Part shown: piece by piece, positions 1 through 64,000 of the stretch
How positions within the stretch are numbered: the first letter of the stretch is position 1
Layout of the letters: each line of letters starts with the position of its first letter
Made by a program: the position numbers and the translations under genes
The notes under the pieces: generated by a model
Told to the model about the DNA's origin: nothing
The model's input: only the letters and a program-made list of their open reading frames with translations
The model's database searches: none
Assembly: GCF_024055795.1 (NCBI RefSeq)
Contig: NZ_JAMXMY010000019.1
Coordinates: 124,001 to 188,000, forward strand
DNA: 64,000 nucleotides
Direction of reading: 5' to 3'
Origin: Actinoallomurus purpureus
GTDB taxonomy: Bacteria; Actinomycetota; Actinomycetes; Streptosporangiales; Streptosporangiaceae

Positions 1-993
<993 letters not shown>

Positions 994-1108
994 TTGTGCT
1001 ACCCCCATTACACACGGTCACATGGGAAAAGAAGGCAGAAGAAGTGAACACAGTGTCTTATCCGGCATGAGTCTCGATGCGCACATAGGCCACTTTTCTC
1101 TCAGGCGC

Positions 1109-1128
1109 CTTGTCACGGCGATGACAAG
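1109..1128. promoter_or_regulatory. Inverted-repeat operator candidate in divergent promoter region
   Basis: A perfect inverted repeat CTTGTCA-N6-TGACAAG lies in the 168-bp gap between the divergent PKS and MFS genes. Size and symmetry fit a dimeric repressor site (TetR/MarR type). No regulator gene is adjacent within the window. A TATAGG hexamer at 1152-1157 sits just before the MFS start codon. The role is inferred. Confidence 0.5.
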
Positions 1129-1161
1129 ACTCGCGGTGGCGAATATGGCGTTATAGGTCGA

Positions 1162-2664
1162 ATGACCCGCGCGCGACATGGATGGACGCTCACTGTGATC
1201 GCGGTCGCCGGGTTCATGACCACGCTGGACAACACGGTCGTGAACGTCGCGCTGCCGTCGATCCAGCGTGACCTGCACATCTCCCTGTCCACGCTGGAAT
1301 GGGTCGCCACCTCGTACATCCTGATCTTCGCCAGTCTGATGCTCGCCGGCGGCCGGATGGCGGACGTGTACGGCCGCAAGAAGATCTTCCTGATCGGCCT
1401 GGCGATCTTCACGGCGGCGTCGGGCCTCGCCGGGCTGGCGCAGACCGCCGAGACGCTCATCGCGGCCCGGGTCGTCCAGGGCGCCGGCGGCGCGCTCGTC
1501 ATCCCGGCCGGGCTGGCGCTCGTCACCGTCGGCCGCACCGAACGGGAGCAGGCGACCGGCACCGTCGTCTGGGTCGGCTCCGCCGCCCTGGCCCTGGCCC
1601 TCGGCCCGCTGACGGGCGGCTACATCGCCCAGCACTGGGCCTGGAACTGGATCTTCCTCATCAACCTCGCGCCCGGCGTCCTCGTCGTCATCCTGGGCCT
1701 CCTCGTGATCCCGGAGTCGCGGGACACCACCGCCGACGGCGTCGACCTGCCCGGCATGCTCGCCTCCGGCACCACGCTGTTCGCCGTCACGTACGCGCTC
1801 AGCGAGGTCTCCGCGCACGGGTGGGGCAGCGCCGTGGTCCTCGGGGCGTTCGCGCTGGCCGCCGTGGGGCTCGTGGCGCTGATCACGGTCGAGCGGTGGG
1901 CGAGCACACCGATGATCGACCTGGTGTTCTTCCGCAGCCGGGCGTTCGCGGGCGGGGTCGCGGTGCAGATCCTGTGGGGCGTCGGCTTCAACGGCGTGCT
2001 GTTCTACGCCTCGCTGTTCCTGCAGCAGGTGCTGCGGTTCTCCCCGACCAGGACCGGCTCGGTGTTCCTGCCGCCGGCCGTGGTCATCGCCGTCCTGACC
2101 CCCGTGTCGTTCTGGGTGGGCAAGAAGATCGGCGCCCGGTCCACGATCGCCTGGGGCCTGGTGCTCATGGCCGCCGGGATGACGGCCTTCGCGCTGCTGC
2201 GCCCCGGTGACGGCTACGTCGACCTGCTGCCCGGCGTCGCGCTCATCGGCGTGGGCTCGGCGCTGAACATGCCGCTGACCGCGTACGTCCTGGGCTCCGT
2301 TCCCGACGAGCGATCCGGCGTCGCGGGCGGGATCCTCAGCGTCGCGCGGGAGGTCTCCGGGGCCTTCGGCATCGCCGTCATCGGCCTGATCATCGCCGCC
2401 CGACAGAGGTCCGAGGTGGCCTCCGGGGTGCGCCACGCCGCCGCGTTCGAACACGCCACCTCGATCGGGCTGCTGTGCGGCGCCGGTCTGGTCTGCCTCG
2501 GCGCGCTGATCGCCGTCGTCTCGTTGCCGGCCCGCAAACGCCGGGCGCGGCACGCCCTGCCCTACAGCCCCGCCCGGGGCGAGGCCGCCGACCACCCCGC
2601 CGTGCGGCCCGAGGACCGCCCGCCCCTCCTGACCTGGTCACCCCCTGCCGAGAGCACCCGGTGA
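1162..2664 (+). CDS. MFS drug:H+ antiporter, DHA2 (14-TM) family exporter
   Basis: The 500-residue protein is a 14-helix major facilitator of the EmrB/QacA (DHA2) type. Recognisable features are the N-terminal TLDNTVVNVALPSI motif (motif D1) at about 20-35, the loop 2-3 motif GGRMADVYGRKK at about 63-74, and a motif C-like stretch in TM5. The C-terminus is cytosolic and rich in basic, Pro and Ala residues. It is the first gene of the operon and overlaps the glycosyltransferase start by 4 bp (GTGA), so the two are translationally coupled. Proteins of this family export amphipathic drugs, so self-resistance or product export is likely; the substrate itself is not visible from sequence. Confidence 0.93.
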   Translation: MTRARHGWTLTVIAVAGFMTTLDNTVVNVALPSIQRDLHISLSTLEWVATSYILIFASLMLAGGRMADVYGRKKIFLIGLAIFTAASGLAGLAQTAETLIAARVVQGAGGALVIPAGLALVTVGRTEREQATGTVVWVGSAALALALGPLTGGYIAQHWAWNWIFLINLAPGVLVVILGLLVIPESRDTTADGVDLPGMLASGTTLFAVTYALSEVSAHGWGSAVVLGAFALAAVGLVALITVERWASTPMIDLVFFRSRAFAGGVAVQILWGVGFNGVLFYASLFLQQVLRFSPTRTGSVFLPPAVVIAVLTPVSFWVGKKIGARSTIAWGLVLMAAGMTAFALLRPGDGYVDLLPGVALIGVGSALNMPLTAYVLGSVPDERSGVAGGILSVAREVSGAFGIAVIGLIIAARQRSEVASGVRHAAAFEHATSIGLLCGAGLVCLGALIAVVSLPARKRRARHALPYSPARGEAADHPAVRPEDRPPLLTWSPPAESTR

Positions 2665-3911
2665 CCGCGGTGGCGCGCACCATCGTCATCATGGCGGCCG
2701 GCTCACGCGGCGACATCCAGCCCTGCGTCGCGCTCGGCCGGGGACTGGCCGCGCGCGGAAACGGCGTACGCCTGATCGTCGCCGCCGGCCACGAGCCGCT
2801 CGCCGCCGGGCTGGACACCGCCGTCCTGTCCGTCGACCCGGCCCGGCTCCTGGAGACCGACGAGGTCCGCGAGTGGCTGCTGAACGGCCGCGACCCCGTG
2901 CGCTTCATCTCGGGGTTCAAACGGCTGATCCGGCCCATGGCCGAGATGCTGCTCGAGGAGGTCCTGTCCGCCTGCAAGGACGCCGACCTGCTGCTGTTCC
3001 CGACGCTGGGATTCATCGGTCACCACCTCGCCGAGTACCTGGGCGTCGACGAGGCACTGATCCACTTTCAGCCCAGCCACCCGACGAGCGCCTTCCCGCA
3101 CCCGCTCGTGCCCCGGGCGTTCGGGGCCGAACGGCTGAGCTTCCACCTGGTGGACCAGATCGCCTGGCAGCTCGGCCGTCCGATCCTCAACCCCTGGCGC
3201 CGCGACGCGCTCGGCCTGCCCGGGCTCTCCCTGCGCGGCCCGATGCGCGGCGTCCGGGACGTCCCGGTGCTGGCCTGCTTCAGCGAGGCCGTCGTGCCGC
3301 GCCCGCCGGACTGGCCTGGGCACGTCCACACCACCGGCTACTGGTTCCTCGACGAGCCCGCCTGGACGCCCGGCCCACGGCTCGCGGACTTCCTCGCCTC
3401 CGGTCCGCCCCCGGTGTACGTCGGGTTCGGCAGCATGAAGCCCCGCGACCCGGAGGCGACGTTCCGGATGGTACGGGCGGCGCTGCGCGGCGCGGGCGTG
3501 CGCGGGATCGTCGCCCTCGGGGAGGGCCAAGAGGCCGACGACGACCTCTTCGTGGTCGGGGACGTGCCGCACTCGTGGCTGTTCCCCCGGACGCTCGCGG
3601 CCGTCCACCACGGCGGCGCGGGCACCACCGCCGCCGCGCTGCGCGCCGGGATCCCCGCCGTCGTCTGCCCGTTCTTCGGCGACCAGCCGTTCTGGGGCGC
3701 ACGGGTGGCGGCGATCGGCGCCGGCCCGCCCCCGCTGCCGATCAAGCGACTGGGGCCGGGGGCTCTCGCCGAACGGATCACCAGGACCGTACGCGACGAG
3801 GCGATGCGTCACAGGGCGGCGCGGATCGGCCGCCGGATCGCGGCGGAGGACGGCGTCGGCCGCGCCTGCGCCGCGCTGGAGGCGGCCCGAAAGGGGCGGG
3901 GGCGGCCATGA
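2661..3911 (+). CDS. GT1-family glycosyltransferase (GtfB/UGT-like)
   Basis: A 416-residue GT-B glycosyltransferase. The N-terminal Rossmann half starts with the MAAGSRGDIQPCVALG glycine-rich motif. The C-terminal nucleotide-sugar half has HHGGAGTTAAALRAGIP followed by PFFGDQPFWG, the signature of the GT1 group that includes vancomycin GtfB, sterol glucosyltransferases and the mycobacterial glycopeptidolipid enzymes. The GTG at 2661 overlaps the MFS stop; upstream in-frame starts would lie inside the MFS gene. No deoxysugar biosynthesis genes occur nearby, so a common NDP-sugar donor is likely (inference). It suggests that the lipopeptide, or its lipid part, is glycosylated. Confidence 0.92.
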   Translation: MTAVARTIVIMAAGSRGDIQPCVALGRGLAARGNGVRLIVAAGHEPLAAGLDTAVLSVDPARLLETDEVREWLLNGRDPVRFISGFKRLIRPMAEMLLEEVLSACKDADLLLFPTLGFIGHHLAEYLGVDEALIHFQPSHPTSAFPHPLVPRAFGAERLSFHLVDQIAWQLGRPILNPWRRDALGLPGLSLRGPMRGVRDVPVLACFSEAVVPRPPDWPGHVHTTGYWFLDEPAWTPGPRLADFLASGPPPVYVGFGSMKPRDPEATFRMVRAALRGAGVRGIVALGEGQEADDDLFVVGDVPHSWLFPRTLAAVHHGGAGTTAAALRAGIPAVVCPFFGDQPFWGARVAAIGAGPPPLPIKRLGPGALAERITRTVRDEAMRHRAARIGRRIAAEDGVGRACAALEAARKGRGRP

Positions 3912-3936
3912 ACCATCACAGGAACGGGGACGGTCG

Positions 3937-5697
3937 ATGACGAGCTTCGTGCACCACCTGCGCGCCCAGGTCGCGCGATTCGGAGACGACCGCTGGTACG
4001 CGCTGGCCGACGACCGCGACGGCGAGCTCGTCGAGCTGGAGCGGGCGACGTTCGCGGACCTGGACCGGCGCGCGCGGTCGGCGGGCGCCTGGCTCGCCCG
4101 CCAGGGGATGGCCGAGGAGGCGGCCCTGCTGCTCTACCCGGCAGGGTTGGAGTTCCTCCGCGTGTTCCTCGGCTGCCTGTACTCCCAGGTCATCGCGGTG
4201 CCGTCCCCGTTGCCGTCGACCGATCCACGCGCGCTGGAACGCGCGGAGGGCATCATCAAGGACGCCGACATCCGGATGGTGCTCACGGACGCGGCGAACG
4301 CGCCGCTGCTCACCTCGTGGCTGCGCGAGAGCGGACTGGACGGCCGGGTCGCGTGCGTGGCCACCGACATCACCGCGCTCCCCGACCCCGCCACGTGGGA
4401 GATGCCCGACCTGGGGCCGGACACGCCCGCGTACCTGCAGTACACCTCCGGCTCCACCAGCGAGCCGCGCGGCGTGCTGCTCTCCCACGGCAACCTGCTG
4501 CACAACTCGGCGCAGATCTACACGGTCCTCGGGCGTCCCGAGGAGGGGATCGGCGCGGGCTGGCTGCCGCACTACCACGACATGGGGCTGATCGGCCTGC
4601 TGCTCCAGCCGCTGTACGCGGGCGGCAGCCTGGTCTTCTCCTCACCCGTGTCGTTCGTGATGAAGCCGGTGCTGTGGCCGCGGATGATCAGCCGATACCG
4701 GGCCGGGTACACCGTCGCGCCGAACTTCGCCTACGAGTGGCTGGTGCGCGGGGTCAAGGACGACCAGCTCGCCGACCTGGACCTGTCCTCGCTCGCGTGG
4801 GCCCTCAACGGCGCCGAGCCGGTCCGCACCGCGACGCTGGAGAAGGTCGTACGGCGGTTCGGCCCCGTGGGGTTCCGCCGCGAGGCCTGGGCGCCGGGCT
4901 ACGGCATGGCCGAGGCGACGCTCCTCGTCACCGGCACCGAGCGCGGCCACGGCCCGGTCGTCGGCCGGTTCGACGCCGCCGCCCTGGAACAGGGCCGCGC
5001 CGAGCCGTCGGCGCCGGGAGGTCGGTCGGGGCCGGTTGGTCGGGAAGGAAACAGCGTGGAGCTGGTCGCCTGCGGCCGGCCGATCGACCTAACCGTACGG
5101 ATCGTCCGCCCGGAGTCGGCCGAGCCGCTGCCGGACGGCCGGATCGGCGAGATCTGGGTCGCCGGCGGCAGCGTCGCCCTCGGGTACTGGCAGCGCGCCG
5201 AGCCGAGCGAGGAGACCTTCCGGGCGCGCCTGTCCACCGGGGAGGGGCCGTTCCTGCGCACCGGCGACCTCGGCTTCCTGCGTGACAGCGAGCTGTACGT
5301 CACCGGCCGGCTCAAGGATCTGATCATCGTCAACGGCCGGAACATCTATCCACAGGATGTGGAGGAGGCGAGCCGGGGCGTCCACCCCGCGGCCCGCGCC
5401 GCCGCCGCGTTCGGCGTGGAGAGCGGGCGCGAGCACGTCGTGCTCGTCCAGGAGGTACGCCCCAAGGACCTGGGCGACCTCACGTACGAAGGCCTCGCCA
5501 GGAAGATCAAGGGTGAGCTGGCGCGGGCGTTCGGCCTGCCCTCGATGAACGTCGTCCTCGTCCAGCGGGGCGGCGTCGGCAAGACCACCAGCGGCAAGAT
5601 CCAGCGCCGGCGGATGCGTGCGGCGTTCCTGGCGGGCGAGATCAGTCCCTTGCACGCCGAGCTCGAACCCGAGCTCCGAGCCCTCACCGGCGGATAG
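3937..5697 (+). CDS. Fatty acyl-AMP ligase (FAAL)
   Basis: A 586-residue adenylate-forming enzyme that activates a free fatty acid as acyl-AMP and passes it to an ACP rather than to CoA. Visible motifs are YLQYTSGSTSEPRGV (A3) at about residue 167, GWLPHYHDMGLIG, the NGAEPVR segment, GYGMAEATL, RTGDLGFL, and NGRNIYPQDVEE. The C-terminal TSGKIQR carries the catalytic lysine. The PHYHDMGL and YPQDVE forms are typical of FAALs rather than acyl-CoA ligases. It lies directly before a free-standing ACP gene and an NRPS that opens with a condensation domain, the standard lipoinitiation arrangement (as in daptomycin and ramoplanin clusters). Confidence 0.93.
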   Translation: MTSFVHHLRAQVARFGDDRWYALADDRDGELVELERATFADLDRRARSAGAWLARQGMAEEAALLLYPAGLEFLRVFLGCLYSQVIAVPSPLPSTDPRALERAEGIIKDADIRMVLTDAANAPLLTSWLRESGLDGRVACVATDITALPDPATWEMPDLGPDTPAYLQYTSGSTSEPRGVLLSHGNLLHNSAQIYTVLGRPEEGIGAGWLPHYHDMGLIGLLLQPLYAGGSLVFSSPVSFVMKPVLWPRMISRYRAGYTVAPNFAYEWLVRGVKDDQLADLDLSSLAWALNGAEPVRTATLEKVVRRFGPVGFRREAWAPGYGMAEATLLVTGTERGHGPVVGRFDAAALEQGRAEPSAPGGRSGPVGREGNSVELVACGRPIDLTVRIVRPESAEPLPDGRIGEIWVAGGSVALGYWQRAEPSEETFRARLSTGEGPFLRTGDLGFLRDSELYVTGRLKDLIIVNGRNIYPQDVEEASRGVHPAARAAAAFGVESGREHVVLVQEVRPKDLGDLTYEGLARKIKGELARAFGLPSMNVVLVQRGGVGKTTSGKIQRRRMRAAFLAGEISPLHAELEPELRALTGG

Positions 5698-5747
5698 ACC
5701 GGGCTCCCCCCTCACCCGGTGCACAACCCCTGACGGAGGCCCCCTCC

Positions 5748-6014
5748 ATGCCCAGTGAAACCCTGATCCGCGACTGGCTCACCCAGCGCGTCGCCGAGTA
5801 CCTCGAACGGTCCCCCGCGGACATCGACCCGTCGGCGATGCTCGCCGAGTACGGCATGGACTCGGTGTACTCGATGAGCCTGTGCGGCGACATCGAGGCG
5901 GAGTACGGACTGGACGTCGAGCCGACCCTCGCCTGGACCCACCCGACCATCGACGCCCTCGCCGCCCACCTCGGCGAACGCGTCGGTGACCGGCCCGCCA
6001 CCGACCCGGCCTGA
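5748..6014 (+). CDS. Acyl carrier protein, lipoinitiation partner of the FAAL
   Basis: An 88-residue stand-alone carrier protein. The phosphopantetheine serine is in the EYGMDSVYSM motif at about Ser44, followed by a helix-II acidic stretch typical of ACPs. A GGAGG ribosome-binding site precedes the ATG. It lies 50 bp after the FAAL and 6 bp before the NRPS, so it is expected to carry the fatty acyl group to the starter condensation domain. The DSVYS form differs slightly from the common DSL. Confidence 0.92.
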   Translation: MPSETLIRDWLTQRVAEYLERSPADIDPSAMLAEYGMDSVYSMSLCGDIEAEYGLDVEPTLAWTHPTIDALAAHLGERVGDRPATDPA

Positions 6015-6020
6015 CCTTCC

Positions 6021-27582
<21,562 letters not shown>

Positions 27583-27586
<4 letters not shown>

Positions 27587-29634
27587 ACACCCGACGCGGG
27601 CGGCTGGAGGACATCCTGCCGCTGTCCCCCCTCCAGCAGGGGCTGTACTTCCACGCCGCGCTGGACGACCGGGACCTGTACGCGACGCAGCTGGTGCTCG
27701 ACCTGACGGGCTCCCTGGACGTCGCGGCGCTGAAACGGGCCGCGTCGGCGCTGCTGGCCCGGCACGCGAACCTGCGGTGCGGCTTCCGGCAGCGCAAGAA
27801 CGGCGAGCCGGTCCAGCTCGTGCACCGGGAGGTCGCCCTGCCGTGGGAGGAGACCGCCGGTGACCCCGACGCCATCGCCGAGCGGGAACGGACCCGCCCG
27901 TTCGACCTGACCCGGCCGCCGCTGCTCCGGTTCACGCTCGTCCCCGAAGGACCGGACCGGCACCGGCTCATCGTCACCGGCCACCACATCCTCCTGGACG
28001 GCTGGTCGATGCCGGTCCTGGCGGAGGAGTTCTTCACCCTCTGTCTCGGCGGCGAGCCCGCCCCCGTCACTCCGTACAAGCGGTACCTGGAATGGCTCGC
28101 CGCGCGGGACCGCACGGCGGCGCGCGAGGCGTGGGCGAAGGCCCTGGACGGGGTGGAGGAGCCCACGATGGTCGCCCCGGCGACCCTGACCGGGCCACCG
28201 CAGCCGCCGCGGCGGGTCACCACGGAGGTCTCCCTGGACCTGGCCGCCGTCCGGCGGCACGGACTGACGGCGAACACGCTCGTCCAGGGCGCGTGGGGAC
28301 TGCTGCTGTCCCGGCTGACCGGCCGCGACGACGTCGTCTTCGGGGCGGCGGTGTCGGGCCGTCCGCCGGAGATCCCCGGCGTGGAGCGGATGGTCGGGCT
28401 GTTCATCAACACCGTCCCGGTGCGAGTGCGGATCGACGAGGAGCTGTCCGTCGCCGCCCTGCTGATGCGCCTGCAGGACGAGCAGGCCGAGCTGTTCCCG
28501 CACCAGCACGCCGGGCTGACCGAGATCAGCCGGACGCCGCTGTTCGACACGATGACCGCGTTCGAGAACTATCCACAGCCTGGGGACATCGCGCTCGGCG
28601 ACGTACGGCTGACGCGCGTGGATCTGTTCGACGCGACGCACTACCCGCTGGCCCTGGTCGCCGCTCCGCGGGGCGGCGACCGGCTGTGGCTGCGGCTCGA
28701 CCACCGGCCGGACGCCTACGACGACGCGGAGGCGGAGCTGCTCCTGTCCCGCGTCGAGCGGCTGATGCGCACCATGGCCGCGCGGCCGGACACCCCCGTC
28801 GCGGACCTGGACGTCCTGCTGCCGGGCGAGCGCGACCGGATCCTGGGCGACTGGGCGGCGGGCCTGCCCGCCGCACCGCCCCGCACCCTGCCGGAGCTGG
28901 TCGGCGCGTGGGCCGAGCGCACCCCCGACGCCCTCGCCGTCACGGACCTGCCGTCCTCGGGACCGGTCGAGGCCACCGCCACGACGTCCCCGGCACCACC
29001 CAGCCCCGAGCACGGCACCCCGCCGCCCCTCAAGCCGGTCGGGGCCGGAACCCGAGGCGCCCACGCCGCTACGACGCCTCCGCCTCCAGAACCGGTCGAG
29101 GGCACCGCCTCGACGCTCCCGACACCACCGAGCCCCGAGCCGATCGCGGCCGAGACCCGGAACACGCGTGGCACCCCGCCGTCCCGTGAGCCGGTCGCGG
29201 CGGGGAGCCGCGACGCCCTCGATGTCCCGCTGTCGCCGGAGACGGTCGCGGCGGGGAGCCGAGACGCCCCTGACACCCCGGCCGCCACGACGCTTCCGTT
29301 CCCGGGTCCGGTCGAGGGCACCGCCGGGAGGTCCCGGGGGCTCACCTATGCGGAGTTGTGGACGCGGGCCGGGGAACTCGCCGGCGAGCTGACCCGGCTG
29401 GGCGTCGGGCCGGAGACGATCGTGGCGATCGCCCTGCCCCGATCCGTGGAGTTCCTCGTCTCCGCCCTGGCCGTGAGCCGGGCGGGCGGCGCGTACCTGC
29501 CCATCGACCCCGGCTATCCCCCGGACCGGATCGCGTACATGCTCGACGACGCGCGGCCCGCCTGCGTGATCGCCCAGGTCGGCGCCCCGCTCCCGTACGA
29601 CGGCCCGCGCCTGCCCCCACCCTCGTTGACCTAG
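27583..29634 (+). CDS. NRPS subunit 3, N-terminal part: C domain plus N-terminal third of A7, ended by an in-frame TAG
   Basis: The GTG at 27583 overlaps the subunit 2 stop (GTGA) and follows a GGAGG site. The condensation domain spans residues ~1-430 ([21 protein letters not shown] at ~134) and should accept the D-residue of module 6. The A domain starts normally but carries a Pro/Ser/Thr-rich insert at ~458-585 before the LTYAEL (A1) motif. It then runs through the A2 region to a TAG at 29632-29634. The next open segment (29674-31854) is in exactly the same phase and resumes at the A3 motif. A single base change would give one 1423-residue C-A-T-TE protein. Possible explanations are a nonsense mutation, a sequence error, readthrough, or a genuinely split A domain. 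Confidence 0.8.
28961..29338 (+). repeat. Degenerate repeats encoding a Pro/Ser/Thr-rich insert in A7
   Basis: About 375 bp insert between the start of A7 and its LTYAEL motif. Phrases such as CCGGTCGAGGGCACCGCC and GGTCGCGGCGGGGAGCCG recur several times with spacing near 45-65 bp. The protein repeats read PVEGTA, PSPEP and VAAGSRDA. None of the other six A domains has this insert. Confidence 0.7.
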
Positions 29635-29671
29635 GGAGCGGCCGCGAATGGGCGATACGCCCAAGGTCAAC
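29625..29671. repeat. Palindromic repeat, copy 2 (47 bp, internally deleted), carries the TAG in NRPS subunit 3
   Basis: The ends are GTTGACCTAGGGAG and CGCCCAAGGTCAAC. It is 15 bp shorter than the other copies, so the reading phase matches copy 1. The in-frame TAG at 29632 corresponds to TCG in copy 1 and TTG in the consensus of copies 3 and 4. Its right end supplies an AAGG 7 nt before a GTG at 29674. Confidence 0.8.
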
Positions 29672-29673
29672 GG

Positions 29674-31854
29674 GTGCGGGCGGAGAACGCGGCGTACGTC
29701 ATCTACACCTCGGGGTCGACCGGGCGGCCGAAGGGCGTCGTCGTCACGCACGCGGGCCTGGCGAGCCTCGCCGCGACCGAGATCGAGGGGTTCGGCATCG
29801 CCCCGGGCGACCGGACGCTGCACTTCTCCTCGCCGAGCTTTGACGCGTCGGTGTTCGAGCTGCTGATGGGGCTCGCCTCGGGCGGGACGGTGACGATCGT
29901 GCCCCCGGACGTGTACGGCGGCGAGCCGCTCAGGGACGCGCTGCGCCAGGTGACGCACGGCTTCGTCTCCCCGGCCGTACTGGCGGGCGTGGACCCGGAC
30001 AGCCTGACGAACCCGCGCACCCTCGTCGTCGGCGGCGAGGCGTGCCCGCCCGGCCTCGTCGAACGCTGGGCGCCCGGCCGCCGGATGATCAACGCGTACG
30101 GGCCGACGGAGACGACCGTCGCGGCGACGATGAGCGCGCCGCTGACTCGCGACGCGTCGACGATCGGCGGGCCGATCACGGGCGCGCGGGTGTACGTGCT
30201 GGACGGCCGGTTGCGACCGGTGCCCCCGGGTGTGCCCGGTGAGCTGTACGTCGCGGGGATCGGCCTGGCGCGCGGCTACCTGAATCGCCCCGCCCTGACC
30301 GCCGAGCGGTTCGTGGCCGACCCCTTCGCGCCGGGCCGCATGTACCGGACCGGGGACCTCGTCCGCCGCCGGGCCGACGGCCGCCTGGAGTACCTCGGCC
30401 GCACGGATGCGCAGGTCAAGGTCCGCGGTTTCCGGATCGAGCCGGGTGAGATCGAGGCGGTGCTCGCCGGGTACGAGGGCGTTGCGCACGCCGCCGTCGT
30501 CGTCCGCGAAGACCGCGCGGGCGACCGGCGGCTCGTCGCGTACGTCACCGGCGACGCCGACCCGGCCGAGCTGCGGCGGGCGGCCGCGCGCGCCCTCCCC
30601 GGCCACATGGTGCCGTCCGCCGTCGTCGTCCTGGACGCCCTCCCGCTCAGCCCGAGCGGCAAGCTCGACCGCGCGGCGCTGCCCGCGCCGGAGCTCTCGT
30701 CGGTCTCCCGGCCGCCGCTCGGGCCGCTGGAGGAGATCCTGTGCGGCCTGTTCGCGGACGTCCTGGGCCTCGACCGGGTCGGTGTCGAGGACGGGTTCTT
30801 CGAGCTCGGCGGTGACTCCCTGCTCGCGACCCGCCTGACCGGCCGGATCCGCACCGAGTTGGGGGTCGCCACGCCGGTCCGCACGCTGTTCGAGGCACCG
30901 ACGGTCGCCGCGCTGGCCCGGCGGCTCGCCGCGGCGAACTCCGGCGGTACGACGGGCTCCAGCGATGTGCCGGGCTCCAGCGGCGCGGCGGACGCCGACG
31001 GTGCGACCGGCTCCAGCAGCGCGGCCGGCTCCGGCAGCGCGGTGGACGCCGGTGGCGCGGTGGACCCAAGCGGGGCGGTGGGCTCCGGTGGGGCGGTGGG
31101 CTCCGGTGGGATGGCACCGCTCGACGTGCTGCTGCCGCTGCGCAGACGGGGTGACCGGCCGCCGCTGTTCTGCGTGCATCCCGCGGTCGGGGTCGCGTGG
31201 TCGTACGCGGGCCTGCTCCCGCACCTGCCGGACCGGCCCGTGTACGGCCTGCAGGCGCGCGGCATCGCCCGCGACGAGGAGCTGCCCGGGTCGATGGAGG
31301 AGATGGCCGCCGACTACGTCGCCCTGATCCGCACGGTCCAGCCGACCGGGCCGTACCACCTGCTGGGCTGGTCGCTCGGCGGCCTGATCGCGCACGCCAT
31401 GGCCGTACGGCTGCGGGCCGAGGGCGAGCGGGTGGCAATGCTCGCGCTCATGGACGCCTATCCCCTCGACGGGGACTCCGGCGCCGACGTCCCCCTCCCC
31501 GACCTGCTCCGCGACCTGGGGTTCGACGTGTCCGACGACGTCACGACCGACGACGTCGCCGCCCTCCTGGAGGGCAGCGCCCTCGGCGGGATCGACGGCC
31601 GCCGGCTGGAGGGCATCTACCGCGCCTACCTGAACGCCCTGCGCAACGGGGGGAGGTTCGTCCCCGGGCGGTTCGACGGGGACCTTCTGCTGTTCACCGC
31701 CGCGCGCAATGAGGAGAGACCGCCCGCCGACGTCTGGCGGCCGTACGCCGCCCGGGTCGAGGAGCACACCGTCGACTGCGCGCACACCGAGATAGCCGAT
31801 CCCGGCCCGCTGGCCAGGATCGCCGTGAGATTGAAGGAGAGTCTGGAGCCATGA
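29674..31854 (+). CDS. NRPS subunit 3, C-terminal part: A7 (from motif A3)-T-TE
   Basis: This segment is in phase with the preceding NRPS fragment. It starts at a GTG preceded by AAGG, or by readthrough. It has TSGSTG at ~12, [25 protein letters not shown] and [11 protein letters not shown], so all A motifs from A3 on are intact. Specificity residues read roughly D-A-F-F-V-G-A-V-A, suggesting a hydrophobic residue (low confidence). The carrier serine is Ser382. A ~60-residue Gly/Ser/Ala linker (~422-480) leads to a type I thioesterase with the nucleophile in GWSLGG (Ser567), a candidate Asp in MDAYP and His in the final CAHTE motif. The TE should release the peptide by hydrolysis or macrolactonisation, possibly on Thr1. 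It overlaps the MbtH gene by 4 bp. Confidence 0.82.
30940..31119 (+). repeat. Low-complexity Gly/Ser/Ala linker with short tandem repeats (T-TE linker)
   Basis: Between the carrier protein and thioesterase the DNA holds imperfect GGC/GGT-rich tandem units, including two near-identical 18-bp units around 31075-31112. The encoded linker has almost no bulky residues. Similar flexible linkers occur between T and TE domains, but this one is long. Confidence 0.65.
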
Positions 31855-32072
31855 CCAACCCGTTCGAGGACCCCGACGGCCGTTACCTCGTGCTCGTGAA
31901 CGACGAGGGGCAGCACTCCCTGTGGCCGGCGTTCATCGACGTGCCCGCCGGATGGACGGTCGCGCACGGCGAGGACACCCGGCAGGATTGCCTCGACTAC
32001 GTCAACGAGCACTGGACCGACATGCGGCCGAAAAGCCTCATCGCGGCCATGGGCCGGAAGGAGAAGAGCTGA
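31851..32072 (+). CDS. MbtH-like protein
   Basis: A 73-residue protein with the family signature: [10 protein letters not shown] near the N-terminus, [13 protein letters not shown] in the middle, and a final [17 protein letters not shown]. MbtH proteins bind the N-terminal subdomain of A domains and are needed for folding or activity of many actinobacterial NRPSs. It overlaps the upstream NRPS stop (ATGA), so expression is coupled to the synthetase. Confidence 0.96.
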
Positions 32073-32074
32073 CG

Positions 32075-32818
32075 TTGCCGGGCTGGCTCCGATGCTTCGA
32101 CGCGCGGCCGTTCGCGTCCATGCGGCTGATCTGCTTCCCGCACGCCGGCGGGTCCGCCGTGTTCTTCCGTTCCTGGGCCAAGGCGGTACCGCCCGGACTC
32201 GAGCTCCACGCCGTGCAGTACCCCGGTCGCGCGGACCGGCTGAACGAGCCGCTCATCGACGACGCCCGCCTGCTCGCCATGGCCGTGACGGACGCGCTCG
32301 CGCCGCTGCCGCCCCGGCCGGTCGCGCTGTTCGGCCACAGCATGGGCGCGACCATCGCGTACGAGACGGCACGGCTGCTGACCGCCCGCGGCGCACCGCC
32401 GGCGCACCTGTTCGTGTCCGCCGCCCACGCGCTGCCCGCGGGCGCCCGTCTCCGGGAGCGGACGTATCACGACAAGGACGACGACACGTTCGTGGCCGCG
32501 CTGTCCCGGTTGGGCGGCACCGACGTGCGGCTGCTCACCGATCCGCAGATCCGCGAGATCGTCCTGCCGTACGTGCGGAACGACTTCCGCCTCGCCGAGA
32601 CCTACCGGCACGAGCGCGGCCCGCTCCTCGACTGCCCGGTCACGGCGTTCGCCGGAGACGCCGATCCGGCCGTCGAGTCGGCGGACATGACGGCGTGGGC
32701 GGGGACGACCAGCGGCGACTTCACGCTCCAGGTCCTGCCCGGCGACCACTTCTACCTGCTCCCGCAGACCGCCGCCGTGCTGGAAGAGATCCGCCGCCGC
32801 CTCGGCCCGATCACCTGA
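32075..32818 (+). CDS. Type II thioesterase (external editing TE)
   Basis: An alpha/beta hydrolase of about 247 residues. Motifs are RLICFPHAGG near the N-terminus, the YPGRADR segment, the nucleophile in GHSMGA, and the catalytic His in PGDHFYL. These proteins remove mis-primed acyl groups from carrier domains. I chose the TTG at 32075, preceded by AAGGAG and placed 2 bp after the MbtH stop; an ATG at 32120 would cut into the conserved N-terminus. It is the last gene of the NRPS operon and converges on the next gene with only 17 bp between them. Confidence 0.92.
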   Translation: MPGWLRCFDARPFASMRLICFPHAGGSAVFFRSWAKAVPPGLELHAVQYPGRADRLNEPLIDDARLLAMAVTDALAPLPPRPVALFGHSMGATIAYETARLLTARGAPPAHLFVSAAHALPAGARLRERTYHDKDDDTFVAALSRLGGTDVRLLTDPQIREIVLPYVRNDFRLAETYRHERGPLLDCPVTAFAGDADPAVESADMTAWAGTTSGDFTLQVLPGDHFYLLPQTAAVLEEIRRRLGPIT

Positions 32819-32835
32819 CGGGGAGAGACCCGGAC

Positions 32836-33279
32836 CTACTTGCAGCTGATCCGCGGGCTCCAGTACGGGTTCCCCGAGGCGGAGGATATCCACCACGTCG
32901 CCGCCGTGGTGTAGCCCCTGGGGCACTTGTAGAGGACCGACGAATAACCGGACCGCGCGGCGAGCTTGCCCTCCTTCCTCAGGCTCTTGACCCACTGCTC
33001 CCCGTTGGGCTTCGAGAAGGTGACACCGAGTTCGCCCTTGATGGCCTTACTTGTCGGGTTCTTGACCTGGCTGCTCAGGTAGCCGCCGGAACGCTGGATG
33101 CACCGAATGATCGTCTTACCCTTGCAGTGCCAGTTGTAGGCGCTGGTCGTCACGCCCTGAGCCGCCATCGAAGCACCCTGCGAGGTCCCGGCCGTCGTGG
33201 CGAAGGAACTCGGAGCGGCGAGTCCAATGATCGATGCGGTCGCCCCCAGGGCGATGGCCAGCCGAACCCGTGACTTCAC
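32836..33279 (-). CDS. Small secreted protein with four cysteines, unknown function
   Basis: The GTG at 33279 gives 147 residues starting VKSRVRLAIALGATASIIG, a clear Sec signal peptide with likely cleavage after SSFA. The mature protein of about 120 residues has four Cys (WHC, IRC, YKC, ISC) that could form two disulfides, and many aromatic residues near the C-terminus. I do not recognise the family. It converges on the NRPS operon and may simply border the cluster. Confidence 0.75.
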   Translation of the reverse strand: MKSRVRLAIALGATASIIGLAAPSSFATTAGTSQGASMAAQGVTTSAYNWHCKGKTIIRCIQRSGGYLSSQVKNPTSKAIKGELGVTFSKPNGEQWVKSLRKEGKLAARSGYSSVLYKCPRGYTTAATWWISSASGNPYWSPRISCK

Positions 33280-33444
33280 GTGGTACCTGTCTTTCCTCAC
33301 CGCCCGACGCAGGGATAAAACGCCCCAAACGGACGGAATGATCATGAATGACCTCGTACTGTAATGACGTGTGTTCAGTTAGACAACAGAGGCGAGGATT
33401 CGGACCCCTTCCAGGCCGGTGACCTCAGACACACCTGGCGCCGA

Positions 33445-33475
33445 CGGCCGCCGGGCGAGAACCGCCCGGCGGCCG
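33445..33475. terminator. Strong GC hairpin in a 372-bp intergenic region
   Basis: A 13-bp perfect stem (33445-33457 with 33463-33475) encloses a 5-base loop in the gap 33280-33651. There is no T-tract. The flanking genes are divergent, so a classical terminator role is not obvious. The rest of the gap holds only presumed promoter DNA and an ACGATCA/TGATCGT motif pair near 33610-33640. Confidence 0.45.
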
Positions 33476-33651
33476 GTACGGGAGACCAGCGGGTCACACG
33501 CGCCCAGCCGCAGCCCGCCCGTGGACGACGGCGCGGCACGGTGATCGGTCGCGTGCATCTTTGGGGTGAGGCGGCCAGTGGCTCTCGTGGGTGACGCGCG
33601 TCGAACACCGTGATCGTTAGCGTGATGGCTCTCACGATCAAGGGAGCACAC

Positions 33652-34806
33652 GTGATCAAGCATCAGCGTGCGTTGAGCGGCGTACTTGTCCTGGCGGTGG
33701 CGGTTGCGGGCGCGCTCGCAGCCGGACCGGCCGTGACGGCCTCCACCGGCACCGCAGACCACGACCGGCTGCACGAGGTCATGCATCGGCTGACCACAGT
33801 CGATGGCGGGCCCGGAGCGCTGATCCGGGTACGCGACCGGCGCGGCGATGCGGTGCTGACCAGCGGCGTCGCGGACGTGACGAGCCGCGCGCCGATGCGT
33901 GGTGACAGCAGCTTCCGGATCGGCAGCATGACCAAGATGTTCGTGGCGACGACCGTGCTCCAGCTGGTGGGAAAGCGCCGCGTCGTCCTGGACGCACCAG
34001 TGGAGCGCTACCTGCCCGGCGTCGTTCGTGGGCACGGCAACGACGGCCGGGCGATCACCGTCCGCCAGTTGCTCCAGCACACCAGCGGCATCCCCGACTA
34101 CCTCAACTACCTCAGCCTGCAGAAAGTCCTCAAGGATCCGCTCGCCCACCATGACCCCCACGACCTGGTGAACATGGCGCTCGCCCACCCCCCGACCTTC
34201 AAACCGGGCACCGGCTGGAGCTACTCCAACACCGGTTACCTGCTGGCCGGAATGCTCATCGAGAAGGTGACCGGCCACACCTACGGCCAGGAGATCCGCC
34301 GGCGCATTATCAAGCCGCTCAGGCTGCGCCAGACGTACGTGCCGGGTGACGCCTCGGCGATCCCCGGACCGCACCCGCGCGGGTATGCACGGCCGGGCCA
34401 GGACGCGCCGCTCATGGACATCACCGCGATCAACCCCTCGGTCGCGGGCCCGTCCGGCTCGATGATCTCCAGCGGCACCGATCTCAACCGGTTCCTTGGC
34501 GCGCTCGTACGCGGCAGGCTGCTGCGCCCGGCCCAACTACGGGAGATGATGAGGACCCGGCCGACCGGCAGCCCCGACGGCAGCGCCTACGGCCTCGGCC
34601 TGGAGAGCGACCCGCTGCCCTGCGGCGGCCTGTACTGGGGGCATGACGGCGGCATCCTCGGATACCAGACGCTTGGCGGCGCGACGGTCGACGGCAGGCA
34701 GGCGACGGTCATGGTGAACCTCTACCCGGGCGAGTCGGACGCGCAGGACCACGACACGAAGACCGCCGTCCAGACGGCGCTCTGCGAGGACCGACCCTCG
34801 CTCTAG
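33652..34806 (+). CDS. Secreted beta-lactamase-like serine hydrolase (class C/DD-carboxypeptidase family)
   Basis: The GTG at 33652 follows AGGGAG and starts a signal peptide (VIKHQRALSGVLVLAVAVAGALAAG). The mature protein is a penicillin-binding-protein-like serine hydrolase. It has the SxxK motif in GSMTKMF, the Tyr motif in WSYSNTGY, and a C-terminal GHDGG in place of KTG. Family members include R61-like D-Ala-D-Ala carboxypeptidases, esterases and D-amino-acid peptidases. Because the neighbouring NRPS makes a peptide with D-residues, a self-resistance or product-maturation role is possible, but housekeeping cell-wall work is equally plausible. Confidence 0.87.
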   Translation: MIKHQRALSGVLVLAVAVAGALAAGPAVTASTGTADHDRLHEVMHRLTTVDGGPGALIRVRDRRGDAVLTSGVADVTSRAPMRGDSSFRIGSMTKMFVATTVLQLVGKRRVVLDAPVERYLPGVVRGHGNDGRAITVRQLLQHTSGIPDYLNYLSLQKVLKDPLAHHDPHDLVNMALAHPPTFKPGTGWSYSNTGYLLAGMLIEKVTGHTYGQEIRRRIIKPLRLRQTYVPGDASAIPGPHPRGYARPGQDAPLMDITAINPSVAGPSGSMISSGTDLNRFLGALVRGRLLRPAQLREMMRTRPTGSPDGSAYGLGLESDPLPCGGLYWGHDGGILGYQTLGGATVDGRQATVMVNLYPGESDAQDHDTKTAVQTALCEDRPSL

Positions 34807-34921
34807 TGTTCAGCTACCCACCCCACCTCGACAGCGATCACGTTGCCATCGAGAGTGAGGCCACTTGACACATGCGCGGCGGACGTCGATCGGCGTGTCA
34901 CCACCCGGTGAACGTATGTGG

Positions 34922-35052
34922 TCAGCGCACTGGATCGGCCAGGCCGATCTCGCCGTCGGACAGTTGCTGGATGTCCGGGCGGGCACGCAGGCCGTCGAGC
35001 ATGAGCCCAGGTAGCGGTCCACGCTGCGGTGGACGCGCCCGTCGGCCTGGAC
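34922..35052 (-). pseudogene. C-terminal remnant of a TetR-type regulator, frameshifted
   Basis: On the minus strand one frame reads RVHRSVDRYLG and, after a single missing base, another continues LMLDGLRARPDIQQL to a stop at 34922. Joined, this resembles the C-terminal helices of TetR regulators. No HTH half is present upstream. The 318-bp gap 34807-35124 otherwise shows nothing I can support. Confidence 0.45.
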
Positions 35053-35124
35053 TCCCGAACATCTGGTGCCGAGACTTGCGAAGAAAGCCCGACGCAGCGG
35101 TCTTCCGGAACGGATGATCGACAC

Positions 35125-35643
35125 ATGGGTGATCAGGTGAGGCTGCGTCCGGTCGAGGAAGACGACGTCCAGCTCCTGGAGGACCTGACACAGGACCCGG
35201 AGAAGGCGGGAGTGTTCGCGCGGTTCGGGTGGTTCGACCCGGGCCGCTACCGGCGGCGGTGGGCCGAGAACCGTCTGATCGGTGAGGACTGCGGCACACT
35301 CGTGGTGATCCGCAGCGACGAGCGGCTCGGATTCGTGACCTGGCGGCGCCGGCAGACCACGCCGGCGGCCTACTGCTGGAGCATGGGCATCGGGCTGCTC
35401 CCGGAGGCTCGCGGCCGGGGGTACGGCACCGAGGCGCACCGGCTGCTCGCGCGCTACCTGTTCGCGCACACCACCGTGCACCGGATCGAGGCCGACACCG
35501 AGGTCGAGAACATCGCCGAGCAGCGCGCCCTGGAGAAGGCGGGCTTCACCCGCGAAGGCGTGATGCGCGGCTGCGGGTGGCGCGACGGCGCCTGGCGGGA
35601 CGGCGTGACCTACAGCCTCCTGCGCACCGACCCACCGGTCTGA
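35125..35643 (+). CDS. GNAT family N-acetyltransferase
   Basis: A 172-residue acetyltransferase of the RimJ/RimL-like group. It starts VRLRPVEEDDVQLLEDL, has the acetyl-CoA loop as LLPEARGRGYGTEA (R/Q-x-x-G-x-G/A type) and ends with NIAEQRALEKAGFTREGVMRG, typical of the family. The target is unknown. The ATG at 35125 is chosen because the conserved domain begins immediately after it. The 3' half of this gene is duplicated at 36636-36916. Confidence 0.87.
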   Translation: MGDQVRLRPVEEDDVQLLEDLTQDPEKAGVFARFGWFDPGRYRRRWAENRLIGEDCGTLVVIRSDERLGFVTWRRRQTTPAAYCWSMGIGLLPEARGRGYGTEAHRLLARYLFAHTTVHRIEADTEVENIAEQRALEKAGFTREGVMRGCGWRDGAWRDGVTYSLLRTDPPV

Positions 35644-35706
35644 CCGCCAAAGGCCCTTTCGCCCGAACAAAGCCACGTTCGAAACAAGACGCTTTAAGCT
35701 CGACGC

Positions 35707-36021
35707 ATGATTGACTTCGCACAGGTTTCTACGGCGGCAGACAGCCGCGAGACGGCGCTCAGCCTGTTGAATTCCGCGGTCAAGGCGAGACTTGCTGCGT
35801 CCGGCCACGTGTTCGGCCCAGTGCCCACGGCGTTCTGGCACCTGGGCGAGTTCGGCGCTGGCGAGGAATGGAGAGTCGTGCTCAACACGACCATGGAACG
35901 CTATGAGGAGTTGGAGGAGCACCTCATCGCCGCGCATCCGTGGGACGCCCCCGAAGTCTCCTTCACCTGCCTGGGAGGCTCGAGGGCGTACATGGAATGG
36001 GTGAGCCGGACGACGTCCTGA
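35707..36021 (+). CDS. cutA: CutA1-like divalent-ion tolerance protein
   Basis: A 104-residue protein matching the CutA trimer family in its second half: FWHLGEFGAGEEWRVVLNTT, RYEELEEHLIAAHPWDAPEV and the closing YMEWV. The N-terminal strand is present but divergent (VSTAADSRETALSL). CutA proteins are small cytosolic trimers linked to metal tolerance. A 3' fragment of the same gene lies at 36939-37057. Confidence 0.7.
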   Translation: MIDFAQVSTAADSRETALSLLNSAVKARLAASGHVFGPVPTAFWHLGEFGAGEEWRVVLNTTMERYEELEEHLIAAHPWDAPEVSFTCLGGSRAYMEWVSRTTS

Positions 36022-36222
36022 GGAGCCATTCGGTCCTCGTCGGGTCCTTCGAGAAACCCTGAGCCGCGGCGAGCAACTCGAGCTGAAGGCTGGCCGTTGA
36101 GCGTCGACAGCCACACGGCCGCTGCGATTCGGTCAGTGAATGGCCGTTCATCGCGATATCTACAAACGGTCGTGCGCTGCACCGTAGCCTGAAGTTGTCG
36201 ACGCTCAGGAGGTGCGGGGCCT

Positions 36223-36640
36223 GTGCCGGAATCCCACGTGGACCCTGTCGGGCCAGAACTCACAGTCGGGCAGCGGGTCAAGCTGCTGCGAACCCGTCGC
36301 GGACTCACCCGCGAGGTCCTCGGAGCCCTCGTCGGCAAGTCCGGAAGTTGGGTCAAGGCCATCGAGGCCGGGCGCCTTCAACAGCCGAAACTCCCCGTGC
36401 TGCTACGGCTCGCCGAGGCGCTTCGCGTACGGGACCTCGCCGAACTGACCGGCGACCAATCGATGCCCGTTCACCTGTTCACCGGCCCGGGACATCCCGC
36501 CCTGCCCGCCGTGCGTGAAGCGATCAATAGCCTCGTCATCAGTGACGAACCGCCTCCCCCGCTTGACCATCTGCAAGCACGCATTGATGCCGCATGGCGA
36601 GCCAGGCACGCAGCCCCCGATCACCGAACAGTCCTCGGCG
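36223..36640 (+). pseudogene. Truncated XRE-family regulator
   Basis: A GTG start gives an HTH domain (LTVGQRVKLLRTRRGLTREV through GSWVKAIEAGR) followed by the spacer region LDHLQARIDAAWRARHAAPD typical of actinobacterial XRE regulators. The homologous sequence stops near 36640, where a copy of the GNAT 3' half begins at a CGGCGG microhomology. The frame stays open to 36930 but is then out of phase with the GNAT. A long C-terminal domain is therefore missing and the gene is probably dead. Confidence 0.65.
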
Positions 36641-36916
36641 GCCTACTGCTGGAGCATGGGCATCGGGCTGCTGCCGGAGGCACGCGGCCGGGGGTACGGC
36701 ACCGAGGCGCACCAGCTACTGGCGCGCTACCTGTTCGCGCACACCACCGTGCACCGGATCGAGGCCGACACCGAGGTCGAGAACATCGCCGAGCAGCGCG
36801 CCCTGGAGAAGGCGGGCTTCACCCGCGAAGGCGTGATGCGCGGCTGCGGGTGGCGCGACGGCGCCTGGCGGGACGGCGTGACCTACAGCCTCCTGCGCAC
36901 CGACCCCCCGGCCTGA
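36636..36916 (+). pseudogene. 3' fragment of GNAT acetyltransferase (partial duplicate)
   Basis: The DNA is nearly identical to 35365-35643, including AYCWSMGIGLLPEARGRG to the TDPPA terminus. The substrate-binding N-terminal half is absent; the open frame upstream of it (from 36515) is the XRE gene read in another phase. Confidence 0.8.
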
Positions 36917-36938
36917 CAAGCGCCGCTTGACCGCCCGC

Positions 36939-37057
36939 CGGCCCAGTGGCCACCGCGTTCGGGCACCTGGGCGAGTTCGGCAATGGCGAGGAATGGAGGT
37001 TCGTCCTCAATACGACCTTGGAACGCTATGAGGAGCTGGAGGCGCACCTCATCGCCG
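36939..37057 (+). pseudogene. 3' fragment of the CutA-like gene (partial duplicate)
   Basis: About 120 bp match 35820-35940 of the intact cutA-like gene (FGHLGEFGNGEEWRFVLNTT in translation) with scattered mismatches. It has neither start nor family C-terminus. It lies after the GNAT fragment in the same order as the intact pair, so both fragments come from one duplication. Confidence 0.75.
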
Positions 37058-37133
37058 CGCATGCTCTGGCAGATAGCACCACCTCCACCATGTTCATCGA
37101 CAGATCCGGCTAATGGGATGACTCGATACGGGC

Positions 37134-37154
37134 CGGTGTGAATCTCGGTGAACT
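37134..37154 (+). promoter_or_regulatory. Shared motif upstream of the XRE/DUF5753 gene
   Basis: CGGTGTGAAT-N5-GTGAACT lies 42 bp before the ATG at 37197. The same spaced motif occurs at 38944-38964. It is probably a promoter/operator element for this class of XRE regulator. Confidence 0.45.
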
Positions 37155-37196
37155 CTCAACCGTCCACTGTGCTCGGGTGGGCATGATTGCGGCACC

Positions 37197-38084
37197 ATGC
37201 CTTCATCGCCATCTTCTTCCGCTCAGGCAGCACGAGAGCTCTTGGGCGGCAAGCTGCGCGATTTGCGGGAGACCCGCAAGATCTCGGGTCGGACGTTCGC
37301 GTCTTTGGCGGGCTGGAAGTCCGCATCGCAGGTTTCCATGATCGAGAACGGGCAGAGGACGATCTCGGCTCGGCATGTCCGGCTGTGGTGTTCGATCTGC
37401 GGCGCGCCCAAGCGCCGGATGGAAGAGCTGCTCCAAGAGCAGGCGGCCGTCGCAAGAATGTGGGTCCCCTATGAGCAGCTGAACAGGGGCGGCCTTGAGG
37501 CGGCGCAGAAGTCGATCCGGCAGCAGTACGAGGAGCTGGCTCTGGCGCGGTCGTATCAGCCGAAGGTGTTTCCCGGCATGGTGCAGACCGAGGCCTACAC
37601 GCGTGCGGCGTTGACCGGGGTGATCGTCGAGCAGGCGGTGGAGACGGACGATCCGGACGGTGAGGTCGCGCGTGCGGTGGCCGAACGGATGGACCGTCAG
37701 AGGTTGCTCAGCCGGTCGGATGCCCGCTGGTTCTTCCTCCTTGAGGAGCCGGTGTTGTGGTATCGGCCGTATTCGCGGGATGTGCACCGTGAGCAGCTGC
37801 GGTATTTGCTGCGGGTCCGGCGGCGGCCGAACGTGTTCTCGGGGATCATTCCGGTCGAGGCTGACCGGCGGGCGGTGCATCCGGAGGAGGCGTTCGACAT
37901 CACGGACGGCCATCTGGTGACCGTGGAGCTGGTGTCGGGCTATTTGTCGGTGACTCAGCCCGCCGAGGTCGCGCTGTATGTCGCGGCGTGGAATCGGTTG
38001 TGGTCGCTTGCGGAGACCGGTGAGGCGGCGACGAGGCGGATCCGCGCCGCCCTTGCCCGGTTGGACGGTCAGGATGGCGTGTAG
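37197..38084 (+). CDS. XRE-family DNA-binding protein with DUF5753 domain
   Basis: A 295-residue regulator. The N-terminal HTH (LGGKLRDLRETRKISGRTFASLAGWKS...SMIENGQR) covers ~15-70, and the DUF5753 region follows from ~105 (YQPKVFPGMVQTEAYTRA through SGYLSVTQPAEVALYVAAW). Such proteins are common in Streptomyces-like genomes, usually beside a small DUF397 or DUF6879 partner, and have been compared to toxin-antitoxin pairs. Its 3' end overlaps the convergent DUF6879 gene by 16 bp. Confidence 0.88.
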   Translation: MPSSPSSSAQAARELLGGKLRDLRETRKISGRTFASLAGWKSASQVSMIENGQRTISARHVRLWCSICGAPKRRMEELLQEQAAVARMWVPYEQLNRGGLEAAQKSIRQQYEELALARSYQPKVFPGMVQTEAYTRAALTGVIVEQAVETDDPDGEVARAVAERMDRQRLLSRSDARWFFLLEEPVLWYRPYSRDVHREQLRYLLRVRRRPNVFSGIIPVEADRRAVHPEEAFDITDGHLVTVELVSGYLSVTQPAEVALYVAAWNRLWSLAETGEAATRRIRAALARLDGQDGV

Positions 38085-38857
38085 TCGGCGTGTGGGATGG
38101 CGCGTTCCCAGAGCATCTCGTACATGCCGACGATGGGCAGGATCTTGCGGGGGTCGGCCACGTACTCCATGCGGCCGGTGTCGGTGCCGTCGCCAGCGGT
38201 GAAGTTGTAGGCGATGAGGCGGTGGTCGTACATGAAGAAGTCGGCGACGGGGTGCGGCAGGTCGTAGGCGAGGTGGCGGGGCAGCCATCGCAGTTCCTCG
38301 CCCGCTTTGAGGTTGCCGTAGCTGATGGCGTGTTCCCAGCGGATGTAGTCGCTGATCGGCTCGGAGACGATTCTCAGGCGGCGGAAGCGGACGCCGCGGG
38401 CCACGGTGCCGCCGACCAGGTCGATCCAGGCGTCCCACGGATAGGTGGTGTCGCCGTCCTGCTGCCATTGCACGAACGCTGGGTCGGTGGCGTCGTAGGT
38501 GTCGCGGGCCTCCAGGTGGACGACGGACCGTTCGGTTGCGGCCAGCAGGTCTTCGAAGGCCGGTTCGCCCGGTCCGGTCTGGCCGGGTTCATAGGCTCCG
38601 GTGAGAGCCTCCAGCAGGCTTGGCTTCAGGTTCGCCGGGGTCCAGATCGCGACCTCGTCATCGGCGATCGAGGTATGCCGGGCAAGCTGGGCGAGGGTGC
38701 CGGGGTCGGTGACCCGCCGGCCGACCTGCAGGATGTCACCAGTGCCGGGGACCACCAGGACGGCTGGGCATTTGTTGGCAGGTGAACCATCGTCGACCCC
38801 GACGAAGTCGACGTCCCCTTGAGCAGCACTGTTGGGTGCTTCGGGATTTTCCGACAT
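38069..38857 (-). CDS. DUF6879-family protein
   Basis: The ATG at 38857 is preceded by AGGAG, giving 262 residues. The N-terminal ~85 residues (AVLVVPGTGDILQVGRRVTDPGTLAQL) form a separate small domain. The rest matches the DUF6879 pattern, with RFRRLRIVSEPISDYIRWEH, GEELRWLPRH and FFMYDHRLIAYNFTAGDG. DUF6879 proteins accompany DUF5753 regulators; their biochemical role is unknown. The gene is convergent with the XRE partner rather than co-directional. Confidence 0.8.
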   Translation of the reverse strand: MSENPEAPNSAAQGDVDFVGVDDGSPANKCPAVLVVPGTGDILQVGRRVTDPGTLAQLARHTSIADDEVAIWTPANLKPSLLEALTGAYEPGQTGPGEPAFEDLLAATERSVVHLEARDTYDATDPAFVQWQQDGDTTYPWDAWIDLVGGTVARGVRFRRLRIVSEPISDYIRWEHAISYGNLKAGEELRWLPRHLAYDLPHPVADFFMYDHRLIAYNFTAGDGTDTGRMEYVADPRKILPIVGMYEMLWERAIPHADYTPS

Positions 38858-38943
38858 GAGGGCTCCTGACCGAGACCGTTGTCGAGCGCGAACCATTCGA
38901 CCTTGACGGCCGCCCCGGCTGGCGGTCAAGGAACGGGGGCGGT

Positions 38944-38964
38944 CGGTGTGAATATCTGTGAACT
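38944..38964 (+). promoter_or_regulatory. Second copy of the XRE-linked motif
   Basis: CGGTGTGAAT-N5-GTGAACT again, in the 314-bp gap 38858-39171. It points rightward toward a GTG at 39037 that has a good AAGGAG site. The frame opened there soon runs antisense to the next gene, so the original target may have been lost. No other feature is supported in this gap. Confidence 0.4.
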
Positions 38965-39171
38965 TCCTGGCGGCTGGCGGCGCTAAGCGCGTATGCCTTT
39001 TGCGTAGCCCGACAGTAGGCGGGGAAAGGAGAATCGGTGAGCACCGGACGGTCGTCTCCCGACGGGTCGGTCAGGTCGCCGAATGAAGCGTCGCCTTTGA
39101 GGGATGACCGACCGGCTTTGACCGGTCCCTACCTTGTCCTTACCCTCGCCGTGGCTCCGGGAGTCCCGGGG

Positions 39172-39462
39172 CTATCCGGCGGGCTCGTCGCCGGGGGCGA
39201 GTTCGTTCACCCATGCCTGGGCAGTCGCCAGGTCGGGCGCGGTTCCGACCGGCGCGTAGGTGAAGCCGTCCCACTCCTCGAGGACACGGTGTTCGTCAGG
39301 GCGGAGGTGATTGGCACCGCCGTGGACCGGGCGGTGGCGCCGGTATTGGTCGACGGGCGGGCGGCGTCGTTTCTCGTACGGCGCGAGCGGGTCGGCGGGG
39401 TCCACGCGCGGTGTGGCGCGCGACGGCTGATTCGGTGGTCCCGGTCGGCGGTGCTTTCCCAT
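39172..39462 (-). CDS. Small conserved actinobacterial protein (possibly DUF6087)
   Basis: A 96-residue basic protein starting MGKHRRPGPPNQPSR, with a central HLRPDEHRVLEEWDGFTYAPV motif and a final AQAWVNELAPGDE. I have the impression of the DUF6087 group of small Streptomyces proteins, but this needs a profile search. It has no signal peptide or membrane segment. It lies divergently from the graspetide precursor gene. Confidence 0.55.
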   Translation of the reverse strand: MGKHRRPGPPNQPSRATPRVDPADPLAPYEKRRRPPVDQYRRHRPVHGGANHLRPDEHRVLEEWDGFTYAPVGTAPDLATAQAWVNELAPGDEPAG

Positions 39463-39663
39463 GACCTCGATGGTGTCGGCTTTCAGCGGCAGGAGGGGGC
39501 GTTTCCCGCCGCGGTCCATGACGGCCGGGAGCCCGTGAGTACCGGCTGTATGCCCCGCCCTCGCGGCCTCAACGGTACTTGCTGGAGCCGGAGAGAAGTA
39601 CGGATTCTGCTCGCGGGAGCCGACCGGCTCCTCGCTCCGTCCTGAGAAGGAGAGGGTCAACAC

Positions 39664-39930
39664 ATGGAGACGTTCGCACCGGGTGAGCCGTGGGCGATGC
39701 GGCTGGTCACCGACCGGCTGCCGCTGGGTCCGCCGGCGTACGCGACGGTGAGCCTGGACCCGCCGACGCAGACCGGCCGGTACTTCGACCCGATCGGGCA
39801 GCCGATCGAGATGGGCAGGCACGGCACATCGAAGACCAGAGGGACCGCGTCGATGTCCGGCGGCGGTGACGGCAAGGACCCCCAGCCCCAGACGCAGGAC
39901 GACAACACCACCGACTACGAATCGGACTGA
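39664..39930 (+). CDS. Graspetide (ATP-grasp target) RiPP precursor peptide
   Basis: An 88-residue precursor. The leader holds RYFDPIGQPIEMGRHGTS at 39-56, the conserved recognition block of the actinobacterial ATP-grasp target family. The core follows: Thr/Ser at 55, 56, 58, 61, 63 and 65; a Gly run with Asp69-Gly70; then acidic residues at 72, 79, 80, 84, 86 and 88, with Thr77, Thr82 and Thr83. Graspetides carry side-chain esters between Thr/Ser and Asp/Glu. The Asp-Gly step is a candidate aspartimide site for the methyltransferase encoded downstream. The ATG follows GAAGGAGAGG, a strong ribosome-binding site. Confidence 0.87.
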   Translation: METFAPGEPWAMRLVTDRLPLGPPAYATVSLDPPTQTGRYFDPIGQPIEMGRHGTSKTRGTASMSGGGDGKDPQPQTQDDNTTDYESD

Positions 39931-39937
39931 GGCGCTG

Positions 39938-40936
39938 GTGGACGGTCTGGTGCTGGTCCTCACGGCCCTGGAGGACGTCACCGCAGACATGGTCATTACT
40001 GCGCTGAACGAACTCGGCGCGCCGGTTGCTCGCGTCGACCCGGCCGACCTCGGAAACGGCTTGCTGTTCGGTGCCCGCATCGGTGCCGGACCATCGGCGT
40101 GGAGGGGCCGGCTGCGGACGCCCAGCCGCGAGATCGAACTGGAAGAGGTGGCGGCGGTGTATTACCGCCGCCCCACCCCCTACGCGACACGGTTCGCTCA
40201 CCTGCCCGCGCAGCAGCGGGACTTCGCAGCCGCCGAAGCACGGCATGGGCTCGGCGGAATCGTGAACAACCTGACCGCCCTGTACGTCAACCACCCGGCG
40301 GCGGTGACCCGCGCGGACTTCAAACCAGCCCAGCTGCAGCGCTTCGCCGAGCTCGGGCTGCGGATCCCGCCGACGCTGGTCACCAACGACGTTGATCAGG
40401 CGCGCGCGTTCGCCGGCGAGCACGGCCCGATCATCTATAAAACCTTCCGCGGCCTGCCGCCCGCACCGGACGGGCGCGCAGGTGCGATCTGGGCCCAGCG
40501 CGTCGACCTCGGTACTTTCGATGACTCCCTCGCGGTGACCGCGCACCTGTTCCAAGCCGAAGTGCCCAAGACCGGTGACGTGCGCGTGACCATAGTCGGC
40601 GACCAGGTGTTCGCTCAGCAAATCACCACCCCGGACGGCGCGCTGGACTGGCGGCGAGGGGACTGGGAAGACCTCCTCCACACCCCCATCACCGTCCCCG
40701 GCCCCATCGCAATCGCCCTGCACCGCTATCTGGCCTCGTTTGAGCTGGTGTTCGGCTGCTTCGACTTCGCCCTCACCGGCCCGCCACACGAGCCTGAGCA
40801 GTGGGTCGCGATCGAGTGCAACCCGAACGGCCAATGGGGCTGGCTTCCCGACGCCCCCGCGATCGCCGATGCGCTCGCCCGTGTCCTGAACAGGAAGGAG
40901 GCAGCACTCCATGGCGACACCACCCAACGAGGCTGA
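39938..40936 (+). CDS. ATP-grasp peptide maturase (graspetide synthetase)
   Basis: A 332-residue ATP-grasp ligase of the type that makes omega-ester links in a precursor peptide. An N-terminal domain with VAAVYYRRPTPY (~70-80) is followed by the ATP-grasp fold, including IIYKTFRG (ATP-binding Lys), DVRVTIVGDQVFA, and the Mg-binding IECNPNGQWGWL near the C-terminus. The start is a GTG 7 bp after the precursor stop with GAGG ahead of it. It overlaps the methyltransferase gene by 26 bp. Confidence 0.9.
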   Translation: MDGLVLVLTALEDVTADMVITALNELGAPVARVDPADLGNGLLFGARIGAGPSAWRGRLRTPSREIELEEVAAVYYRRPTPYATRFAHLPAQQRDFAAAEARHGLGGIVNNLTALYVNHPAAVTRADFKPAQLQRFAELGLRIPPTLVTNDVDQARAFAGEHGPIIYKTFRGLPPAPDGRAGAIWAQRVDLGTFDDSLAVTAHLFQAEVPKTGDVRVTIVGDQVFAQQITTPDGALDWRRGDWEDLLHTPITVPGPIAIALHRYLASFELVFGCFDFALTGPPHEPEQWVAIECNPNGQWGWLPDAPAIADALARVLNRKEAALHGDTTQRG

Positions 40937-42110
40937 GGCGACCCGCCTCCTCCGCAAAGCCCTCGCCGAGTCACTCGCTGCCGAGGCGGTACTGCCCGAT
41001 GCCGGCTGGCGGTCCGCGGTAGAGAAGGTTCCCCGGCACGCGTTCGTACCCGGCTTCTACCTGCCTGCCGACCAACTAGACGAGAACGGCCTGATGGTGT
41101 GGGAGCCGGTCACCGCAGAACTCGACCACGCCCGGTGGCTGCATGCGGCCTATTCCGACACCACGCTGATCACGCAGTTCGACGGCGACGAACCCGACTG
41201 GAAGCAACCCGCCACCCGGAACGGCGGCACACCGACTTCCTCCTCCACCCTCCCGTCTTTGGTGATGCGCATGTGGGCCGATGCCGACGTCCAAGACGGG
41301 CACACGGTCCTGGAGATCGGCACCGGCACCGGCTACTCCACTGCGCTCGTCTGCGAACGCCTCGGCTCGACCGCAGTCACCTCCATCGAAGTCGACAGCC
41401 AGCGCCTGGACCAAGCCGCAGCCGCGCTGTACGAGTGCGGCTACACCCCCACCCTCGCGGTCGCCGACGGCCTGTACGGGTACTGGCCCGAGGCACCCGT
41501 CGACCGGATCGTCGGCGCCTGCTCCTTCCGCGCAGTCCCACCCGCGCTGGTGGCGCAGGCCCGGCCGGGCGGGAAAATCCTGCTCACCCTCAGCGGTTGG
41601 CTCTACGGGTACGCCCGCGTCCTACTGACCGTCACCGACCAGCACACCGCAGAGGGGCCGCTGCTGCCCGGCACCATCTCGTTCATGGCGGCGCGCACCC
41701 ACGCCGCCCCAGCGTTCGGCAACCCCGCCCATTGGGCCGCCGATCTGCCCGAGCGTTCACGGGCGGCCCGGCACAACCCGGAGCGAATCACCGAACCCAC
41801 CGAGCAAGCGTTCCATCTGCGGTTCCTCGCACAATGCGCTGTGCCGAACTCCCAGATGACCGGCGTCGGTGACGTCTTGCACCTGGTCGACGTCGTCACC
41901 GGTTCTGCCGCCACCCTCACCCCTGCTGGGGGCAGCTGGCAGGTCCGCGAGGGCGGCCCCATAAAACTGTGGGAGCGGGTCGAAGCGGTCCTAGACGCCT
42001 ACGACACAGCAGGCCAGCCGGCACCAGAGACCTTCTGCCTTCAGGTCACCGGGGAACACCAACGCCTGCGGCACCCGCAGATGCCGGACCTGCCGCTACC
42101 GAGACCCTGA
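40911..42110 (+). CDS. PIMT-like O-methyltransferase of the graspetide system
   Basis: A 399-residue protein related to protein-L-isoaspartate methyltransferase. It has VPRHAFVPGFYLP near residue 45, then SAM motif I in VLEIGTGTGYS at ~132 and a C-terminal extension of about 170 residues specific to these clusters. In fuscimiditide-type graspedtide systems the homologue methylates an Asp in the esterified peptide, which then closes to an aspartimide. The AAGGAGG site before the ATG is strong. Precursor, ATP-grasp and methyltransferase form one compact operon. Confidence 0.88.
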   Translation: MATPPNEAEATRLLRKALAESLAAEAVLPDAGWRSAVEKVPRHAFVPGFYLPADQLDENGLMVWEPVTAELDHARWLHAAYSDTTLITQFDGDEPDWKQPATRNGGTPTSSSTLPSLVMRMWADADVQDGHTVLEIGTGTGYSTALVCERLGSTAVTSIEVDSQRLDQAAAALYECGYTPTLAVADGLYGYWPEAPVDRIVGACSFRAVPPALVAQARPGGKILLTLSGWLYGYARVLLTVTDQHTAEGPLLPGTISFMAARTHAAPAFGNPAHWAADLPERSRAARHNPERITEPTEQAFHLRFLAQCAVPNSQMTGVGDVLHLVDVVTGSAATLTPAGGSWQVREGGPIKLWERVEAVLDAYDTAGQPAPETFCLQVTGEHQRLRHPQMPDLPLPRP

Positions 42111-42152
42111 TGCTCCTTCCATCCGGCGCCGGGCAGAACCAACGTCGAGCCG

Positions 42153-42308
42153 GTGACCGCCCACACCCTGTCATCGCAGTCCCCTGATCGCCTGCGCGCT
42201 GACATGGTCGCCACGCTGGGGGAGCGCGGTTCGATCAGCTCGGCGGCGGTTGCCACGGCGTTCGCGAAGGTCCCGCGCGAAAAGTTCGGCCACCGACCCC
42301 CGGTCTAA
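42153..42308 (+). pseudogene. N-terminal remnant of a second PIMT-like methyltransferase
   Basis: A 51-codon frame reads RLRADMVATLGERGSISSAA and then AFAKVPREKFGHRPPV before a TAA. This is the usual N-terminal opening of PIMT-like methyltransferases (…VPRxxF…P); everything after it, including the SAM fold, is missing. It lies just after the intact methyltransferase gene. Confidence 0.55.
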
Positions 42309-42339
42309 CTGGCCGACGCGGTGCCGGTGCACGCGGGGA

Positions 42340-43596
42340 TCAGAGTAGAGCGTCGAGTAGCTCGGTGACGGCTGGATCGGTCGGCCACCTGCTGCACATC
42401 TGGCGGCAGATGTCCCGCAACCTCCTCAACAACGACTCAGAGGACGTCGCACGAGCGATCCCCGCTGCTTCGAACACAGCCGCGCATGCGGCCTCAGTCT
42501 CCGACGCCTGAAGATGCGCGACGGCCTGGTGAGCGATGTACTCACCCGCCCACTCGGCGCGGCGCATTGCAGCGGGCAACTCGGCGAGGCCGGCCGCCAA
42601 GTGCTCGACGGCCCGAGCGTTCCGTCCCGGATCGTCCCGCCCGAGATAGACGTTCGTAACCCCTGCCTCAAGGGCAAAGAATCCGGGCTCCAGGTAGTAG
42701 TACTCCCACGGCCGAGCACTGGCGGGGTCGGCGTTGGCTACGGCCGCTTGCGCCTTGCCAAGAAGCCGCTCCGCCTCGCCTGGTTCACCAGCCAGGGCGT
42801 GCCCGCGTGCTTCGAGAAAAAGGTCATAGGCATGGCCAGGACCGATGCGATTGCGCTGTGCCGCTTGCGCCATTCCGACCATCGGGCCGACCTGCCCGAT
42901 GCGTTCGGCGAGATATGCCTTCCACGACAGCACCGTCCCGACCATGGAGGCGTCGCCGATCTCCTCGGCGTGCTCGGCCGCGCGGTCGAGCGACATGCGG
43001 GCTGCGGGCGCGTCCCCTACGGCGATGTTCAACCAGCCGGAGAACTGCGCCCACTGAGCCGCGACGTCGACCATCTTCGGGCGGACCGGGCCGCGAGCCT
43101 CGGTGACGAGCTGCTGCACCATCGGAAGCTGCGCCCGGACGGACTGCAGGATCGGTGCTGAACCCACAGCGTCCTCCAGGCGGCGCTGCTCGGCCAGGAT
43201 GGCCGCCAAGCACTCCACGACGTGCGAGTCGGGTCGTATGGCGCGCCTGGTGGCCAGCATGAGCTGGTCCTCGTCCTCGGGTGTGAACCGATCGTTCAGT
43301 TCGGCGCCGGGGACGCACCATGGTGACACCGGAGCGACCCTGTCGTCACCGAAAAGGTCGTCTTCCGTTGTCTCGAACACGGCCGCATACAGCATCCGGT
43401 AGCGGGGACCGGGCGGGTGTTCGCCGGCTTCGTGGCCGCGGATAGTGCGACATAGGTCCTTGATCTTGGGGAGGCGTTGGCGGTCGCGTTCGGTGGCGTG
43501 GTCGCGGAAGGCTTCGGCGAGCGCCTCGACGGTCATTCGCCGGGCTTTGCGTTCAGTGCGCAGGCGAGCACCAATACGGGCGTTATCGGCTGACAT
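42340..43596 (-). CDS. XRE-family transcriptional regulator with TPR-like C-terminal region
   Basis: A 418-residue protein. The HTH is at ~7-65 (RIGARLRTERKARRMTVEAL … LCRTIRGHEAGEHPPGPRYRMLY). The remaining ~330 residues are helical and Ala/Leu-rich, with repeats such as AQWAQFSGWLNIAVGDAPAA resembling tetratricopeptide units. This two-part layout is common in actinobacterial regulators whose ligand is unknown. It is transcribed toward the graspetide operon and could control it. Confidence 0.82.
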   Translation of the reverse strand: MSADNARIGARLRTERKARRMTVEALAEAFRDHATERDRQRLPKIKDLCRTIRGHEAGEHPPGPRYRMLYAAVFETTEDDLFGDDRVAPVSPWCVPGAELNDRFTPEDEDQLMLATRRAIRPDSHVVECLAAILAEQRRLEDAVGSAPILQSVRAQLPMVQQLVTEARGPVRPKMVDVAAQWAQFSGWLNIAVGDAPAARMSLDRAAEHAEEIGDASMVGTVLSWKAYLAERIGQVGPMVGMAQAAQRNRIGPGHAYDLFLEARGHALAGEPGEAERLLGKAQAAVANADPASARPWEYYYLEPGFFALEAGVTNVYLGRDDPGRNARAVEHLAAGLAELPAAMRRAEWAGEYIAHQAVAHLQASETEAACAAVFEAAGIARATSSESLLRRLRDICRQMCSRWPTDPAVTELLDALL

Positions 43597-43667
43597 GTTG
43601 CGTGCACCTCGGCCGAGTGGGGGTCACGGATGCAGGGACTCATATCCGCGCTTGTCTCCCAGTATCA

Positions 43668-43681
43668 CGGTGACGTCACCG
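43668..43681. promoter_or_regulatory. 14-bp perfect palindrome in divergent promoter
   Basis: CGGTGACGTCACCG lies between the XRE regulator (start 43596) and the rightward gene at 43737. Its position suggests an autoregulatory operator; this is inferred. Confidence 0.4.
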
Positions 43682-43736
43682 GATCCGCAGGACTTCACTA
43701 TCAGTGATGTATTCACTACGAACACCGGGAGACCAG

Positions 43737-44069
43737 GTGTACGCACACACCACCCCTCCGCCGCCGATCGACGTCGTCAAGACGGCGACTCTACGACTCG
43801 CACCCCTGCTCATCCGCCAGGGCCTGAACATCACCATCAGCCGAGAGGGAACCGTCGAAGTAAGAAACCCCCGCGACTCACGGATGCGTCAGTTTCTCGT
43901 CCTCCGCGAGCACCAAGGCGCCTTGGTCTGGCACTGGGTCTGGTCCGGGCCGAGCCGTGACGCGCCACCCGAACTCGAACCGATGGTGGCCGCCGATGAC
44001 GTTGAGGAGGCCGCCCGTCGGATCATCACCGTCCTCAGCATCGTCGAACCGACCGGAGCCGAACAGTGA
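43737..44069 (+). CDS. Hypothetical protein
   Basis: The GTG at 43737 follows GGGAG and gives 110 residues; two upstream ATGs (43704, 43707) lack a binding site. The sequence has IDVVKTATLRLAPLLIRQGL and FLVLREHQGALVWHWVW but no motif I recognise, no signal peptide and no membrane helix. It is divergent from the XRE regulator. The 248 bp after it hold nothing I can support. Confidence 0.6.
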   Translation: MYAHTTPPPPIDVVKTATLRLAPLLIRQGLNITISREGTVEVRNPRDSRMRQFLVLREHQGALVWHWVWSGPSRDAPPELEPMVAADDVEEAARRIITVLSIVEPTGAEQ

Positions 44070-44317
44070 TCGGCGGAGGCCGTCGGCTACTGCGGCCGAG
44101 CCATCGAATCGGCGGCCGCCTGAGTCGTAAGCCACCGCACCCCCGCAGACGTCCCGGCCCCGAGCCGCCCTGAGCCGGGCCGGGACACAGCCGCCGGGTC
44201 CGTTTGAGGGGACGGGCTCGGCGGCCCAGAACGGCGATCGTCGAGAGGGGCCTTGACGTTGCGACCTCTCGATGGCCCGCCCCCAGGCCGTCCTATCTCC
44301 GGCTTGGTTCTGGGCGG

Positions 44318-44920
44318 TTAGAGCAGCCGTCTTTGCACGACGTCGGCGATGACCGTGGTCACGACCTTGTCGACGGCTTCGGCGTCCGGTGGGGTGCCCT
44401 TCCGGCCGGCGAAGAGCATGTGCCCGCCGCCGATCAGCGAGAGGGCGAGCGAGTCGACGTCGGCGTCGGCCGCGATGCGGCCCAGTGCGCACTCCTCCGT
44501 GAGGTAGGAGGTGATCATGGCGCTGGCCTCCGCCATGATCGGGATGCCAGGGGCCAGCCCGGCTTGGCGCAGCCGGGCGCGCAGCTCGTCCCGGAAGATG
44601 ACGAGCCCGACGATCCCGACGGCGACCGGGTCGAACAGCTCGATCAGCGCGTCGGTGAGATTGCCGGCGACGGTGCCGGTGCCGGCGGACTGGCGCAGAG
44701 CGGCGGCCTGGTCCTCGACGCGGGCGATGCGGTCGTGCACGAGCTCGGCGAGGAAGGCATCGAAGTCGGCGAAGTGCCGATGCAGGACTCCCTTGGCGAC
44801 GCCCGCCTCGGTGGTGATCGCCCGGCTGGTCAGCGCGCTCGGCCCGTCCCGGAGCAGGACGCGCTCGGCGGCGTCGAACAGTTGCTGACGCGCGTCGCGG
44901 ATGTGCACCCCGGTCGGCAT
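44318..44920 (-). CDS. TetR-family transcriptional repressor
   Basis: A 200-residue regulator with an N-terminal TetR HTH (RQQLFDAAERVLLRDGPSAL, then TTEAGVAKGVLHRHFADFDAF) and a helical ligand-binding C-terminus. The ATG at 44920 has GGAGGG 5 nt upstream. It is divergent from the methyltransferase gene, and the perfect palindrome between them covers both promoters, so it most likely represses both. Confidence 0.92.
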   Translation of the reverse strand: MPTGVHIRDARQQLFDAAERVLLRDGPSALTSRAITTEAGVAKGVLHRHFADFDAFLAELVHDRIARVEDQAAALRQSAGTGTVAGNLTDALIELFDPVAVGIVGLVIFRDELRARLRQAGLAPGIPIMAEASAMITSYLTEECALGRIAADADVDSLALSLIGGGHMLFAGRKGTPPDAEAVDKVVTTVIADVVQRRLL

Positions 44921-44956
44921 CGCGCATCCCTCCGTACCTCGAATGGGCCTCACTCG

Positions 44957-45001
44957 TTGCCCAAGTGGGCATGCGCCCACTATAGTGGGCGCATGCCCAC
45001 T
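44957..45001. promoter_or_regulatory. Divergent promoter with a perfect 38-bp palindromic operator
   Basis: Positions 44964-45001 are a perfect palindrome centred on TATA. Each half is itself nearly symmetric (GTGGGC-N4-GCCCAC). The centre gives a TATAGT -10 hexamer on both strands. On the plus strand TTGCCC at 44957 is 18 bp upstream of TATAGT at 44981, and 6 bp further on is the ATG at 44993, so that transcript would be leaderless. A repressor bound here would block both promoters. Confidence 0.8.
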
Positions 45002-45847
45002 ATACCGCAAGAGCAGCCACGCCCTTCCGAACGCGCACCTCGTGAGGCGCATCGAGCCCGCGAGATGGCGGAGTCGTTCGGGGTGGACCCCGAACGCTAC
45101 GACCGGGCCCGCCCCCGCTATCCCGACGCCCTGGTGGAACGGATCGTCGCCGCCAGCCCCGGCCGCGACGTCCTCGACGTCGGCTGCGGCACCGGCATCG
45201 AGGCCCGGCAGTTCCAGGCGGCCGGCTGCACGGTGCTCGGCGTCGACCCCGACGCGCGGATGGCCGAGTTCGCCCGGCGGACCGGGATCGACGTCGAAGT
45301 GGCGACCTTCGAGGCGTGGGACCCCGCCGGCCGGGTGTTCGACGCGGTCATCGCCGGGCAGGCCTGGCACTGGGTCGACCCGGTCGCGGGCGTGGCCAAG
45401 GCGGCGCAGGTCCTGCGGCCCGGCAGCCGGCTGGCGGTGTTCGGGCACGTGTTCGACGCCCCGCCCGCGGCGAGGGAAGCCCTCGCCTCGGCACTCCGGC
45501 GGGTGGTGCCCGACTCGCCGGTGAACCTCCCGTCGGCGGGCGGCGACCGGCCGACCAGGACGGCCATGGACATCTACCAGGCGATGTTCGCCGCCGCCGC
45601 CGACGGGATCCGGCAGGCGGGCGGGTTCGGCGAACCTGAGCAGTGGCGGTTCGACTGGGAGCAGTCCTACACCCGGGACGAGTGGCTGGACCTGCTGCCC
45701 ACCACCGGCGCCCTCACCCAGCTCCCGCCGGACAAGCTGGCGGAGGTGCTGGAAGACGTCGGGGCCGCCATCGACAAGATCGGGGGCGGATTCACGATGC
45801 CGTACATCACACTGGCGGCCACCGCTGCGCGAACCGGAGCCGCCTGA
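44993..45847 (+). CDS. SAM-dependent class I methyltransferase
   Basis: A 284-residue methyltransferase with the opening FGVDPERYDRARPRYPDALV and SAM motif I DVLDVGCGTGIEA, then GVDPDARM (motif II) and VIAGQAWHWVDP. This is the UbiE/SmtA-like group often found beside TetR genes; the substrate is unknown. The ATG at 44993 is preferred because it sits 6 bp after a -10 box (leaderless). An internal ATG at 45065 is the alternative. Confidence 0.85.
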   Translation: MPTIPQEQPRPSERAPREAHRAREMAESFGVDPERYDRARPRYPDALVERIVAASPGRDVLDVGCGTGIEARQFQAAGCTVLGVDPDARMAEFARRTGIDVEVATFEAWDPAGRVFDAVIAGQAWHWVDPVAGVAKAAQVLRPGSRLAVFGHVFDAPPAAREALASALRRVVPDSPVNLPSAGGDRPTRTAMDIYQAMFAAAADGIRQAGGFGEPEQWRFDWEQSYTRDEWLDLLPTTGALTQLPPDKLAEVLEDVGAAIDKIGGGFTMPYITLAATAARTGAA

Positions 45848-46046
45848 CCCGGCTCGCCGACCACGCCGGGTCTGCCGTCCCCGGATGACCGCCGACGCGC
45901 CGGTCGCCCCGTTTCAGGCGGAGAGCGCTGAGTCCAAGCGGCACACGGTGGCGATCTCCGGTCTCCGTGAGAGCACTGGCGGCCGAGAAGGGTGGCGACG
46001 AGGGCGGCGTCGCCGGAGGCGCCACCTCGTCAGGTCGGTGCCGGGT

Positions 46047-47081
46047 TCAGACGCGCTTGGCGCCGATGGCGGCCATGATCTTGGGCCAGGCGTTGTGCAT
46101 CTCGCGCGTCCACGCGGGCCACGCGTGCCGGCCGTTGCCGTAGATGTGCGAGGTGACCGGGATGCCGAGCTGCTGGGCCTTCTGAAGGAAGGTCACGTTC
46201 GTGGCACCTACGACCCGTTCGCTGAGCAGGCCGATGTCCCACGGCGCGGTCTTGGGGTTGTCGCCGGGGCCGGGCTTTCCGGAAGTGCCTGCCGAGATGT
46301 AGACGCCCGTGCCCTTGAGCCGCTGAATGAGGTACAGCGGGTCGTGCTGGCGCCAGTTGACATCGTCGGCGCCCGGCACGCCCCAGATGCGGAACGGGTC
46401 CGTGCCGTCGCCCGCGCCGACGATCGTGAACATCAGCAGCGCCGGCACGCCCACCGACCGGATCGACAGCAGCCCGCTGTACGCGGCGGCGTACCGGTAC
46501 AGGCCCGGGTACCGCTCCGCGTAGGTGATCGCGCCCTGCCCGCCGGAGGAGATGCCCATGACGGCCCGCGAGGTTCCGGCGTGGTACGCCCGCTCGACGA
46601 TCTCCCGGACCTCGAAGTTGTGGAAGTTCTCCCACTGGGGGCTGCCGTACTTGCCGTAGTTGTACCAGTTTGTATATGAGCCGTTCACGCCGCCTTCCGG
46701 CATGACGACCATGACGTTGTAGCGATACGCGTAGGTCTCGATGTCGGTGCTGCGGGTCCACGACGTGTAGTGGTCACGGCCGCCGTGCAGCGCGTACAGC
46801 ACGGGGAACCGCTTGGTCGTCGAGGTCTTCCATGCCTTCGGCACCAGGATCCGCACCTTGACCGTCTGGCCGAGCGCCACCGACTTGACCGTCAGATCGA
46901 CCTCGTGGTTGGTCACCCATGCCTGCTTGGTGACGCGCGCCCCGTCGCCGGCCTTGGCGGTCTTCGGGACCTTCGAACTCGGCTTGCTCGCCGCCTCGGC
47001 GGGCGACACCCCCGCCATGGCTACGGCCAGGGCTGCGCCCAGGGTAGACGCGATGACGCGGCGCAGCGGACTACCTGGCAT
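46047..47081 (-). CDS. Secreted alpha/beta hydrolase, esterase D/Ag85-like
   Basis: The ATG at 47081 follows GGAGG and gives 344 residues with a Sec signal peptide (PLRRVIASTLGAALAVAMAGV, cleavage after AEA). The mature domain has FPVLYALHGG, the nucleophile in MGISSGGQGA and a C-terminal His in GRHAWPAW. This fold includes corynebacterial and mycobacterial mycolyltransferases and the S-formylglutathione hydrolase-like esterases. Its start is 2 bp after the MmpL stop, so FAAL-like ligase, MmpL and esterase are one operon. Confidence 0.85.
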   Translation of the reverse strand: MPGSPLRRVIASTLGAALAVAMAGVSPAEAASKPSSKVPKTAKAGDGARVTKQAWVTNHEVDLTVKSVALGQTVKVRILVPKAWKTSTTKRFPVLYALHGGRDHYTSWTRSTDIETYAYRYNVMVVMPEGGVNGSYTNWYNYGKYGSPQWENFHNFEVREIVERAYHAGTSRAVMGISSGGQGAITYAERYPGLYRYAAAYSGLLSIRSVGVPALLMFTIVGAGDGTDPFRIWGVPGADDVNWRQHDPLYLIQRLKGTGVYISAGTSGKPGPGDNPKTAPWDIGLLSERVVGATNVTFLQKAQQLGIPVTSHIYGNGRHAWPAWTREMHNAWPKIMAAIGAKRV

Positions 47082-47083
47082 GC

Positions 47084-49711
47084 TCAATCCTCCGGTGTCT
47101 TCCAGTGCCACCCGGGTCCATCCGGGTTGGGAACGATCTCTCGCTGGGGGCGGGGAGCGCTGCGGCCGGGTGCCGCCTCGCGCGTCTCCCGGAACACCGG
47201 GGTGCGGCCGTTGACGGCCGCGACCCGGCGCAGGATCTCGTCGGCGAGCGTCGACTCGCCCGTGGTGTCATCCGTGCTCTCGGCGGTGGCCGGGCGCTCC
47301 GGGACTGTCCTGAGGGCCCTCCGCTCGGCCCGGAGCTCGGCCAGCCGCTCCGCCTGCCGTCGCACCCTCGGCGCAGGTACGCCGCCCGGAACGAGGGCCG
47401 GGACGAGGACCGGGGCGGTCGCCCTCACCTGGGTGCTCTCCACCGCCGGGTTTCTCTCCGGTCCCGGGGTTCTCTCCGCGGCCGGGGTGCCCCCGGTTGG
47501 CTCCGTCGGCTCGGCGGCAGGCGGCTCGTCGTGTTCGCCGAGGTCGACGCGGGTGTGGAGGGCGCGCAGCGGGCGGGGCAGCCACCAGTTCGCCGGGCCG
47601 AGGAAGCGCATCGTCGCCGGAACGAGCAGCATCCGGACCAGCGAGGCGTCGACGACGATCGCCACGAACATGCCGACGCCGATGAGCTTGACCAGCGTGA
47701 TGTCGGCCGTGGAGAACACCGCGATCACCACGAGGAACAGCAGCGCCGCGCTGGAGATGATGCCGCCGGTACGCTGCAGGCCGATGGCGACGGACCGCGT
47801 GTTGTCCCGCGTCCGGTCCCACTCCTCACGGACCCGGCTGAGCAGGAAGACCTCGTAGTCCATGGACAGCCCGAAGACGGTGAGCAGGACGAGGATCAGG
47901 GTCGTCGGCTCGGTGGTGCCGGTCGAGGTGAAGCGCAGCAGGCCCGCGAGGTGGCCGTCCTGGAACCCCCACACGATCGCGCCGAACGACGCGCCGAGGG
48001 ACAGCAGGTTCATGGCGACGGCCTTGAGCGGCAGCACGATCGATCCGAACGCCATGAACAGCAGCAGGAAGGTGACCAGGCCGATCACCGCGCCGACGGT
48101 GGGCAGGCCGCGCCGCAGGCTGTCCATCAGGTCCATCTGTGCGGCCGTGCCGCCGCCGACGTCGGCGTACAGCGCCGCCCGGTTCAGCGGCACCGCGCGG
48201 ACGCGGCGTACGAGGTCCTTGGCGTCGTCGGTCATCGCCCCGTACTGGTGCCGCACCGAGATCCGCACCGCGGCGTACTTCTCGGCGTACCCGCTGATCT
48301 CCACGCTGGTGACGCCGGGCAGGTGCCGCAGCCGGTCCTCGTAGTCGGTGATGAACGACGGCACCGGCTTCTTCTTCGTCGGCACGAAGTTCTTCGGGAC
48401 GAGGTCGCCGGACAGAACGACGTCGATCGGGTCCTTGGAGCCGGTCGGGAACTCCCGCTGGAACGCCTCGTACAGCTGGCGGTTCGGGCTGCTCGTCGGC
48501 AGCACGCGCACGTCGGTGCTGCCGAACCGCACGTGGAGGAACGGCGTGGTCGACGCGCCTAGGATCGCCATGACGCCGACGAAGTACAGGATCGGGTGGC
48601 GCATCACGCTCGTCGCCAGGCGGTACCACGGCCCGCTCGTACGCTGGGCCTCCGGTGTCCGGAGCGACCGCGCGGCGGCGCGCCGCCGCCACGGCATCCG
48701 GCCGAACTCCACGCGGGGGCCCAGCAGGGCGAGCAGCGCGGGCAGCAGGAACAGCGCGCCGACGATCGCGACGGCGACGACCGCCATGCCGCCGATGCCG
48801 ACCGAGCGCAGGAACATCTGCGGAAACAGCAGCAGGCCGGCGAGCGCGGTCGTCACCGTGATGCCGGAGAAGGCGATGGTGCGGCCGGCGGTCGCCATCG
48901 TGTTCGCCAGGGCCGTCGGCCGGTCGGCGCCGCGCCCCAGCTCCTCACGGAACCGGTTGACGATGAACAGCGAGTAGTCGATCGCCAGGCCGAGCCCCAT
49001 CATCGTGATGACCTCGGCGCTGAAGGAGGAGATGGCGGTGACCATCGTCAGCACCCGCAGGACGGTGAGCGCGCCGACGATGGAGAAGACGCCGACGACC
49101 AGCGGCAGCCAGAAGGACCCGAGGCTGCCGAACACGAAGAGCATCAGGACGAGCAGCACCGGAAAGGAGATCATCTCGGCGCGTGCCAGGTCGCTCTGCG
49201 TCTGGGTGTTGAACTCCTTGGCGAGCGGCACGCCGCCGCCGACCCGTACGTTCAGGCCGGGCGCGCCGAACATGCCCTCGATGGCGTCGTACGCCCTGGT
49301 CTTCGCGGTGTCGTCGCCGGCCAGTTGCACGGCGGCGAACGTCGCGTGCCGGTCCTTGGAAGCGAGTTCGGCGATCCGGGGCGTCTGGCTCCAGTACGTC
49401 AGGACGCCCCGGATCTTGTCCTTGGGAAGGCGGGCGAGCGCCGTGGTGACCGAGCCGCGGAAGCGGGGATCGTCGACGGTCAGCCGGTCGCTGCGGTAAA
49501 TGACGAAGACGTCCGGCGTGGAGTTGCTGAAGTACTGCGCGGACAGCTTGGCCACGAGCGAGGACGAGGAGTGCGGGTCGTCGAAGCCGCCGCTCTTCAG
49601 CCGCGCGACCGCGCCCGATCCCCACATGCCGGACACGACCATGAACGCCAGGCACAGCGCGAGACAGCTCAGCCGTCGTCGATGGACGAGACGTCCCAGA
49701 CCGGCGAACAT
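47084..49711 (-). CDS. MmpL-family RND transporter
   Basis: An 875-residue membrane protein with two halves. Each half has a single N-terminal helix, a large extracytoplasmic domain and a five-helix bundle: first half ~1-330 (MMGLGLAIDYSLFIVNRFREE), second half ~375-700 (GLSMDYEVFLLSRVREEWD). The paired DYS/DYE motifs are the MMPL signature. A ~165-residue Pro/Arg-rich cytosolic tail follows. MmpL proteins move lipids or lipid conjugates across the membrane. The start is ATG 49711 or GTG 49714. The upstream ligase gene implies a fatty-acyl cargo (inference). Confidence 0.9.
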   Translation of the reverse strand: MFAGLGRLVHRRRLSCLALCLAFMVVSGMWGSGAVARLKSGGFDDPHSSSSLVAKLSAQYFSNSTPDVFVIYRSDRLTVDDPRFRGSVTTALARLPKDKIRGVLTYWSQTPRIAELASKDRHATFAAVQLAGDDTAKTRAYDAIEGMFGAPGLNVRVGGGVPLAKEFNTQTQSDLARAEMISFPVLLVLMLFVFGSLGSFWLPLVVGVFSIVGALTVLRVLTMVTAISSFSAEVITMMGLGLAIDYSLFIVNRFREELGRGADRPTALANTMATAGRTIAFSGITVTTALAGLLLFPQMFLRSVGIGGMAVVAVAIVGALFLLPALLALLGPRVEFGRMPWRRRAAARSLRTPEAQRTSGPWYRLATSVMRHPILYFVGVMAILGASTTPFLHVRFGSTDVRVLPTSSPNRQLYEAFQREFPTGSKDPIDVVLSGDLVPKNFVPTKKKPVPSFITDYEDRLRHLPGVTSVEISGYAEKYAAVRISVRHQYGAMTDDAKDLVRRVRAVPLNRAALYADVGGGTAAQMDLMDSLRRGLPTVGAVIGLVTFLLLFMAFGSIVLPLKAVAMNLLSLGASFGAIVWGFQDGHLAGLLRFTSTGTTEPTTLILVLLTVFGLSMDYEVFLLSRVREEWDRTRDNTRSVAIGLQRTGGIISSAALLFLVVIAVFSTADITLVKLIGVGMFVAIVVDASLVRMLLVPATMRFLGPANWWLPRPLRALHTRVDLGEHDEPPAAEPTEPTGGTPAAERTPGPERNPAVESTQVRATAPVLVPALVPGGVPAPRVRRQAERLAELRAERRALRTVPERPATAESTDDTTGESTLADEILRRVAAVNGRTPVFRETREAAPGRSAPRPQREIVPNPDGPGWHWKTPED

Positions 49712-49723
49712 CACTGCCCTTCG

Positions 49724-51463
49724 TTACCGGATGACGGGCAGCGTCCCTGCCAGGTACCGCTCCCGGCAGGCACTCCGCGCGATCTTGCCGCTGGACGTAC
49801 GCGGGACCCCGCCCGGCTCGACGAGCAGGAAGTCGTCCACCCGGAGCTCGTGGGTGGCGCTCACGGCGCTCCGTACCGCACGCGCGACCTCCTCGGCGGG
49901 GACGCCCTTCCCGCGCCGGCCGCGCTCGGCGACGATCACGACCCGATCGCCGTCCTCGCCGGAGACGGCGAACGCCGCCACGTGGTCGCGTCTGATCCCC
50001 TCGTGCGCCTGCTGCGCGCTGACCTCCACATCCTGTGGATAGTGATTGCGGCCGTCGACGATGATGAGGTCCTTGATCCGGCCGGTGACGTACAGCTCGC
50101 CCTCGTGAACGACGCCGAGGTCGCCGGTGCGCAGCCAGCCCTCGGCGGGCAACCCGTCGGCCGGGTCCTCCAGCACGGCACCGAACACCTCGGCGGTCTT
50201 GTCCGGATTGCGCCAGTACCCGGGAGAGACGTTCGGCCCGTTGACCCAGATCTCGCCGACCCGCCCGTCCGGCAGTTCGACCCGTGTCGCGGGCTCGACG
50301 ATGGCGACGAACTGGCCGGTCGGCGCGCCGCAGGAGACCAGGACGGCGTCCGTACCCGGCCGCGCCGCGCCCTCGGCCAGCGCCGCCCGGTCGAAGGCGG
50401 TGAACCTCGGCTCGCCCCGCGTCTTGCTGGCGACGTAGACCGTGGCCTCGGCCAGGCCGTACGCGGGGGACTGCGCATCGGAGCGCAGCCCGGCCCCGCC
50501 GAACGCGTCGGCGAAGCCCTTGACGGTGTCCGGCCGGATCGGCTCCGCGCCGTTCAGCGCGACCCGCACGCCGCCGAGCCGCAGGTCGGCCTTCTCCTCC
50601 TCGGTGACCCGGGAGGCGCAGTACTCGTACGCGAAGTTCGGCCCCGCGGTGATCACGTCGTCGTGCTCGGACAACAGCTCCAGCCAGCGCAGCGGCTCCA
50701 TCACGAACGCCACCGGGTCGGTGAGGACCAGGTGGTTGCCGTGCACCACCGGAAGGGCCAGCGCCAGGATCAGGCCCATGTCGTGGAACAGCGGCAGCCA
50801 GCTGACGCCGACGGTCTCGCGTGGCCGCACCTCGTAGCCGTTCCACACCTGCAGCGCGTTCGCGGTGATGTTCCGGTGGGTGATCTGCACGCCGGCCGGC
50901 GCACGGGTCGACCCCGAGGTGTACTGCAGGTACGCGACGTCGTCCGGAGCGATCTCCTCGGCCGTCCACGCGGCGGCGAGCGAGACGTCGACGGCGTCGG
51001 CGAGGACGACCTCTTTCGGACGCGGCGCGCTCTGCTCGTCGATGAACCGTTCCACCTGCGGCAGCGCGGCGGTCGTGGTCACGGCCACGGACGGGTCCGC
51101 GTCACCGTACGCGCGGATCAGCCGGTCGGCGTGGCCCGGCAGGTCCGGGGAGAACAGCGGAACGGCGATGAGCCGGGCGTACATCGCGCCGATCATCGTC
51201 GTCAGATACTCGAGGCTCTGCGGCATGAGCAGCGCGACGCGCTCCCCGGGTTCGGCGACCTCGCGCAGCCGGGCGGCGACGGCCCGCGCCCGCCGGTGCA
51301 CCTGCCCCCAGGTGAGTTCCTGCCGTTCGCCCGCCGGGTCGGCGGTGTAGTCGACGAATGTGAAGGCCGGCACGGACGGCGTCTCGGCCGCCCGGCGGGC
51401 CACCGACGCGATGAGCGGTTCGTCGAGAGATCTGGGCTCGAGACGGCGACCGTTCAGTGCCAT
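49724..51463 (-). CDS. Fatty acyl-AMP ligase-like enzyme (FadD32-type)
   Basis: The ATG at 51463 gives 579 residues. Motifs include YLQYTSGSTRAPAGV, SWLPLFHDMGLIL, ALNGAEPIR, YGLAEATVY, RTGDLGVVHEGELYVTGR and DGRNHYPQDVE. The C-terminal TSSGKIARSACR contains the adenylation lysine. Sequence style is that of mycobacterial FAALs. Unlike the ligase at 3937 it has no adjacent ACP or PKS/NRPS; its operon partners are an MmpL transporter and a secreted acyl-transferase-like esterase. Its acyl acceptor is therefore unknown. Confidence 0.88.
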   Translation of the reverse strand: MALNGRRLEPRSLDEPLIASVARRAAETPSVPAFTFVDYTADPAGERQELTWGQVHRRARAVAARLREVAEPGERVALLMPQSLEYLTTMIGAMYARLIAVPLFSPDLPGHADRLIRAYGDADPSVAVTTTAALPQVERFIDEQSAPRPKEVVLADAVDVSLAAAWTAEEIAPDDVAYLQYTSGSTRAPAGVQITHRNITANALQVWNGYEVRPRETVGVSWLPLFHDMGLILALALPVVHGNHLVLTDPVAFVMEPLRWLELLSEHDDVITAGPNFAYEYCASRVTEEEKADLRLGGVRVALNGAEPIRPDTVKGFADAFGGAGLRSDAQSPAYGLAEATVYVASKTRGEPRFTAFDRAALAEGAARPGTDAVLVSCGAPTGQFVAIVEPATRVELPDGRVGEIWVNGPNVSPGYWRNPDKTAEVFGAVLEDPADGLPAEGWLRTGDLGVVHEGELYVTGRIKDLIIVDGRNHYPQDVEVSAQQAHEGIRRDHVAAFAVSGEDGDRVVIVAERGRRGKGVPAEEVARAVRSAVSATHELRVDDFLLVEPGGVPRTSSGKIARSACRERYLAGTLPVIR

Positions 51464-51625
51464 GCCCGCACTCCCTGCCTCGCCACGGCCGCCAAGGCCG
51501 ACACCACCCGTGATCATCGTGACCGCGTGAAGCTATCGCAGGGCGTGAAGCCGCTACTTGCCTCGCACACCACATTCGCCGGAGCGTCGTTGTCACCGGA
51601 GTGACAACCGGGCGGCTGGACTACG

Positions 51626-52786
51626 GTGCGAGACGTGACAAAGCCCCGGCTGCCCAGCGGGCAACGCGCCGACATCCTGCTCGCCGCGATCGTCGGCGTG
51701 ATCGTGGCGGTCAGCACGATCTGGAGCGCCGGGGGCCTTCACTTCGTGCACGTCCGGGCGTTCCTGATGATGGCCGTCGGCCTCGTCGCGCTGGCCTTTC
51801 GCCGACGGGCCCCCGTCCTCGCGACCACGGTCGCCGGCGTCTCGACCGCCTATTACTACATCGGCCCGTTCCCGGACGGCATGGAGATGCTGACGTTCGC
51901 GGTCGCCTCCTACCTGGCCGCCGCACAGGGCCAACGGGTCGCCGCGTACGTCGGCACGGCGGCGGGGCTGTCGGTCTTCGCCGGGGCCGAGTTCCTCATC
52001 GGGCCGCCAAACGTCTTCCGCTTCCTCGGCGTGCTGGCGTGGGCGCTGGTCGTCGTCATCGCCGGCGAGGTCACGCGCTACCACCGCGCCTACCTCGACG
52101 AGGCCCGGCGGCGGGTCGCCGAGGCGGAACGCACCCGTGAGGAGGAGGCCCTGCGGCGGGCCACCGAGGAGCGGCTGCGCATCGCCCGCGAGCTGCACGA
52201 CGTCCTCGCGCACAAGATCTCACTCATCAACGTGCAGGCCGGAGCGGCCCTGCACCGCCGCGACCCCGACCAGGCGTACGCCGCGCTCAGCGCGATCAAG
52301 GACGCGAGCAAGGAGACGCTGCGGGAACTGCGCACGACGCTCGGCGTGCTCCGCCAGGTCGACGAGGCCCAGCCGCTCGCGCCCGCGCCGTCACTCGACC
52401 ACCTGGACGAGCTGATCTCCCACACGAAGAGCGCCGGGCTTCCCGTCGACCTCACGATCTCCGGCGACCGCGTGCCGCTGCCGTCGCCGGTCGACCTGAC
52501 CGCCTACCGCATCATCCAGGAGGCGCTCACCAACGCCGTACGGCACGCGGGCTCGGCGACCGCCACCGTGCTCGTGAGGTACGACCCGGATCGCGTCGCG
52601 GTGGAGATCGCCGACGACGGCCGCGGCCACGCCGCCGCCGAGGGCAACGGCATCCGCGGCATGCGCGAGCGCGCCGCCACCGTCGGCGGCGCCCTCACCG
52701 CCGCCAACCGCCCCGGCGGCGGCTTCCTCGTCCACGCCTCCCTCCCCCTCGCCCCCGCCGACCCACCGTCTCCGCCGGACCGATGA
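51626..52786 (+). CDS. NarL-type sensor histidine kinase
   Basis: A 386-residue kinase with four to five membrane helices in the first ~150 residues. A coiled linker and HisKA_3 dimerisation helix follow, with the phospho-acceptor His in ARELHDVLAHKISL at ~190. The HATPase domain is reduced, with NAVRHAG (N box), ADDGRGH (G1) and GNGIRGMRER (G2). The start is GTG 51626 or 51635. Its likely partner regulator at 53680 is separated from it by a two-gene insertion. Confidence 0.9.
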   Translation: MRDVTKPRLPSGQRADILLAAIVGVIVAVSTIWSAGGLHFVHVRAFLMMAVGLVALAFRRRAPVLATTVAGVSTAYYYIGPFPDGMEMLTFAVASYLAAAQGQRVAAYVGTAAGLSVFAGAEFLIGPPNVFRFLGVLAWALVVVIAGEVTRYHRAYLDEARRRVAEAERTREEEALRRATEERLRIARELHDVLAHKISLINVQAGAALHRRDPDQAYAALSAIKDASKETLRELRTTLGVLRQVDEAQPLAPAPSLDHLDELISHTKSAGLPVDLTISGDRVPLPSPVDLTAYRIIQEALTNAVRHAGSATATVLVRYDPDRVAVEIADDGRGHAAAEGNGIRGMRERAATVGGALTAANRPGGGFLVHASLPLAPADPPSPPDR

Positions 52787-52810
52787 ATGGACGGAGTTTT
52801 CCTGGGCACA

Positions 52811-52826
52811 ACTGTAGTTGTACAGT
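52811..52826. promoter_or_regulatory. Inverted repeat overlapping -10 of the HicA-like gene
   Basis: ACTGTA-N4-TACAGT. The right arm doubles as a -10 hexamer placed 7 bp before the ATG at 52834, so the transcript would be leaderless and the site fits an autorepressor. Confidence 0.55.
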
Positions 52827-52833
52827 ACGCAAC

Positions 52834-53073
52834 ATGCCGGCCAAAGAAATCCTCGCGGCAATCCGCGACTTAGAGGCTGCTGGATGGCGCATCGTCATTG
52901 CTTCCGGGCATGCCCACACCTACGCGAAGGCCTTCTGCCCAGGAGGGCAGGATGGCTGTGCGCCCCTCATGATCTACGGTACGCCGAAGGTCCCGGAGCA
53001 TGAGGCCAAGAAGATCCAGCGGATTTTGACGCGGTGTCCGCACACCTGCTCCGGCAGTGAGGAGGACAAGTGA
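52834..53073 (+). CDS. HicA-like small protein (putative toxin)
   Basis: A 79-residue protein whose first 40 residues (KEILAAIRDLEAAGWRIVIASGHAHTYAKA) resemble the HicA/YcfA fold with its GxH motif. It adds a Cys-containing middle (FCPGGQDGC) and a basic helix. HicA proteins are mRNA interferases, but the Cys-rich insert is unusual, so the function is uncertain. It overlaps the next gene by 4 bp, as in two-gene toxin-antitoxin modules. Confidence 0.6.
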   Translation: MPAKEILAAIRDLEAAGWRIVIASGHAHTYAKAFCPGGQDGCAPLMIYGTPKVPEHEAKKIQRILTRCPHTCSGSEEDK

Positions 53074-53609
53074 ACGTGTACTGGTTCGACGTCAATGTGG
53101 CCGGTCCTGTCACCGACGAACATGCCGAGGCCCTGGGAGAGATGCTGGCGGCCGCCGACCGCATCGACGCCACGATCCAGGCCGGAGAGGACGGTGGCGC
53201 GATCATGTTCTCTCGAGAGGCCGACGACGCGGTGCAAGCGATCATCTCCGCGGTCATGGACGTTGAGAAGGCCGGGATGACGGCGATCGGTGTCACCGAG
53301 GATCTGGTGACGGCCGAGGACATCGCCGAGCGCGCGAAGGTCACCGCTGCCTCGGCCCGGTACTGGATAACGGGTGATCGCGGACCGGGCGGGTTTCCCT
53401 CTCCCCGCGTCGCACGGCCGAAGGCCAGCCTCTACTCATGGGCGGACGTGTCCGCGTGGCTTCATGAGGCGAAACTCGGTGAAGTCGACCATGTCGCCGT
53501 TGAGACGGCCCGTGTCTGCGTACTCATCTCCGCCGCTCTCATCGTCCGTCGGGGCATGGCCGACCTGCCGAAGCACGAACGTCCGTTGGTGGCACGACTC
53601 GTCGCCTGA
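53070..53609 (+). CDS. HTH-containing partner of the HicA-like protein (putative antitoxin)
   Basis: A 179-residue protein starting at GTG with GGAGG ahead. The N-terminal ~75 residues (YWFDVNVAGPVTDEHAEALG…AIISAVMDVEKAG) form a ferredoxin-like segment. A MerR-like HTH follows at ~85-135 (AEDIAERAKVTAASARYWI … SWADVSAWL), and then a C-terminal helix. The arrangement of small protein plus DNA-binding partner suggests toxin-antitoxin autoregulation through the repeat at 52811 (inference). Confidence 0.6.
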   Translation: MNVYWFDVNVAGPVTDEHAEALGEMLAAADRIDATIQAGEDGGAIMFSREADDAVQAIISAVMDVEKAGMTAIGVTEDLVTAEDIAERAKVTAASARYWITGDRGPGGFPSPRVARPKASLYSWADVSAWLHEAKLGEVDHVAVETARVCVLISAALIVRRGMADLPKHERPLVARLVA

Positions 53610-53679
53610 GCGGCGGTCCCTTCGCTCGCCGAGCGCGACGGCTACCCGGTGATGGGGCCCGTGATGTGATGATTAGGGG

Positions 53680-54354
53680 GTGCATTTCCCCATCAGGGTC
53701 GTGCTGGCCGACGACCAGACGCTCGTACGGGCCGGGTTCCGCTCGATCCTCGACAACGAGGACGACATCAGCGTGATCGCCGAGGCCGGCGACGGGTCCG
53801 AGGCCGTGCGCCTCGCGGCGGCCGAGCGGCCCGACGTCGTCCTGATGGACATCCGGATGCCCGTGCTGGATGGGCTGGAGGCCACCCGGCGGATCGTCGC
53901 CGACGAACGGCTCCGCGACGTCAAGGTCGTGATCCTGACGACGTTCGACCTGGACGACTACGTCTACAGCGCGCTGAAGGCCGGTGCCAGCGGATTCATG
54001 GTGAAGGACACCGAGCCGCTCGAGCTGATCCACGCCGTCCGCGTCGCGGCGCGGGGCGACGCCCTGCTCGCGCCGTCGGTGACCCGCCGGCTGATCAGCG
54101 AGTTCGCCGCGAGGATCAAGGAACCGCCGCCGTCCGTCGAGCTGAACGCCCTCACCGACCGCGAGCGCGAGGTTCTCGAACTCGTCGCCGCGGGACTGTC
54201 CAACGACGAGATCGCCACGAGGCTCGTCGTCAGCCCGGCGACGGCGAAGACGCACGTGAGCCGGGTGCTCACGAAACTGCGCGCCCGCGACCGCGCACAG
54301 CTCGTCGTCCTGGCGTACGAATCCGGGCTGGTCCGGCCCGGCTGGCTCGGCTGA
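53680..54354 (+). CDS. NarL/LuxR-family response regulator
   Basis: A 224-residue regulator with a receiver domain (RVVLADDQTLVRAGFRSIL, phospho-acceptor Asp in VVLMDIRMP at ~55, conserved Lys in MVKDTE) and a C-terminal LuxR HTH (LTDREREVLELVAAGLSNDE … TAKTHVSRVLTKL). It starts at a GTG after a GGGG stretch. The natural kinase partner is the gene at 51626, separated by the HicA-like module. Confidence 0.92.
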   Translation: MHFPIRVVLADDQTLVRAGFRSILDNEDDISVIAEAGDGSEAVRLAAAERPDVVLMDIRMPVLDGLEATRRIVADERLRDVKVVILTTFDLDDYVYSALKAGASGFMVKDTEPLELIHAVRVAARGDALLAPSVTRRLISEFAARIKEPPPSVELNALTDREREVLELVAAGLSNDEIATRLVVSPATAKTHVSRVLTKLRARDRAQLVVLAYESGLVRPGWLG

Positions 54355-54461
54355 TCCCCGGGGCCGGATCGTCCAGCGTGGCACCCGCCGGAACCTCATC
54401 GAGCGACCCGGCCCCTATCGCGACCTCTGGGAGGCCGAACGCCTCCCGAGCGCCGACCGCG

Positions 54462-54713
54462 CTATTCGGCGGGCGTGAACATCTGATGCATGATCCCCCG
54501 ACGATGGCGGCCGTGGTAGGACGCGTCGGCGTCATCGGCGGTCGGATCGAACTTGGCCAGGTAGTCACTCTCGGCGTCGATCAAACGCTCCAGCTCCCCA
54601 CGATCCAGGAAGACGCCGTGGCAGCCGACGCATTCCTCGATCATCACTCCATTACGTGTCCGAACGTCCCACTCCGCGGAACACTTCGGACACGTCATCC
54701 CCGTCGCAGCCAT
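54462..54713 (-). CDS. Small zinc-ribbon (zf-TFIIB) protein
   Basis: An 83-residue protein with CPKC near the start and CVGCHGVFLDRGELERL at ~29-45, the zf-TFIIB pattern of a four-cysteine zinc ribbon followed by an acidic helix. Its tail is His/Arg-rich. The family is widespread and its role is not established. Confidence 0.85.
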   Translation of the reverse strand: MAATGMTCPKCSAEWDVRTRNGVMIEECVGCHGVFLDRGELERLIDAESDYLAKFDPTADDADASYHGRHRRGIMHQMFTPAE

Positions 54714-54919
54714 TGCGGCTCCCCTGTGAACGAATTCGACGATCAGGCAAGACTAATAACCATCACCGTGAGAGGGAACGTTTTTCGGGTGGCGCCCGGG
54801 TGATCACGAAAAGCTCGGAAGGTCCCGTCCGACGGGACGGATACGGCGTGGCCCGATCCACGCCGTGAACCGCCGACAGAATAGTGACCTTCGGCACGCG
54901 GCGGCGGCGAATCGTTCGG

Positions 54920-56650
54920 TCAGCGGGTCGGCTCGGGAGCCTTCGGCCCGGCCGCCCGTCCCCGCCTTCCGAACGGCAGCGTGACGTGGTTCCGCCGCAC
55001 GATGATCAGGCCGGCGAGCCACAGCAGGAGCGCCTCGGCGACCACCGCGATGCCGAGCGCGGTCGTCCAGGATCGATGTCCATCCCGGAGCGTGTCGGCC
55101 GGCGCGACGGCCGTCAGCTCGGAAAGACCGTCTGGCCGGGACGCCACCGGGGTCTGATCCGGGGCGACACTCGGCAGCAGCGGCATCGCGGCCGGCGTGG
55201 ACGGCCGTCCCGGCGCACTCGCCGGCGGAGCGCCCCCGTCCGCACCGGTCCCGAGGGCGGCGCCGGCCCCGGCGGCGCCGACCGGCCCGACGGGTTCGGC
55301 CGGTGGCACCGGCGCGACCGGCTGCGCGTGCTTCGGCGATCTGAGGGACTCGGCGGCCCGCGCGGCCTTCACCCGGGACCGTGCCGCTCCAGGCGCGGAC
55401 GGCGCGCCCAGAGCCTGAGCCGGGACGGAAACCGGGGCGTGGGCCGAGGCCGGAGCCAGGGCCTGGCCGTGAGCCGATGCCGGATCCGACACCCGTGGCG
55501 AGACCGCGCCCGATGTTCGAGGCGACGCCGCGCCCGGCGCCGCGACCGCGGGCCGAGCGGGATCCGCCGCCTGGACCCGGGCGCCGGCCGAGGCCGAGCC
55601 TGGGGCCGCGGCCAGGGAACGAGCCGAGCCGGGAGCCTGGACCCCGGTGCGAGCGGGCGCTGAGCCCGGTGCCGCGACCGAGGACCGTGCCTGAGCGGGG
55701 GGCACAGCCGCGGCGGAGCTCGCTTCGGCGGCGCGCGTTCCGGCCGCCGGCCGGGATCCGCTCCTGCCGCTTCGCGCCGGGAGGCGCGGCGCCCGGCGTG
55801 GCACCGCCTTCGGAGCCCTGCTCCGCGTCCCCGCGTCACCGGATGGCCCGGCGCTCGCCGGGTCTCCGTAGCCGGACGCCGATCCGGGACGTTCGGCGGT
55901 CGGTTGGGTGGACGCCGACGCCTCCGGCGAGGCCGGTGCGGGCGCGACGCTCCCCGACATGCCCTGCGCCAGCGGCGACCACAGGCCGGGCATCTCCGGC
56001 GACGTGCTCTCCTGAGGTGACGCCTCGGGAGATCCCCCGATCGCGGAGCCGTCGGTCGGCGCGGCCGCGGGGATGTTCGGCGCGGCGGACGCGTACGGGC
56101 TCGGTTCGGGGGCCACGGAGGCCGACACCGCAGGATCCGAGACCGGCCGGGTGACCGGAGCCGCGGAGACCGGAGGCCGGGCGGCCCGCAACGCCACCAC
56201 GGAGCCGTGGGAGGCGTTGGCCGCGCGCGCCTCCACGGTGACGGGCGGCTCCATCGGGAGGGACTCGCCGGTACGCACCCGAACGCGCAGCGTACGCGCC
56301 GTGGTCAGGTCGCCGAGGTCGCAGCGCAGCACGGGCGCCGACGGGGTGTCCGCGCAGGCCGTCGCGGGACGATCCCAGGCCGCCGGCCGTACGGTCGTCA
56401 GGATCAGGCGCACGCCGATCGCCGTACCGCCGACCGGCCGCACCGTCACCGCGTACTCCACCGCTCCGGGCGTCACCGAGACGACCCGGACCGAGGCGTC
56501 GACGCGCACATCGCGGACGGGCGCCACCGGCACGGTCAACGCGGAGGCGGACAGGGCCGACCCCGGCAGCGGAACCTCCCCCGCGACCGCCGGAACGGTC
56601 ATCGCGGCCGTACCGATGGCGGTCAGAATGGTCCTGGATACCGCCTTCAT
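54920..56650 (-). CDS. Secreted Ala/Pro/Ser-rich protein with C-terminal membrane anchor
   Basis: The ATG at 56650, after GGGGAG, gives 576 residues. A signal peptide is followed by a ~130-residue beta-rich domain (VDASVRVVSVTPGAVEYAV … LRCDLGDLTTARTL), then ~330 low-complexity residues dominated by Ala, Pro and Ser. A single helix (ALGIAVVAEALLLWLAGLII) leads to a basic cytosolic tail. It appears to be a surface stalk protein. The DNA in the low-complexity part is open in many frames, so long antisense frames there are artefacts. Confidence 0.75.
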   Translation of the reverse strand: MKAVSRTILTAIGTAAMTVPAVAGEVPLPGSALSASALTVPVAPVRDVRVDASVRVVSVTPGAVEYAVTVRPVGGTAIGVRLILTTVRPAAWDRPATACADTPSAPVLRCDLGDLTTARTLRVRVRTGESLPMEPPVTVEARAANASHGSVVALRAARPPVSAAPVTRPVSDPAVSASVAPEPSPYASAAPNIPAAAPTDGSAIGGSPEASPQESTSPEMPGLWSPLAQGMSGSVAPAPASPEASASTQPTAERPGSASGYGDPASAGPSGDAGTRSRAPKAVPRRAPRLPARSGRSGSRPAAGTRAAEASSAAAVPPAQARSSVAAPGSAPARTGVQAPGSARSLAAAPGSASAGARVQAADPARPAVAAPGAASPRTSGAVSPRVSDPASAHGQALAPASAHAPVSVPAQALGAPSAPGAARSRVKAARAAESLRSPKHAQPVAPVPPAEPVGPVGAAGAGAALGTGADGGAPPASAPGRPSTPAAMPLLPSVAPDQTPVASRPDGLSELTAVAPADTLRDGHRSWTTALGIAVVAEALLLWLAGLIIVRRNHVTLPFGRRGRAAGPKAPEPTR

Positions 56651-56827
56651 ACCGCTGTCTCCCCACACAGATGCCTGTCGGCCTCCGGGGGGACGGGCCG
56701 GGAGCCCGTGAGGTGATCGCTCCCCACTACTACCGCACGATCGCCGAGCGTAACCACGGCCGGACGAGCGTTTCGGGGAAGCTGAACATTCTTTCTACAC
56801 TTCCGACAGGCGTCGAGAGGAGTTCGC

Positions 56828-57754
56828 GTGGCGACCGAGGAGCCGGTAATGCCTTCCGAGGGGGGACCGGCCCGTCCATCCCCCGAGGAGAAGCCGTTCC
56901 TCTCCGCCGAGGGAGGGCCGGCTCACCCGCCGGCCGTGCTCCCGGCCGTGCTCCCGGCCGAGGGAGAGCCGCCCGCCGCGCTCCCCGAGGCGCCGGCGGC
57001 ACGGGTGGAGCGGTCGGCGTCGAGCGTGCGCTCGCTGGAACGCGCCTTCGAACTGCTCGACCACCTGGCCGACGCGGGCGGTCAGCTGGCCCTCACCGAA
57101 CTCGCCGAGGTGTCCGGGCTGCCCATGCCCACCATCTACCGGCTGATGCGGACACTGGTGAACCGGGGCTACGTCCGCCAGGAGCCGTCCAAGCGGTACG
57201 CGCTCGGTCCCCGGCTGATCCGGCTCGGGGAGACCGCGGAACGCCTGCTCGGCTCGTGGGCGCGGCCGGTGCTCGCCCAGCTGGTCGACGAGGTCGGTGA
57301 GACGGCCAACATGGCGCTGCTGGAGGGCGACGAGGCGGTGTACGTCGCGCAGGTGCCCTCACGGCACTCGATGCGCATGTTCACCGAGGTCGGCCGGCGC
57401 GTCCTGCCGCACTGCACGGGCGTGGGCAAGGCCCTCCTGGCGCAGCTGCCGGAGCCGACGGTGCGGGAGATCATCGCCCGTACCGGCATGCCCGCGTACA
57501 CGCCGCACACCATCACGGACCCCGCCGTGCTGATGGAGGAGCTGGCGCGCATCCGGCAGCGCGGCTACGCCCTCGACGAGCAGGAGCAGGAGGTCGGGGT
57601 GCGGTGCGTCGCCGTCCCGGTGATCGACACACCCACGCCGGCCGCCATCTCGGTGTCCGGGCCGCACGGCCGCCTCACCCACGAGGTGATCGAGGAGGTC
57701 GTGCCCATCATGCGCCGGACCGCCGGGCAGCTCGCCCGACGCCTCTCGGCTTGA
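56828..57754 (+). CDS. IclR-family transcriptional regulator
   Basis: A 308-residue regulator. A winged HTH is at ~65-125 (SLERAFELLDHLADAGGQLAL … MPTIYRLMRTLVNRGYV) and the effector domain runs to the end (VAQVPSRHSMRMFTEVGRRV, CTGVGKALLA, GYALDEQEQEVGVRCVAVPV). The first ~60 residues are a Pro/Glu/Ala-rich extension not usual for the family; with an internal ATG at 56849 it would shrink little. It is followed by a beta-hydroxyacid dehydrogenase gene, a common pairing in organic-acid catabolism. Confidence 0.92.
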   Translation: MATEEPVMPSEGGPARPSPEEKPFLSAEGGPAHPPAVLPAVLPAEGEPPAALPEAPAARVERSASSVRSLERAFELLDHLADAGGQLALTELAEVSGLPMPTIYRLMRTLVNRGYVRQEPSKRYALGPRLIRLGETAERLLGSWARPVLAQLVDEVGETANMALLEGDEAVYVAQVPSRHSMRMFTEVGRRVLPHCTGVGKALLAQLPEPTVREIIARTGMPAYTPHTITDPAVLMEELARIRQRGYALDEQEQEVGVRCVAVPVIDTPTPAAISVSGPHGRLTHEVIEEVVPIMRRTAGQLARRLSA

Positions 57755-57821
57755 AACTCCGAAACGGGAAATAACGGTCTAACCCGGATCGATGCCTCGC
57801 GGCCTGGGTAGAGGAGACGCC

Positions 57822-58679
57822 ATGGACGAGCTCACCGTCGCCGTACTCGGAACCGGGATCATGGGCGAGCCGATCGCCCGCAACCTGCTGCGCGCCGGTC
57901 TCGCGGTACGCGTGTGGAACCGCACCCGGGCGAAGGCGGAGCCTCTCGCGGCGGACGGCGCACGCGTGTGCGACGAGCCCGCTGAGGCCGCCGACGGCGC
58001 GAATGTCGTCGTCACGATGCTCCACGACGGCGAGACCGTCGAGAACGTGATGGCCGGCGTGCTCCCGGCCATGGAGGAGGACGCGGTCTGGGCACAGATG
58101 AGCACGGTCGGCGCCGAGGCGGTGGACCGTCTCGCGGAACTGGCCCGCAAGCGCGACGTCACCTTCATCGACTGTCCGGTCCTCGGCACCCGCAAGCCCG
58201 CCGAGGACGGGGCCCTCGTCGTCCTCGCCGCCGGCCCCCACGACGAGCGCGCGGAGCGGGTCTTCGACGTGATCGGTTCCCGGACGGTATGGCTGGGCGA
58301 CGGCACCGAGGCGTCCCGGTTGAAGCTCGTCCTGAACAGCTGGGTCCTCGCGCTGACCACGGCCACCGGTGAGGCGATCGCCCTGGCGGAGGCCTTCGGA
58401 CTGGACCCCCGGCTCTTCCTGGAGACGATCGCGGGCGGAGGTCTCGACTCGCAGTACGCCCAGATGAAGGGCAAGGCGATCATCGCCGGGGAGCTCGCGC
58501 CGAGCTTCAAGACGGTCAGCGCCGCCAAGGACGCCGCCCTGGTCGCCTCGGACGGGCGGTCCGCCGGGGCGGCACCTCGGGTCGCCGAGGCCGTACGCGA
58601 CCAGATGCGCCGTGCCGTCGAGCTCGGCCACGGCGACGAGGACATGGCCGCCGTCTACCACGCCGCCCGCCACCCCTGA
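57822..58679 (+). CDS. NAD(P)-dependent beta-hydroxyacid dehydrogenase
   Basis: A 285-residue dehydrogenase of the 3-hydroxyisobutyrate/tartronate-semialdehyde reductase family. It has the dinucleotide motif AVLGTGIMGEPIARNLL at the N-terminus, NRTRAKAE, the substrate-binding DCPVLGTRKPAEDG, and the catalytic Lys region ASRLKLVLNSWV. The exact hydroxyacid is unknown. The ATG at 57822 follows GGAGA and lies 67 bp after the IclR gene. Confidence 0.9.
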   Translation: MDELTVAVLGTGIMGEPIARNLLRAGLAVRVWNRTRAKAEPLAADGARVCDEPAEAADGANVVVTMLHDGETVENVMAGVLPAMEEDAVWAQMSTVGAEAVDRLAELARKRDVTFIDCPVLGTRKPAEDGALVVLAAGPHDERAERVFDVIGSRTVWLGDGTEASRLKLVLNSWVLALTTATGEAIALAEAFGLDPRLFLETIAGGGLDSQYAQMKGKAIIAGELAPSFKTVSAAKDAALVASDGRSAGAAPRVAEAVRDQMRRAVELGHGDEDMAAVYHAARHP

Positions 58680-58800
58680 CCCCGCCCGCGCCTGACCCCG
58701 CCCGCGTCCGACCCCCCCCGTGTCTGACCCGCCCGCGTCCGACCCGGCGCGCGTCTGACCCGGCGCGCGTCTGACCCGGCGCGCGTCTGACCCGGCTCAA
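58677..58800 (+). repeat. 16-bp tandem repeat starting at the dehydrogenase stop codon
   Basis: About eight head-to-tail units of the form TGACCCGGCGCGCGTC. The last three or four full units are identical; the earlier ones are degenerate (CCGCCCGCG variants). The first unit begins with the TGA stop of the dehydrogenase. There are no spacers, so it is not a CRISPR. The wider gap 58680-59545 holds this array, two palindromic repeats and no convincing gene. Confidence 0.85.
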
Positions 58801-58902
58801 GCCCCGCCGTCGACTCTCAGCCCCCGTGTCCAGCCCCCGCCGCCTCGCGGCACCGGGCACCGCCCGGGAACCGTGAGGCTCGCCGACCCCGCCATCTCCT
58901 GC

Positions 58903-58964
58903 GTTGACTTTGGGAAAAACGCCGTTTCGGCGGTCCACGGAAGGGCGACTTTCCCAAAGTCAAC
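58903..58964. repeat. 62-bp palindromic repeat, copy 3 (intergenic)
   Basis: The ends GTTGACTTTGGGAAA and TTTCCCAAAGTCAAC are exact complements, giving a long hairpin. Length is identical to copies 1 and 4. Confidence 0.88.
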
Positions 58965-59225
58965 GAGAGCGAGGAGCGCCCGGTGGGCGGACGATCCGGA
59001 GATTCGTTACAGTCCGCGCTCGCGCCCCGACTGAGTGCGATCCCCCCGCATCTGCGGAACGGCCCCTTCCGCCGCGCGGAAGCCAATATCACGAAGACCT
59101 CGGACGAGATGATCAATTCGCCGTCGCCGGGTGGATCCATTTGAAGTACGACGCAAAGACACTTTTCCGGCGACCGGAATCGATCATCGACGACGTCCGC
59201 ACCGCCCTCTGGCAGCGCGGCCACC

Positions 59226-59287
59226 GTTGACCTTGGGAAAATCGCCGTTCTGAAGGAGCTTGGATGGGCGATTATCCCAAACTCAAC
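59226..59287. repeat. 62-bp palindromic repeat, copy 4 (intergenic)
   Basis: The ends are GTTGACCTTGGGAAAATCGCC and GGGCGATTATCCCAAACTCAAC, with a few mismatches in the stem. It lies 261 bp after copy 3 and upstream of the diiron-protein gene. Confidence 0.86.
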
Positions 59288-59545
59288 GGAGGGGTGGGGA
59301 AGGCAGGCCCCGGCGGAAGCCGCAGCTCGGCGGCGGGGGCTCGGGGTTGTCTGTGGCGGGCGTACGGGGCGGCGCGGCGGGTGCGCGGGTTCGGGGCGGC
59401 GGGTGCCCGGGGGCCGGACTCGTCGCCGGTGGGCGTACGGGGTGACGGGTGCCCGGGTTCGGGGGGAATGTTCGGCGGACGGCCTTGGCGGGGGCTGCTT
59501 TACGTGCTACGAACAAATGTAAAGCCGATCCCCCAGGAGGCCTCG

Positions 59546-60652
59546 ATGACGATGCGCGACCGCTACACCATGCCCGTCCCCGACGGCACCTGGGACGTGC
59601 CCGCCGCGGGCGCCGCGCGGTTCACCTGGGAGTACGACGACGGCCGTGACCGTCTGCTGTCCCTGTACCAGAAGGGCAAGGACAAGCAGTGGGACGCCCA
59701 GAAGCGCATCGACTGGGATGTTCCGGTCGACGTGAACAACGTCGCCGGGCTGCCGGACGAGTTCAACCCGCTCGTCGGCTCCGACGTCTGGGAGCGCATG
59801 CCGCAGGAGGGACGCGACGAGTTCGGCCGGCATCAGGGCGCCTGGCTGTTCAGCCAGTTCCTGCACGGCGAGCAGGGCGCGCTGACCGTGTCCGCGCGGA
59901 TCGTCGAGTCGGTGCCCGACCTCGACTCGAAGTTCTACGCCGCGACCCAGGTCATGGACGAGGCCCGGCACGTCGAGCTGTACAAGAAGTTCGTCGACGA
60001 GAAGCTCGGCCTGTACTACCCGATCAACGAGGACCTGGCGAAGCTGCTGGAGGAGTCGCTCACCGACGGCCGCTGGGACCTGCCGTACCTCGGCATGCAG
60101 GTGCTCATCGAGGGCCTGGCCCTGGCATCCTTCGGCCTCTACCGCGACATGTCGACCAACCCGCTGGTCAAGCAGCTCCTCGCGTACGTCATGCAGGACG
60201 AGGCGCGGCACGTCGCGTTCGGGCGGCTGGCGCTGAAGGACTACTACGCCGAGCTCACGGAAAAGGAGCGGGCGGATCGCGAGGAGTTCGTCGTCGAGGG
60301 CTGCTACCTGATGCGCGACCGGTTCAAGGGCAAGGAAATCTTCGAGAACCTCGGCATGCCGGTCAAGGAGTGCATGGAGTACGTCGACAACGGGCCGGTC
60401 TACACGCTGTACCAGTCACTGCTGTTCAGCCGGATCGTCCCGTGCGTCCGCGACATCGGCCTGTGGGGCGACAAGGTGCAGAAGGCGTACGCAGACATGG
60501 GCGTGCTCGACGCCGCGAAGGGCGACCTCGTCCAGCTGATGAGGCAGGACGAGGAGATCGCCGAGGAGGTCGACCGGGCCCGGCACGAACGCGAACTGGC
60601 GGAACGCCACGCGGAGGTCCGCGCGGCGATCGCGGACGGCGGCGCCGAGTAG
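59546..60652 (+). CDS. Ferritin-like diiron protein (putative oxygenase/oxidase)
   Basis: A 368-residue protein with a complete four-helix carboxylate diiron set: Glu109 (HGEQ), Glu139/His142 (MDEARH), Glu189 (LIEG) and Glu219/His222 (QDEARH). It belongs with ribonucleotide-reductase-like and AurF-like ferritin-superfamily proteins; the substrate is not evident. The ATG has AGGAGG 6 nt upstream, an ideal site. It is a single-gene unit behind a repeat-rich gap. Confidence 0.85.
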   Translation: MTMRDRYTMPVPDGTWDVPAAGAARFTWEYDDGRDRLLSLYQKGKDKQWDAQKRIDWDVPVDVNNVAGLPDEFNPLVGSDVWERMPQEGRDEFGRHQGAWLFSQFLHGEQGALTVSARIVESVPDLDSKFYAATQVMDEARHVELYKKFVDEKLGLYYPINEDLAKLLEESLTDGRWDLPYLGMQVLIEGLALASFGLYRDMSTNPLVKQLLAYVMQDEARHVAFGRLALKDYYAELTEKERADREEFVVEGCYLMRDRFKGKEIFENLGMPVKECMEYVDNGPVYTLYQSLLFSRIVPCVRDIGLWGDKVQKAYADMGVLDAAKGDLVQLMRQDEEIAEEVDRARHERELAERHAEVRAAIADGGAE

Positions 60653-60838
60653 GAGTCACCTCACCCCGGATCCGTTCGGTGGGACACCCATCGAAAACGG
60701 CGAGTTACCCGCGATCACGGTGCGTGGCCGCCTATCGTCGGGGACTCGTGCGTGGGATCTCCGGGTTCCGCGCCGTTCGAGCTCCGGGCCGTCTTCCGGC
60801 CGGAGCTCGATGTCCTGTCCCCTACCGAAGGACGGTCC

Positions 60839-61420
60839 GTGGGTACTGCCGGCCGACATCGCCAGGTTCCCCGATCCACGCGCCTCTGCTCCGGCCTCCT
60901 CGCGGTCGCCGGGTTGGCCGCCGCCACGCTCGCCGCGACCGTCGCGACGCTGATCGGATCCGGCCGGTCCGCGCCTCGGGCGGACGTCGGGGCGGCCGCC
61001 GTTCCCGCGGCCCCGCCTGCGATCCCCGGGCGGGCGAGCCGGGCATCCCGCCGCAGTCCGGTCCGGGCTCGGGCGGCGCGGCACCGGGCGGCACGGAAGA
61101 GGACGCGCCGGACGCCGAGAAAGAGGGTCGTGGCCGGCGGGAACTGTGAGGCGTCGTACTACGGCGCGAGCACGGCGACCGCGAGCGGCGCGCCGTTCGA
61201 TCCGGAGGCGCTCACGGCGGCCCACCGTACGCTGCCGATGGGGTCGCGGGTCCGCGTCATCAACATGAGCAATGCTCGATCCGTCGTCGTACGGATCAAC
61301 GACCGGGGGCCGTTCGTCCCGGGCCGGTGCCTGGACCTGTCCACCGCGGCGATGCGGGCGGTCGGCGGGGTGCTGTCCGGAGTGATCCCGGTGCGGTACG
61401 AGGTTCTCGCGGGCGTCTGA
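60839..61420 (+). CDS. RlpA-like double-psi beta-barrel protein, secreted or anchored
   Basis: The GTG at 60839, after AAGGA, gives 193 residues. An N-terminal hydrophobic helix (LLAVAGLAAATLAATVATL) is followed by a very basic Arg/Ala linker (~60-100) and a C-terminal RlpA domain: CEASYYGASTATASGAPFDP, AAHRTLPMGSRVRV and VRINDRGPFVPGRCLDLS. The Asp in NDRGPF is the expected catalytic residue of RlpA lytic transglycosylases. It probably acts on peptidoglycan. Confidence 0.85.
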   Translation: MGTAGRHRQVPRSTRLCSGLLAVAGLAAATLAATVATLIGSGRSAPRADVGAAAVPAAPPAIPGRASRASRRSPVRARAARHRAARKRTRRTPRKRVVAGGNCEASYYGASTATASGAPFDPEALTAAHRTLPMGSRVRVINMSNARSVVVRINDRGPFVPGRCLDLSTAAMRAVGGVLSGVIPVRYEVLAGV

Positions 61421-61452
61421 GCGCCCCGCTGCGGACTCCGGCCCGAAAAGGA

Positions 61453-61509
61453 GTGAACGCCCGCGGGTAGGCCCCTTCCCCCAAAGAAGCTCGACCCGCG
61501 GACGTTCAC
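61453..61509. terminator. 16-bp inverted repeat hairpin
   Basis: Arms 61453-61468 and 61494-61509 match at 15 of 16 positions (GTGAACGCCCGCGGGT against its complement) around a 25-base loop. It lies 33 bp after the RlpA-like stop, so it is probably a terminator, although the long loop is unusual. Confidence 0.55.
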
Positions 61510-61517
61510 CTTCCTGC

Positions 61518-61543
61518 GGCTTGGACGGGTACAGATCCAAGCC
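61518..61543. terminator. Second hairpin after the RlpA-like gene
   Basis: GGCTTGGA-N10-TCCAAGCC, directly following the larger inverted repeat; together they form a tandem structured region in the 345-bp gap 61421-61765. Confidence 0.4.
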
Positions 61544-61676
61544 TGCGGATCCGGCCGTCGCGTCGCGTCCCCCGTTGAATCCCCCAATTCATCGCGACGC
61601 GTCAGCCGTATATGGTGGTCCGTGTTCTTGCAGTAGCTACGTTATGTGAGACGGAGACGGCATTCCGTCCACCCTG

Positions 61677-61738
61677 GGTTGACACTTCCCCGTACACCCC
61701 CGGTTGACCTGCGGCTTTGCCCTTTTTTGGGGTTGACA
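61677..61738 (+). promoter_or_regulatory. Three GGTTGAC direct repeats, the last within a TTGACA -35 box
   Basis: GGTTGAC occurs at 61677, 61702 and 61731, spaced 25 and 29 bp. The third forms TTGACA at 61733-61738. No good -10 follows at 17 bp (TGATCG), which suggests activator dependence. It lies just upstream of the two-component operon. Confidence 0.5.
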
Positions 61739-61765
61739 AGGCAAGTATCGACCGATGATCGGAAT

Positions 61766-62917
61766 GTGGCTGTGAGGAGGCCGGCACTGAGGGCCGGGGG
61801 GCCCGTGAGTCCGGCCGACATCATTCTGTCGGCCGGAGTGTTCGCCGCCTTCATTCCCTACATTCACAGGAGTGGCAATATGCCACTCGCGATCGGTCTC
61901 GGCACACTGAACGCCACCCTGCTGCTGGCGAAGAAACGCTTCCCCAGGGTGACGCTCGCCGGTTGTCTTCTGTTGACAGCGGTGCTGGCGGTGCTCACGA
62001 GGCGTTCCTACCCCGTGACGCCGGCGACCCTCGTCGCACTCTATGCGGTGGGCCGCTACTGCACCCGCGGCATGGCGCTGGCTGCGGCGGTCCTGACGAT
62101 CCTGGCCGGGTTCTTCGCCGCCCAGGTGTCCGAGCGCATCCCGTCGTACACCCTGAAGAACGTCCAGGTACTCGGCTGGGTGGTGCTCGCGGTCCTCGCC
62201 GGCGCGTGGGTTCGGACGCAGAGGGCGCGCGTCCGGTATGTCGAGGAACGCGCCGAACGCGCCGAACGCGGACGCGAGGAGGAGGCGCGGCGCAGGGTCG
62301 CGGAGGAGCGGGTGCGCATCGCCCGGGAACTGCACGACATCGTCGGCCACGCACTCATGTCGATCAGCGTGTTGTCGTCGGTCACCTCCCGGATCATCGA
62401 GCGTGACCCGGCGGCGGGACGGGACGCGCTGCGGACGATCAGCGGGGTGAGCAACTCGGCGCTGCGGGAGATCCGCAGCACACTGAGCCTGCTACGGGAG
62501 GGCACCGAACCGCTCAAGGCCCCGGAACGCGGCCTCGACGACCTCTGCACGCTCATCGAGCAGGCCCGCATGAGCGGCCTGCCGATCACGATGAAACATG
62601 ACGTGATCAGGCGGGAGATCCCGGCGATCATCGGCTTCACGGTCTACCGGATCGTCCAGGAGAGCCTGACCAACATCACCCGGCACGCGGAGGGCGTCAC
62701 CAAGGTGATCGTCGCCGTCATCTGCGCAAACGATTACCTGGATGTCACCGTCGTGAACGACGGCGCTGACGCCACCTTCAGCGAAGGTGACGGCATCGGC
62801 ATCCAGGGCATGCGCGAACGCGTCACCGCCACCGGCGGCCGCCTGGACACCACGGCGCTGCCCGGCGGCGGATTCCGCGTACACGCGCGTCTGCCGCTGA
62901 AGGAGGCATCCCGATGA
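61766..62917 (+). CDS. NarL-type sensor histidine kinase
   Basis: About 383 residues from the GTG at 61766; a GTG at 61805 is an alternative. Four to five membrane helices occupy the first ~150 residues, then a charged coiled coil (VEERAERAERGREEEARRR). The HisKA_3 helix has its phospho-His in ARELHDIVGHALMS. The HATPase has NITRHAEG and GDGIGIQGMRERV. The 3' end overlaps the response regulator by 4 bp. Genes for an ABC exporter follow, so the pair may control it. Confidence 0.9.
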   Translation: MAVRRPALRAGGPVSPADIILSAGVFAAFIPYIHRSGNMPLAIGLGTLNATLLLAKKRFPRVTLAGCLLLTAVLAVLTRRSYPVTPATLVALYAVGRYCTRGMALAAAVLTILAGFFAAQVSERIPSYTLKNVQVLGWVVLAVLAGAWVRTQRARVRYVEERAERAERGREEEARRRVAEERVRIARELHDIVGHALMSISVLSSVTSRIIERDPAAGRDALRTISGVSNSALREIRSTLSLLREGTEPLKAPERGLDDLCTLIEQARMSGLPITMKHDVIRREIPAIIGFTVYRIVQESLTNITRHAEGVTKVIVAVICANDYLDVTVVNDGADATFSEGDGIGIQGMRERVTATGGRLDTTALPGGGFRVHARLPLKEASR

Positions 62918-63591
62918 CGATTCGTGTCCTGCTGGCCGATGACCAGACGACCGTACGGGCGGGGTTCCGGATGCTCATCGACTCCACCGAGGACATGCAC
63001 GTGGTGGCCGAGGCGGCCGACGGCACCCGCGCCGTCGAGATGGCCCGGGCCACGATCCCGGACGTCGTCCTCATGGACATCCGGATGCCCGGCATGGACG
63101 GCATCGAGGCCACCCGCCGGATCACGTCCGACCCGGCGCTGTCCGACGTGCACATCCTGATCCTCACGACGTTCGAGCACGACGAGTACATCTTCGGCGC
63201 CCTCCGGGCGGGAGCCGGCGGGTTCCTGCTCAAGGACACCGATCCGGACGATCTCCTGGACGCGATCCGGGTGGTCGCCTCCGGGGAGGCGCTGCTGGGC
63301 CGGGGGCTGACCCGGCGGGTGCTCAAGGAGTTCGCCGCTCAGCCGCAGCAGCCGGAGGCCGGCGGCAAGGACCTCGACGTGCTGAGCGACCGGGAGCGGG
63401 AGGTACTGGTGCAGATCGCCATCGGCCTCACGAACGAGGAGATCGCCGCCAAGCTGCACCTCAGCCCCGCCACCGCCAAGACGTACGTGCATCGGATCAT
63501 GACGAAGCTGCACGCCCGCGACCGGGTGCAGTTGGTGATCTTCGCCTACGACAAGGGACTCGTACGACCTCGGTCATCGGACCGGCGATGA
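62914..63591 (+). CDS. NarL/LuxR-family response regulator
   Basis: A 225-residue regulator: receiver domain (RVLLADDQTTVRAGFRMLI, phospho-Asp in VVLMDIRMPGMDG, Lys in LLKDTD) and LuxR HTH (LSDREREVLVQIAIGLTNEEIA … TAKTYVHRIMTKL). It is translationally coupled to the kinase (ATGA overlap) and paralogous to the regulator at 53680. Confidence 0.94.
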   Translation: MTIRVLLADDQTTVRAGFRMLIDSTEDMHVVAEAADGTRAVEMARATIPDVVLMDIRMPGMDGIEATRRITSDPALSDVHILILTTFEHDEYIFGALRAGAGGFLLKDTDPDDLLDAIRVVASGEALLGRGLTRRVLKEFAAQPQQPEAGGKDLDVLSDREREVLVQIAIGLTNEEIAAKLHLSPATAKTYVHRIMTKLHARDRVQLVIFAYDKGLVRPRSSDRR

Positions 63592-63660
63592 CAAATGTCA
63601 TCGCGAAGCGAGGATCGAGCACACTAGGGCGCTGACCGGCGCGAATCTAACGTTCTGGGC

Positions 63661-64000
63661 ATGAACGCAATCGCCTTCACCGGGGTGTCCAAGAGCTACG
63701 GGCCGGTCCGCGCCGTCGAGGGGCTGGACCTCACGATCGACGCCGGCAGCACCGTCGCGCTGCTCGGCCCGAACGGAGCCGGGAAGTCCACCTCCATCGG
63801 AATGCTGCTCGGTCTCGTACGGCCGTCGGCGGGCGAGATCCGCGTCTTCGGCGACAGCCCCGACACCGCCGTCAAACAGGGCCGGGTCGGCGCGATGCTG
63901 CAGGACGGCACGCTCGTCCCCGGGCTGACCGTCCGCGAGGTCGTCTCCTTCATCCGTGGCCTGTACCCCGACCCGATGCCGCTGGAGGAGATCCTCGCCC
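63661..64000 (+). CDS. ABC transporter ATP-binding protein, N-terminal part (runs off the window)
   Basis: The first 113 residues are visible: a Walker A GPNGAGKSTS at ~39-48 and the Q-loop in GAMLQDGTLVPGLTVREV at ~80. It is of the DrrA/CcmA type, usually followed by a membrane permease gene. It starts 69 bp after the response regulator, an arrangement typical of two-component-controlled drug exporters. Confidence 0.93.
   Translation, partial: MNAIAFTGVSKSYGPVRAVEGLDLTIDAGSTVALLGPNGAGKSTSIGMLLGLVRPSAGEIRVFGDSPDTAVKQGRVGAMLQDGTLVPGLTVREVVSFIRGLYPDPMPLEEILA

What the first reader, a model, noticed from the sequence alone, without database searches (positions are those of the whole stretch)
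29600..29720. Terminal NRPS gene split by an amber codon inside its A domain, within a palindromic repeat
TAG at 29632 ends the first part between core motifs A2 and A3. The rest (A3 to TE) continues in the same phase without further damage. The repeat's right end offers AAGG and, 7 nt later, a GTG start. A complete downstream frame argues against old decay. It could be a recent nonsense mutation that silences the product, a base-call error, amber readthrough, or a two-polypeptide adenylation domain split at the linker. The last would be new.
Basis: partly seen in the sequence, partly recalled or inferred. Interest (0 to 1): 0.88.

Follow-up and report, generated by a model that had tools for sequence, protein, structure and literature searches.

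The report
Mobile palindrome breaks peptide-synthetase gene
In a soil actinomycete, a short hairpin-forming repeat that is scattered through the genome sits inside the last gene of a peptide-making assembly line and carries a stop codon there, so the assembly line has probably lost its product recently; the repeat itself, which elsewhere can flank a nuclease-like gene, is the more interesting part.

Summary
In detail: an in-frame TAG (29632-29634) lies in a palindrome between the two halves of the last NRPS gene's A domain. The palindrome (29624-29672, 49 bp) is a truncated copy of a dispersed 64-bp element found at 45 or more places in this genome. The related Actinoallomurus soli (G001) has the gene continuous, without repeat or stop. 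A second, full-length copy sits in the same A2-A3 linker of the preceding module, in the same codon phase, without a stop. Both gene pieces show normal purifying selection against G001, and none of the 57 tRNA genes found has a CUA anticodon. Best reading: a mobile palindrome entered a permissive linker and its truncated copy now carries a nonsense codon; product probably lost, recently. A read or assembly error at the hairpin cannot be excluded. A two-polypeptide A domain is unlikely. Unexpected: in G002 and in one other genus, palindrome pairs flank a nuclease-like gene (DUF559/MTES_1575-like). At one locus (window 58902-59288) G002 has the intact unit, this genome a shrunken relic, and G001 neither. 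This suggests a mobile element that I found described nowhere; its movement is inferred, not shown.

The parts
27583..29634 (+). NRPS gene 3, first piece: C domain and A domain up to the A2-A3 linker, ending in TAG
29632..29634 (+). in-frame amber codon, inside the left arm of the palindrome
29624..29672 (.). truncated (49 bp) copy of the dispersed 64-bp palindromic element
   Evidence: model R1 built without it, E 6e-7
29663..29676 (+). AAGG (29663-29666, in the right arm) and GTG (29674-29676): weak reinitiation candidate
   Evidence: background rate
29674..31854 (+). NRPS gene 3, second piece: A3 motif to A domain end, T and TE
24894..24957 (.). full-length 64-bp copy, in frame and without a stop, in the A2-A3 linker of the last A domain of NRPS gene 2; absent from G001
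6021..16940 (+). NRPS gene 1 (three A domains)
16757..27586 (+). NRPS gene 2 (three A domains, by A3 motif)
28945..29337 (+). low-complexity in-frame insert near the A domain's N-terminus, absent from G001; local degenerate repeats
30947..31120 (+). expanded T-TE linker, absent from G001
58902..58965 (.). 64-bp element copy, left end of a relic unit
59031..59230 (+). relic of the gene carried intact by G002: a start-like piece (judged by eye) and its last codons; its stop codon is formed by the right palindrome
   Evidence: (84% over 45 aa at 59084-59218, E 2e-20)
59225..59288 (.). 64-bp element copy, right end of the relic unit

Best explanation
The palindrome is a solo, internally shortened copy of a dispersed 64-bp palindromic element. 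It inserted into the indel-tolerant linker between the A2 and A3 regions of the terminal A domain of a seven-module NRPS. A sister copy sits, in frame and stop-free, in the same linker of the preceding module. The terminal copy is about 15 bp shorter, in one arm, and carries a TAG beside that shortening. Translation should stop there, leaving a C domain with part of an A domain and no A3 region, T or TE, so the assembly line should release no normal product. Shown: identity of the element, the continuous gene in G001, the sister copy, constraint on both pieces, no CUA anticodon among the tRNA genes found. Inferred: insertion by mobility, recency, and loss of product.
For: The genome has 45 loci of the element at E below 0.001 (47 at E up to 0.1), against 5 plus one weak in G002 and none or only weak ones in the other 6 genomes of the genus (loci counted by me from its strand matches). 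Model R1, built without this copy, recovers it. The cluster is syntenic with G001 at 82-89% DNA identity and the G001 gene has no stop and no repeat. Neither NRPS copy is in G001. Both NRPS copies have the same codon phase. dN/dS is normal on both sides of the TAG. 0 of 57 tRNA genes have a CUA anticodon. 0 of 147 other A3 motifs have a stop upstream.
Against: No target-site duplication beyond chance, so insertion is not proven by its footprint. In module 7 about 30 nt of the G001 linker has no clear counterpart, so the ancestral site is unclear. No reads were available to confirm the base. The downstream half is undamaged and has a possible start, so a second product is not excluded. Pairwise dN/dS cannot tell a very recent loss from none. 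Only one close relative in the genus sample holds the cluster (8 genomes).
Confidence: 0.74

Rival explanations
1. Sequencing or assembly artefact: the hairpin was misread, and the shortening and the TAG are errors.
For: Draft assembly in 52 contigs. The shortening and the TAG lie together in one arm of a hairpin. It is the only one of the 47 listed loci that is under 60 bp on its best-scoring strand.
Against: The other listed copies, mostly as palindromic, assembled at 60-65 bp. Arms and flanks read cleanly in frame.
Confidence: 0.13
2. Two-polypeptide A domain: translation stops at TAG and restarts at GTG 29674 behind the element's AAGG; the halves associate and work.
For: AAGG-7 nt-GTG is present. 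The linker tolerates length change: 22 codons of element in module 6, an expanded linker in the second A domain of G001 gene 1. The downstream half is open and constrained. Functional split A domains exist (PMC11342130, passages).
Against: A similar signal follows 373 of 7168 positions. The GTG stands at a native valine codon position. The AAGG lies in the predicted stem. G001 has one continuous gene. The known split separates the small A subdomain, not the core.
Confidence: 0.06
3. Amber readthrough makes the full-length protein.
For: The phase is kept and the downstream frame is open.
Against: No CUA anticodon among 57 tRNA genes found. TAG ends two of eight window ORFs checked. No Rfam family reaches its threshold in the window.
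Confidence: 0.03
4. The palindromes were ancestral in both linkers and were lost from G001; nothing moved recently.
For: Only two genomes of the genus sample hold this cluster, so direction is not polarised by an outgroup. G002 shares the element family and one orthologous site.
Against: The other five genomes of the genus have no or only weak copies, and the family is patchy: 12 of 150 genomes. It still leaves a nonsense codon to explain.
Confidence: 0.1

Closest known systems
Rickettsia palindromic elements (RPE)
   Same: Dispersed palindromes, some inserted in frame in protein genes and translated (PMC10969869, passages).
   Different: RPEs are ~150 bp and nearly half lie in genes by that review; here 64 bp and, by a coding heuristic, 2 of 46 copies lie in a gene frame. 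No sequence comparison was made.
REP sequences and RAYT transposases
   Same: Mostly intergenic palindromes in tens of copies, uneven between species; intragenic REPs are known (PMC3733652, passages).
   Different: REPs are given as 20-40 bp and most carry a GTAG or CGTC tag (abstract start and title); this is 64 bp and starts CGTTGA. Y1 transposase genes occur in 7 of 11 element-bearing and 5 of 11 other genomes.
MITE inactivating microcystin NRPS genes in Anabaena
   Same: A non-autonomous repeat associated with a silenced NRPS cluster (PMC10969869, passages; the original paper was not seen).
   Different: No target-site duplication and no transposase were found here; this copy keeps the phase and stops translation by a nonsense codon.
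Corallorazine split A domain (Crz1/Crz2)
   Same: One A domain encoded in two open reading frames (PMC11342130, passages).
   Different: There the small C-terminal subdomain is separate, near A8-A9, and activity was shown; here the break is inside the core, between A2 and A3, and nothing shows activity.

Membership tests
REP | palindrome of 20-40 bp | tested here: not met
   64 bp; size from the abstract start of PMC3733652
REP | GTAG or CGTC tag (most families) | tested here: not met
   ends CGTTGA / TCAACG
REP / RAYT system | an associated Y1 (RAYT) transposase | tested here: inconclusive
   hits in 7 of 11 element-bearing genomes (none in G002, G065, G095, G123) and 5 of 11 others; adjacency to palindromes not examined
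MITE | inverted repeats, short, many copies | tested here: met
MITE | target-site duplication | tested here: not met
   no excess at 1-8 bp in 37 copies
MITE | a full-length relative that supplies the mobility enzyme | tested here: inconclusive
   nuclease-like gene between palindromes in G002, G317, G195 and beside one in G227; mobility not shown
Rickettsia palindromic elements | in-frame translated insertion in protein genes | tested here: inconclusive
   met at 24894-24957, not at 29624 (stop), rare in the family
functional split A domain | both fragments made and active together | not testable with these tools
   needs proteomics and an adenylation assay
NRPS C-A-T-TE termination module | C, A, T and TE domains in order | tested here: met
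   over the two pieces

The most novel reading that the evidence does not exclude
The 64-bp palindromes are the ends and solo remains of an undescribed actinobacterial mobile element whose own gene is a PD-(D/E)XK-type nuclease (DUF559/MTES_1575-like) rather than a transposase. The gene's stop codon can be formed by the palindrome itself. Solo copies landing in frame in NRPS linkers lengthen or break assembly lines, which makes the element a source of natural-product variation.
Probability: 0.28. Interest if true: 0.68.

Novelty: new variant of a known kind. Interest (0 to 1): 0.5.

Why it matters
It turns an apparent 'split A domain' into a likely history: a dispersed palindrome in the same permissive NRPS linker twice, once harmlessly and once with a stop. 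That warns genome miners that this cluster is probably silent in this strain although nearly all of it is intact, and that the G001 cluster is the better one to study. It also marks the A2-A3 linker as a natural insertion-tolerant site. The palindrome-nuclease-palindrome unit, if confirmed, would link an orphan nuclease-like family to a mobile element.

Tried and rejected
One search gave no match because I wrote one N too many in the pattern; it is not evidence of absence.

Y1/RAYT transposase as the mobilising enzyme: 7 of 11 element-bearing genomes and 5 of 11 others have a hit, so no clear link. Target-site duplication: none beyond chance. Rfam: no match at threshold in the window. Compensatory base changes as proof of a functional RNA: weak within this genome (88.4% of cells paired; covariation score reached by 31 of 500 shuffles, cells changed on both sides by 1 of 500), so I claim only a palindrome.

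Gene conversion between the A domains of modules 6 and 7 as the source of both copies: the two copies differ in loop and length, and the module 6 domain of this genome is no closer to module 7 here (69% DNA identity) than the module 6 domain of G001 is (69%). Independent insertions look likelier; short conversion is not excluded. The low-complexity insert at 28945-29337 as a second dispersed element: its core has its only perfect matches here, and with up to 2 mismatches this genome (30) has no more than G001 (39), G003 (36) or G006 (35).

Solved structures: the module 6 A domain matches known A domains (best linear gramicidin synthase, E 3e-84); its linker with the insert aligns over a similar length, so the insert stays within a natural length range.

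Papers: I looked for a description of this palindrome or of a palindrome-nuclease unit and saw none in their listings; most subscription journals are not held. One search showed no paper on this cluster in its listing. The Ogata RPE paper was not held.

No structure was predicted.

Full report
What was checked. The terminal NRPS gene is open from 27583 to a TAG at 29632-29634, and the same phase is open from there to 31854. Pfam places C and the first part of the AMP-binding domain (profile 16-99) on the first piece, and the rest (161-384) with the C-terminal subdomain, T and TE on the second. The stop lies in an inverted repeat, and AAGG with GTG 7 nt later are present.

The relative. In a search of 41 genomes including the own one, the best foreign match is G001, at 87% DNA identity. 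Window 1-32792 is syntenic with G001 at 82-89% identity. The G001 gene runs continuously through the A domain with no stop and no palindrome. Relative to it the window gene has three extra stretches: about 380 nt of low-complexity sequence near the start of the A domain, the palindrome (net 21 nt longer, in frame), and about 160 nt in the T-TE linker.

The palindrome is a dispersed element. A search of the own genome with the right half of the repeat found two more copies, and a relaxed one found 65 arm matches here against 0-5 in each of 24 other genomes. Nearly all extracted copies are 62 bp between the arm ends, 64 with the flanking C and G. A covariance model built from 33 of them, without the copy of the finding, gave 93 strand matches in this genome, which I count as 45 loci at E below 0.001 and 2 weak ones; only 150 of 13617 first-look candidates were scored, so this is a lower bound. 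Of the other seven genomes of the genus, G002 has 5 clear loci and 1 weak, G001, G004 and G005 have weak matches only (E 0.002 or worse), and G003, G006 and G007 none. The model finds the copy of the finding in the window at E = 6e-7 and three full copies at E below 1e-16. In wider samples the element is patchy: 12 of 150 genomes of the family, 6 of 68 genera, at E up to 1e-4, and 11 of 296 of the class, 6 of 115 genera, at E up to 1e-6; both samples include this genome. Of 12 copies from other genera, 11 have 24-32 of 32 positions paired and one, off register, has 7; 37 copies of this genome have 19-29.

A sister copy in the same linker. Window 24894-24957 is a full copy inside the last A domain of NRPS gene 2, in the same linker before the A3 motif, read as sense codons. 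G001 lacks it. Both NRPS copies start at the same codon position. In that phase 22 of 37 copies are free of stops; in the other two phases 3 and 36 are (9 of the 46 copies were left out as duplicates, length variants or poor matches, the 49-bp copy among them). By a codon-usage heuristic, 2 of 46 copies have the same coding frame on both sides with positive scores, these two. Three more (L067, L112, L115) score positive on both sides on one strand in different phases; L067 proved to lie between two genes, the other two were not resolved. The rest look intergenic. The A2-A3 linker varies in length among the A domains of both species, and with its insert the module 6 linker still aligns with solved A domains over a similar length.

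Is the gene decaying? dN/dS against G001 is 0.18-0.31 over 16 pieces of genes 1 and 2, and 0.17 (C), 0.32 (A1-A2), 0.18 (A3-A10), 0.30 (T) and 0.31 (TE) for gene 3. There is no sign of long relaxed selection on either side of the TAG. A very recent loss would look the same as none.

Readthrough and reinitiation. All 57 tRNA matches of the genome (97.9% complete) were read with ARAGORN and none has anticodon CUA. Two of eight window ORFs checked end in TAG. An in-frame start with a 4-nt Shine-Dalgarno match within 45 nt follows 373 of 7168 positions in genes 1 and 2 (5.2%), so the AAGG-GTG pair is only mildly unusual. The RNA of the repeat folds with z = -3.1 and the AAGG lies in the stem. In the 78 related loci kept by a capped search, one of them G001, 0 of 147 A3 motifs have a stop within 80 codons upstream (some loci overlap).

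Mechanism. I read this as insertion of a mobile palindrome into a linker that tolerates extra residues. In module 6 the full element is translated as 22 extra codons. In module 7 the element is shortened in one arm by about 15 bp, a multiple of three, and carries TAG next to the shortening. Near-perfect palindromes are known to be unstable in replication (recalled), which would account for the damage. The result is a truncated C-A protein and, in all likelihood, no mature peptide. Insertion, order of events and loss of product are inferred.

The larger unit. Palindrome pairs about 1 kb apart occur in G002 (same genus) and in G317 and G195, two genomes of one other genus. Between each pair lies a gene for a protein of 280-300 aa; the G317 and G195 proteins are 41-42% identical to the G002 one. 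Those two reach the Pfam cut-off for DUF559 (24.4 and 20.7 bits against 20.6) but not the one for REase_MTES_1575 (35.5 and 30.3 against 38.2); the G002 protein has only a weak MTES_1575 match (16.5 bits). 'Nuclease' is thus a family-level inference. A further relative, apparently broken, lies beside a palindrome in G227, of the same genus as G317 and G195. The two queries hit 0 of 158 control loci (1.16 Mb, mainly NRPS and tRNA loci, some overlapping), and loci of 4 of 16 other element-bearing genomes examined, that is 2 of 8 genera, plus the window (genomes and genera counted by me). Usually one to three copies per genome were examined, and the G195 stretch was fetched because it held a pair, which favours hits. 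In G002 the gene's last codon and stop are the first six bases of the palindrome (CGT TGA); the same holds for the relic in the window. That relic, 58902-59288, has both palindromes, a piece like the gene's start (judged by eye) and its last codons (84% over 45 aa, E 2e-20). It sits between a dehydrogenase-like and an AurF-like gene here. G002 has the intact unit between relatives of the same two genes, and G001 has about 100 bp between their aligned coding stretches and no palindrome. One orthologous site thus shows intact unit, shrunken relic and no element.

Against this reading: no target-site duplication; most copies have no such gene within the stretch examined, and in this genome only the window relic does; the direction of change at the orthologous site is not polarised. 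The palindromes could also be terminators or binding sites that happen to flank such genes.

Comparison with known things. It works like Rickettsia palindromic elements or intragenic REPs where it is translated, and like a MITE that silences an NRPS cluster where it is not (PMC10969869 and PMC3733652, passages). It fails the size and tag tests for REP and the duplication test for a typical MITE; the RAYT test is inconclusive.

Verdict. The finding is a real nonsense codon within a mobile-looking palindrome (or a read error at a hairpin), not a designed split. The element family is the part worth following.

Noticed in passing
window 58671-59458 (element copies 58902-58965 and 59225-59288): Intergenic block absent from G001; holds two palindromes and a shrunken gene whose intact form lies at the same place in G002 (L120:2001-3077).
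   Followed up: partly
L300 (G317), L301 (G195), L120 (G002), L297 (G227): Palindromes flanking or beside a DUF559/MTES_1575-like gene in two genera; 0 hits in 158 control loci.
   Followed up: partly
window 28945-29337: About 130 residues of degenerate PVEG-type repeats inserted in frame near the start of the terminal A domain, absent from G001.
   Followed up: partly
window 30947-31120: Glycine/serine-rich expansion of the T-TE linker, absent from G001.
   Followed up: no
L269 (G000:C11:252902-253587): Cluster of seven tRNA genes (Ser, Glu, Met, Asp, Val, His, Tyr) in under 800 bp, some low scoring.
   Followed up: no
L273 (G000:C18:71551-71622): Odd, low-scoring tRNA called Cys with anticodon ACA beside two Trp tRNA genes.
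   Followed up: no
window 3937-5697 and 2475-3911: An AMP-binding ligase and an EryCIII-like glycosyltransferase beside the NRPS genes may mean an acylated, perhaps glycosylated peptide.
   Followed up: no
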